A DNA stretch of 46,012 bases, taken from positions 1 through 46,012 of the forward strand of contig JAJQDT010000079.1 in NCBI GenBank assembly GCA_021202075.1, read 5' to 3'. This DNA comes from Lachnospiraceae bacterium (GTDB taxonomy: Bacteria > Bacillota > Clostridia > Lachnospirales > Lachnospiraceae). The first letter of the stretch is position 1. Each line of letters starts with the position of its first letter. Both the position numbers and the translations under genes were made by a program. Below are positions 1 through 46,012 of this stretch, one piece after another. The notes beneath the pieces were generated by a model. That model did no database searches. It had not been told where the DNA came from and was given only the letters and a program-made list of their open reading frames with translations.

Positions 1-263
1 CTTTGTCCTTCCAATTTGTTTTTTTGACGGATAATTAAGAATTATCTATCACTTTATCACTAACACAATCACTAATGATTGCTCAAAATCTGACCACATA
101 GAATAAATTTCCCGCATATAATATAGAACCGTTGCGAGAAAAATATTTGCTTCTTAGTTTATCATTTTTAGTTTCTATTTTCAAGCACTTACAACGTTGG
201 CAACATGTAAATATGCACTTTTCGTCCATTCATAAATCAACCCACATAAACACCTGTATCATA

Positions 264-911
264 TTAGTCTATTATCATATATACAATTATCTTATATTCC
301 CCTGTGTTTTCAACTCCAGTTACCTGAATCGTATACAAATCACCAATGTCGATATTCTCTACCACAATTCCATAATTAACAGGTATTGCTTCATCTGTCT
401 CTCCTAACACATTATTGTTCTCGTCCGTAAGAACGATGTTGACCAAAATATTTTCTGTTGCATTTTCTAACGCAATATAATATGTACCAGTGAAATTTGC
501 ATTAAAAGAATAATTGTCTTCCTGCCCTTCCACCAAAATACTCCCGGAAAAATCATAAAGCAATAGAAGGTTGTCATCTGATATTTGTTGCACAACATTT
601 TCTGTCTCAACATTACGATTGGTTTCTTCTTGATCATCTTTTTTCGCTATCAATCCACCATTTACTGCATCGCTCTGTAAGTCGCTATTCTCGACTTCAT
701 TACTCTCATTACCACTCTTTGACTCAATATTTGACGTTTCATGCTCTATGAATATTTCATAAAGATTTATATCCGAAGGTATAAGCAATGCACAGACAAT
801 CGTTGTAATCAATCCACCGCTAATCAAGGCAGTAAGAGAATTAGACCGATCTGCTTTTTTGTAGATTATAATGCCAATAATCAATATGAGCGAAATTATA
901 ATAAACTTCAT
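264..911 (-). CDS. Membrane-anchored protein with C-terminal beta-sandwich-like domain
   Basis: I do not recognise the family. The 215-residue product has two hydrophobic segments at about residues 2-17 and 28-46, so it is probably membrane anchored. An acidic, Ser/Asn-rich stretch (about 55-105) follows. The last 100 residues alternate hydrophobic and polar positions and contain YDFSGSILVEGQEDNYSF and later GEYKI, which recalls the pre-peptidase C-terminal (PPC) beta-sandwich fold of exported proteins; this is a weak resemblance. A GAGAGGA ribosome site lies before the ATG. It is the last gene of the minus-strand series in this window, 55 bases after the KOW-domain gene. The function is unknown. 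Confidence 0.6.
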   Translation of the reverse strand: MKFIIISLILIIGIIIYKKADRSNSLTALISGGLITTIVCALLIPSDINLYEIFIEHETSNIESKSGNESNEVENSDLQSDAVNGGLIAKKDDQEETNRNVETENVVQQISDDNLLLLYDFSGSILVEGQEDNYSFNANFTGTYYIALENATENILVNIVLTDENNNVLGETDEAIPVNYGIVVENIDIGDLYTIQVTGVENTGEYKIIVYMIID

Positions 912-966
912 GCATTCGTCCTCTCCCGTATTGTTTAATTACATTTTAAAAATACTAATCGTCACT

Positions 967-1608
967 TTAAACGAAATCATCCTCATCCGTCCAATTATCA
1001 TCCTGCATCCAGTTCCATACGATTTCACGCTTCTCCGGATATGTGTTCAGATACTTCCTCATCTTCTCGCTACATGTATGCTCCTTGCATCGTTCATCCC
1101 CATGCAGTATCCAATCCCTGCCGACGCCAAGATTGTTTTCCAACTCATCCAGCATATATTCGTCCAAATCCATCTCCCCATCCAGCAAATCGCTTATTTC
1201 CGATGAATGAAGACCCATCATATCCTTACAATATTGCCAGAAATCATGTCCTTTGCTGCTGACCGCCTCATACATACGGTCAGCCTGAATGGCGCGTTCT
1301 TCCACAAGTTTGCGATGTTCTTCACGCCGCCTTGCTTCTTCCTCACTGATTATTTCCGGCATCAGTTTTCCATCCGCGTCCTTCAGAAGATGACGCATTA
1401 CGGTAATTGTTCCCTGCAATGACCCTTGGGAAACCTCGATCTGAACACCCCTTGGAACTGTTCCCTTTACCGTACCGCGATAACCTTTGAATTTTCCCCG
1501 AATAACCTCGACCGTCTCGCCAACCGCCGGACGCTCTTCCGGCGGCAACTCGCTCCACCATGCTGTTTTTTTATTGCTCTTCCCATTTAAATCATTGCTG
1601 TATGCCAT
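967..1608 (-). CDS. KOW-domain protein with C-terminal helical region
   Basis: The 213-residue protein has a KOW signature at about residues 27-50 (VGETVEVIRGKFKGYRGTVKG), the small beta-barrel found in NusG and some ribosomal proteins that contacts RNA or protein. No NGN domain precedes it, so it is not a complete NusG or LoaP factor. A charged helix follows at about 88-115. A helical region with LHSSEISDLLDGEMDLDEYMLDELENNLGV looks like a small helix-turn-helix/XRE-type fold. A GGAGG site lies about 13 bases before the ATG. It sits 21 bases downstream of the phosphorylase-TM gene and is probably cotranscribed with it. A role in RNA or transcription control is only a guess. Confidence 0.6.
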   Translation of the reverse strand: MAYSNDLNGKSNKKTAWWSELPPEERPAVGETVEVIRGKFKGYRGTVKGTVPRGVQIEVSQGSLQGTITVMRHLLKDADGKLMPEIISEEEARRREEHRKLVEERAIQADRMYEAVSSKGHDFWQYCKDMMGLHSSEISDLLDGEMDLDEYMLDELENNLGVGRDWILHGDERCKEHTCSEKMRKYLNTYPEKREIVWNWMQDDNWTDEDDFV

Positions 1609-1629
1609 CTTTCTATCACTTCCTCCTCG

Positions 1630-3408
1630 TCAACATTCCGCCACAGAATACTGCTTTCTGCACATCATCTGATAACCAGTGACAGTTTCTCTGAATACAT
1701 ATTCACGATACACTCCCTTTACCGGGCTTTTTCTTATTACATGGAAGAAACCGCATCCAAAAATCTGATACATGATCTGCAGGGTATCTGCCTGTATTGG
1801 ATAAATTTTATATTTTCGGTTATCTTCTACTTTTTCAAATTCCATTGTAAAAATCTTCTCAGAACCGATATCCATACGATACTTATTGTAAGCACACTGC
1901 ATATTTTTCCTTCGATTCTGCCATATGGCCGTTACCTGCATTACCGGCTCTCCAACAAGATTCTTTTCGTGCTCTTCCAGCATCCGTATAAAAGATGATG
2001 TTGCTGATAAAGCACAGTTAAACTTTTCAAAATTTAATGCTGTTGTTTCTATGTATGGGAGACCGATGCCCTCCAATTTTGGAAAACACCGTTCTTCTTT
2101 CCGTTTCAAGTACAGCCCTCTGGAGACGACTGCCATTATTCCGCAGAAAAGGATAACGAAAAACACCCTTAAACCAGGCGGAGCTTCATAGTACATACAG
2201 ATATACGGCCATACGAAAACCCATGCTGCGATAACTGCAATGCATATGATAACACCCAAAAGAAACATCCTGTCCTTTTTCACATACGAAGTAATATATT
2301 TTACAGCAGATTTTGATGCCTCCCCGTTTAGTACGAATGCCTTTTCTCCTCCACCTGTTGGCGGGAGAACAGATTCTGTCTTTGACAGAAGGTATTTCAT
2401 TGCCCTGAATGCGTTCTCCGTTGCCATTGCCTGTACGCAATCCTTCACAAGATCATTTGAGTATTGGTCACGTTCCTCGCTCTCAGTTTCAAGCTCGTCC
2501 AGGATTTCCTCCCAGCTGTTTTTAGACGCGCCCCAATCGCAGATTCCCTTTATAATCACACACGGCAAATGGTTTTTCCTGCAGAAATGGTACATCCCAT
2601 ATCCTTCCATCTCACCGCCAGACACATTACATCCTATTCTTGCAGCAGCATCCACAAGGCTCATTTTTATCTGCGGGTCACTGAGGACAATAGGCCCGGA
2701 AAGCATAGGCTCAAAAAACCACTTAAAACTTTGTTTTCCCTCGTCGGCATCGGCAGCCGGAAAATCATTCCCGATTACTAAATGTTCCCATACCGTCACT
2801 AACAGGTCATCGGTCTCATATAAATCCCTGTTTTTCAGTGTGTATTTCATATTGGATATTTTTATGTAATCACCATAAGCGCAGGCTTCTCTCGAAACCA
2901 ATACATCTCCCAGCTCTTGTGTTTTAGAATCTATCCCAAACGCAACCCCAAGGGAAACTACCAGTCTGGGATCAAATATTTTTAATGCCTCCTCCAGAAC
3001 ATCCCTTGAAGCCTTTGGGGAATCTGACCCTGTAGTCCCCTGAATAAAGTGGACAACTGGCGTTTTATGAATCCTGCCCACATTGTATAAATAATGTTCA
3101 GAACCACTCGTAACAAAGGTTTTCATTTCACCTTTTGATTCTTTTGCAAGAAGTCTCGTGACCATATTGGTCTCTACGGGATTCGCCGTGATCAGCAGTA
3201 CGCAATCAGCCTGTATTTCTTTTGAAAATGGTGAAAGGCATGGCTGCACATTTGCCAGCTCTTCCGGAGGCTCTGTAATTTTATCTTTGTAACAAGATAC
3301 CACATTCTTACGTTCTGTCCAGAATTTTTTCAGATTCTCCTGCACATTCTTTTCTTCCTCTACACGCTTCTCTCTGGAGTTATACGGAATTTTCTTTTTC
3401 TCCGGCAT
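1630..3408 (-). CDS. Nucleoside phosphorylase-like domain fused to two membrane helices
   Basis: Residues about 66-345 match the purine/uridine phosphorylase and MTA/SAH nucleosidase superfamily. Visible elements are VVSLGVAFGID near 150, GEMEGYG at 265-271 (the ME motif that binds ribose) and KGICDWG with Asp 291 (the base-contacting Asp). Two membrane helices lie at about 382-402 and 412-430, followed by a cytosolic tail of about 150 residues that I do not recognise. An AGGAGGG site supports this start, although it overlaps the end of the isomerase gene by 29 bases. Housekeeping nucleosidases are about 230 residues and soluble. This architecture resembles phosphorylase domains used as NLR-associated or anti-phage effectors. 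Substrate and trigger are unknown. Confidence 0.8.
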   Translation of the reverse strand: MPEKKKIPYNSREKRVEEEKNVQENLKKFWTERKNVVSCYKDKITEPPEELANVQPCLSPFSKEIQADCVLLITANPVETNMVTRLLAKESKGEMKTFVTSGSEHYLYNVGRIHKTPVVHFIQGTTGSDSPKASRDVLEEALKIFDPRLVVSLGVAFGIDSKTQELGDVLVSREACAYGDYIKISNMKYTLKNRDLYETDDLLVTVWEHLVIGNDFPAADADEGKQSFKWFFEPMLSGPIVLSDPQIKMSLVDAAARIGCNVSGGEMEGYGMYHFCRKNHLPCVIIKGICDWGASKNSWEEILDELETESEERDQYSNDLVKDCVQAMATENAFRAMKYLLSKTESVLPPTGGGEKAFVLNGEASKSAVKYITSYVKKDRMFLLGVIICIAVIAAWVFVWPYICMYYEAPPGLRVFFVILFCGIMAVVSRGLYLKRKEERCFPKLEGIGLPYIETTALNFEKFNCALSATSSFIRMLEEHEKNLVGEPVMQVTAIWQNRRKNMQCAYNKYRMDIGSEKIFTMEFEKVEDNRKYKIYPIQADTLQIMYQIFGCGFFHVIRKSPVKGVYREYVFRETVTGYQMMCRKQYSVAEC

Positions 3409-4000
3409 TTACATCCCTCCTTAAGACCAGCCCTTCGTCTTCCTGCATCTTTTTGCAAACCATGTCAAAAGCTGTGTGAAACCATGCCGTGAAATCAGCC
3501 GGGCTGATTGCTACCCAATCTTTTAAATCCGCAACTGAAATCCACTTTATTTCCGAAATCTCATCCCTGTCAATCATAAGCTCCACCTTCTCTTTCCTGA
3601 TGGGAAGATAAAACACATGGTCTATCTCATATTCCGAGTATCGGCCATAATTATGATAATACCGAAACTTTCCAATTTCAGCGAGACCGTTTATAAGCTC
3701 TGCCTCGTTTCCATAACCGCTATCTGCCAAATCAATGCCAAGTTCTTCACGCATCCTGCGAATCACGGCTTCCCTTAATTCCTCGCCTTTCCTCGGATGT
3801 GAGCAGCAGGAGTTCGTCCATAGGCCGCCGGAATGATATTTACCGTCGGCTCTTCGATGGATCAGCATCTTCTGAACATACCGGTTGTAGATAAAAAGTG
3901 AAAACGCACGATGAAGCTGGCCAAGCTCATGTGTCCTTAATTTCTCCCCATAGCCAATAACATCATCATTCTCATCAACCCACGTCAGCAATTCTTCCAT
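3380..4000 (-). CDS. idi: Type I isopentenyl-diphosphate delta-isomerase (NUDIX)
   Basis: This enzyme interconverts isopentenyl diphosphate and dimethylallyl diphosphate, the primer for prenyl transfer. The sequence shows the family start MEELLTWVDENDDVIG, then HRAFSLFIYN, the metal-site motif TNSCCSHPR with the catalytic Cys, a NUDIX-type REELGI helix, and EYEIDHVFYLP with the catalytic Glu. Length is 206 residues from the ATG at 4000. An in-frame ATG at 4027 exists, but 4000 fits the family start and lies 8 bases after the radical-SAM stop, so the two genes are coupled. Being between a radical-SAM gene and the phosphorylase gene, it probably serves the peptide cluster rather than general isoprenoid supply. 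Confidence 0.9.
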   Translation of the reverse strand: MEELLTWVDENDDVIGYGEKLRTHELGQLHRAFSLFIYNRYVQKMLIHRRADGKYHSGGLWTNSCCSHPRKGEELREAVIRRMREELGIDLADSGYGNEAELINGLAEIGKFRYYHNYGRYSEYEIDHVFYLPIRKEKVELMIDRDEISEIKWISVADLKDWVAISPADFTAWFHTAFDMVCKKMQEDEGLVLRRDVNAGEKENSV

Positions 4001-4007
4001 ACAGATT

Positions 4008-6302
4008 TCACTTTCTCTCTTTGCCATCTAAAATGCGGTTCACAATATCCGGCTTCGTCTGAACCAGCTCAATCAGTGCCGGATACAGGCTTCGGTTAAC
4101 CGCGCATTCTATCTCATCAATCGTAGGTGGCCGCTTCCCGACACTGATAGCCCTGACCGTACATCCGCCACGGCAGAACAGGTACCATTCACAATCCACG
4201 CATACATCCGCTCTCTTCGGGATAAAGAAATCCCTCTCTTGGACGGCATCAGACACCAGAGCAATCAGGTCAGTGCCATCATAAATACAGCCTATGTTTT
4301 CTTCCGGTGTGTCTGTAAGCTCACAGGGATATATCCTTCCTTCCATGTCAAAGGTAATCATCTTACGTCCACCACAGCACCCCTGTGAATGACAGATATC
4401 CGTATACTTTTGATGCAGGATGTTTACCAGCTTTGTCTTCATATTGTACTCTGAAATGCGGTATCCCCGTTCATTCAGCTCCACAATTTTTTGCAAAATA
4501 CGGACAGCCACTTCTGCAATATTCTCCTTGCCAAGACATAAACCGTCACAATTTGAAAACATGCTTTCATGGACGAAGTTAAACTTCACATTCGTCAGAT
4601 GCAGCTGCACGGCAAAATATTCCAAAATATCTTCTATGCCATCCACATTTTTACTTGTTACCGTCGTAATCGTCCCCAGCCGCTCACCATACAGTTGACG
4701 GGCTTGTTGAAGATTCTTCTCAACAATCGTATGTGTCCCCGCCCCTGATTCTGTAATTCTCTGGGCATCATGAAGCACCTTTGTTCCGTCAATGCTGATG
4801 CCAATGCCAATCCTGTTTTCATATAACAGGTTTATGGTTTTTTCATTCAGAAGCAGCCCATTCGTCTCAATACTGAAATGAACTTTTGTGCCTGCCGGAG
4901 CAATCTTTTCTTTCATAAACAGGATTGCATCCAGCTCCAGCAAAGGCTCCCCACCCCAAGGTTGAACAGATACATCCTTCAAATGGTGTTTTTCACAGTA
5001 CCGGACGATATAGTCACAAATATCCTCCAGTGTTTTTTTTGATATAGACCTGTCCTCACCGCTTACATTCCTGAGGCAGTATCTGCATCTCATGTTGCAC
5101 CGGTTTGTCAGATCAATCATGAAAAACTCCGGATAAACCTGTCTAGGACATTCTGTTATGTAAGGCGAGTCTGTTCTATCCGATAATGACGTGTCTGAAA
5201 CCTGCTTTTCTGATACCATTCCATCTAATTCTGACCTGCTTAAAGCCTGCCTGTCGGAATGAGAAGCTTCTCCTGCCGGTACACATGGTATATTTTCAAG
5301 CCCCGGCTGATGACTCGGTATTGGTGATTCTATCTGTCCTTGCAATCGGTCCGATATCTGGCTTTCTGTCTTCCCCCACGAAAAAGGTTTGACAATCTTA
5401 TCCCCAAAATACTGAAACGCTGAATGGTATGTCCCGCTGCAGATGGAATATACCTTGCAGGTCTTACAGGCCTCCCCATCCGCCCCAACATTGTTGGATA
5501 CTTCGGACATATCCTTTTTGTGCGGGTCTTTATATTCGTCATACATCTTCCTCCGGCAGTCCTGGAGATACTCTTTCCAGTAGAAAGCATCACAGGAACA
5601 CAGCGGTATATTTATACAGTACAGTTTTCTTTTTCCGCCCGCCTTTTTCTTTTCGATGTTCCGGTCAAACATCGCTTCGAGATATGGACGGAGTTCCGGG
5701 AAAGAAAGCATTTCCTCTGGCAGCTTTTCTTCGGGTATCCCGCAATAATCAATGCTGCACAGCTGAATATCTACATCCTGCATGAAAGTATCTTCGCAGA
5801 AATCATAGAATGAAACTAAATCCCTGTAATTCACTTTCGTGATGCAGTGTTTCACGATGACGCGGATACCGCTTTCAGAGAGTTTTAACAGTCCGCGCAA
5901 CGTCCTGTGAAAGCTGCCTGCTGTCTGGTTCGCCGCTTCATGCTCTGCGGCTTTCTCACTGTGGATTGTGGTTATAATTTTTATGGAAGACCTGTCCGCA
6001 ATCTCCAGAAAAGCATCTGAAAACCGCTCATCCGCGAAACGCTCACTATTCGTTAGAACAGTCAGTTTCATTCCCTTACTCTGTATGTACTGGACAATCT
6101 CAAGGAAATCCGGATGCATAGTCGGTTCACCACCGGAAACAGTGATTTCCGTTACTCCATCCTCCGCCATGCCATCCACCGCATTCCTAATCTCCGCAAC
6201 AGGTGTAACCATCCGCGCGTTTTTCTCATCTGCAGAGCATGGACAAAACAAGCATTTTTCATTACAGATATAACAGATTGCTAAATATGCACTCTTTCTC
6301 AT
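4008..6302 (-). CDS. Double radical-SAM protein with SPASM-type C-terminus (RiPP maturase)
   Basis: The 764-residue protein carries two complete radical-SAM modules. Module 1 has CxxxCxxC at Cys 13/17/20, SGGEP at 56-60 and extra cysteines (229, 235, 237, 249, 279, 282, 288) that could bind an auxiliary cluster. Module 2 has Cys 402/406/409, GGEP at 450-453 and a SPASM-type set (637, 642/643, 660, 672, 701, 704, 710, 714). A Ser/Asp/Gln-rich linker of about 80 residues (305-390) joins them, as expected for a fusion. SPASM enzymes typically modify ribosomal peptides through carbon-centred cross-links or epimerization. The Trp-rich precursor gene lies directly upstream behind a terminator. Which module acts on which residue cannot be told from sequence. 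Confidence 0.9.
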   Translation of the reverse strand: MRKSAYLAICYICNEKCLFCPCSADEKNARMVTPVAEIRNAVDGMAEDGVTEITVSGGEPTMHPDFLEIVQYIQSKGMKLTVLTNSERFADERFSDAFLEIADRSSIKIITTIHSEKAAEHEAANQTAGSFHRTLRGLLKLSESGIRVIVKHCITKVNYRDLVSFYDFCEDTFMQDVDIQLCSIDYCGIPEEKLPEEMLSFPELRPYLEAMFDRNIEKKKAGGKRKLYCINIPLCSCDAFYWKEYLQDCRRKMYDEYKDPHKKDMSEVSNNVGADGEACKTCKVYSICSGTYHSAFQYFGDKIVKPFSWGKTESQISDRLQGQIESPIPSHQPGLENIPCVPAGEASHSDRQALSRSELDGMVSEKQVSDTSLSDRTDSPYITECPRQVYPEFFMIDLTNRCNMRCRYCLRNVSGEDRSISKKTLEDICDYIVRYCEKHHLKDVSVQPWGGEPLLELDAILFMKEKIAPAGTKVHFSIETNGLLLNEKTINLLYENRIGIGISIDGTKVLHDAQRITESGAGTHTIVEKNLQQARQLYGERLGTITTVTSKNVDGIEDILEYFAVQLHLTNVKFNFVHESMFSNCDGLCLGKENIAEVAVRILQKIVELNERGYRISEYNMKTKLVNILHQKYTDICHSQGCCGGRKMITFDMEGRIYPCELTDTPEENIGCIYDGTDLIALVSDAVQERDFFIPKRADVCVDCEWYLFCRGGCTVRAISVGKRPPTIDEIECAVNRSLYPALIELVQTKPDIVNRILDGKERK

Positions 6303-6335
6303 ATTTCAATACCTACTCCCATCTGCCTGAAAACG

Positions 6336-6390
6336 AAAAAATCCCACAGTACCGCCTCCTCTGTCTTTGCGGAGAATACTGTGGGATCTT
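6336..6390 (-). terminator. Intrinsic terminator between precursor and radical-SAM genes
   Basis: A perfect 11-bp inverted repeat (ATCCCACAGTA at 6341-6351, TACTGTGGGAT at 6377-6387) is followed on the minus strand by a run of T at 6336-6341. A GC-rich pair inside the loop (CCGC/GCGG) would lengthen the stem. It lies 24 bases after the precursor stop. Such a leaky terminator would give much precursor mRNA and less mRNA for the enzymes downstream. Confidence 0.85.
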
Positions 6391-6413
6391 TCTTTTGCGC
6401 AGGCGCTAAAGAT

Positions 6414-6578
6414 TTACCAGCCTGCTCCGCCGTTATCGTTGTTCCAACCACCATGTGTCCATCCTGCCAGAGACGAATTGGTGTCCTCCATGATGATCTG
6501 CATTTCCTGTTCGGAAACGTCTTCCGAAACTTTGACCATGGTTCCGAGTTTTTCAGAATAAACTTCGATTCCTCTCAT
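6414..6578 (-). CDS. Trp/Gly-rich RiPP precursor peptide (54 aa)
   Basis: The gene starts with ATG at 6578 behind an ideal AAAGGAGGT site with 7-base spacing and ends with TAA at 6414. The product begins MRGIEVYSEKLG, continues as an acidic leader-like part, and ends in the core-like segment AGWTHGGWNNDNGGAGW. Three Trp residues (40, 45, 54) each follow Gly, in AGW, GGW and AGW, and the last is the C-terminal residue. Small size, leader/core layout, its own -10 box, a terminator and an adjacent SPASM radical-SAM gene together make a precursor role very likely. W-N-N at 45-47 fits the aromatic-x-Asn pattern of three-residue cyclophane RiPPs. The leader cleavage site is unknown; just before or after NSSLAG is a guess. 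Confidence 0.88.
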   Translation of the reverse strand: MRGIEVYSEKLGTMVKVSEDVSEQEMQIIMEDTNSSLAGWTHGGWNNDNGGAGW

Positions 6579-6609
6579 CGGTTTTACCTCCTTTCGTTAT
6601 GATGGTATC

Positions 6610-6641
6610 ATTATAATTCATTTCAGCATCAATTTATACAA
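6610..6641 (-). promoter_or_regulatory. Putative promoter of the precursor gene
   Basis: A perfect TATAAT lies at 6610-6615 on the minus strand, which would start transcription near 6603, about 25 bases before the precursor ATG. The best -35 candidate, TTGTAT at 6636-6641, has a long 20-base spacing, so the -35 call is weak. The gap 6579-6681 contains nothing else I recognise. Confidence 0.45.
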
Positions 6642-6681
6642 CTACGCTTCCATCACTTCCATGCGAATTTAATGGAGCTGC

Positions 6682-7719
6682 TTACCAATATGCTGAACTA
6701 TTTACAGTTTCAGCCAATGGTGGTGTCTCCTCTGCTGTGGGATGAGTCCAGTATTCATTCGCGTAATTTTGTATGGCGGAGTCATTTCTCCATCGACCAC
6801 CCATGATACCAAACCATAACTGGTAGCAACCGCCCCACTGGATGACTTTCTTTCCTCTTTTTTTCAGCCGAATAGAAAGCGGAAGCCCATAACCGCCACA
6901 GCTGACCAGTGCAATGTCAAATTCCATCTGCATAATTTCCCGTTCCATATATTCTACGGCTTCCATCCATGAGGAGAAACGATCATCAACCGCCCCGCCA
7001 TTCGTCTGTACAGACTGGTAAACATACAAATTAAACTGTGGCAATATCCTGTCAGCATCTTCCCATATAAGATTTCTTTTGGCGTATTGCCTCTTTACAG
7101 ATTCAGCAAAAGATGTCACTACCAGTACTTTCCTGTTTTCAAGGCTTAACTGCCAGTCCGGAAGCTCTGCTTTATGCCAAAACGGGTATGGGTATATGTC
7201 ATTCACTGCAGCATGAGAAACATGGCCTGAATAAAATGGCATAAACACATTATTTTCAGGATAGTTTCTCCAATATGCCATGATATCCGCTTCATCGAGA
7301 TTCTCTATCACATACCGTGCGTAATCGTCCAACACTGCATCATTCTCCGCGATTATCCCGGCATCCATACGGATATGCTCACGGATAAACCTGGAATATG
7401 CATTTCTCACTCCATTTAATTTTTCCAGATATTGATAACAGAGCTGATATTCATACAGTCCAAAACGCAAAAGCAAAAATGGATCATCCGACAAAACAGA
7501 GATCTTCAAAAGTTCCTGTGTCTCTTCTATTCCCGGCAGATGCTTCATGAAATGCTGACTGCGAACGGAAATGTCTGTATTACGAGCCTGTCGAAATGCG
7601 AGATCCACCGAGTTCATGCGGTTATTCCGTAGGATTTTCTTCCTCATGGTGCTATTCTGCATGATGTTGCTTCGCATGATATTACTTCGCATAATATTAC
7701 TCTGCGTGTTTTCTGACAT
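6682..7719 (-). CDS. GT-D-fold (DUF1792-like) glycosyltransferase
   Basis: The 345-residue protein matches the GT-D glycosyltransferase pattern. DPFLLLRFGLYE (about residues 79-90) corresponds to the RFGDGE loop. ALVSCGGYGLPLSIRLKKRGKK and IQWGGCYQLWFGIMGGRW correspond to the SCGGYG and GG-QLxFGIxGxRW motifs, and the C-terminus (WTHPTAEETPP...YW) also fits. In this position it may glycosylate the modified peptide, which is an inference. Its start overlaps the preceding gene by 23 bases. The first residues are four five-residue repeats (QSNIM, RSNIM, RSNIM, QNSTM), each with an in-frame ATG, so the true start is uncertain; 7719 is the most upstream ATG. Confidence 0.75.
   Translation of the reverse strand: MSENTQSNIMRSNIMRSNIMQNSTMRKKILRNNRMNSVDLAFRQARNTDISVRSQHFMKHLPGIEETQELLKISVLSDDPFLLLRFGLYEYQLCYQYLEKLNGVRNAYSRFIREHIRMDAGIIAENDAVLDDYARYVIENLDEADIMAYWRNYPENNVFMPFYSGHVSHAAVNDIYPYPFWHKAELPDWQLSLENRKVLVVTSFAESVKRQYAKRNLIWEDADRILPQFNLYVYQSVQTNGGAVDDRFSSWMEAVEYMEREIMQMEFDIALVSCGGYGLPLSIRLKKRGKKVIQWGGCYQLWFGIMGGRWRNDSAIQNYANEYWTHPTAEETPPLAETVNSSAYW
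7645..7704 (-). repeat. Four 15-bp tandem repeats in the GT-D gene start
   Basis: Four imperfect 15-base units, consensus C(A/G)(A/G)A(G/A)TAAYATYATG, encode QSNIM-RSNIM-RSNIM-QNSTM at the N-terminus of the glycosyltransferase. Each unit ends with an ATG. Units can be gained or lost without breaking the frame. Confidence 0.8.
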
Positions 7720-8656
7720 CCTTGCACCACTCCCACACCTTATTCAGCATATACCTATAAAGGTCACCGCCAACATACCTCTGAAACAATGCAATCTCCT
7801 GTTCAAGCCTCTCGATAAAAATATCAATATTGGCAAATGCCTGCTCTACTCTATCCTGAACACGGATTTCCTCCGGTGCGTCCACACAATAAAACAAAAT
7901 AGAATTCTTTATTTTGCAATTTACGTCTTCCACAAAGTCATCAAGATCATCCGCCAGCCAGAAAATCCGTCCGGCACAGGCTGCGGCCTGCCTTGACCGT
8001 TCAGAATTATGATTGACAGAGGCCAGCAGGAAACAAGCAAACTCAAATTCTACTGACTTATCCGTCAACTTTTCCAATTCGCTCCGGTCAAAAGCTTCTG
8101 CTACTTTCAAGGGACTTTTATACATATAAATTTCCGAAAGGAAAGCCTTGTCCATACTGGTCACAATCATTTCTCTGTCTTCCTGATTCACTTTTGTATC
8201 ATCGGTCAGGAAAATCCGAACATCATTGATCAGTTCGTCCAATTCTGTAAATTCGTCACTTTTATATTCCTTTTCGCTGATAAAGTATTCAACGTGCAGT
8301 TTAGAACAAATCTTCTCCTTTTCATCTGCAGAAAAGCGCGCTGAATCGAGAAAGCGATCCACCAGACAGCAGAACAAAATCAATTTTGTCGCAGCAATAA
8401 GTGCTTCCTTTTTGCAGCCACCACAGAATTCTTCCTGCCAGAGAATAAATTTATTATAATTCGGCACACACCATTTCTGCGCATCGAACTCATACTTTTC
8501 CTGCACCCTGTCCAACAATTCCAGAAGTTCATCAAAAAAGCCATCCGGCATAGGGCGGGCTACAAGTAAATTTTCTTCACAGCCGCGAAAGAGAGCCTTA
8601 TTTTTCATTACAAAATGCTCATTCACATAACCATAATATTCCTTACTGCTCAACAT
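7697..8656 (-). CDS. Class I isoprenoid-synthase-like protein (ComQ-like prenyltransferase candidate)
   Basis: The 319-residue, all-helical product has two Asp-rich sites spaced as in trans-prenyl synthases: LVDRFLD (Asp 100 and 104) in the first position and RIFWLADDLDDFVED (Asp 236, 237, 239, 240, 244) in the second. LTDKSVEFEFACFLLA aligns with the KT-containing helix of that family. The first motif is DxxxD rather than the standard DDxxD, so chain elongation may be altered. ComQ, a degenerate member, prenylates Trp of the ComX peptide. Here a Trp-rich precursor and an IPP isomerase gene lie close by. The start is the ATG at 8656, 8 bases after GAGG; a GTG at 8665 sits within that site. 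A terpene synthase is the main alternative. Confidence 0.6.
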   Translation of the reverse strand: MLSSKEYYGYVNEHFVMKNKALFRGCEENLLVARPMPDGFFDELLELLDRVQEKYEFDAQKWCVPNYNKFILWQEEFCGGCKKEALIAATKLILFCCLVDRFLDSARFSADEKEKICSKLHVEYFISEKEYKSDEFTELDELINDVRIFLTDDTKVNQEDREMIVTSMDKAFLSEIYMYKSPLKVAEAFDRSELEKLTDKSVEFEFACFLLASVNHNSERSRQAAACAGRIFWLADDLDDFVEDVNCKIKNSILFYCVDAPEEIRVQDRVEQAFANIDIFIERLEQEIALFQRYVGGDLYRYMLNKVWEWCKDVRKHAE

Positions 8657-8683
8657 ATTAAACACCTCGCTTGTAGCATACGA

Positions 8684-9862
8684 TTATGGGCTTACCGGAA
8701 AGAATTCCCATGGTTTTACTACTTTACTTTTAACCGCATCTTTCTGATATATCTCCGGTATATACTTTTTATTGACAACTGCCTGCAGAACAAATTTCTG
8801 GAACCATGACGGGGAGACCTTGCATATACCTCCCTTTTCCACGGAAACCGAACTGTTGAATGCCTTATAATATTCCTCATCTGCCGTTGGCGTTTTCAAA
8901 AATACCATCGTATGGGCAAGTCCACCTAAATGATAATTCCACACATCACTCCTGTTTAGCGTTTCGCATCCAACATCTCCGCATATCTGGGCAAGATCAA
9001 AAATTGAATCATCAAACAAATCATATCCCCGTACATAAAATTTCCCGGCATCCGCTGTGAACCAACAGCACCCTTCTCCATCAATCTGTTCATCTATCGC
9101 CTGGCAGAATGTTTCCTCCGGCAGATTCAAAAATTTATTTGGAACACTTCCGGCTACATTACCGTCAAGATCAATGACATATTGTCCTGACTTTATTCTG
9201 ACGTTACTTATGATGCTGATATAATCATCGAAATTATCACCGAAATTCAGCTCAAAATATTCCTGCGGCGTTATAGATCTGCCATTTGGCTGCTCAATTC
9301 TTTCTATCGGAAAGCCATAATAATCCTCTAATAAATTCCGAACTCTATGCATAGCTTCCTCTTTTATCTCGCCCAGCTCTTGCAGGGATGAGCCATTTTC
9401 AAAGCTTTCCCTTATCTTTTTTGCAAAACACCGCAGCATATAGTTCAGGCAGGTGTTCAATTCACCCGTAGGAGCCGGGACAGTAAAGCTGCCATTTTCA
9501 CGGAACGGAACAAGGCCATATTTTCTTATCAGACTGACAGCCATGCCCCACTGTCCCCTGTCACTTACTGGATTGCTCAGGAGATAACGGTTATCCGGGC
9601 TGTCCAGCGGTTCTTCAAGGTGATCCATGAACAATGTGAGAAAGTGATTTGCTTTCTCCAACTTGTCATAAAACATCAGATATTCCAAAGAAAAGCCCTG
9701 CTTTTCTTTCTCTGTCCTTTCCGACAAGAAAAAAAGCGCAGAAACCAGCCAGCAGTAACCTGTCTTTCCCTGTGCAAAAAGCAGTGCCTCCGTCTGTTCT
9801 CTTTCTGGAATACTCGCAGTTTCTTTTAACACAGAATACAAAATGCTTTTTCTTCGCTTCAT
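8684..9862 (-). CDS. PepC/bleomycin-hydrolase-like cysteine peptidase
   Basis: Papain-like family C1B aminopeptidases are soluble cytoplasmic enzymes. The triad is visible: Cys 37 in GKTGYCWLVSAL, His 317 in GGLAHTMVF and Asn 336 in KAFNSSVS. DRGQWGMAVSLIRKYGLVPF is a strong PepC signature, and CWFTADAGKF and the C-terminal PWEFFP also fit. Length is 392 residues against about 440 for PepC. The usual ENSWG is NSSVS here, so activity or specificity may differ. The start is the ATG at 9862 behind GAGG, rather than the GTG at 9877. The next gene begins 27 bases downstream. In this operon it could remove the leader from the modified peptide. Confidence 0.85.
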   Translation of the reverse strand: MKRRKSILYSVLKETASIPEREQTEALLFAQGKTGYCWLVSALFFLSERTEKEKQGFSLEYLMFYDKLEKANHFLTLFMDHLEEPLDSPDNRYLLSNPVSDRGQWGMAVSLIRKYGLVPFRENGSFTVPAPTGELNTCLNYMLRCFAKKIRESFENGSSLQELGEIKEEAMHRVRNLLEDYYGFPIERIEQPNGRSITPQEYFELNFGDNFDDYISIISNVRIKSGQYVIDLDGNVAGSVPNKFLNLPEETFCQAIDEQIDGEGCCWFTADAGKFYVRGYDLFDDSIFDLAQICGDVGCETLNRSDVWNYHLGGLAHTMVFLKTPTADEEYYKAFNSSVSVEKGGICKVSPSWFQKFVLQAVVNKKYIPEIYQKDAVKSKVVKPWEFFPVSP

Positions 9863-9929
9863 TTTCTCACACCTCATATAAAAATATAAAATTGAGTTAT
9901 TGGTAACATTCTCCTAAACTGTTTCAGCA

Positions 9930-11117
9930 TTACAGATTTTCCGCAAAAAATGAATATTTATCATCCTTCCACATTTCATTGAAAACGCCCTCAAAATGGC
10001 GGAACAAATCCGGTGTCATTTTTCTGAAAACATACATACATGGACGTTCACTATTGTCGCTGATAAATGGAGAATACAAATCCAATTTAATGTAATCCAT
10101 GTTTGAATCTTCAAATTTCAAAATAAACAGGGAATATGGAACTGACTTGTCTGTCACTTTCAATGCTATTTTGTTGTCAGGGATTGCGTTCATCATGTCC
10201 GTGATAATATGAATTGAAGTCTCAGATAACTCTACCTTCGGACGTTTAAGATGTGGCATATTTACCTGATAATTACAGGCGTCCACGTTCGCGCGGCATC
10301 CGGGCTTTGAAAGAATAATTTCAACAGATAACTTTCTGTTCTCCGTTAACAATTTTTCAAATTCTTTATCATCGCCGTTCTCCTGCATGGAAACCGCTGT
10401 TTCACTAAAAAGAGAAATACCATCCAAACATAATATTCGGACTTCTTCTGCTCTTCCAAGTCTTTGATATAAATCTGATTTTTCTTCATCAAAGTCTTTC
10501 CGGAAACCTAACACGACATTTAAATCAGTATTCAGGCATGGACTTAATCCAAGTTTCCGCGATAGTGAATCAAGCGTATCCGAATTGACATTTGGCAGCT
10601 TGTGTTCTTCGCTGACAATATAATACAGCAACTTGGCCAGTACAGCTTTTACCGTCCCGTGTTCCAGATCCGTCAATAATTCTTTTTTTACCGACGCAGG
10701 AACCTTTACATTCCGTTTCAGGAAAAGTGGATTCTTCTGTAAAACTATTCTTAAGTCTTCCTTCATATATGGAGATTCAATATCAGGAGAAACGTTTTCA
10801 CGAACATTGAAATATGTGAGTTTTACCTCATCATAAGTGCATAATCTCTGATAAAAATACTCAGCATTGATATCTGGTTCATGAAATGCCTGATTACCAA
10901 AACCCTGCTGGGCATAATTATTGACAATCCCATGTTTGTTTTCTTTTAAATTATGTATCTTCTCCTCAATTTCCGAATCCAGATATGGCCTGGATTTTCC
11001 AAATGCGATAAATGGGAGAAAATATGCCGCAAAAATGACAGGTTTTGAGTAATAACTAAAATAACCTGTTCCAAACAGACGGGTAAGAATATATGCACTA
11101 TCTTCATTTTTAATCAC
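9930..11117 (-). CDS. Unknown protein upstream of the RiPP enzymes
   Basis: I do not recognise this 395-residue protein. It has an N-terminal aromatic and hydrophobic part, a charged helical middle and a mixed alpha/beta C-terminal half (EEVRILCLDGISLFSETA ... VEIILSKPGC ... MYVFRKMTPDLFRHFEGVFNEMW). The pattern of a signalling loop, predicted strands and a final W recalls phospholipase-D-like sensor domains seen in effector systems, without clear HKD motifs. The start is a GTG at 11117 placed 9 bases after AGGAGG. It lies 67 bases upstream of the peptidase gene and is probably the first gene of the peptide cluster, possibly for regulation, immunity or recognition. Confidence 0.55.
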   Translation of the reverse strand: MIKNEDSAYILTRLFGTGYFSYYSKPVIFAAYFLPFIAFGKSRPYLDSEIEEKIHNLKENKHGIVNNYAQQGFGNQAFHEPDINAEYFYQRLCTYDEVKLTYFNVRENVSPDIESPYMKEDLRIVLQKNPLFLKRNVKVPASVKKELLTDLEHGTVKAVLAKLLYYIVSEEHKLPNVNSDTLDSLSRKLGLSPCLNTDLNVVLGFRKDFDEEKSDLYQRLGRAEEVRILCLDGISLFSETAVSMQENGDDKEFEKLLTENRKLSVEIILSKPGCRANVDACNYQVNMPHLKRPKVELSETSIHIITDMMNAIPDNKIALKVTDKSVPYSLFILKFEDSNMDYIKLDLYSPFISDNSERPCMYVFRKMTPDLFRHFEGVFNEMWKDDKYSFFAENL

Positions 11118-11233
11118 AACAGTAAACCTCCTATTGGCTCTCCAATTTTATAGATGTTTTGATCTTTTTCTTCGTTCATATTTCCAACAGTTCTTTCGCT
11201 TTACCAATCTCCAAATCTTGAACAAACATAACA

Positions 11234-12034
11234 TTATCTATCTATAAACGAATCATTTGCAAGTCTGGATTTCATATGATCTATCCGAAGTCTGTCTGGA
11301 AGGTTGTTGATTTTTTCATCCAGTTTGTCCATCATTTGTATACCATCTTTTAAAAACCGTTTATCGGACTGTTGTATTAAAGGGTCTTTATAGAAAGCAG
11401 CAACGGTAGCTTTTTCATGTTCTTTTTTCTTGTTTTTTTTCACAACACCATGTTTATTTATCTCTATTCCGTTTATGTACTTATATAATGCATCTCTCGT
11501 CACTTTTAATCCATTGCAAAATCTGGTGGCTTCACTAATGAAGTCTACAATTATTTGATAATCCTTGGCCTGTTTATCGTCTATTATATAATTATCCTGT
11601 TCCAAAATAATGTGATATACCACGCATCTATAGATTCTTACAATTCTTTTCGTTTTCGCTTGCAAGGAGTCCCATATATCGCCCTTATGGCTTTCGAAGT
11701 ATGGAAACTCTGCCTGAAACATAGCTTCGTTAATAATCACATATACTTCATTGACAGCAACCGTGGAATATTCAACCGAATTCCCGATCACTTCTTGTCT
11801 GGACTTAAGCCTCGTTTTTAATTTGCTAAAAGGAATAATAAACTCTGTAACCAATTCCAGTGAAAATTCATCCAGCACCTTATTTCTATTGATTTTCAGA
11901 CCATCTTTAAATATTTTTCGTGCCAGAAAAACTGCGCGAACAGCTGCTATTGCTCCTATTAGTGCGACTAAAAATCCCAATATGATATTATGCCGTTCAA
12001 CCAATCCGCAAATATACTGCCACAGCCAAAGCAT
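11234..12034 (-). CDS. One-TM helical protein, remote relative of the 42657-43283 product
   Basis: The family is unknown. The 266-residue product has one membrane helix (about residues 18-38, ILGFLVALIGAIAAVRAVFLA), then a helical cytosolic domain containing AEFPYFESHKGDIWDSL and a lysine-rich segment near 205. The same layout and a similar (D/E)FPY(F/W)xxxxG motif occur in the one-TM protein at 42657-43283. A GGAGAGA site precedes the ATG. It lies between the small basic protein gene and the peptide cluster, with a 116-base gap before the latter. Confidence 0.6.
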   Translation of the reverse strand: MLWLWQYICGLVERHNIILGFLVALIGAIAAVRAVFLARKIFKDGLKINRNKVLDEFSLELVTEFIIPFSKLKTRLKSRQEVIGNSVEYSTVAVNEVYVIINEAMFQAEFPYFESHKGDIWDSLQAKTKRIVRIYRCVVYHIILEQDNYIIDDKQAKDYQIIVDFISEATRFCNGLKVTRDALYKYINGIEINKHGVVKKNKKKEHEKATVAAFYKDPLIQQSDKRFLKDGIQMMDKLDEKINNLPDRLRIDHMKSRLANDSFIDR

Positions 12035-12084
12035 TTTCGTATCTCTCCATATTCTCTTCGTAGTGGGTGTTAATCATAAAATCC

Positions 12085-12288
12085 TTACTTATTACCAATT
12101 ATTCGTTTCTCATATTCTCTCAATTTAGCTCTCTGTGATGCTGTAAAACCACTTGGCATCATCGGTTTTAACGCAACATACACTTTTCTTTCAGATTGTT
12201 TTGCATTCTTGCTTGATGTCACTTTCAAACTTTTCGTCTTTTTACGAGTTACGCCTCTTGAACCCGTACTACGCTTGCTTTTTGCCAT
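12085..12288 (-). CDS. Small, highly basic protein
   Basis: The 67-residue product starts MAKSKRSTGSRGVTRKKTK and is very rich in Lys, Arg and Ser, with a helical C-terminus (SQRAKLREYEKRI). The ATG at 12288 follows GGAGG by five bases; the upstream ATG at 12300 overlaps that site and is unlikely. The charge suggests nucleic-acid or membrane binding, but no family is recognised. It lies between two membrane-protein genes. Confidence 0.55.
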   Translation of the reverse strand: MAKSKRSTGSRGVTRKKTKSLKVTSSKNAKQSERKVYVALKPMMPSGFTASQRAKLREYEKRIIGNK

Positions 12289-12329
12289 AAATACCTCCAA
12301 CAGGGATTAAAATCTTGTCATTTACCAAA

Positions 12330-13475
12330 TCAAGGCTCATTTTTTCCTGTGTATGTCTTTTCGCATATCACACCAAGAAACGAATCTGCAACACCATCAA
12401 TATTTGAAAGCCTATCAATCCAGTTAGCTTCCAATGCCTCTAAAAAGTTCGAATACATTTGAGCCAGAGTAAAAAGAATATTTGCCGTTTCTGTATCAAA
12501 TATTTGTTTATCCAAATCTGAATTCTTGCAATCGCAACATAAGTAGCCCAATATTTTAAAAGAGCCTTCCGGTAGTTTTGCTCTTATTGGAACAACAACA
12601 GCACAATTATAATAAGCATCAAAATCCACATGCTCGTTCCAATAATTCGAATCATGTTTCTGCGCGTTATTTACAATATAATGTTCTTTTTTTATACATC
12701 TTAAAAAATCCACATTTCCATCAATCGTATATGAATTTTCTCCTATTTCACGCTCGTGTTCTTCATATGTTATCTTGTCCCTGAATGCTGTATATACTAA
12801 TATTTTATTACGCCCCTCATCGTCGTGAGTATAATACGGTCTATCAAACAGTTTCACTGTTGTCGAAACCTGGATAGATCTTTGATGTAAATCTAAGTAT
12901 TCACCAATAATACTTACAGTATAATTCAGCAAATTCGAAGTATATTGTTTAAACAGCGTAAATAATCCAGTTGAAAAATCGTTATGGGAATTGAGAATAA
13001 TATTCTTGATTTGCTCGTTATCCTGTTCTTGCATAACTTCTGTTCCCGCAAGCAAACGATAACTGGATGCAGTAATCCCAGGTATTCTATTACATAATTC
13101 ATTGTACATTTTGCTTGAATTTTTGAATCCCATTATCATCGCGGAAACCTGTTTTTTGGTTTCGCTCAGATGCTTATCGGAAATTATTTTTGAATCTGAT
13201 TCTTTTTGTAAAAACTCCTTTCGAGCTGATTCTTTTTCATCTTCAAGATTCTTTATTCTTTCCTCTAAATTCTTTTTCTCTTTTTCATATGAAAATTTCA
13301 GATACAATACTACAAGCCATGCAACCACCAATAAAACATCTGCCGCCAAAACGCCAATTAAAACAGTAAAGAATCCATTAGAAACCGCAATTCTAGCAGC
13401 AATAATCGTTGTAAAAATCCCAACTACAGCAAGAACCCAACTGAAAATATCCGAAATATGTTTCTTCCACCACAT
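12330..13475 (-). CDS. Two-TM coiled-coil protein with C-terminal GAF-like domain
   Basis: The 381-residue protein has two membrane helices (about residues 11-30 and 35-57). A strong coiled coil follows at about 60-110 (EKEKKNLEERIKNLEDEKESARKE). The C-terminal half has a GAF-like pattern, with CAVVVPIRAKLPEGSFKILGYLCCDCKN giving the typical central strands. GAF domains usually bind small ligands, so a membrane-tethered sensor is plausible. A GGGAGG site precedes the ATG. It lies downstream of the NACHT-LRR gene and may respond to the same signal. Confidence 0.65.
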   Translation of the reverse strand: MWWKKHISDIFSWVLAVVGIFTTIIAARIAVSNGFFTVLIGVLAADVLLVVAWLVVLYLKFSYEKEKKNLEERIKNLEDEKESARKEFLQKESDSKIISDKHLSETKKQVSAMIMGFKNSSKMYNELCNRIPGITASSYRLLAGTEVMQEQDNEQIKNIILNSHNDFSTGLFTLFKQYTSNLLNYTVSIIGEYLDLHQRSIQVSTTVKLFDRPYYTHDDEGRNKILVYTAFRDKITYEEHEREIGENSYTIDGNVDFLRCIKKEHYIVNNAQKHDSNYWNEHVDFDAYYNCAVVVPIRAKLPEGSFKILGYLCCDCKNSDLDKQIFDTETANILFTLAQMYSNFLEALEANWIDRLSNIDGVADSFLGVICEKTYTGKNEP

Positions 13476-13655
13476 TATGAAGTTTCCTCCCTCTTAACAT
13501 CTATGTAATCAGAACCTATAATAAATTTTAATTAACACAGGCAATTGAACCTCCGTCATCACCGTTTTTTATATGATATCGATAAATTTTATGAAATTTT
13601 CAAAAAAGGTTCTAAATAGCCCTCACGCTGTCGTGCATCTTCCTTTGCGCCGGAT

Positions 13656-16403
13656 TTAAAAATTCCAAATAACTTTCCTTTGAATTTTCCCATTTTCTTT
13701 TGTTTTGGACAATGTCAATGCCTGCCTTGTTCCTACAAGCGGAAACATACACTGTATTTTCGGTTCCCCAGTTTTTACACGGTCTTTCAGATGAGTTAAC
13801 ACATTTAACATATCCTCCCCCTGTTTTCGAAATTTTTTATATTGCCTTGTCAATTCAGGCAGAGAAATCTGATTAAATCCAATAAGATTCTGCGGTTGTT
13901 TTTCATAGTATTTCAAAACTTCAAGCGTAGTACTGTTTTTTACCCGTATGGTATGATTATTGTTTTTTAGCATGTAATCACTGCATGACTCAGCTAACAG
14001 CAACAATTCGTTCGCCATTGCTATCCTAGCACTTTTCTCTACCTTTTCTGACACCAAATCATTCCAGCAAAAAACTCTGTCTCCATTTTTCCCCTTATAA
14101 GAGAAAATAATATATGAGAAAAGATCATCCACAATATCGTAGATGGCTCTGGCAACGTTGAAAGATTGCTGACTTGTACTAATCATATTTAAAAGTTGAA
14201 AAATCTGACACAACTCCATCCCTAATTTATATTCACACCTTTCAAACATCGGAATATCAACTTCCCTTATATGAAGCGACCTGTTTTCATCAATCTGAAA
14301 GAGCATAGGAACAAGTTCAAATGGTACTTGCAATTTTGAGAACCATATATTTTCTAATCCGCACAGACTTGTAATATCTGAATAATTAACCGACATAAGG
14401 AAAAAAGGATCCTTATTAGCAGACATAATATCCGAATACTGTGCCTCAATATCTTCATTATCAGTCGGATTCAAAAATAATCGTTTCAATGTACGACACT
14501 TAAAATGATATACGCAACGATACTTCTGTAAAGAACCAAAGACCTGTTCTGCGTCTGGTTGCAGCGGATTATCACTGACATCCAGATAACTCAAGCTTAA
14601 TGTTGCCACAAAATCAAGATCGGACAATTCATTATTGGCCACTATCAAAATACGTAATGATGCAGGCAGAATTTCCCGTATGTCCTCTGAGGTCAAAGCA
14701 CAATTAGAGACATTAAGATACTCCAGAGAGTGGCAATTCTTTAAATCCGAAAGCATCACATGCTGATTTCCAACACAAATCAGTTTTTTCAACTGTGGAA
14801 AGTACTTTAAAAACGATAAATTTTGAACACCCATATGAGAGATATTTAGCGAACTAACAGGAAAGCCCGCAAACCATTCCAGATCAACACAATTCAATGA
14901 TCGCATTCTTCTGTTGATATTACATAATCTAATATTTTTATTCCAGACCAAGCATCTAAATTCTGAGCAGTCTATCTTAAATCTTCCAAGCTGAAACTTT
15001 ACATAAAATAGTCCTGTCAAAAAGATCCTAAAATGCTTATTAAGCAAATCTTTCGAAGAGTTAATATGAATCTCCAGAATTTCCCCAGTTTCCGCCGGTT
15101 GTAAATCTGAAAGTTTCTTCATGCCAGTTCCCAACAAAATAATGTCTGTCTCTGGGAATGCTGCCGAAAACACCTTGCGATAATGATATTCTCCGAAAAA
15201 CAGCTTCACGCCGCGTGAGAAAACAATTTTAGAACTGTTTTTAGACAAACACAATTTTTTATAATGCATCCGGACATAATTAAATTCAAAAAAGGAAGAA
15301 TGAATACAGGCATAGCCCCTCCCCTCTTCATATACCAGTAAAGAACGACTTCCTACGATGTCGCCATATACTCGGTCTTTCGCATTTATAACTTCGTCTG
15401 GTTTAAAAAAAACTTCTGCGATTCCCTGTTGCTTCCTGATGAAATATAATTCCGTCATCCTGTCAAACACTTTTTTTAAATCAGCCTTTTCCAGAATTTT
15501 TCCTTCTTCATCAGCCTTATTGCGTTCTCTTTGGAACCAGCCTGTCAAAATCCTTTCATATATCTCATACAAATTCATATCAGGGTTCGTCACCTGATAA
15601 TCCTCCGACAAGCTTGTAAGAAATCGCAAAAACAGTGGACGTGAAAGTACTTCCTCTGAAGCTGAAACCATTTTCAGACATTTTTTCACCTCATCTGCTC
15701 CAACATGCATTTTGTGCCGCAGATATTTTTGAATCTGCCTTTGATTCAATCCATTTATTGCAATCTTGACAATGGGCTGCACTTCATTTCCTGCCAATCG
15801 AAATGCCAGATGTTCAAAGTGCTCTCTATTCTGCATGTAAAAAGCATTTCTAACAGAGATAACAACACGGCCATACTTTTTTAATGAACACTGCAAATCA
15901 GAAAAAATGGCAAGCAGTTCCTTCCCTGTTTGTGCTTTCAGAAAGTCCTCATATTCATCCAATCCGTCTAAAAACAAGATTTGTTCTGATAACTCTTTAT
16001 CGCCGGACAGTTCCTTAAAGTCGTGCAATGAAACAGCGTTTACATATTTCATCTTATGCCTTCGACCATTTTTAATAATCAGAGTATGACACACCTTTTG
16101 CATCAAAAAAGATTTTCCTGCGCCACTCTCACCGGTTATCAGAATAAGTCTCGGACCATTTTTCTTCTGAAGCAGCTTTACAATAAACCTGTCTGCGTTC
16201 CGGCTGCACCTCCCCGAACAACCTGTTGCTGCATACTGTAGAGGCAGATATTCTTTTATCCGATTTGAAAACGGCAACTTCCAAAATTCATAAAAGATTT
16301 CTGTACGTCGTTTGTATAATGCACCCAGCAAAGCCCCCAAACCAGAAAATAATGTCACAAGCGCAGATGATATTTCAATAATGAGGATAATATTTTCCGC
16401 CAT
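13656..16403 (-). CDS. Membrane-anchored NACHT-type STAND ATPase with leucine-rich repeats
   Basis: The 915-residue protein has an N-terminal membrane helix (about residues 5-28). The P-loop is GESGAGKS (91-98), Walker B is ILFLDGLDE (142-150), and a winged-helix region follows. Leucine-rich repeats lie at about 505-660, for example SLEYLNVSNCALT and SLSYLDVSDNPL. The C-terminal part (about 750-915) is unassigned. This is the architecture of bacterial NLR-like proteins, many of which sense phage components through the repeats. The effector here may be the membrane segment itself or a neighbour. AAAAAGG lies before the ATG, and a 388-base gap upstream suggests its own promoter. Confidence 0.85.
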   Translation of the reverse strand: MAENIILIIEISSALVTLFSGLGALLGALYKRRTEIFYEFWKLPFSNRIKEYLPLQYAATGCSGRCSRNADRFIVKLLQKKNGPRLILITGESGAGKSFLMQKVCHTLIIKNGRRHKMKYVNAVSLHDFKELSGDKELSEQILFLDGLDEYEDFLKAQTGKELLAIFSDLQCSLKKYGRVVISVRNAFYMQNREHFEHLAFRLAGNEVQPIVKIAINGLNQRQIQKYLRHKMHVGADEVKKCLKMVSASEEVLSRPLFLRFLTSLSEDYQVTNPDMNLYEIYERILTGWFQRERNKADEEGKILEKADLKKVFDRMTELYFIRKQQGIAEVFFKPDEVINAKDRVYGDIVGSRSLLVYEEGRGYACIHSSFFEFNYVRMHYKKLCLSKNSSKIVFSRGVKLFFGEYHYRKVFSAAFPETDIILLGTGMKKLSDLQPAETGEILEIHINSSKDLLNKHFRIFLTGLFYVKFQLGRFKIDCSEFRCLVWNKNIRLCNINRRMRSLNCVDLEWFAGFPVSSLNISHMGVQNLSFLKYFPQLKKLICVGNQHVMLSDLKNCHSLEYLNVSNCALTSEDIREILPASLRILIVANNELSDLDFVATLSLSYLDVSDNPLQPDAEQVFGSLQKYRCVYHFKCRTLKRLFLNPTDNEDIEAQYSDIMSANKDPFFLMSVNYSDITSLCGLENIWFSKLQVPFELVPMLFQIDENRSLHIREVDIPMFERCEYKLGMELCQIFQLLNMISTSQQSFNVARAIYDIVDDLFSYIIFSYKGKNGDRVFCWNDLVSEKVEKSARIAMANELLLLAESCSDYMLKNNNHTIRVKNSTTLEVLKYYEKQPQNLIGFNQISLPELTRQYKKFRKQGEDMLNVLTHLKDRVKTGEPKIQCMFPLVGTRQALTLSKTKENGKIQRKVIWNF

Positions 16404-16791
16404 AAGAACTACCTTTTTTCTCTTTTATTAACTGTTTATTTTCCACCTTTTCTGCTGTTCCGAACCAGTTCACTCTTTCCGCGATTGTCATACGCTTTCT
16501 GTAATCTTCTACTGGAAAAAATCCATTCCTGAACACTGTCCATTTCAGTATCAAAATGCCATATATAATTCTTAATTTCCCCAAACAGATAAAACACCAC
16601 TACATTCTTTGCAAAATATGCTATATTCCTTAGAACTCATAAGCAGAGAAGATATAACCTCTATTCCTTGCTCTACCTGTGATATGGCTTCAAATAACTA
16701 TCCATTTCTAATCTTGCGCTCCAACGGTTTATTCAGTATTACTTTTCACTAGATTCTGTTCCTATATTTTCATTATTGTTACCTTTGCATC
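16404..16791 (-). other. Gene-free spacer upstream of the NACHT-LRR gene
   Basis: I find no convincing gene, RNA or strong terminator in these 388 bases. A weak promoter-like pair on the minus strand (TTGCAA at 16609-16614, 17 bases, TATCTG at 16586-16591) could serve the NACHT-LRR gene. A 69-codon frame reaching into that gene (16375-16584) lacks a ribosome site and is not called. Confidence 0.3.
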
Positions 16792-17307
16792 TTAAAATTG
16801 ATACTCTGGTGCATGAATTAACTCAATAAACTCCCCAAACTCCGAATGGGTCAACTCGCGATGGAAGGACATCAGGTAATACTTATCGGCTGGATTATTA
16901 TTCAAAGGAACAGCTTCATAGTCTATATTGTTTGTCTGAAATCCATTTGCTTTATAAAACTCCAGCAATCCAGTATTATGGGTTTCAACCTCCAGAATAA
17001 TTAATTTCTTATATTTTTTCAATTCATCCAGCAACATGCTTCCCTTACCGCAATGCCGACACTGTGGTGCAACAAGCACATACTCAACAAAGATCAGCGA
17101 CATAAAATCCCACCATAGAGTAAATGCCTGATTATCTCCCGATACACTTATTCTGTAATCTCTGTGCAAAAAAGCTGATATCTGGCTTTGAAAGGAACGC
17201 ATCTCTGACTCTGGGAATTCTTTCTGTAATATTTCATATAGGGTTCTATGTGCGTATTTTTCAAGTGTGCAAGTTGCCACAGTATTTATATGATTTGGTC
17301 TATCCAT
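16792..17307 (-). CDS. GNAT-like N-acetyltransferase
   Basis: The 171-residue product has a GNAT-like pattern: FVEYVLVAPQCRHCGKGSMLLDELKK resembles the acetyl-CoA pyrophosphate-binding loop (QxxGxG) and its helix, and ILEVETHNTGLLEFYKANGF matches the later NxxAxxFYxxxGF element. Such enzymes transfer an acetyl group to an amine, but the substrate cannot be told. The gene overlaps the hydrolase gene by 22 bases and is the last of the aldolase-methyltransferase unit. The ribosome site is weak, so it may depend on coupling. Confidence 0.7.
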   Translation of the reverse strand: MDRPNHINTVATCTLEKYAHRTLYEILQKEFPESEMRSFQSQISAFLHRDYRISVSGDNQAFTLWWDFMSLIFVEYVLVAPQCRHCGKGSMLLDELKKYKKLIILEVETHNTGLLEFYKANGFQTNNIDYEAVPLNNNPADKYYLMSFHRELTHSEFGEFIELIHAPEYQF

Positions 17308-18233
17308 TCCGTAATTCTCTCCGCAAGTACATCCTCCACTCCTACAATATCATGATCAGCATCCAGATTCGTCACTGACGTAAGATGAGGAAATGACCGA
17401 TGTAAAAATTTAATCCAGTCATCTTGTGAATGCATCTGCAAGCCATCACGCCTCCCTATGTATGCGAATACAGGATTATCAAGTACAAATGTTTCTCCGG
17501 TAGACACATTTAAATACCGAAAAGCAACACCCTCAAGGATAGAAAGAAGAGCATCTCTTGTAATTGGAATTTCATATGTCCACTCTTGTGTACCGCCCTT
17601 TGCTCCATATTCCCTATTTGGAAGCCAGTCTAAGTCTGCACTACCCCATTGCTTATTTTCTACTTTATGGCAATTTCCCTTGAGCCTCCTGATCTGTTCC
17701 TCCACCTTTTCTGGATAAATCCAGTTGCTTTGAACCTCATAGCTATCCACTGGAGATAGTAAAATCAATGGGAAATCTGGTTCATGATTCAGTGCATATT
17801 CAATAATTTTATCACATCCCAGACTGTGCCCCTGCAGGACAATGTTATGGTAGCCCAAGTCACGAACATACTGTACTACAGCTTCAATGTCCAACTGTGA
17901 ATCAGCATAATCCGCCACTCCGCCCCCTACATATTTAAGCTGCATCCCATAATATCCTTCCGCCAAACCGTCGTGTGCCGAAAGATTGATTGTCAGAAAA
18001 TCTATTCCTCTATTCAAGTAAATTTCTGACATATACCACAAAAATTTATTCTGGTAAAAGTTGCCAAAATTTCCATGCACATGGATTACTATTGGATTGT
18101 TAAACTCTATTTGAACACCTTTTTCATGTACATCACTGTTTTCAAAAGAAGACCTTGATTGAAAAAGCATACCAATTATCTCAAACTCTTCCCTTGTCCT
18201 GATTGAAACCAGCCTCCCATTATGACTTCTCAT
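17286..18233 (-). CDS. Alpha/beta-hydrolase
   Basis: The 315-residue protein shows VIHVHGNFGNFYQ (HG oxyanion region), the nucleophile elbow GHSLG, and a late VTNLDADHDIVG supplying the probable catalytic His. No signal peptide is seen, so it is probably cytoplasmic. The family includes esterases, thioesterases and lactonases. An AGGAGG site precedes the ATG. It lies between the two-TM gene and the GNAT gene in a tightly packed unit, so it may release or tailor a small product. Confidence 0.8.
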   Translation of the reverse strand: MRSHNGRLVSIRTREEFEIIGMLFQSRSSFENSDVHEKGVQIEFNNPIVIHVHGNFGNFYQNKFLWYMSEIYLNRGIDFLTINLSAHDGLAEGYYGMQLKYVGGGVADYADSQLDIEAVVQYVRDLGYHNIVLQGHSLGCDKIIEYALNHEPDFPLILLSPVDSYEVQSNWIYPEKVEEQIRRLKGNCHKVENKQWGSADLDWLPNREYGAKGGTQEWTYEIPITRDALLSILEGVAFRYLNVSTGETFVLDNPVFAYIGRRDGLQMHSQDDWIKFLHRSFPHLTSVTNLDADHDIVGVEDVLAERITEWIDQII

Positions 18234-18249
18234 TTTTTCCTCCTACTGC

Positions 18250-19269
18250 TCACTCGCTAACCATATCCGCATTATCAATAACTGCATTACTATTCATTTC
18301 ATCAAAAAACTCTGTCAGTGTCATCGGCGTTCCGCTTTGGACATTATCTAACTGAATTGAGTGTGTCACAGATTCAAAATTCCACACTTCATTATAAAGA
18401 GAAAGATATCTTCTGACCTGGTCTTCATCTTTACTATAAACGCCTTTGTATGGTTCATACTGCTCCACCCTGAAAAGCATTTTGGGACCATATATGCCAA
18501 AATCAAGAGTTCCGGACTGTATCATGTTATTATTACATGCCTCAATAAAATCTGATTTAAGGATATATTTGCATTCATAAGCTTTATTAGACTGGTAAAA
18601 CCGACATAAAGCAAGTAATTTTTCGTTTCTAATCAAACCTGTGTCTCCTAAGATCAGCAAAACCCGTACTTTGTGTACCTGATTATCCATAACCATTTTA
18701 TATGCTGTCTCAAAAAATTTTTCATCCTCCGCTGTTTGCAATATCCGGTCTTTTATTTCATCAATTGGGAATGTCAGCTCTATTGTCCTTTGTGAAGCAA
18801 CGTTCAGCGCATCAAACACCCCTGTTGTATTAATCAGGAAGTCCGTTGTGATTTCTATTTTTTTCTCAACTGCCGCTCTTTTTAGCAAATAATAAAGCGA
18901 ATCAATACTACGAGAACAGGTTGCGACAAAAAGATCCTTGTCGCCGTGCCTGTCTTCTAAAATAGTTCTACTGTATTCATTCATTTCATAAAACTTATCT
19001 GACCACTGATTCATGCTTTCCATAAACTGATACTCATTCCTTGCCTTAAAATACCTTGATTTCAGCATCAGGGAATTGACGACATATTCCGAGCAAAGGA
19101 ATGAGAGAAGGGCGGTGGCCACTGTCTGGAATGCGTCAAACTCCACCAGTATGGATATGACAGCTGTACAAACGCTAATCAAAAGTGAAATAAGAGCAAT
19201 CACAGCTGAAATGAAGTTATCACCCACGGAAGATTTTTTTTCAGGATGCATTTTTACGCGCTTACTCAT
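18250..19269 (-). CDS. Two-TM protein with cytosolic alpha/beta domain
   Basis: The 339-residue product has two membrane segments (about residues 19-41 and 46-64). A large cytosolic part follows with KVRVLLILGDTGLIRNEK and TLDFGIYGPKMLFRVEQYEPYKG, a pattern resembling phospholipase-D-like sensor domains without a clear HKD motif. It overlaps the SnoaL-like gene by eight bases. Its presence inside an enzyme operon suggests a receptor, immunity or regulatory part for the product, which is an inference. Confidence 0.6.
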   Translation of the reverse strand: MSKRVKMHPEKKSSVGDNFISAVIALISLLISVCTAVISILVEFDAFQTVATALLSFLCSEYVVNSLMLKSRYFKARNEYQFMESMNQWSDKFYEMNEYSRTILEDRHGDKDLFVATCSRSIDSLYYLLKRAAVEKKIEITTDFLINTTGVFDALNVASQRTIELTFPIDEIKDRILQTAEDEKFFETAYKMVMDNQVHKVRVLLILGDTGLIRNEKLLALCRFYQSNKAYECKYILKSDFIEACNNNMIQSGTLDFGIYGPKMLFRVEQYEPYKGVYSKDEDQVRRYLSLYNEVWNFESVTHSIQLDNVQSGTPMTLTEFFDEMNSNAVIDNADMVSE

Positions 19270-19627
19270 TGATTACCCACCATTGCTTGAAATAACGGCA
19301 CTTTCCATTCTCAGCAAATTTCACTTCATAAGTTCCATCCATTTCATAAAAAACATCATCACGGATATCTCTGTACTTCAAATACCAATGCATTGCGGAG
19401 GTATCTTTTTCCAATGCAATCAAATCAACCACAAGGTTACTGATATCCTGATATTTAATATCGATCCAAAGCGTTTCCACCTCTTTACGAGTTGAAACAG
19501 GTTCACTAAAAGGTCCCTCATAATATTCCTCGACACAATCAAAAATGTCCAGAACTGCATCAACATCATGTTCTTTCCACGCATTTACAAAACCATTAAT
19601 CCAATTGTTTACGTTTTCCCTGTTCAT
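19262..19627 (-). CDS. SnoaL/NTF2-like protein
   Basis: The 121-residue product begins with NVNNWINGFVNAWKEHDVDAVLDIFD, the typical opening helices of the NTF2-like cone fold. It continues with the EYYEGPF strand, a second strand pair (AMHWYLKYRD) and a final sheet (KCRYFKQWWVINE). Members act as isomerases, cyclases or dehydratases, or as binding proteins. The ATG at 19627 follows AGGAGGAAGG; earlier in-frame starts lie inside the methyltransferase-like gene. It is translationally coupled to its neighbours. Confidence 0.72.
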   Translation of the reverse strand: MNRENVNNWINGFVNAWKEHDVDAVLDIFDCVEEYYEGPFSEPVSTRKEVETLWIDIKYQDISNLVVDLIALEKDTSAMHWYLKYRDIRDDVFYEMDGTYEVKFAENGKCRYFKQWWVINE

Positions 19628-19640
19628 AAAGTCCTTCCTC

Positions 19641-20444
19641 CTATTTGATATTAAAAAATTGTTTTGTTCGCCTATAATATGGGCTTTCTCGATCCTCTTC
19701 TGAGTAGATTTCTTGTCTACAATAAAGGCTACTATAATCTTCCACAAGTTCCGACCACTTCTTGCCATAATACCAGACAAACCCTTCCGGCGTAATCATT
19801 CTGGCCTTTCTGGAAAAGAATTTAATTTTGTCGGAAAAATTGCCATTGTCAATGTAATCATACAGTTTTGTACTGTCTACCATCTGTTCACGGACGACAA
19901 GTTCGCTACAGAACAATACTTCAGACGAAAAGTCATTGACAGTTCTTAAATTTATCGGCTTCTTTTCATAGATTTTAAAAAGATTCTCTATTGTCGGGAC
20001 ATCAAAATCAAATGCAAGTACCTTGTCTATGAATGTGCCTGCCGGATTCAAGACATCATATATTTTCGAATAAAATTCTTTTCTTCTTTCGTATGGAACA
20101 TTCCCCATTGTCAGGTCAGAAAGAACTATGGCAAACTGCCCTTTATATTCCGGAAGCGTATCATACCATTCACCCAAAACCATCTTCTCCCCGATTTGCA
20201 CCTGCTCTGGAATCAGTTTCCCCATTCTCAAATAGAAATCCATGCTCCTGTCGAAAACGAACCTCTTTTCAAAGCCAAGGCGATATAGCAGTTCTCGGAA
20301 TTCCGGCGTGCTGCCAAGTACCGCAATCGGTTTTTTCCGCGACAGACCAGATAAATATTTTTCTATTCTCTCAAGTTCTGGAGGTGTTGGCCTTGACGGT
20401 GGCAAGACCACTTCCCAACTATCCATATTATTCCAATCAGACAT
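19641..20444 (-). CDS. SAM-dependent methyltransferase-like protein
   Basis: The 267-residue protein has a class I methyltransferase core: PIAVLGSTPEFRELLYRLG corresponds to motif I, FVFDRSMDFYLRM to the acidic loop, and QFAIVLSDLTMGNVP with YDVLNPAGTFIDKVLAF to the following strands. The glycine-rich loop is reduced to GSTPE, so SAM binding is likely but not certain. Its start overlaps the aldolase stop (ATGTCTGA) behind GGAGG, so the two are coupled. The substrate is unknown. Confidence 0.72.
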   Translation of the reverse strand: MSDWNNMDSWEVVLPPSRPTPPELERIEKYLSGLSRKKPIAVLGSTPEFRELLYRLGFEKRFVFDRSMDFYLRMGKLIPEQVQIGEKMVLGEWYDTLPEYKGQFAIVLSDLTMGNVPYERRKEFYSKIYDVLNPAGTFIDKVLAFDFDVPTIENLFKIYEKKPINLRTVNDFSSEVLFCSELVVREQMVDSTKLYDYIDNGNFSDKIKFFSRKARMITPEGFVWYYGKKWSELVEDYSSLYCRQEIYSEEDRESPYYRRTKQFFNIK

Positions 20445-21282
20445 TCTCTAAGCCTCCTTTGTAAATACTTAACGCTTCATTTACGTCAGCATCATGAAAG
20501 ACAATTTCTTTCAGCCCCAACAAATAAGCTCCTATGTTTTCTGCATTAAATATATTCCTTCCATAACTGATGCCGGAAGCGCCAGCATCTAACGCCTCCC
20601 TTGCCATCCTATAAGAATCACTCACCTCAATAAGAGGTCCTCCGGCAATTACAACTGGTCGCCCCATTGCCGCACTAACAACCATCTTAAAGGACTCTGT
20701 GTTGCCAGTATACTGTGTCTTTATGACATCAGCACCCAATTCAACCGATGCTCGGACACAATGACATATTATTCGTGCATATTCCCAAGTATCAGATTTT
20801 TTTATATCCTCATAATTATAATCCTGCCCCTTAACACTTTTTCTCGGATATGAGATGGCCAAGACAGGCATCCCATATTGATCTGCTTCGCCTATTATTT
20901 CAGAAAGCTGCTTCAGCATCTCATTCTCCGCAAGTCCCGTGTAATTCACATGAACCGCTATACAATCTGCACCAATCGTCAATGCGTCTGCTACAGATTC
21001 GGACACTACCTTTTGGACATGGTTTCCCATCGTAGTACTTGCAGTTATATTTAAGATAAAGGGGATATCTGGATTTTCAATCAGCGAACAGGTTCCTTTG
21101 TATCCTAATATCGCACTCGGATTGCTCTTACAAATAGATGTAACTGTACCCGCTAATGACTGCAACCCATCATAAGGTCCAAAGATCAAACTATCATCCA
21201 AGGGGACAATCAACATCCTGCCATCTTTCATAATCCTGCCAAGTCGTTTTCTCTTTCCTAGATATGATGAACTATATATCAT
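20437..21282 (-). CDS. DhnA/AroA'-type class I aldolase
   Basis: The 281-residue enzyme belongs to the DeoC/LacD/DhnA aldolase group. GKRKRLGRIMKDGRMLIVPLDDSLIFGP is the family opening, GADVIKTQYTG carries the Schiff-base Lys, and PVVIAGGP and GASGISYGRNIF form the phosphate-binding end of the barrel. Relatives are class I fructose-bisphosphate aldolase and 2-amino-3,7-dideoxyheptulosonate synthase, which feeds aminohydroxybenzoate and archaeal shikimate pathways. It heads the six-gene unit. The AGGAGG upstream is about 26 bases from this ATG, farther than normal. A later in-frame ATG at about 21231 would remove the family opening. Confidence 0.8.
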   Translation of the reverse strand: MIYSSSYLGKRKRLGRIMKDGRMLIVPLDDSLIFGPYDGLQSLAGTVTSICKSNPSAILGYKGTCSLIENPDIPFILNITASTTMGNHVQKVVSESVADALTIGADCIAVHVNYTGLAENEMLKQLSEIIGEADQYGMPVLAISYPRKSVKGQDYNYEDIKKSDTWEYARIICHCVRASVELGADVIKTQYTGNTESFKMVVSAAMGRPVVIAGGPLIEVSDSYRMAREALDAGASGISYGRNIFNAENIGAYLLGLKEIVFHDADVNEALSIYKGGLENV

Positions 21283-21528
21283 TTGTATTCAGCTAATGCT
21301 GTTTCACCTCCTACTTATCATACGGTCGCAATATACTACGTTTTATCCAGATGCAATTATCAATATGCGGTAATGTAGCATCTATGGAATCAGCCTGTTC
21401 AGCGCTTTCTATTTATAGATTATGCATATACAGTTTTTCCTTTTTCACAGTTTTCATTGAACCAAATCACAACATTCCTGGCTCTAATATTCTATAACAA
21501 CTGACATAGTGTCCATTTAACTTAATGT

Positions 21529-22329
21529 TTAATAATCTGAATTAAATTTGAAACCTACTCTTTTTAATAACATTTTAATTTTTAAACGTAATTTTGGATT
21601 TATATATGTACCAATTCCTCTTCTTATATGATAATTTAATTCTTCGCGGAAACTTAGTTTATTCCTTTTACTATCTATTTTTATTCCTAGTCTCTTTAAT
21701 TTGTTATATGAATATCTAATCCATTTTCCGCTCTTAACACCATGTATCGAAGGTATCAAATCATATTTACATGACACTATATTATCAAAATATTTATTTG
21801 GAGCGTTTAGTGCTTCAAATAATAATTCTTTTTCAATATCGTAAATGCTTTTTTCCCCATTTCCTAACAATTTTATTAAAAAATCGCGCCTAAAGATCCC
21901 CATTTGTAAAAGGATTCCGTATGCCTGCCTTTGATGAATATATTTGAGATATTTTGACTCTTTTACTGACTTTCCAGGAAACTTTAAACTCAAATTGCAA
22001 AAATCAATTTTATTTTTATCCATCTCATCTAAAACAGCCTCAATAGATTCAACATCAACCTTTTTAGCAAAAAAGGTGTCATCATTCATCAGCAAAATAT
22101 ATTCTACATTTAATGTTTTTAATACAGGAATAGTTCTATCCGTCCATGAATCATCTGAGATGTAATTATTAATTACTGTGATTCCTTCATATTCTTGGGA
22201 ATTTGTAGTTAATATAACTTCATAAGGGCAATCTGAAAAAAACTTTTTTAAACATTCATAATACACTTTAAATATATCTTGATATGAATTTGGTGAACTT
22301 ACATAAATAGCTAATCTATTTTTCTTCAT
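21529..22329 (-). CDS. Glycosyltransferase-like protein (capsule region)
   Basis: The 266-residue product starts MKKNRLAIYVSSPNSYQDIFKVYYECLKKFF and has EYILLMNDDTFFAKKVD, a DxD-like metal site in a GT-A-type setting. The C-terminus is rich in Lys and Arg, fitting membrane association. The ATG at 22329 follows GGGAGG by 8 bases; the ATG at 22353 overlaps this site. The gene is more AT-rich than its neighbours. It is the last capsule gene before the 246-base gap that precedes the aldolase unit. The sugar specificity is unknown. Confidence 0.65.
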   Translation of the reverse strand: MKKNRLAIYVSSPNSYQDIFKVYYECLKKFFSDCPYEVILTTNSQEYEGITVINNYISDDSWTDRTIPVLKTLNVEYILLMNDDTFFAKKVDVESIEAVLDEMDKNKIDFCNLSLKFPGKSVKESKYLKYIHQRQAYGILLQMGIFRRDFLIKLLGNGEKSIYDIEKELLFEALNAPNKYFDNIVSCKYDLIPSIHGVKSGKWIRYSYNKLKRLGIKIDSKRNKLSFREELNYHIRRGIGTYINPKLRLKIKMLLKRVGFKFNSDY

Positions 22330-22379
22330 AATCGTAGCCTCCCGATATTTCAAGCTCTATTACGCATACCCTATAAATA

Positions 22380-22955
22380 TTAATTGCATTTCAAATGATT
22401 TGAGTATTCCTTCAAACTCATAAGTTTCCTATCCTTTTCACTGATAATCAGGTTATCAACTCCTCCAATCAATTCAAAGGGCCAATTAATACCAACATCC
22501 GGATCGTTATACATTATTCCGCTATCACCTTCGCCATAGAATACCTCAGCACACTTATAGCTGACTACAGAGTCTTCAACAACAAGATATCCATGTCCGA
22601 AATACGCCGGGACAAGAAGCATCTCTGTGTTTTCACCTGTCAAGTGGAATCCTCTCCACTGTCCAAATGTTGGTGAATCCGGGCGCAAATCAACAATCAC
22701 ATCATACACATGACCACTGATGCAACGCACAAGTTTCGGCTGTTGTTTTACAAGTTGGAAATGCGTCGCCCGGATAACTCCTCTCTTCGAAATCGTGTAG
22801 AAAACTTCCTTCAGCTCATGGTCGATACCATTTGCCTTGAAGGTATCAACATTATAGTCCTTAATTAAACCACCACGATCATCTGTGGCAAAGAAAGGTT
22901 TTATATGATATGCTCCCTTTAAGTCGAGTTCTACAAATTCAAATTTCTGAATCAT
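22380..22955 (-). CDS. RmlC-like nucleotide-sugar 3,5-epimerase
   Basis: The 191-residue cupin matches the dTDP-4-dehydrorhamnose 3,5-epimerase family: RATHFQ has the catalytic His, YDVIVDLRPDSPTFGQWRGFHL is the core, and AYFGHGYLV with SYKCAEVFY holds the other active-site positions. As RfbF and RfbG lie in the same operon, the substrate is more likely CDP-4-keto-6-deoxyglucose than a dTDP sugar. The ATG at 22955 follows GGGAGAG; the ATG at 22979 is too close to the previous stop. Confidence 0.85.
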   Translation of the reverse strand: MIQKFEFVELDLKGAYHIKPFFATDDRGGLIKDYNVDTFKANGIDHELKEVFYTISKRGVIRATHFQLVKQQPKLVRCISGHVYDVIVDLRPDSPTFGQWRGFHLTGENTEMLLVPAYFGHGYLVVEDSVVSYKCAEVFYGEGDSGIMYNDPDVGINWPFELIGGVDNLIISEKDRKLMSLKEYSNHLKCN

Positions 22956-22975
22956 TTTTTCTCTCCCATTTTCTT

Positions 22976-23872
22976 TCAATATTTCTCAATCGTATATCTA
23001 ATGCCCTCGCTAAAAGATTTTGATACATAATTCCCAATGTCGTCCACTAACTCAGATATATCGAACATGTCCATCGTATAGACAATGCCATCATCAAGGC
23101 GAGCACCAATCTTTATCAAATCTTCTCTTCCATATACCCTGCCAATCTCCAAAAGATAATCCATCAACTGCCTCGGCTCACCGGAACCAATGTAATAACT
23201 ATTCTGCTTGTTTTTATTTTCTCCAATACGGTAAATAGCCTCAAGCAGATCATCCACAAAAATAAAGTCATACGGTTGCAATGCAGGGCCGAAAGTTGCC
23301 TCTTGCCCCATAGTAAGTTGTTCAAGAGTGTAGCTGACAAGATTCCCTGTCTTATTACACGGTCCATATATATTCGAAAACTGCATCCACACAAACTGCA
23401 TTCCGATGTTCTTGCAGTATGTTTCAAGCATCAGATGTGTGCAGTGCTTTGCCACACCATACATCATTCCGCCGCTAGTCTTATTTAGAACCCCCAAACT
23501 ATTAGTTGCTTTCTCTGCAATAGTTCCAGCACATAAGAATTTTTCGCAACCAACTTTTTGTGCGACACCCACACAACGTATAGCCATCTGAGCATTTTCA
23601 AGTTGAATCACAGGGTTAGCCTTATCTGCCCCATTCACGCCTCTCCATGCAAAGTGGTAAAATGCATCGTATCTATCAGTCGGAATATTTGTCAGCATCA
23701 AAGATTCATCATTGAGGCTCATTTCAACCTTTTTTATAAGGTTACTCTCTGGCAATCTGGAAGCCTTAAACGATAAATCTATAGCAAGAACATAAACGTT
23801 CTCTTCAACCAGTCTCTTAATTAGAGAACTGCCAATGAATCCGTTTGCACCAGTTACGATTACCTTTTTCAT
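22976..23872 (-). CDS. SDR-type nucleotide-sugar epimerase/reductase, second of a tandem pair
   Basis: The 298-residue extended short-chain dehydrogenase binds NAD(P) through GANGFIGSSLI and has the catalytic MYGVAKH (YxxxK). It resembles the product of the gene before it (CVGVAQKVGCEKFLCAGTI against CLKAAKELGCTRFVCAGSI), so the two are sister genes. A 4-reductase or epimerase role on the CDP-4-keto-6-deoxy sugar is likely. The start codon overlaps the upstream stop as ATGA, and the ribosome site lies inside the upstream reading frame, downstream of a nine-G run. Confidence 0.85.
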   Translation of the reverse strand: MKKVIVTGANGFIGSSLIKRLVEENVYVLAIDLSFKASRLPESNLIKKVEMSLNDESLMLTNIPTDRYDAFYHFAWRGVNGADKANPVIQLENAQMAIRCVGVAQKVGCEKFLCAGTIAEKATNSLGVLNKTSGGMMYGVAKHCTHLMLETYCKNIGMQFVWMQFSNIYGPCNKTGNLVSYTLEQLTMGQEATFGPALQPYDFIFVDDLLEAIYRIGENKNKQNSYYIGSGEPRQLMDYLLEIGRVYGREDLIKIGARLDDGIVYTMDMFDISELVDDIGNYVSKSFSEGIRYTIEKY

Positions 23873-24855
23873 GCTGCCACACTCCCTTCAAAAGAAGAGA
23901 ATGGTGTAACAATTGACGGAATTATTACTTTACAATACCCCCCCCCGAGGGTTTTCAGCCATTCCATAGTCGTTCTTGTGCCTTTTGCAAAAGAAACCTC
24001 GGGCTCAAAATTACAGTCCTCTTTTGTTGCGGTAATGTCAAAAGTGCTAAGAGGCATATTAGTTCCCGTGAACGGGATATCACCAAACAGTGGAACAGCA
24101 TCTGGGGCGCACTCTTTTTGCATCTCAAGAATAAATTCCTTAAGTGGTCTTGCATTTCCGCTGCCAATCATGTACTCACAGAAAGACTTTCCGTTCTTAG
24201 CAATCAGGTAGAATGCCTTTGCCACATCAGATACATAGACAAAATCATAATTCTGCGTAGCCGCTGTAAACTGCAACGGTTCTCCGTTTATCAACTTGCG
24301 CAGAGTTGTGTTCACGAAACGTGGAGACAGTTCACCAACTCCATATGCGTTCGTGATCATCGGCCATACAAGTTCGATTCCAATATCCACAGCTACCGAT
24401 TTACACATGCAATGGGCGATATGTTTTCCCATGCCATAGATATATCCCATACCAGGATGACTGCCCTGCGCATGAATAGCAGCCTCTACTTCATACTCCA
24501 TGATGCTGCCAGCACATACAAATCTTGTACAACCCAATTCCTTAGCTGCTTTCAAACACTCTACAGTATTGAGTGCATTCTGCATCTGCAAGTTATAATC
24601 CACTCTTGCGGCACCTGCTGAACCAGCCCATGCAAAATGAATGAAAGTGTCATAGTAATCGTGTTTTACAGTCTTCAGTAATGTCTCTGTGTCCGAAATG
24701 TCACACCGAATATACTTTAAATTGTTTTGCGATTTTAACCTATGAGGTTCTTCACTCATATCCAGAGCAAGTACCTCACACTCTTCAGAAAGAAATTTCT
24801 CAACTGTGTAACTTCCCACGAAGCCGTCTGCCCCGGTTATAATAACTCTCTTCAT
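23869..24855 (-). CDS. SDR-type nucleotide-sugar epimerase/reductase, first of a tandem pair, with G9 run near its end
   Basis: The 328-residue protein has the NAD(P) site GADGFVGSYT and catalytic YGMGKH. It probably acts on the CDP-4-keto-6-deoxyhexose made by RfbF and RfbG. Start and RfbG stop overlap as ATGA behind AGGAGG. The C-terminus after MEWLKTL is read through nine Gs and adds about 22 residues that do not look like a protein domain. With eight or ten Gs the frame would end within 12 bases of the run, giving a normal-looking terminus. The extra tail is thus set by tract length and brings the stop onto the next start. Confidence 0.85.
   Translation of the reverse strand: MKRVIITGADGFVGSYTVEKFLSEECEVLALDMSEEPHRLKSQNNLKYIRCDISDTETLLKTVKHDYYDTFIHFAWAGSAGAARVDYNLQMQNALNTVECLKAAKELGCTRFVCAGSIMEYEVEAAIHAQGSHPGMGYIYGMGKHIAHCMCKSVAVDIGIELVWPMITNAYGVGELSPRFVNTTLRKLINGEPLQFTAATQNYDFVYVSDVAKAFYLIAKNGKSFCEYMIGSGNARPLKEFILEMQKECAPDAVPLFGDIPFTGTNMPLSTFDITATKEDCNFEPEVSFAKGTRTTMEWLKTLGGGYCKVIIPSIVTPFSSFEGSVAA
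23938..23946 (-). repeat. G9 homopolymer run, junction of the two reductase genes
   Basis: Nine consecutive G on the coding strand, within the context GCTGAAAACCCTC-G9-TATT. The run lies 65 bases upstream of the next gene's ATG at 23872. Length nine keeps the upstream frame open to a TGA that overlaps that ATG. Confidence 0.9.
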
Positions 24856-25913
24856 CGATTGTCCTCCTTAAGAAACTCCTCTATCTGCTTGTCCATGCAG
24901 ACTCTCACATCACCACCGGACAGCCAGCACTTACTCCATTCCACGACCTTTTCAATCGCCATGTCAAGATTCCAGTGCGGTTTCCATCCAAATGTGGCTT
25001 TAAGTTTCGAACAATCTAGCTTCAAGAAATTAGCCTCATGCGGCCCGCCGTCATAACAGTCAATCCACCTTGCACCATCAACCCATTTGCTGACAAACAG
25101 GTCAACCAGGGTGCCTGTCTGAAAACAATCCACATCATCTGGACCTACATTGTAATAATCAGCATACTTTCCATCCTCATATTGCATTGCCGTAATCATC
25201 AGATAAGCATACAGTGGTTCCAACACATGTTGATATGGACGTGTGGAATAAGGATTACGAACAATAATATCTTCGTGCCGCTCTACAGCCCTAATACAGT
25301 CAGGTATAATCCTATCGTGTGAAAAATCCCCTCCACCTATAACATTACCAGCTCTAGCGGTGGAAATTGCTACATGACCATCTTCAAAGAAGCTGCGCTT
25401 ATAAGAGTGTGTTACCAGCTCTGAACAGGACTTGGAATTAGAGTACGGATCATAGCCATCCAGTTCTTCGTTTTCGCGGTATCCCCAATCCCACTCTTTA
25501 TTAAGATACACCTTGTCCGTTGTTACATTTAGGAAAGACTTCACACATCTGCTGTTACGCACACACTCCAGGATGTTGACCGTCCCCATCACATTGGTTT
25601 CATATGTATATGCTGGGTCTTTGTAACTGTCACGCACTATTGGCTGTGCAGCTAAATGCAAGACAATCTCCGGCTGTGCTTCATCAAATGCGGCTTTCAA
25701 CGCAACATAATCTCTCACATCACCGATAACAGAATGAATATCAGAAGCAATACCTGCAATTTCAAACAACGAAGGATCAGTCGGAGGATTCAAAGAATAT
25801 CCTGTCACCTCTGCCCCAGCATTAGCAAGCATCTTACATAACCACGAGCCTTTGAATCCAGTATGACCAGTTACGAATACCTTTTTGCCTTTATAAAATG
25901 ATATATCAAACAT
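24852..25913 (-). CDS. rfbG: CDP-glucose 4,6-dehydratase
   Basis: This enzyme converts CDP-glucose to CDP-4-keto-6-deoxyglucose with bound NAD. The 353-residue sequence shows VTGHTGFKGSWL (cofactor loop), HLAAQPIVRDSY, TTDKVY, the catalytic YSNSKSCSE (YxxxK) and ARAGNVIGGGD, all typical of RfbG. It lies 3 bases after the cytidylyltransferase stop behind GGGAGG and overlaps the first reductase gene, so supply and use of the intermediate are coupled. Confidence 0.95.
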   Translation of the reverse strand: MFDISFYKGKKVFVTGHTGFKGSWLCKMLANAGAEVTGYSLNPPTDPSLFEIAGIASDIHSVIGDVRDYVALKAAFDEAQPEIVLHLAAQPIVRDSYKDPAYTYETNVMGTVNILECVRNSRCVKSFLNVTTDKVYLNKEWDWGYRENEELDGYDPYSNSKSCSELVTHSYKRSFFEDGHVAISTARAGNVIGGGDFSHDRIIPDCIRAVERHEDIIVRNPYSTRPYQHVLEPLYAYLMITAMQYEDGKYADYYNVGPDDVDCFQTGTLVDLFVSKWVDGARWIDCYDGGPHEANFLKLDCSKLKATFGWKPHWNLDMAIEKVVEWSKCWLSGGDVRVCMDKQIEEFLKEDNR

Positions 25914-25916
25914 AAC

Positions 25917-26696
25917 TCAATCCTCCCATATCTTCCAAGGAGCTTTTCCACTACTCCAATATTTCTCTAGCTGCTGTTTTTCACGTAGCGTATCCATACA
26001 CTGCCAGAAGCCTCTGTGCGTGTAATATTTAAGCTGGTGTTCAGCTACTAATCTATTAAGTGGCTCTTGTTCAAATACAGTAGAATCTCCATCAATATAA
26101 TCAAATATTTCTGGCTGAAACACCATAAAACCGATGTTAATCAAGTCTCCATCCAAGTCAGACTTCTCACGAAACGCATTTACATATCCGTCCTTACCCA
26201 CATCGAGAACACCCTTGTTCTGCCCAAAGTTATAAACAGAGATTGTTCCAATACAACTGTTTGACTTGTGGTATTCAATCAGTTCTGGAATATTAATATC
26301 TCCTACAGCATCACCATAGGTCATCATGAATGGCTCATTCCCTACATATTCCTTTATTCTCTTAATTCGTCCCCCAGTCTGAGTATTAAGGCCAGTATCG
26401 ACAACTGTAACTTTCCATGGTTCGACATTTTTATTATGTACAACCATCTCATTACCATTTGTGAAATCAAAAGTAATATCAGATGTGTGGAGGAAGTAAT
26501 CAGCGAACCATTCTTTAATAACATGCTGTTTATATCCAGCACATATAATGAACTCATTTACGCCATAGTACGAATATTCCTTCATGATATGCCACAAAAT
26601 CGGCATCTCACCAATCTCAATCATTGGCTTCGGTTTAAATTGAGATTCCTCTGAAATTCTTGTTCCAAACCCTCCCGCTAATATTACTACTTTCAT
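25917..26696 (-). CDS. rfbF: Glucose-1-phosphate cytidylyltransferase
   Basis: This enzyme makes CDP-glucose from CTP and glucose-1-phosphate. The 259-residue product starts MKVVILAGGFGTRISEES, the nucleotidyltransferase signature, followed by KPKPMIEIGEMPILWHIMK and MMTYGDAVGDI (metal-binding Asp). WQCMDTLREKQQLE near the end is typical of RfbF. The ATG at 26696 follows GAGG by 6 bases. An in-frame extension up to 26891 has no conserved sequence and overlaps the preceding gene, so it is not used. Confidence 0.95.
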   Translation of the reverse strand: MKVVILAGGFGTRISEESQFKPKPMIEIGEMPILWHIMKEYSYYGVNEFIICAGYKQHVIKEWFADYFLHTSDITFDFTNGNEMVVHNKNVEPWKVTVVDTGLNTQTGGRIKRIKEYVGNEPFMMTYGDAVGDINIPELIEYHKSNSCIGTISVYNFGQNKGVLDVGKDGYVNAFREKSDLDGDLINIGFMVFQPEIFDYIDGDSTVFEQEPLNRLVAEHQLKYYTHRGFWQCMDTLREKQQLEKYWSSGKAPWKIWED

Positions 26697-26764
26697 CTTA
26701 AACCTCATTTCATTACTAATCATTAAACGACCAAAAATACTAAAACGACTGTCAAATAAGTTAC

Positions 26765-26789
26765 AAAAAAATATTATTTGAATATTTTT
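26765..26789 (-). terminator. AT-only hairpin with T-run in the neuB-rfbF gap
   Basis: On the minus strand AAAAATATT, a 5-base loop and AATATTTTT form a 9-bp stem that continues into seven Ts. All pairs are A-T, so it would be a weak terminator. It lies between the synthase stop and rfbF. Confidence 0.3.
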
Positions 26790-26807
26790 ATTAACAATTG
26801 TTAATAA
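26788..26807 (-). promoter_or_regulatory. 20-bp perfect palindrome, possible operator
   Basis: TTATTAACAATTGTTAATAA is a perfect 20-bp palindrome in the 154-base gap before rfbF, 44 bases after the synthase stop. Its dyad with a GC-poor centre looks like the site of a dimeric repressor. No matching regulator gene is visible. Confidence 0.4.
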
Positions 26808-26850
26808 GCATTGTGTTTTCAGAAGCAACTGACAAGAATTAAACAAACCA

Positions 26851-27888
26851 TTAAACCATCTCCCAAGTGAGAATAGTATCTTCTTCAACATCCCGGACTA
26901 TTTTTCTCCCTACAACAATATCTTGATACTTAGGTGAAATACCAGTTCCTGGGCGCTTAGGCATCAAATCCTCTTTCTTTATAATTTCTCCTGCCTTCAT
27001 GTCACGAGTAGGAACTAACGAACGTCGTGCTTCTCTACGAGGTATCTTTTCACATTCAAGCACTGTTTTTTCAGGATTTCCTAATACAGTATCAATCCAT
27101 TTAAAATTTTCAATAGCCCTTTTGAAGTCACTTGGGTCTCCAGCATGGTAATGATCATTTCCAGTTAAAGTCTTATCTAACGTAAAATGCTTTTCTATAA
27201 CTTCTGCCCCCAGCATGTATGCGACCGCAAGAGTCATCATCGTATCATCTGGGGCAACATGATCACTAAAACCAACTCTCACATTTGGAAATGTTTTCTT
27301 TAGTGTTTCAATGATTCTAAGATTTGCATTCTTAGGGTCTGTTGGATAAGACAAGACACAGTGAAAAAGGACAATGTCGGAGCATCCCTCTTCAATCAGA
27401 ATACGGACAGCTTCATCTACTTCTGAAATGTAAGACGCGCCAACAGACATATACACAGGCTTTCCCTTCTTCGCAATGTGTCGAATGAATGGTAGGTTGC
27501 TTAAATCAGAGGAAGATACTTTATAAAAATCTACCAAAGGCTCTAAATAATCCGCCGAAGCGTAGTCAAACGGCGTAGAAGTAAAATCCATGCCTTTAGA
27601 ATGTGTATATTCACAAAGTTCTCTGTATTCCGCCTCACCAAATGAATCATGCTTAAGGAATAATTCATACTGCGTCTTTGTCGGTTCTTTAGTTGTGTCC
27701 CAATACGCAGGTGAATTTTTAGAAACAATTGTGCCAGCCTTATAAGATTGAAATTTAGCACAGTCAATCCCCGCCTCCGCAGCCTTATCAATATAAATCT
27801 TTGCTGCTTCAAGAGGCGAGATATTCATCACTTTTGCTGTGTCATAAAAATTTACGCCCATCTCTGCAATAACATACGGTTTGCTCAT
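26851..27888 (-). CDS. NeuB-family nonulosonate synthase
   Basis: The family condenses phosphoenolpyruvate with a 6-carbon amino sugar to give a sialic-acid-like nonulosonate. The 345-residue product shows the barrel start PYVIAEMGVNF, AKFQSYKAGTIVSKNSPAYWD, YKVSSSDLSNLPFI, GFSDH, EKHFTLDKTLTGNDHYHA and a C-terminal SAF (antifreeze-like) domain from RRSLVPTRDM onward. NeuB, LegI, PseI and SpsE are all possible assignments. The ATG at 27888 lies 9 bases after GGGAGG, so the upstream ATG at 27897 is unlikely. It follows the cytidylyltransferase-hydrolase fusion gene. Confidence 0.88.
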   Translation of the reverse strand: MSKPYVIAEMGVNFYDTAKVMNISPLEAAKIYIDKAAEAGIDCAKFQSYKAGTIVSKNSPAYWDTTKEPTKTQYELFLKHDSFGEAEYRELCEYTHSKGMDFTSTPFDYASADYLEPLVDFYKVSSSDLSNLPFIRHIAKKGKPVYMSVGASYISEVDEAVRILIEEGCSDIVLFHCVLSYPTDPKNANLRIIETLKKTFPNVRVGFSDHVAPDDTMMTLAVAYMLGAEVIEKHFTLDKTLTGNDHYHAGDPSDFKRAIENFKWIDTVLGNPEKTVLECEKIPRREARRSLVPTRDMKAGEIIKKEDLMPKRPGTGISPKYQDIVVGRKIVRDVEEDTILTWEMV

Positions 27889-27907
27889 AGTTCTCATCCT
27901 CCCAAAA

Positions 27908-29509
27908 TTAATGATTCAAAATTAAACCCATTACACGATTTCGCCCATTGCGAAGATCATGACCTAAAAGAATGTCCTGGAAATGCTTTCTATCTTCCAA
28001 AGAAAGCTCTAAATATGTCTTTAGCGTTCCTTCAATAATTGAATCAGGTGGATTTAATCCGATATAGGTAAACCCATTTTCATTGCAAACAAACCCATGT
28101 TTTTCTTCCCTCTGGTTTTGAGCCATTGCAATGGAAGGAATTCCAAGCATAGCCAATTCATATCCTGTTCGTCCCCTCGATGTTATTCCGATATCACAGC
28201 TTGTCATGAGTTCGGGCATGTTAGATACATCAAATTTAACATCAATATTTTCAAATTTATTATACTCTAATAAAACCTCTACGTTTTTCTTTGCCCGACC
28301 AAGAACAATTGTAAAATGATACATCTTGTATTCATTCTTTGAAACAATTCTTAAAAGACGATCTGAATAGTTTTGAGGGTCAGCACCTCCAAAGCTGATA
28401 AAGACATTTTTAACCTCCTCATTAATCATTATCGGTTCATAAAACATAAATGTTTTTCCAGATATGTAATATTTCTCGCCCGCATAAACTTGTGGAAGAT
28501 CCCCGCTGGAATACAAAGCATTGAAGACTAAATCTGCCTTAAGAATACCTTCTCCATCGTCCTCAAAATTAACAATTTTTGCTTTAGGAAGTACTGTTCG
28601 CAATCCAATCATATAGTCTATTGATGTGGTTAAAATATCATTAATAAAAATAGTATACTGTTTTTCTTTACAAAGCTGAAAAAGTTCTGCTATACCATTA
28701 ACAGGAACAAGATTATGTGTCGTAGTTCCAAACACAGCAGGATTAGTTTGATTCGAATCGTAATATATATCTGGTTTTACAAAAAACTCGTCCGCCAACT
28801 CCAGTGCTCTGTAAATATGTCCTATTCCTCTGGTGTTGTTACCATTTACATAGATAGCAACTTTCTGTTCATCTAAAGTTGCCGCTACGCTTCGTAAATC
28901 TTCAAACGTATCAATATCCTGGGATTCAGATTCTGGAATCTCGAAAACATCAACTTTAGCCCCAATCCTTGTGTCTTTAGTGACTACAGAGGTTTTAGAG
29001 ATAACAAATGCACCTGTTTCTAAATAGCAAGGCGGAAGATACTGTCTGTTAAGCCGTTCCTTGTAATTAGGCACAGTTTTTCCATCAGCTTTTGTCCACG
29101 AAAGATGAGGTGAATTAATTGCTGATATCAAAGTGTCCAAATCATTATCAATTGCATAGGAGATCGCCTTATCAAGAGTCTCCGACTTTAATGTGGGTGA
29201 GGTTGGCTGCATCGTTACAATGTAATCCCATGTTGTTTCACTAGGAATTGCATCATATATAACAGAGTCAAGCGTAACAGAATCTCCACAAAGTTCTTTC
29301 TTGCGCCAATGACAATCAACCCCCATCTGTTGTGCAATGATGCGAACTTCTGGAGAATCAGTAGAGACTACTACATCTGATATATATTTAGACATCTTAG
29401 CATTCCTGATTGAGTAATAAATTAACGGATGCCCGCCAATAATACGAATATTCTTATTTGGAATTCCTTTTGATCCTGCACGTGCAGGAATTACAGCCAG
29501 GATTTTCAT
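27908..29509 (-). CDS. Nonulosonate cytidylyltransferase fused to PseG-like hydrolase
   Basis: Residues 1 to about 225 are a NeuA/PseF/SpsF-type CMP-sugar transferase (VIPARAGSKGIPNKNI, VVSTDSPEV, MQPTSPTLKS). From about 228 the protein is PseG/SpsG-like, with NTRGIGHIYRALELADEF and VFISFGGADPQNYSDRLL and a GT-B-type C-terminal half. PseG releases UDP from the amino-sugar precursor before the synthase acts. The fusion therefore joins the step before and the step after the NeuB-like enzyme encoded next. Length is 533 residues behind AAAGGAG. Confidence 0.88.
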   Translation of the reverse strand: MKILAVIPARAGSKGIPNKNIRIIGGHPLIYYSIRNAKMSKYISDVVVSTDSPEVRIIAQQMGVDCHWRKKELCGDSVTLDSVIYDAIPSETTWDYIVTMQPTSPTLKSETLDKAISYAIDNDLDTLISAINSPHLSWTKADGKTVPNYKERLNRQYLPPCYLETGAFVISKTSVVTKDTRIGAKVDVFEIPESESQDIDTFEDLRSVAATLDEQKVAIYVNGNNTRGIGHIYRALELADEFFVKPDIYYDSNQTNPAVFGTTTHNLVPVNGIAELFQLCKEKQYTIFINDILTTSIDYMIGLRTVLPKAKIVNFEDDGEGILKADLVFNALYSSGDLPQVYAGEKYYISGKTFMFYEPIMINEEVKNVFISFGGADPQNYSDRLLRIVSKNEYKMYHFTIVLGRAKKNVEVLLEYNKFENIDVKFDVSNMPELMTSCDIGITSRGRTGYELAMLGIPSIAMAQNQREEKHGFVCNENGFTYIGLNPPDSIIEGTLKTYLELSLEDRKHFQDILLGHDLRNGRNRVMGLILNH

Positions 29510-29535
29510 ATATGCTCTCCTTTACCAGTTTCCTG

Positions 29536-30987
29536 TTATTTGATGATTCTCTTCAAAACATTTATTTTTTTCAATTCACTCAAATCACGGTTCTTAATAC
29601 ATCTCAACAACACTTTATTGTATTTAATTATCACAAATATTGTTATGACAAGAAGAACTACAATTAAACAATATCTGATCCTATTTAACCTGTAAAACAG
29701 CAAAGCGCAGCCCATTCCTACAAGAGTAATCAAAATGCATTTTATAAAAAATGCAGTATCATACCATTTTGTTTTTTTTAATTTCAAAACAAACATATAA
29801 TGGATAACTAAAAGGATAAAATACCCTATAAGTGTTGTATATGCAGCCGCTATATAGCCAAATCTTGGAATAAATATATAATTCAAAGCTATATTTATAA
29901 TGGCCGCAATAATAGTTCCGATTGCAACATTCACTTGTTTTTTATGATAGAACTCAATATTCACGTACAGTGAATATATAAACTGGAAAACATATCCCAC
30001 CATAACCGGCGGAATCACATATACCGCAGATAAGTAACTTCGACCGCCCATAATTAATAGGATTTCCGGAGCTAGAAGCATAAAGCAAAAGACCACAGCC
30101 AAAAAGAAAATCGTATAAGGTTTTGATTTATTTTTCAACTCCAGATATTCTTCCGCATCCATTCTCTGATATGCCCAAGGAGACCATGCGCTATTCATAC
30201 TCGACCACAATAATGCGACAATCATTGCACACGAATATGCAACTGAATATAATGCATTCTCTTCTGATCCAATCATGCTATTAATCATGATACGGTCAGA
30301 TGAATTCAAAATATTAGAAGCGAGCAAATGCCATATCAAAGGGAAAGAAATGGATAAAGCGTACCTCCAATATTTGTTAGATATTCTTCCCTTTGCTCTT
30401 ACAATTAAAAAAATATATATAAAAGCAGTTATTATTATTAATGGAACATAATATCCATAAACGCGTCCCCGAAGCGCATCATTACAAACAATTGCAAGTA
30501 TTAATGAAACAACCGTCGCAACCACACTGCTTCCAATCGAAACCACCATGTTGGGAATATAATCAAACCTTAGCTGATTTCGAATTTGAAACATTTGTAT
30601 TGCAGGATAAACAAGTAAATATATAAACAATATATTTATCATGTCAAAGTCTATTAGAAATAAGCCTACAAAAAAATTCTTGAAGATAAGGATAATAGAA
30701 TAAAACGCACCTGTAATTATTGTTCCTAAAATCAAATTCGAAGCTATGTATTCGTCCAAACAATCTTTGTAATCAAATTGTGCCAACTGAACGCTTGAAT
30801 ACAATTCCACCGTAACAAGGATTGCTAAAATTGAAAACCATGATTGTATATTTGAGTATGATCCAATGTCCTCACTTGTCATCAGTCTGGTAAAAATAGG
30901 AGTTGTAAGGAAAACCATTCCCTTAACAATAAAATTAGAAATTGTATAGCCAACTCCAGCTTTAAGAGGCGAATTATTCTTTTCCAT
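29536..30987 (-). CDS. Wzx-type oligosaccharide flippase
   Basis: The 483-residue integral membrane protein has about 12-14 hydrophobic helices and the MATE/MVF-type polysaccharide opening AGVGYTISNFIVKGMVFLTTPIFTRLMTSEDIGSYS. It should move lipid-linked repeat units across the membrane. The gene is strongly AT-rich, as flippase genes of capsule loci often are. AGGGAAGA precedes the ATG. It lies 6 bases after the polymerase gene. Confidence 0.88.
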   Translation of the reverse strand: MEKNNSPLKAGVGYTISNFIVKGMVFLTTPIFTRLMTSEDIGSYSNIQSWFSILAILVTVELYSSVQLAQFDYKDCLDEYIASNLILGTIITGAFYSIILIFKNFFVGLFLIDFDMINILFIYLLVYPAIQMFQIRNQLRFDYIPNMVVSIGSSVVATVVSLILAIVCNDALRGRVYGYYVPLIIITAFIYIFLIVRAKGRISNKYWRYALSISFPLIWHLLASNILNSSDRIMINSMIGSEENALYSVAYSCAMIVALLWSSMNSAWSPWAYQRMDAEEYLELKNKSKPYTIFFLAVVFCFMLLAPEILLIMGGRSYLSAVYVIPPVMVGYVFQFIYSLYVNIEFYHKKQVNVAIGTIIAAIINIALNYIFIPRFGYIAAAYTTLIGYFILLVIHYMFVLKLKKTKWYDTAFFIKCILITLVGMGCALLFYRLNRIRYCLIVVLLVITIFVIIKYNKVLLRCIKNRDLSELKKINVLKRIIK

Positions 30988-30993
30988 TCTTCC

Positions 30994-32220
30994 CTAATCC
31001 TCCAGCTTTTCCAATTCTATATTATCTCCACTTTCAAACAGTAACTCACTTGAAATTGATTCTTCTCGCCTCTTGTCTGCTTCATATACAGCAGACATTC
31101 CTATAACAAATAACAACAAATAATCAGTTGTAAACATACTATGCATTATCATTGCATTAACCAAATAAGGAATCCAGTATTCAATATACTTTACTTGGAA
31201 ATATTTTGACAATATATAGCAAAATATGAGATAATATAATATAGTAAATATAACTCCATTTTTCATTAGCATATTGATTACAGAATTATGACTCTGTACC
31301 AATCTATATCCATTATATGTTACAAATGTATTTTCTGACACATTATCGCCTAAAGCTTCTTGTATATTATTATCATAGCCATAGAAAAGAAACTCCTTAT
31401 TGTTAAGAACTGTTTCAATTGCATATATATTTGCACCAAATCTTACAGCATTTGAACCATCATTCAATCCTTCATGATAAGATACTGTTCCTGTTGCAGA
31501 AATAAAAGTAATCCATATTGCACTAAATATTATCGTAATTATTGTTGTCCCGGAAATAATGCCTAAACATTTAGAAAAACTTACTTTCTCTTTTGGCAAA
31601 TCAGATGGATTGTTTTTATTTCTAAAATATTTAATTAACTTTATGATGATAAACAGAGCAAACATCAAAAAAAGTCCACGCCTTGAACGATTAAAATAGC
31701 TTGTTGCAATTGCCAAAGGAATCCAACTTTTATGTTTTTTTGCATCTGCGTATATGTAGTAGGAGAATAATGCCACATACGTATAATTGCCATCCCAGCA
31801 TCCGGATTGTAATGTGAACATATCCATACCTATACCATTAGCAGATACTTGTACTAATAACTGAATACATATGGCTATATAAGCAATCCAATAAAACCAG
31901 TCAAAGCTTTCTGAATTATTTAAATATTCATTTTCAGAATTATATGCATATGCTATTATCAACATATAAATAAATACCATAACCGTATTTGTATATGAAA
32001 AATTAGAGAGCACAATAACAACCAATACCGCAATGCCCAAAAATGAGAATAAGCCAAACATCAATCTTGTAACTGTGCTTGTATAGAAAGCAGCTATGGC
32101 CAAAATAAGCATTGATATAAGGAAAAATCCTATTGTTAAGTAATTTGAATACTTTATAGGAACTATAAAGAAAAACAGAAGCAAATATATTTTGTTAATA
32201 TTATTTTGCATTTCTTGCAT
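30994..32220 (-). CDS. Wzy-type polysaccharide polymerase
   Basis: The 408-residue protein has about ten membrane helices and a large loop in the second half (VSYHEGLNDGSNAVRFGANIYAIETVLN...LVQSHNSVINML), the pattern of Wzy/EpsG-type polymerases. It should join lipid-linked repeats outside the membrane. The ATG at 32220 follows GGTGGAG by six bases; the GTG at 32232 overlaps this site. Sequence is very AT-rich, like the flippase gene beside it. Identification rests on topology and position, as usual for this poorly conserved family. Confidence 0.72.
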   Translation of the reverse strand: MQEMQNNINKIYLLLFFFIVPIKYSNYLTIGFFLISMLILAIAAFYTSTVTRLMFGLFSFLGIAVLVVIVLSNFSYTNTVMVFIYMLIIAYAYNSENEYLNNSESFDWFYWIAYIAICIQLLVQVSANGIGMDMFTLQSGCWDGNYTYVALFSYYIYADAKKHKSWIPLAIATSYFNRSRRGLFLMFALFIIIKLIKYFRNKNNPSDLPKEKVSFSKCLGIISGTTIITIIFSAIWITFISATGTVSYHEGLNDGSNAVRFGANIYAIETVLNNKEFLFYGYDNNIQEALGDNVSENTFVTYNGYRLVQSHNSVINMLMKNGVIFTILYYLIFCYILSKYFQVKYIEYWIPYLVNAMIMHSMFTTDYLLLFVIGMSAVYEADKRREESISSELLFESGDNIELEKLED

Positions 32221-32254
32221 ATGTATCTCCACCGTTTCAAAATTTCTATCCTAT

Positions 32255-33382
32255 TTATCGCATTTCTCTAGAATCTAATCCAAATATTACTTCTGCTTCC
32301 CTCACATATAGTTTTTCTTTGTGGTTTGCCTTTCTATACACTTGATCATATCTATCAAATATGTCATATAATTCATCTGGTAATTTTATATTAGTCAGTC
32401 CCCAATACTTATCACAAACCTTTTTCTGCTGCTCCGTAATTATTTCGGAGTAAGTTAAAAACTCTCTTTGAACTTCTCTTTTATTAATAATAGCCTCATC
32501 TTCATTTTCTGCGATCTGTGATCCTGCCATTTTACTATCTGTCGAATAGCTTGTATGCTGATTGATAAGCATATGTGGCTTGTTCAAAGCAATGCAGTAT
32601 CCCAAATGAGTTCCTACAGCATTTGATACCGTATAATCAGCAATATTTATAAATGATTTCTGTCTACTCAAAAAATTAGGATCTTCTCTTTTACCCGCGC
32701 AAACTACAATGTAATTCTGCTTTTCATATAACTTATTTCGTCCAAGTTCAATATCTTTATAATATAAACACACCAGGACAGTCCTGAATTCATGCTCAAC
32801 TTTGATTTTTTCTATACAGCGAATTAATTCATCATAATCAAAATGAGAAATGACACCTTCTGCAGAATGTGTAGGAAACACTAATAATGTTTTTCCAAAT
32901 TTAATTTTGTAATTATGTATTTCACTTTCTGAGCAATAATCATTCGCGTAACAAATATATGGACCAATCGAAGTAATTGGCTTCCTTGTTATTGGTCTTA
33001 AATACTCTTTCCTTTGTTCTGCAAAATTTATTATTCCAGGAAGACCACTATCATAACTTTCAATTGCGATTTGAGACTTTCCAAAAAAAACCCCATGCTC
33101 AATACATGCTTTTATCGGTTTATGATAACCAGCGTATTTTTTTAAGGAAGGAGCAATACCGTATAATATGTTGGCTTTATAGTATTCATCGCAGTGAAAA
33201 TACTTGTGTTTTAAAATGGTTTCATAATCAAATAAATCTTGCTCAACTATCTTCGCCTCTTTTTTGCGGTTCATAAAATAAAAAAAATTATTATAAAAAA
33301 TAAGGCACCTTTTCTTTTGTAACTCATTTCTACAAAAAAGAGTTAATAAGGCTTTTATTTTTTGCTTAAATGCTAAATTCAT
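32255..33382 (-). CDS. Probable GT-B-like sugar or phosphate transferase of the capsule locus
   Basis: I cannot name the family. The 375-residue product has an N-terminal Lys-rich helix and, in its second half, strands and helices (KTLLVFPTHSAEGV, RTVLVCLYYKDIEL, ADYTVSNAVGTHLGYCIALNKPHMLINQ) like a GT-B donor domain, where a late THLGY/ALNKP loop often contacts the nucleotide. It lies between glycosyltransferase and polymerase genes and is AT-rich. A transferase that extends the repeat unit is the best guess. Confidence 0.5.
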   Translation of the reverse strand: MNLAFKQKIKALLTLFCRNELQKKRCLIFYNNFFYFMNRKKEAKIVEQDLFDYETILKHKYFHCDEYYKANILYGIAPSLKKYAGYHKPIKACIEHGVFFGKSQIAIESYDSGLPGIINFAEQRKEYLRPITRKPITSIGPYICYANDYCSESEIHNYKIKFGKTLLVFPTHSAEGVISHFDYDELIRCIEKIKVEHEFRTVLVCLYYKDIELGRNKLYEKQNYIVVCAGKREDPNFLSRQKSFINIADYTVSNAVGTHLGYCIALNKPHMLINQHTSYSTDSKMAGSQIAENEDEAIINKREVQREFLTYSEIITEQQKKVCDKYWGLTNIKLPDELYDIFDRYDQVYRKANHKEKLYVREAEVIFGLDSREMR

Positions 33383-33438
33383 AAGTTGTTTCCTCTTTGT
33401 TTACAAATTAATATTTTCTAATTCAATTCTTTATAATT

Positions 33439-34257
33439 TCAATTCCGGAGTATTTTTTTGTATATTATATCTCTAACCTTTCCAGGCATATGACACCATA
33501 TCCACAGCGTTCCAATATTTATGAAATACTGTCCGCGTGACAGCATTCCATGCTTAATCATATATTTGTCTAACATAGACCAACCTTCAATATATCTTTT
33601 ATCTCCTCGACGCTCAACCATACCGTTCCCAACACATACATGTACTAATAAATCATCAAGATTACCCAACTTCTTTCCAGCAGCAAGCAACCTTACCCAA
33701 AGGTAGTAATCTTCCAAGTACTGAACCTGCTGATAAGATCCAACCTCAATCACATCGCTCTTACGAAAAATCGTGGCCATGTGGCTAAGTGGATTTCTTT
33801 TTTTCGTATACTCTAAAATTTCCTCGTTCGATAACGGCATATGCTTTACACGCTTCGGATGATTGTAATCTGTGTCAAACTCATCAATCGTTCCACTGGA
33901 CGCTGAGACTTCTGGATGACTTTCCATATAAGTAATCTGCTTTGTGAACCTATCCAATAAACATACATCATCACTATCTGACCTTGCTACTAGTTCATAT
34001 TTGCAGAAATGAAGTCCGTAGTTTAAGGCATTCCCAAGGCCACCATTTTTCTCGAGCCTATGGGTTTCAAAAATAGTTGGATATTTTTCCTCGTATTTCT
34101 GAATCACAGCATCCAATGATGGATTTAATGGGCCATCGCATACAAGGACAAACTGATCTGGCTGAAGTGTTTGATCATCCAGATTGCTTTTCAATGCTCT
34201 ATCCAGATAATCAGGATTTTCTTTCTGATATACGGACATTAAAACAGAAAAACACAT
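33439..34257 (-). CDS. Family 2 glycosyltransferase
   Basis: The 272-residue protein begins MCFSVLMSVYQKENPDYLDRAL, with QFVLVCDGP, NGGLGNALNYGL and the metal-binding LVARSDSDDVCLLDRF (DSDD), then EDYYLWVRLLAAGKK with the ED motif. This is a standard GT-A, family 2 inverting transferase of rhamnosyl or galactosyl type. The ATG at 34257 is preceded by AGGAGGGG; the ATG at 34266 lies too close to this site. Confidence 0.9.
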   Translation of the reverse strand: MCFSVLMSVYQKENPDYLDRALKSNLDDQTLQPDQFVLVCDGPLNPSLDAVIQKYEEKYPTIFETHRLEKNGGLGNALNYGLHFCKYELVARSDSDDVCLLDRFTKQITYMESHPEVSASSGTIDEFDTDYNHPKRVKHMPLSNEEILEYTKKRNPLSHMATIFRKSDVIEVGSYQQVQYLEDYYLWVRLLAAGKKLGNLDDLLVHVCVGNGMVERRGDKRYIEGWSMLDKYMIKHGMLSRGQYFINIGTLWIWCHMPGKVRDIIYKKILRN

Positions 34258-34329
34258 TTTACTCATCCCCTCCTGATTCTCCAACGTACCGTCACGGAAT
34301 TACACTTTTACGACAATTAACTCCCGTTG

Positions 34330-35001
34330 TTAATCTGCCTTATCTTCTATAATTTCTGCACCAATTCTGCCATCTGTAGTATGATCTTCTACATCTTTTT
34401 GAGAAAAGACCAAGAGTATAGTTTTGAAAAAAATTTCAAGGTCAATTTTTAAGCCGATGTGATTCACGTAGTAAATTTCTTGGTTGTATTTTTCTTGAAT
34501 CGTTTGATTATTTCTTCCATGAATAGCTGTCCAACTTGTTAAACCCGGAAGTACATCGAATCGAATCAATTGTTCTTGACTATATGTACCAAGGTCATTA
34601 ATTAAAAATGGACGCGGCCCTATAAAGCTCATCTTGCCCTGTAGAATATTCACTAATTGTGGTAATTCGTCTATGCTTGTTTTACGAAGAAAACTACCAG
34701 ATTTTGTTAACCTTTCCTCATCAGTAAGCGCTCTTCCGTTTTTATCAACAACTTCTGTGCGCATAGTTCTCAATTTATAAATAGAAAATATTTCCTGGTG
34801 GTAACCTGGTCTCCTTTGTTTAAATATAGCCGACCCTTTTGATTCCAGTTTAACCCAAAGCATCGCAAGCAAAAGTATAGGCCAAAGAATCAATAACATG
34901 ATCAGCGCCATTAAAAAATCCATAACGCGTTTTAGCTTTAAATATCTTACCTGCGCTTTGTTAAATACAGCTTGTGGAACGTAAGTTAACTGTTCTTTCA
35001 T
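34330..35001 (-). CDS. Priming sugar-phosphate transferase (second of two)
   Basis: The 223-residue bacterial sugar transferase has one hydrophobic region (about residues 26-50), FKQRRPGYHQEIFSIYKLRTMR, SIDELPQLVNILQGKMSFIGPRPFL and LPGLTSWTAIHGRNN, the conserved catalytic blocks. It moves a sugar-1-phosphate onto undecaprenyl phosphate. The ATG at 35001 follows GGAG; an extension to 35175 overlaps the acyltransferase gene and lacks family sequence. This is a short EpsL/WecA-unrelated type without N-terminal membrane bundle. Confidence 0.9.
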   Translation of the reverse strand: MKEQLTYVPQAVFNKAQVRYLKLKRVMDFLMALIMLLILWPILLLAMLWVKLESKGSAIFKQRRPGYHQEIFSIYKLRTMRTEVVDKNGRALTDEERLTKSGSFLRKTSIDELPQLVNILQGKMSFIGPRPFLINDLGTYSQEQLIRFDVLPGLTSWTAIHGRNNQTIQEKYNQEIYYVNHIGLKIDLEIFFKTILLVFSQKDVEDHTTDGRIGAEIIEDKAD

Positions 35002-35017
35002 TTTTATCTCCGTTATT

Positions 35018-35902
35018 TTACTTTGCAGGATTTCCTTTAACCACTGCGCCATCAGGCACAGGTTTAACAACAACTGATCCCATTCCGACCATAACATTCT
35101 TCCCGATATGGATACCGTCGCGCACCGTTGAATTGCCCGATATAAACGCTTGTTCTCCTGTGGATGAACTTCCAAACATAATCGTCTCTCCCACTACCAA
35201 CGTGTCTTCCCCCAACTGAACATTGTGGGAAATAAAGCAGCAATTATCGACACGACATCCCGAATGAATCACCGTATCATCTATAGCTCCTTTTCCAATT
35301 ACTGTGAGAGCACCAATTTGTACATTATCTTCTATTGTCACACCACCAAACTGCGGAATTGTAACTACTTTCCCAAACCCATCCCGCCGAGTTGTGAGAC
35401 CATCACTACCAATCACAGTATTCTCACGAATAACACAGTTATTACCAACTTTCACTGAACCCATTAGTTTAACTCCGGATGCAATATAGCAATTCTCACC
35501 TATCGTAACCTCTGAATCTATGTACGCTCCTGGAAAAATAACGGTATTACAACCTATTACAGCTCCCTTCGCAATAAAAGCGCCATTCACCACCTCATAT
35601 TCTTGAGGTTTTGCATTGTAAGTAATGTTGTTGTCCCGAAAGAAAATAGCGTATCCCAGACGGGGTTCATGGTGGAGAATGAATATATGTCTATCTTTAA
35701 TTTCCTCCGGAATATCTCGATTCTTTGGCCAAACAACAATACAGTCTTTTACCTTATTAAGCGCCTTCCATTCCTGTAAATGTTCCTCCGTCACAAACAT
35801 AACCGTGTTGCTTTTAGGATTATCTAATGAAGACGGTGCGGTTACTGTAAAATTTTTATTTTTATCATATTTAGATGCATTTACTCTAAAAAATTCTTTC
35901 AT
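35018..35902 (-). CDS. LpxD-like left-handed beta-helix acyltransferase
   Basis: The 294-residue protein has an N-terminal domain of about 100 residues (with [11 protein letters not shown]), then hexapeptide repeats. The segment [27 protein letters not shown] matches the LpxD core, and [12 protein letters not shown] holds the catalytic-type His. LpxD transfers 3-hydroxyacyl groups to an amino sugar. A Gram-positive has no lipid A, so an amino sugar of the capsule is the likelier acceptor. It overlaps the thiolase gene by four bases (ATGA). Confidence 0.82.
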
Positions 35903-37176
35903 TTTGTTTCATCTCTCCCTACAATAAAAACGTAATTGGTTGTAGCACTTCCGCCGATATTTAACATCATTGCATTCTCTGTGCCATTCACTTGATATCT
36001 ACCAGCTCTTCCTGATACTTGTTTATATATATCAAGGAACATTCTCGCTCCGCTTGCGCCGACTGGATGACCACATCCAATAAGACCACCGCTCGGGTTG
36101 ATCGGCTTCTTGCCGTCAAATGCAATCATTCCACTTTCAACAGCTTCATACTCTTTCCCCGGCTCGGTGAGACCGAACGCAGATATTGCAGCATACTCAC
36201 TGGAAGTAAAGCAATCGTGTGCTTCAAAGCAGTCAATATCATTCATGGTTAATCCGGAACGTCTATAACAGTCATCCACAGCTTGTTTCGTCCACGGAAG
36301 CACATACTCACTGTCCTTGTTGTCCGCCATCTTCTTGCTGAAAAGGAACGGTGCTGTCCTATGTCCGAAACCCTTAACAACCGGGTTCTCTTTATATTCC
36401 GGATTTTCTTCAATATATCGTTCAGAAGCCAAAACCACCACAGCGGCCCCATCGGTCACCTGTGAGCAATCCGCAACACCAAGCCTTCCGCCAACAAGCA
36501 TATTGGTTTCTGTATCTCGGTAGCTAGCCTGCTCATAGTCCATAAACCACTTTCTGGTCTGCGCCAGAGGGTTCCGCTTCGCATTTCCATAATTAATATC
36601 TGAAATACGCGCCAGGGCATCAAGATATCTCTGCTCATCCAAGCCATATTTCGCTATATATTCATCTGCCAGTTTGCCGAATAATTTCGGAAACGGAAGT
36701 TGGATTCCCTGTCCTTCTTTTTCATAGAATGCCGCTCTGCCGAGGTAGTCACCGCCAGTTATAGAATCAACTGTCTTCATCAGTTCAAAGCCAACCACAA
36801 CAGCGACATCATAATCTCCACAGCGCAGTCTTGATATTGCCGCGTCCAATGCAACAGAACTTGAAGCACAGGCGGCTTCATACCTTGCACTTGGCACACC
36901 ATAGAAAGCCTCATTCACTTCTGTGAGAAGCGCCCCCAAGTGTCCCTGGTTGATGTAGTTTTCTGCAATGAAGTTACCAACAAAACAGGCAACTCTGTTT
37001 TCACTGTTCAATTTCTTAATATCGTCAAAGGAAATTCCGACATCATCCAAACCGTCTGTCACGGCTTCCTTCAATAAAGCAATGACGCCCTTTCCTTCTT
37101 TTGTCCAGTTCCTCTCGAAATCTGTCTGTGCACCCCCAAGCACATAAACCCTGTTACTGTCGTAGAATCTTCCCAT
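35899..37176 (-). CDS. Thiolase (acetyl-CoA C-acyltransferase family)
   Basis: The 425-residue enzyme has the catalytic Cys 103 in YEAACASSS, the late [16 protein letters not shown] block with His and the GH pair, and [14 protein letters not shown], which is more like SCP-x/lipid-transfer thiolases than the classical type. It joins or cleaves acyl-CoA chains. The start is the ATG at 37176 behind AGGAGAAGAGAG; the ATG at 37191 lies inside this site. Thiolase and dehydrogenase genes are unusual in a capsule locus, and G+C appears higher than in the adjoining Wzx/Wzy genes. Confidence 0.88.
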
Positions 37177-37223
37177 CTCTCTTCTCCTCATCCTTTTTCT
37201 TGCCGTCTTAGCGCTTAGTTATC

Positions 37224-38558
37224 CTATCGCTTTGCCCGCACAAACCTACGATAGTCGTATTTGGACGGCTCTACTCTGTGGAGAAGATTGTCCAGGTCGA
37301 TACGCTCCAAAATATCAGGGGATAACCTCTCCTTGCAAAGAACAGCAAAACTATCTTTCCCTCCAAAAGCTTGGATCATTGCCAAAGGAGGGCACCAGCT
37401 GAACCCAGCCGCCATTGCATCATCGGCTGAATCGATGTCATAGCCAACAAGTTCTGTGGCACGGAGTGCATAAAGCACATACTTCAAAAGAAATCCGCAA
37501 CAAATTTCTGCTTCAGGCGAGTGGTTATTGGCAAGAATCTGGAATGCCTTGTCATAATCCCCTTCGTGAATTGCATCTATCATGGCTTCAGCAAACGGGA
37601 ATGTGTACTTCATGAACGGGCGGTATATCCCAGCTCCAATGTCATACACAAGATGTATCTTCGCCCCACTGTCATGAAGAACTGTCTTATAAAGTCCGCC
37701 ACCACTTTTCCTTCCGAGATTTCCCTCCTTAATCAGCTTGTCTGCGAATTCCGGGAAGATAAAATCCTCATGGGCAAAATCATCTGTATTTTGGTACAAG
37801 TTATCCGCTATCGCCTTGTGGACATCCAGACCGACAAAGTTTGATGTCACAAGCGGAGCCATATTCCTGCCTGTAAACGGTCCCAATATCGCATCTATAT
37901 AATCAATGCCACCATTGTCCTTATATCTTTCAGCGTACTTCAAGGCACTGTTGATAAACTGGAAGCCGATGCGGTTTCCAAGGAATGCCGGTGAATCCTT
38001 CACTTCCACGACTGTGCGGAAAAGGACACTCCTGCAATATTCCTTTGCTGCTTCAAACAATTCCCTGTTGCTGTGCACTGTTGGTGTCATCTCACACAGC
38101 GGCATACTGTACGGGGGATTGAACATATGCATCCCCATGTAGTTCCCGCGCAACTCTTCCGGAAAGATTTCCGAAAGTCCTGTGATTGAAAGCCCCGATG
38201 AGCCTGTGCAGAATACTGTACTCCTACACTCATCCATATGTTTTTCAGCGGCTTCGGCAATCTGTGCTGTGACAGCAGATTTAACATTCCAGTTCTCTGC
38301 CGAACTCTCAAATACGATATCCGACTCTTTCACGCAGTCTTCCAGCATAGAATAGTCTGCCGGAAACATATTATTCTTCACACTCTCAGCACGTACAGAC
38401 TGATAAGCCTTATCTCTCGCAATTTCGGATTTTCTAACGTCTCTGCTAACCATATATACTTTTGCATGACCAAAAGAAGCGAATATAGCAGAAACATTCC
38501 TGCCCATGGTTCCATTTGCCCCAACAACCGTTACCGTACTTATATTCAATTTTTTCAC
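37224..38558 (-). CDS. 3-hydroxyacyl-CoA dehydrogenase
   Basis: The 444-residue enzyme has VVGANGTMGRNVSAIFASFG for NAD, SDIVFESSAENWNVK, MGMHMFNPPYSMPLCE (catalytic His region) and VKDSPAFLGNRIGFQFINSA, the conserved helix of the C-terminal domain; FGLxxxG-type second repeat follows. It reversibly reduces 3-ketoacyl-CoA to 3-hydroxyacyl-CoA. No enoyl-CoA hydratase or acyl-CoA dehydrogenase is near, so it looks recruited for a synthetic use. Start is a GTG behind AAAGG. Confidence 0.88.
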   Translation of the reverse strand: MKKLNISTVTVVGANGTMGRNVSAIFASFGHAKVYMVSRDVRKSEIARDKAYQSVRAESVKNNMFPADYSMLEDCVKESDIVFESSAENWNVKSAVTAQIAEAAEKHMDECRSTVFCTGSSGLSITGLSEIFPEELRGNYMGMHMFNPPYSMPLCEMTPTVHSNRELFEAAKEYCRSVLFRTVVEVKDSPAFLGNRIGFQFINSALKYAERYKDNGGIDYIDAILGPFTGRNMAPLVTSNFVGLDVHKAIADNLYQNTDDFAHEDFIFPEFADKLIKEGNLGRKSGGGLYKTVLHDSGAKIHLVYDIGAGIYRPFMKYTFPFAEAMIDAIHEGDYDKAFQILANNHSPEAEICCGFLLKYVLYALRATELVGYDIDSADDAMAAGFSWCPPLAMIQAFGGKDSFAVLCKERLSPDILERIDLDNLLHRVEPSKYDYRRFVRAKR

Positions 38559-38576
38559 CTTAACGCCTTTCTGCCT

Positions 38577-39248
38577 TTAGTCTCTTCTAAATACACATTC
38601 AAAAGCCTCAGCATAATTACAGCCAGCCTGTGAACCACGATATGCTGCCAATCCCATTAATGCCTGCCTTGATCTCGGATGTGGATAATTTCTCATAACA
38701 CCCTTGTATGCAGAAAGTGCTTCTATTTTTATATCAACTCCTTCTTTTCCAACCTCTACAAAATAATTAGCGGTGAATCGGTTTGATGAAGAATCGACAG
38801 ACCATTCTGTAGATGAAGGAACTTCCATGTACAATAGTTTTTTCAGCGGAGGTACACCGTCTTTTCTTTGAAACAACCTACATGCCGCTTGAACTGCATC
38901 GGCTGTCATAACATGATCAATATTTGTATCCGATGGATGGTGTGTAATTAAAGCTACCGCTTGAAAGTCCTCGATACAACTCTCAATAAATTGAACTAAA
39001 TCCAAATGAGGCACAGTATTCATCTTGATATTTGGAAAATCTGCGGTATAAGTCTTCTCAACACCAAGGATTTTCATTGCCTTTGCCTGGTCATCACTTA
39101 AAGTATCAGATATATTTGCGCGAGCTGCAGCATGATTCGCCATTGTAGCTACAGCCACTTTATCTCCATTAAGTACAAGTTTATGTATTGTCGCACCGGC
39201 TCCTAAAACTTCATCATCCGGATGCGCAACAACAATCAGATAATTCAT
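38577..39248 (-). CDS. PIG-L/LmbE-family N-deacetylase
   Basis: The 223-residue zinc enzyme shows VVAHPDDE (residues 7-13) and HHPSDTNIDH, which supply the metal-binding His and Asp residues. The family removes acetyl groups from GlcNAc-containing substrates. Start is the ATG at 39248 behind GAGGAGGT; the GTG at 39257 overlaps that site. The ATG overlaps the sugar-transferase stop as ATGA when the upstream nine-G run is intact. Followed 18 bases later by the dehydrogenase gene. Confidence 0.9.
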   Translation of the reverse strand: MNYLIVVAHPDDEVLGAGATIHKLVLNGDKVAVATMANHAAARANISDTLSDDQAKAMKILGVEKTYTADFPNIKMNTVPHLDLVQFIESCIEDFQAVALITHHPSDTNIDHVMTADAVQAACRLFQRKDGVPPLKKLLYMEVPSSTEWSVDSSSNRFTANYFVEVGKEGVDIKIEALSAYKGVMRNYPHPRSRQALMGLAAYRGSQAGCNYAEAFECVFRRD

Positions 39249-40060
39249 GCTGCACACACCTCCTCGTACCCATACTGTGATTGATGTGTACAGAAAATAA
39301 GGTTATGGATTACCCCCCCCCGACGATTTTCAGTATCTTTCATAACAATTCCTCCAGAAACTGCGCTGTCGGCAGATTTTTTCTTCTTCATTTCTCCAGT
39401 CCCTCCTTCAACCACTCCATCATGATGGATTACAGAAACAATAGTTCCTACAAAACACTTGACGTCCATTTTGAAGCTTAAATTTTTTACATATTCACCA
39501 TCAAAACGGGCTTTTACGGGAATTTCTAATTCATCCCTTCCATTAATCTGCGCCCAACCAGTAATTCCCGGCTTTACGCTATTCGCCCCATATTTGTCGC
39601 GTTCCTCCACGAGATCGTTTTGATTCCACAATGCCGGACGTGGTCCTATTAATGTCAAGGTGCCGACTACCACCTGCCAGAATTGTGGGAATTCGTCCAA
39701 AGAATATTTCCTCATGAAACGCCCCGTTCTGGTTATGTAAGCATCCGGATTTTCCAACATATGAGTAGGCATATCCTTCGGAGTGTCGGTGCGCATTGTT
39801 CGAAATTTCCAAATTTCAAACAGCTCCTTATCCTTTCCTACTCGTTTTTGCCTAAAAAGTACCGGTCCGGGAGAATCAAGTTTTATTGCCAAAGCCAGAA
39901 TTCCCATAACAGGCGAAAGTACAATGCTGGCACATCCGGCAACAGCAATATCTATTGCTCTCTTAACAGGCAGATACTTTTTTTGCTTACTTGTAAGCTG
40001 ATATGGTATATTGCTGTTTTCTTCTATATTCTTATCTGGTTTTTCCAGTTCTACAGCCAT
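39245..40060 (-). CDS. Priming sugar-phosphate transferase (first of two), G9 run near its end
   Basis: The 271-residue protein has a hydrophobic helix near residues 33-55, LFRQKRVGKDKELFEIWKFRTMRTD, KYSLDEFPQFWQVVVGTLTLIGPRPALW and KPGITGWAQINGRDE, the blocks of undecaprenyl-phosphate sugar-1-phosphate transferases. The ATG at 40060 follows AAGGAG; the frame extends upstream without support. The last 22 residues after the G9 run (VIHNL...) encode the next gene's ribosome site and look non-functional as protein. The normal end is probably right after the tract. Confidence 0.9.
   Translation of the reverse strand: MAVELEKPDKNIEENSNIPYQLTSKQKKYLPVKRAIDIAVAGCASIVLSPVMGILALAIKLDSPGPVLFRQKRVGKDKELFEIWKFRTMRTDTPKDMPTHMLENPDAYITRTGRFMRKYSLDEFPQFWQVVVGTLTLIGPRPALWNQNDLVEERDKYGANSVKPGITGWAQINGRDELEIPVKARFDGEYVKNLSFKMDVKCFVGTIVSVIHHDGVVEGGTGEMKKKKSADSAVSGGIVMKDTENRRGGVIHNLIFCTHQSQYGYEEVCAA
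39313..39321 (-). repeat. G9 homopolymer run near the end of the priming transferase gene
   Basis: Nine G on the coding strand in the context ACTGAAAATCGTC-G9-TAAT, 64 bases upstream of the deacetylase ATG. With nine the frame continues to a TGA overlapping that ATG; with eight it ends at the TAA touching the run, and with ten two codons later. Confidence 0.9.
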
Positions 40061-40131
40061 TATCTTCTCCTTATCATGCAGATAATCTATAGTCCGTAAT
40101 ATTGTTAAATATCCACGTAAATACAAACTTC

Positions 40132-41946
40132 TTAATCATCATGTTTGGGCATACACGCATTACATAAATGCACATCCTCACAATCACAGGCATCGTACAC
40201 AGTCCCGCAAGATTCACAAACGAGCACCTCGTTCTCATACCCGCAATAGCAGCACTTCCCAAACTGATAAAATGCATCGTCCACTGAAACACTGTAATTG
40301 CCGCACTCTTGGCAAGGGAAATCTGCCACTGGATTTTCTCCCCCATTCTTCACAGCTTCATACTGGATAGCGGATAATTTTTCAACAAAAGGATTCAGTT
40401 TGCTCTCTATATACTCAAATATTTCTTCTATAAATTCCTTCAACGCAGATGCATCGTACTCAGAATCAGTATCAGCTACACATTCTCCAGCGTCTCCCTC
40501 ATGTCCACTGCCATTCTGATATATGCACACGGCACGGGAGATAACCTCTTCTTCACAACTGGCTGTGAACTCAAGATGACTTGATCCTTCCATATCATCA
40601 TCAATATCTATCGAAGTAAATATCTCTAACACTTTTTCAGATGCATTACTCTGAACCGTAGCGATTAATTCTTTGCTATTTTCCTGTGGGTCATCCTTCT
40701 CAGAATATTCAAAACACGAATCCAGATGATACCGATCAGATATAACTTCACAAAGCGTTCGGACTGTTGTAAAAAACATATCCAGAATTTCATCTGAAAA
40801 CCGTATTTTTACTCCTGTCTCACCCTCAATTCGATCTCTCCAATACCGGTCTTTGTAATCTCCTTCCTGATCTTCTTGTTCCTCTTCGCACATATAAGTT
40901 TCAAGCTGCTCATCTGACGGATTTTCTTCTTCAAATTTTTCAATCCCATAAGTAACTTCATCATTAAATGCTTCCATTTCCGACTTAATTTTTGTATATG
41001 CGGAGATTGTCAGCAATTTGTTATGCGCAATATGGTTTCTGTCTTTTATGAACTGATTAAACTGTTTTTCAAATTCCTCCGGATTTCTAAGATAAACCGA
41101 AACAACTTGATTCCATACGTCAACAGCAACCGTCCTTTTATCTTGTAGCAACTGCTTTACACCATCACAGTTTCTTGCATCAAGCAGTTTTTCCATTCTG
41201 GCCATTTCCATAGGAGTTAGCGTGGTATCTGCCTCATATATCTTTGCTTTAAACAAAACCTTTTTCAGCGTTTCCAAAGTCATAGAATACAACGTGGTAC
41301 TGATGTTTCTAAATTCCGGAACCGACTGATAGAAATCAATCTTCAGATGATCCGCAGATTCTTTTTGTTTTTCCAATCCGTATTTTTCTATCCATCGAAT
41401 CCCAAGATGCTGCGTCAATACCATATTGGCAAATTCTCTAACGTGATTTTCTATCCGAAACACTTGTGGATAAAGATCTGCACACAGAAATTCTGACTGG
41501 TCATCATAAATCCACACACAGTTTTCCCAATCCTGTAAAAGACAATCTTTTAGCTGAACCTTGAAAGTCTCAAGTGTCCTGTTATAGCGGACTTCAAATG
41601 GCTTTTCAGATTCTACATTATTAACAGCTATCTCTACCTGAAGGTTTGTACCAGTATCCTCCACATGATTAATGACAAACACAACCGTATAAACCATCTG
41701 ATTGATATTTACTTCAAACACATAACGGCCAATCCGTTCAAGGCATCCGCAGTAAATTGTGCCAGAATATCCCTGTATTCCCACAACCACTTCATCCAAA
41801 ACAGTGCTACTGTACTCTTTCGATAGGTCTACATGATGAGGAATCTCTCTTTCCTCGCCACTAAATGGTGAGATTCCCGTTTTCATCTCAATCGTGCTTA
41901 ATAGCTCTGTGTTTTTTATTGAATTAAGCCGAAACTTGATTTTCAT
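40132..41946 (-). CDS. HEPN-domain protein with C-terminal zinc ribbon
   Basis: The 604-residue protein has QVFRIENHVREFANMVL (about 161-177), typical of the first HEPN helix, and later KDRNHIAHNK with the Rx4H motif at residues 303-308 that marks HEPN RNases. Very acidic parts lie at 350-370 and 445-500. The C-terminus (545-597) holds many Cys in CxxC pairs (CQEC, CCYCGY, CESCG, CNAC), one or two zinc ribbons. HEPN proteins often cut RNA in toxin or phage-defence systems. No antitoxin partner is evident. It is placed between acetyltransferase and priming transferase genes. Confidence 0.7.
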   Translation of the reverse strand: MKIKFRLNSIKNTELLSTIEMKTGISPFSGEEREIPHHVDLSKEYSSTVLDEVVVGIQGYSGTIYCGCLERIGRYVFEVNINQMVYTVVFVINHVEDTGTNLQVEIAVNNVESEKPFEVRYNRTLETFKVQLKDCLLQDWENCVWIYDDQSEFLCADLYPQVFRIENHVREFANMVLTQHLGIRWIEKYGLEKQKESADHLKIDFYQSVPEFRNISTTLYSMTLETLKKVLFKAKIYEADTTLTPMEMARMEKLLDARNCDGVKQLLQDKRTVAVDVWNQVVSVYLRNPEEFEKQFNQFIKDRNHIAHNKLLTISAYTKIKSEMEAFNDEVTYGIEKFEEENPSDEQLETYMCEEEQEDQEGDYKDRYWRDRIEGETGVKIRFSDEILDMFFTTVRTLCEVISDRYHLDSCFEYSEKDDPQENSKELIATVQSNASEKVLEIFTSIDIDDDMEGSSHLEFTASCEEEVISRAVCIYQNGSGHEGDAGECVADTDSEYDASALKEFIEEIFEYIESKLNPFVEKLSAIQYEAVKNGGENPVADFPCQECGNYSVSVDDAFYQFGKCCYCGYENEVLVCESCGTVYDACDCEDVHLCNACMPKHDD

Positions 41947-42045
41947 CTATTTGCCGCCTTTTCCTGATCTCAAGAATATTTCTGTAATAATAGCTTTCTG
42001 CCTTTTCTTATTTCTGTAGTGGCTTTATTAGTTGAAATCGCACTA

Positions 42046-42651
42046 TCAAAAGAAACTCGGCTCTGTACCAAAGTCCTTGACATACTGTTGTACCCATGCT
42101 TCATCAACCTTATATGTTGGTGTTCCATTTCCGGTTTTATCTGACAAATCGTCTATTTTGTTGAAGATATTCCCGGCATTCAGCTTTGTCCCCGCTCGCA
42201 TAATCGAACGTGCCTCCACAATGCTCCCTACATTCAAATGGCTGTAATCTCCAATAAATGTACTGTGGTTTACAATCGCTCCAGCGGAAACCACAACGCC
42301 AACCCCTAATGTCGCCCCTGAATGCACCGTAGCCATTGGTTCTATGATGCAGCCTTTCTGAATGCTTGCATACTTTCCGACAAATGCCCTCGGATGGACA
42401 AGAATTGGAATCTGAAAACAGTTATCTTCTAATTTCAATGTGTATCTATACCTGAGTTCATGATCCCCGATAGCGGCAATACCAAACTGATACTCACCTG
42501 AATATTTTTCTATATCAGATGTTTTTCCTATCGCAAGTTCGCTTTTATCGTCCAGAAAGTCAATCTTGTCAAATCGACCCATTTTCTCTGCGATTTCCTT
42601 TGCTATCGCGCCAAGGTCTCCGGCTCCTATAATCAATAGATTTGTACTCAT
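42046..42651 (-). CDS. PglD/NeuD-like sugar acetyltransferase
   Basis: The 201-residue product has an N-terminal nucleotide-fold (LLIIGAGDLGAIAKEI) and hexapeptide repeats. AGAIVNHSTFIGDYSHLN carries the His used as base in PglD, which N-acetylates UDP-4-amino-sugars; NeuD relatives O-acetylate sialic acids. The PglF-like dehydratase encoded upstream favours PglD, the nonulosonate genes favour NeuD. AGGAG precedes the ATG, 5 bases after the previous stop. Confidence 0.85.
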   Translation of the reverse strand: MSTNLLIIGAGDLGAIAKEIAEKMGRFDKIDFLDDKSELAIGKTSDIEKYSGEYQFGIAAIGDHELRYRYTLKLEDNCFQIPILVHPRAFVGKYASIQKGCIIEPMATVHSGATLGVGVVVSAGAIVNHSTFIGDYSHLNVGSIVEARSIMRAGTKLNAGNIFNKIDDLSDKTGNGTPTYKVDEAWVQQYVKDFGTEPSFF

Positions 42652-42656
42652 TCTAT

Positions 42657-43283
42657 TTACTCCTTCTTTAATGAACGTATAGGTAAATCATCGGGCAGCT
42701 TTTGAATGGTCTCATACATTTCTGACAAAGCATCTTGAGCAATAGCAAGGTACGGTATTCCCATAGAGCTTTCATTGACTGTGTCAAAATATGTTGTTGA
42801 AATTCCTTTTACGCCTTTTAAATCTTTTTTCAGACTGGATATCCTGATTGTAAATTTTTGAGCCGTTCTTACAAACGTTTCTATTGCAGTCCATCGCACC
42901 AGATAACTCTCCTCATCATGATGCTTTTCTTCCAATATTGAAAAGACGCTTCCTGCATATTGGCTCCAGTATGGGAAATCCGGCTTCAAAGGATATTTCG
43001 CCAGTAACTTTAAACATTCCTCAACCGTTGCCTTTTTCTCTTTCAATGCTATGGGCATCAATTCTTTATACAAACTGTCAAAATTTCTAATAAAAGTCGC
43101 ATAAAATTCAGATGCAACACTGCTTAAGACTTCATTTTGATGGTCACGTTTTTGAAATGTATAAATTCTCCACGCCACAACGGCCGTAATTACAGCAACA
43201 ATAATCGCTATTACAGATAAAACTGTTGCTACTATGTACTGATACCTTTCCCACGCAAATAAAAATTCGCAACCCAACAACAT
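42657..43283 (-). CDS. One-TM helical protein, remote relative of the 11234-12034 product
   Basis: The 208-residue protein has one membrane helix (about 17-40, IVATVLSVIAIIVAVITAVVAW), then a helical cytosolic part with KPDFPYWSQYAGSVFSILEE. The same order and the motif (D/E)FPY(W/F)xxxxG are seen in the 266-residue product at 11234-12034. GGGGAGG lies just before the ATG with short spacing, so a following TTG could be used. Function unknown. Confidence 0.6.
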   Translation of the reverse strand: MLLGCEFLFAWERYQYIVATVLSVIAIIVAVITAVVAWRIYTFQKRDHQNEVLSSVASEFYATFIRNFDSLYKELMPIALKEKKATVEECLKLLAKYPLKPDFPYWSQYAGSVFSILEEKHHDEESYLVRWTAIETFVRTAQKFTIRISSLKKDLKGVKGISTTYFDTVNESSMGIPYLAIAQDALSEMYETIQKLPDDLPIRSLKKE

Positions 43284-43331
43284 ACTCCTCCCCTACCTGA
43301 AGATTCCATAAAGTAATCTCCAACACATTCG

Positions 43332-45518
43332 TTAGCTTCTTGCCGCTGTCACTTCTGCCATCTGGTTATTTTCCTGAATCTTGTCCGTATCTTTCAATTT
43401 ATTCTCGGTATCAGGACTTTCACTCTTTGTACTCTTGCCATCGGGATTCTCCCCCACCGGATGGAACGACGGTACAATCTTCTCTACCATCTTCACAATG
43501 TCAGGGCTATTCTCATAACTCGCGTTCGCCAGTTCCTCCAGCTGCTTCAGGAATTCTTCAACATCAAACGGTATCGGCTTCCCGATATAGATCAGTTCAT
43601 TATCTGTCTTCTTGATGCCCTCCTCCGCCATCAGTTTTTCTTCAAACAGCTTCTCGCCCGGACGCAGGCCGGTATAAATGATTTTGATATCCTCATCCGG
43701 CTTATACCCCGACAAATGAATCATGTTCCTTGCCAGCGTATCTATCTTGACCGGATCACCCATATCAAGGACAAAGATTTCACCGCCCCATGCATAAGCT
43801 CCCGCCTGCAGCACAAGGCTGACCGCCTCTTTTATAGTCATGAAGTAACGGATGATCTCCGGATGGGTCACTGTAACCGGTCCGCCCTCTTTAATCTGCT
43901 TCTTAAAACGGTGAAGCACTGAACCATTGCTGCCCAGAACATTTCCAAACCGGACTGCCACAAACTGCGTCCCTGTCCGCTCTTTATTTTTTACGCTTTC
44001 GACTTTCAGCTTCGTCTGCGGAGTTTCATCCCAACCAGCCGCCATGTGGTCAACCGGGTCTGAAACGTGCTGTCCGTCAATCACTTTGTCCTTATGCGCA
44101 TGGACAAAAGTCAGCAAATCCAGTCTTCCGCTCTTGCTGATTGCATCCATGCTCTGGATAACCATCTCGCAAAGGCGCTTGCTTGCGCCCATGATGTTCG
44201 TGGGATTGACCGCCTTGTCAGTACTGATCAGCACAAAGCGTTGTGTTCCATGAGTAAGCGCAGCATACGCCGTTTTATATGTACCGATTACATTATTTTT
44301 GATCGCTTCGTTGGGGCTGTACTCCATCAGCGGTACATGCTTATGTGCAGCTGCATGGAAGACGATATCCGGATGATATAAATCAAATACCTGATTGATT
44401 CTCCTGCTGTCACGCACAGAGCCGATCAGCACATTCAGATTCAGGTTCGGATACTTCTCCCGCAATTCCAGTTCAACCGCATATGTCGTGTTTTCATAAA
44501 TATCGAAGATAACCAGTCTCTCCGGCTCATGCGCGGCAATCTGCCTGCACAGCTCACTGCCGATAGAACCACCGCCGCCTGTGACCAGAATCGTCTTACC
44601 TTGGATGTATTGGAAGATTTCTTTCATATCCACTTTGATTGGCTCTCTTCCGAGCAGATCTTCCACATCCACATCTTTCAGTTTGCTGACAAGCACTTCC
44701 TCATTGGTCAGCTGATAGATACCCGGCAGGCTCATCAGCTTACAGCCAGTCTCCTTGCAGATATCCAGAATGTTTTTCTTTTCTTCTGCCGATGCTGTCG
44801 GAATGCAGAAATAGATCTCACTGACGCCGAACTTCTTCACGAATTTCGGAATATCTTCCCTGCCGCCAACCACAGGGACGCCCTCAATAAAGCGATCCCA
44901 TTTGTTCGTGTTATCATCAATCAAGCAGCACGGCACCATGCTCGTCTTATCCGACTGCTGCAGTTCCCTGACAACCGTCCTGCCCGCTGCACCGGCTCCG
45001 ATAATCATGACTTTCTGCGCCGGTTTTTCCTCTGCAGTATTATCTTTTTTCACAACTACCTGCGTGTAGAACCGATAGCTGAACCGAATCCCCACAACAA
45101 GGATAAGCTGGATAACCGCTCCTACTATGTAATAGGAAAAGGGCATCCTCCTGCATACCAATGTGATCACAGCTGCATGAGCGGCTGATGCTAAAAGAGA
45201 TGCTAACGAATAACGGAGCAATTCATTGAATCCGGCGAACCTCCAGATGCCCCTGTAAATCCGCATAAACCAAAAGAAAAGGATTGAAGCAATGATATAG
45301 AACGGAATGAACCTCACGTAAGAATGTAAGTATTCCGTCGGGATATTTGTGAATTGGAAATCAAATCTCAGCCATAAGCCAAAGAAATAAGAAAAGGCGA
45401 TAGCTATGGCATCATAGACCATAAGCCCGATTGCTATTACTTTCCAATGCTGGATTTTCATCTTGCCACCTGTGTTTTTTCTGTTATTTTCTCTCTCAAA
45501 TCTATTACTTTCATTCAT
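43332..45518 (-). CDS. PglF/CapD-type nucleotide-sugar 4,6-dehydratase
   Basis: The 728-residue membrane enzyme has four N-terminal helices (about 25-150), a first Rossmann domain (VMIIGAGAAGRTV) and the SDR domain (VTGGGGSIGSE at 312-322, STDKAVNPTNIMGASK at 432-447 with the family's Met in place of Tyr). It converts UDP-GlcNAc to the 4-keto-6-deoxy form. An insertion of about 50 residues (462-515) separates the catalytic helix from VRFGNVLGSNGSV. The start at ATG 45518 lies 7 bases after a nine-G run that occupies the ribosome-site position; an in-frame extension to 45620 is possible only through that run. Confidence 0.9.
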   Translation of the reverse strand: MNESNRFERENNRKNTGGKMKIQHWKVIAIGLMVYDAIAIAFSYFFGLWLRFDFQFTNIPTEYLHSYVRFIPFYIIASILFFWFMRIYRGIWRFAGFNELLRYSLASLLASAAHAAVITLVCRRMPFSYYIVGAVIQLILVVGIRFSYRFYTQVVVKKDNTAEEKPAQKVMIIGAGAAGRTVVRELQQSDKTSMVPCCLIDDNTNKWDRFIEGVPVVGGREDIPKFVKKFGVSEIYFCIPTASAEEKKNILDICKETGCKLMSLPGIYQLTNEEVLVSKLKDVDVEDLLGREPIKVDMKEIFQYIQGKTILVTGGGGSIGSELCRQIAAHEPERLVIFDIYENTTYAVELELREKYPNLNLNVLIGSVRDSRRINQVFDLYHPDIVFHAAAHKHVPLMEYSPNEAIKNNVIGTYKTAYAALTHGTQRFVLISTDKAVNPTNIMGASKRLCEMVIQSMDAISKSGRLDLLTFVHAHKDKVIDGQHVSDPVDHMAAGWDETPQTKLKVESVKNKERTGTQFVAVRFGNVLGSNGSVLHRFKKQIKEGGPVTVTHPEIIRYFMTIKEAVSLVLQAGAYAWGGEIFVLDMGDPVKIDTLARNMIHLSGYKPDEDIKIIYTGLRPGEKLFEEKLMAEEGIKKTDNELIYIGKPIPFDVEEFLKQLEELANASYENSPDIVKMVEKIVPSFHPVGENPDGKSTKSESPDTENKLKDTDKIQENNQMAEVTAARS

Positions 45519-45525
45519 CGTAATA

Positions 45526-45534
45526 CCCCCCCCC
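45526..45534 (-). repeat. G9 homopolymer run before the dehydratase start
   Basis: Nine G on the coding strand in the context GAATCGTGC-G9-TATT, ending 7 bases before the ATG at 45518. It takes the place of a ribosome binding site. The nearest GGAGG is about 40 bases upstream of the ATG. Confidence 0.9.
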
Positions 45535-45628
45535 GCACGATTCCGGGAAGGTTTCCTCCAAATATTTTTAGTGTCTCGATATTCCTGATCGAGTGTGTTA
45601 AGGTTGCGATTTACATACAAAACTATGC

Positions 45629-45895
45629 TCAGTCAAGGATTTCCCCGCCTAAACAAGATGGTTCAACCTCATTAAAAACGCCTTCAGGATATTCAAACAT
45701 CTGATAGCAGACCTTAATTCCGTTGTTACAGTTATTGCATGTAAAATCAGCATCGTAGCGGTATGTTACATCTGTACCCATTTCTCGCTCCCGACTGGTC
45801 TCTACATATTCAAAATCGCTTTCGTGAAGTTCTGTTATCGTCTCACATGATTGGCATTTGATTCTTATGATGTCTTTCGGTAATCTGAATGTCAT
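45629..45895 (-). CDS. Small zinc-ribbon-like protein
   Basis: The 88-residue product starts MTFRLPKDIIRIKCQSCETI and later has FTCNNCNNGIKVCYQ. The two CxxC pairs suggest one zinc ribbon. The ATG at 45895 follows GGGAGGA; the GTG at 45913 lies inside that site. It is the first gene of the window on this strand. Function unknown. Confidence 0.65.
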   Translation of the reverse strand: MTFRLPKDIIRIKCQSCETITELHESDFEYVETSREREMGTDVTYRYDADFTCNNCNNGIKVCYQMFEYPEGVFNEVEPSCLGGEILD

Positions 45896-45966
45896 TCTCT
45901 CAATTCCTCCCACGCCTCAAAATTCAACTTGGCAAATTATTTTTTATATTATCTTTGGCACGACGA

Positions 45967-46007
45967 TGAGCCTGTGTCCGCCACTCTCTGGCCGGAACGC
46001 AGGCTCA
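45967..46007 (-). promoter_or_regulatory. Hairpin upstream of the first gene
   Basis: An 8-bp perfect stem (TGAGCCTG / CAGGCTCA) encloses a partly paired GC-rich inside (TCCGxCC / GGCCGGA). No T-run follows on the minus strand. It could be the 5' leader of the operon or the terminator of a gene beyond the window. The remaining 45896-45966 shows only AT-rich spacer. Confidence 0.35.
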
Positions 46008-46012
46008 AGTCA

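What the first reader, a model, noticed from the sequence alone, without database searches (positions are those of the whole stretch)
3380..11117. Apparently undescribed RiPP cluster built around a small Trp/Gly-rich peptide
Seen: a 54-codon gene (6414-6578) with an ideal ribosome site encodes a peptide ending AGWTHGGWNNDNGGAGW. Next to it on the same strand are a double radical-SAM/SPASM gene, GT-D glycosyltransferase, isoprenoid-synthase-like, PepC-like peptidase and IPP isomerase genes. Known: SPASM radical-SAM enzymes beside short precursor genes mark RiPP pathways. Inference: the combination of radical-SAM, prenyl and glycosyl chemistry on one peptide matches no RiPP class I know.
Basis: partly seen in the sequence, partly recalled or inferred. 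Interest (0 to 1): 0.92.

Follow-up and report, generated by a model that had tools for sequence, protein, structure and literature searches.

The report
Tryptophan-stapled, prenylated peptide gene cluster
A bacterial gene cluster encodes a conserved 54-residue peptide beside a fused pair of radical-SAM enzymes, a protein predicted to have a terpene-synthase-like fold and a predicted isoprenoid isomerase, which together would likely staple the peptide's tryptophans into rings and attach an isoprenoid, a combination not found in the papers searched.

The parts
6414..6578 (-). precursor peptide gene, 54 codons; leader with EVYSEKLG, core GWTHGGWNNDNGGAGW
6587..6592 (-). ribosome-binding site AGGAGG, 8 nt before the ATG
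   Evidence: sequence
6336..6392 (-). terminator-like hairpin followed by a U tract, between precursor and radical-SAM gene
   Evidence: z -5.3; similar hairpins in L035, L036, L064; not found by the simple scan, which allows loops of 3-8 only
5328..6302 (-). N-terminal half of the radical-SAM fusion (approximate limit): HxsC-like, CxxxCxxC plus PLC...CxxCx5C
4008..5147 (-). C-terminal half of the fusion (approximate limit): radical-SAM/SPASM, HxsB/PapB/DynA-like; the N-terminal ~85-residue domain of its relatives is missing here
7697..8665 (-). protein of predicted isoprenoid-synthase fold, candidate Trp prenyltransferase; D103-xxx-D107 and D239-D240-L-x-D243
3380..4027 (-). predicted type 1 IPP isomerase (NUDIX), with TNSCCSHP and EYEIDHV motifs
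   Evidence: meaning of the motifs recalled
8684..9877 (-). C1-family (PepC/bleomycin-hydrolase-like) peptidase with conserved Cys and His; role in leader or core processing inferred
6682..7719 (-). GT-D-like protein, possible glycosyltransferase; not found in L034
9930..11117 (-). operon gene of unknown function, also in L035, L036, L064
   Evidence: no family

Best explanation
This is very likely a RiPP gene cluster in which a fused pair of radical-SAM enzymes would form three-residue rings at Trp40-x-His42 and Trp45-x-Asn47 of a 54-residue precursor, and a protein with a predicted isoprenoid-synthase fold, fed by the operon's own predicted IPP isomerase, would prenylate the C-terminal Trp54. 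Shown by sequence: the conserved precursor, the W-x-x-x-G/Y-W-x-N module across the family, the fused radical-SAM protein with its cysteine sets, and precursor, radical-SAM, isoprenoid-fold and peptidase genes together in five loci. Predicted from fold or profile: the isoprenoid-synthase fold, the IPP isomerase, the C1 peptidase. Inferred: the ring chemistry (by analogy with triceptides), prenylation of Trp54 (by analogy with PalQ and ComQ), leader removal by the peptidase, and glycosylation by the GT-D-like protein.
Against: No product or enzyme assay exists. The radical-SAM halves score far below the cut-offs of the known cyclophane families shown. His as third residue after Trp was not among the linkages in the passage read. 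The isoprenoid enzyme has no Pfam terpenoid hit in 11 of 11 members, its first motif is D-K/R-x-x-D, not DDxxD, and its nearest solved folds are terpene cyclases. The five loci with it are near relatives, so their shared terminal Trp may reflect one ancestor; with the dropped variant-core loci put back the others are 4 of 19. L034 has the isoprenoid enzyme but no IPP isomerase in the stretch held. PalQ stayed active without its second aspartate pair, and ComQ lacks it, so that pair is weak evidence. The window's fusion lacks the ~90-aa partner and the N-terminal domain found in most relatives, so leader recognition is unexplained.
Confidence: 0.5

Rival explanations
1. The cluster is a RiPP pathway, but the radical-SAM pair installs another change (for example a Trp-Trp link as in darobactin, epimerisation or oxidation) and not two three-residue cyclophanes.
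For: Best profile hits of the SPASM half are PapB, DynA, HxsB and sulfatase maturases, below cut-off; two enzymes of different type act beside a two-Trp module of fixed spacing, which would also suit one ring spanning both Trp. Darobactin has a Trp-Trp ether (abstract of PMC9055067 in the listing).
Against: Asn at i+2 of the second Trp in 36 of 45 copies and mostly Asn, His or Asp at i+2 of the first fit two i,i+2 rings.
Confidence: 0.35
2. The isoprenoid-fold protein and the IPP isomerase make a free terpenoid, or the fold serves only to bind the peptide, so the peptide is not prenylated.
For: Best structural matches are terpene cyclases; first motif degenerate; no Pfam terpenoid match.
Against: Second motif is DDLxD, the prenyltransferase type (recalled), not a cyclase triad; terminal Trp tracks the enzyme; no cytochrome P450 or other terpenoid family among the hits of the ten proteins scanned, apart from the isomerase.
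Confidence: 0.3
3. The modified peptide is the signal or effector of an NTPase-centred conflict system, not a secreted natural product.
For: nSTAND3/NACHT-LRR gene 13656-16403 upstream, over Pfam cut-offs; PNP-superfamily effector-like gene 1630-3408 overlapping the IPP isomerase gene by 29 bp; an nSTAND-like gene (below cut-offs) directly upstream in L036 and an NB-ARC-TPR gene near in L043; precedent for radical-SAM-modified peptides beside AP-ATPases in PMC7159879 (passages); no transporter family among the hits of the ten proteins scanned.
Against: The 49,385-base record of L064, which holds the full operon, has no nSTAND3 match. nSTAND3 matches are common: 14 of 14 control genomes, 7 over the cut-off. 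Neighbours of L034 and L035 were not scanned for families, so the link rests on three loci.
Confidence: 0.25
4. The cluster is decayed: the fusion arose by deletion and the peptide is no longer modified.
For: Both the ~90-aa partner and the N-terminal domain of the SPASM half are missing.
Confidence: 0.05

Closest known systems
Triceptides (XncB, OscB/GrrM, MscB, YhhB)
   Same: SPASM radical-SAM enzyme, short precursor, aromatic-x-Asn motifs
   Different: two radical-SAM proteins of different type; fixed two-Trp module; profile scores far below cut-off; prenyl module
His-Xaa-Ser (Hxs) system
   Same: HxsC-like and HxsB-like radical-SAM pair side by side
   Different: no His-Xaa-Ser repeats in the window's precursor; the fusion scores 127.7 against a cut-off of 267.9 (HxsC) and 139.6 against 370 (HxsB)
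PalQ/PalX and ComQ/ComX
   Same: isoprenoid-synthase-fold enzyme beside a small precursor with a C-terminal (PalX) or internal (ComX) Trp
   Different: the PalX cluster of the paper has three genes and no radical-SAM partner; no Pfam terpenoid match here; the window's operon carries its own predicted IPP isomerase
FxSxx-COOH/FxsB peptide-processing systems
   Same: radical-SAM-modified peptide near a STAND-type NTPase
   Different: no FxSxx terminus; no zincin peptidase among the ten proteins scanned; different radical-SAM pair

Membership tests
Triceptide | SPASM radical-SAM enzyme encoded beside the precursor | tested here: met
Triceptide | aromatic-x-x motif with Asn/Asp/Arg-type third residue | tested here: met
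   second site Asn in 36 of 45 copies with that position free and in the window; the window's first site has His, which the passage read does not list after Trp
Triceptide | enzyme belongs to a recognised cyclophane-former family (GrrM/OscB, YhhB, AmcB, FxsB) | tested here: not met
   matches shown are far below curated cut-offs (best 25 families shown per protein)
Triceptide | C-C bond between aromatic ring and C-beta of residue i+2 | not testable with these tools
   needs NMR
Hxs system | His-Xaa-Ser repeats in the precursor | tested here: not met
   absent in P0001
Hxs system | HxsB and HxsC at or above equivalog cut-off | tested here: not met
Sactipeptide/ranthipeptide | Cys in the core for a thioether | tested here: not met
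   no Cys in P0001; of the five loci of the sub-type L036 alone has a core Cys
PalQ/ComQ peptide prenylation | isoprenoid-synthase fold | tested here: met
PalQ/ComQ peptide prenylation | first aspartate motif (second present in PalQ, absent in ComQ) | tested here: met
   D103/D107 and D239/D240/D243 invariant in 11; first motif has K/R at its second place
PalQ/ComQ peptide prenylation | prenyl transfer to Trp of the partner peptide | not testable with these tools
   needs assay
PalQ/PalX | NHLP-type leader | tested here: not met
   no such Pfam match for P0001
GT-D glycosyltransferase | match to the GT-D-like profile at cut-off | tested here: inconclusive
   window 25.9 bits against 27; 3 of 3 members match at E 0.01 or better, best 2.8e-07
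Type 1 IPP isomerase | equivalog profile cut-off | tested here: met
   106.8 against 105.8 and 130.9 against 127 bits, narrow
FxSxx/FxsB systems | FxSxx C-terminus | tested here: not met

The most novel reading that the evidence does not exclude
A new RiPP class, found in at least two bacterial phyla and one archaeal bin, built on a paired radical-SAM machine that writes two adjacent Trp-based rings into a W-x-x-x-G-W-x-N module; in the window's branch the pair is fused, and the peptide is further prenylated on its C-terminal Trp by a previously unseen isoprenoid-synthase family with a dedicated IPP isomerase and is glycosylated by a GT-D enzyme, giving the first stapled lipoglycopeptide RiPP, possibly the signal of a STAND-NTPase conflict system.
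Probability: 0.25. Interest if true: 0.93.

Novelty: new variant of a known kind. Interest (0 to 1): 0.78.

Why it matters
It would add a RiPP class with two cooperating radical-SAM enzymes of different type and a self-contained 8-residue target module, useful for engineering stapled peptides. It would also be a case of Trp prenylation by an enzyme family without Pfam assignment, in bacteria whose named relatives are Lachnospiraceae and Ruminococcus. The window's operon has seven core genes and is directly testable by co-expression and mass spectrometry.

Tried and rejected
Rejected: thioether RiPP (no Cys in the precursor); Hxs membership; random ORF; a plasmid home (no match of the fusion at E 1e-30 among 72,556 plasmid records) and a close phage match (megablast of 9571 bases, none). 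The first genome-contig scan with the single sequence confirmed no relative; the alignment found 30 loci. A precursor scan of viral contigs confirmed none. PDB sequence searches gave nothing significant: isoprenoid protein none at E 1 and best E 0.6 as a profile, unknown gene best E 0.39, GT-D-like none. The simple terminator scan found no site; RNA folding showed the hairpin. The ~90-aa partner gave only chance-level NCBIfam matches. The output was cut; its question was asked again more narrowly.

Rows dropped before counts: L061's 34-aa pattern ORF (chance); from the terminal-Trp table L054 (its ORF runs on to 209 aa) and the variant cores L041 (ends Trp), L059 and L061 (do not). L005 and L053 are the same locus and L047-L051 one family, each counted once in that table but singly elsewhere. 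Loci without a module ORF: L041, L042, L043, L052, L058, L059, L061, L069 (8 of 34; L042, L043, L052 and L058 on short or cut stretches). The ~90-aa-partner profile was built from ten of the sequences it then found.

Full report
Observation. The 54-codon ORF at 6414-6578 (-) is real and encodes MRGIEVYSEKLGTMVKVSEDVSEQEMQIIMEDTNSSLAGWTHGGWNNDNGGAGW. It has AGGAGG eight bases before its ATG. Of 13 proteins found with it, 12 are other sequences, at 61-87% identity. In the last 18 codons, L034, L035, L036 and L064 differ from the window by 8, 10, 6 and 5 synonymous and 2, 3, 2 and 6 non-synonymous codons. Five of the 12 homologues (P0002, P0003, P0005, P0006, P0013) have the same longest-contig length as a radical-SAM hit among the 120 listed of 534, which suggests that they lie on the same contigs. 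The window lies in an assembly of 173 contigs, 95.13% complete, 5.46% contaminated, so its host is not certain; a same-genus genome holds a locus (L005) whose radical-SAM pair and precursor look the same as those of a record titled Lachnospiraceae (L053).

The wider family. The fused radical-SAM protein corresponds, in most relatives, to a ~310-aa HxsC-like protein and a ~460-aa SPASM protein in separate genes. A profile scan of reference genomes gave 30 loci; with L005, L064, L069 and the window I examined 34. Record titles name Lachnospiraceae, Ruminococcus bromii, Blautia, Eisenbergiella, Bacteroidales, Endomicrobiellum and a Methanomethylophilaceae archaeon, among others (bins may be mixed). 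A ~90-aa protein with an LSPYT-like motif stands beside the start of the SPASM gene in 29 of 34 loci (the profile was built from ten of them); a profile of the ~85-residue N-terminal domain of the SPASM protein matches in 31 of 34. The window has neither.

The target module. Most precursors share a V/I-F/Y-S-E/K/Q-K leader (not L060 or L061) and a W-x-x-x-G/Y-W-x-N module, single or in up to five repeats. The pattern W...[GY]W.[NKR] is in a candidate precursor in 26 of 34 loci. Among 4536 ORFs of 25-150 aa it occurs in 27, against 0.99 expected by shuffling; shuffling only the second half of those 27 leaves it in 2.3 on average. That pattern limits position 8 to N, K or R; with position 8 free and G at position 5, Asn is there in 36 of 45 copies. 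The two W-x-x sites resemble triceptide sites, where radical-SAM enzymes bond Trp to the C-beta of residue i+2 (PMC11002830, passages). Hence the inference of two rings by two enzymes. Known families score far below cut-off.

Regulation. A terminator-like hairpin follows the precursor gene in the window (z -5.3), L035, L036 and L064 (z -5.8, -3.0, -4.6); L034 has a hairpin without a U tract after it (z -4.5). This would favour more precursor than enzyme transcript (inference).

Distribution. At E 1e-50 the SPASM profile hits 3 of 397 genomes of the same family, the window's own included, and 1 of 391 of the class, the window's own; the two sets share some genomes. The trait is rare and patchy, which suggests horizontal transfer (inference). 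L064 comes from a viral-contig collection, and its stretch has an integrase gene at its edge.

Neighbourhood. Upstream lies an nSTAND3/NACHT-LRR gene, downstream a PNP-type effector-like gene overlapping the isomerase gene. L036 has an nSTAND-like gene, below the Pfam cut-offs, directly upstream, and L043 an NB-ARC gene; the record of L064 has no nSTAND3 match. Radical-SAM-modified peptides beside AP-ATPases have been proposed as toxins or signals in conflict systems (PMC7159879, passages). I hold this as a rival reading of the role, not of the chemistry.

Literature. Ten searches over open-licence PubMed Central listed no description of this gene set, judged from titles and abstract starts; I saw passages of PMC9062424 and PMC10352776 as well. 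Most subscription papers are not held, among them the radical-SAM RiPP atlas cited in the reference list of PMC10352776, so an entry there cannot be excluded.

Verdict. RiPP biosynthesis: about 0.93. Rings at the two W-x-x sites: about 0.55. Prenylation of Trp54: about 0.5. Glycosylation of the peptide: about 0.3.

Noticed in passing
window 13656-16403 (-) and 1630-3408 (-): nSTAND3/NACHT-LRR protein with an N-terminal hydrophobic stretch, and a PNP-superfamily effector-like protein overlapping the IPP isomerase gene by 29 bp: a possible conflict system around the peptide operon.
   Followed up: partly
L064:10929-11162 (+): a second precursor-like ORF ending LGWAHAGWINHGSGGDSW in the same cluster, also with a terminal Trp.
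   Followed up: no
L035:2733-3632, L064:3538-4449: a further radical-SAM gene between the peptidase and isoprenoid genes (in L035 just below the Pfam cut-off), absent in the window.
   Followed up: partly
L038:14455-16602: a stretch with a radical-SAM-like CxxxCxxC motif joined to the C1 peptidase in one 715-aa ORF.
   Followed up: no
L060:7896-10202: archaeal bin with the two radical-SAM proteins fused in the opposite order to the window, apparently an independent fusion.
   Followed up: no
L063:9983-11326: a further SPASM gene closest to the FibroRumin maturase (288 bits, cut-off 400); similarly placed genes in other Bacteroidales loci were not scanned.
   Followed up: no
L059:3957-4247, L061:9358-9510, L041:6843-7043: variant precursor-like cores (YWSNSTxWSAGG repeats; WTAWDAW; WNHWDNWDHCNW) beside the same enzyme pair.
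   Followed up: no
window 16792-45620 (-): a long run of polysaccharide-type genes on the same strand (flippase, sugar transferase, epimerases, cytidylyltransferase).
   Followed up: no
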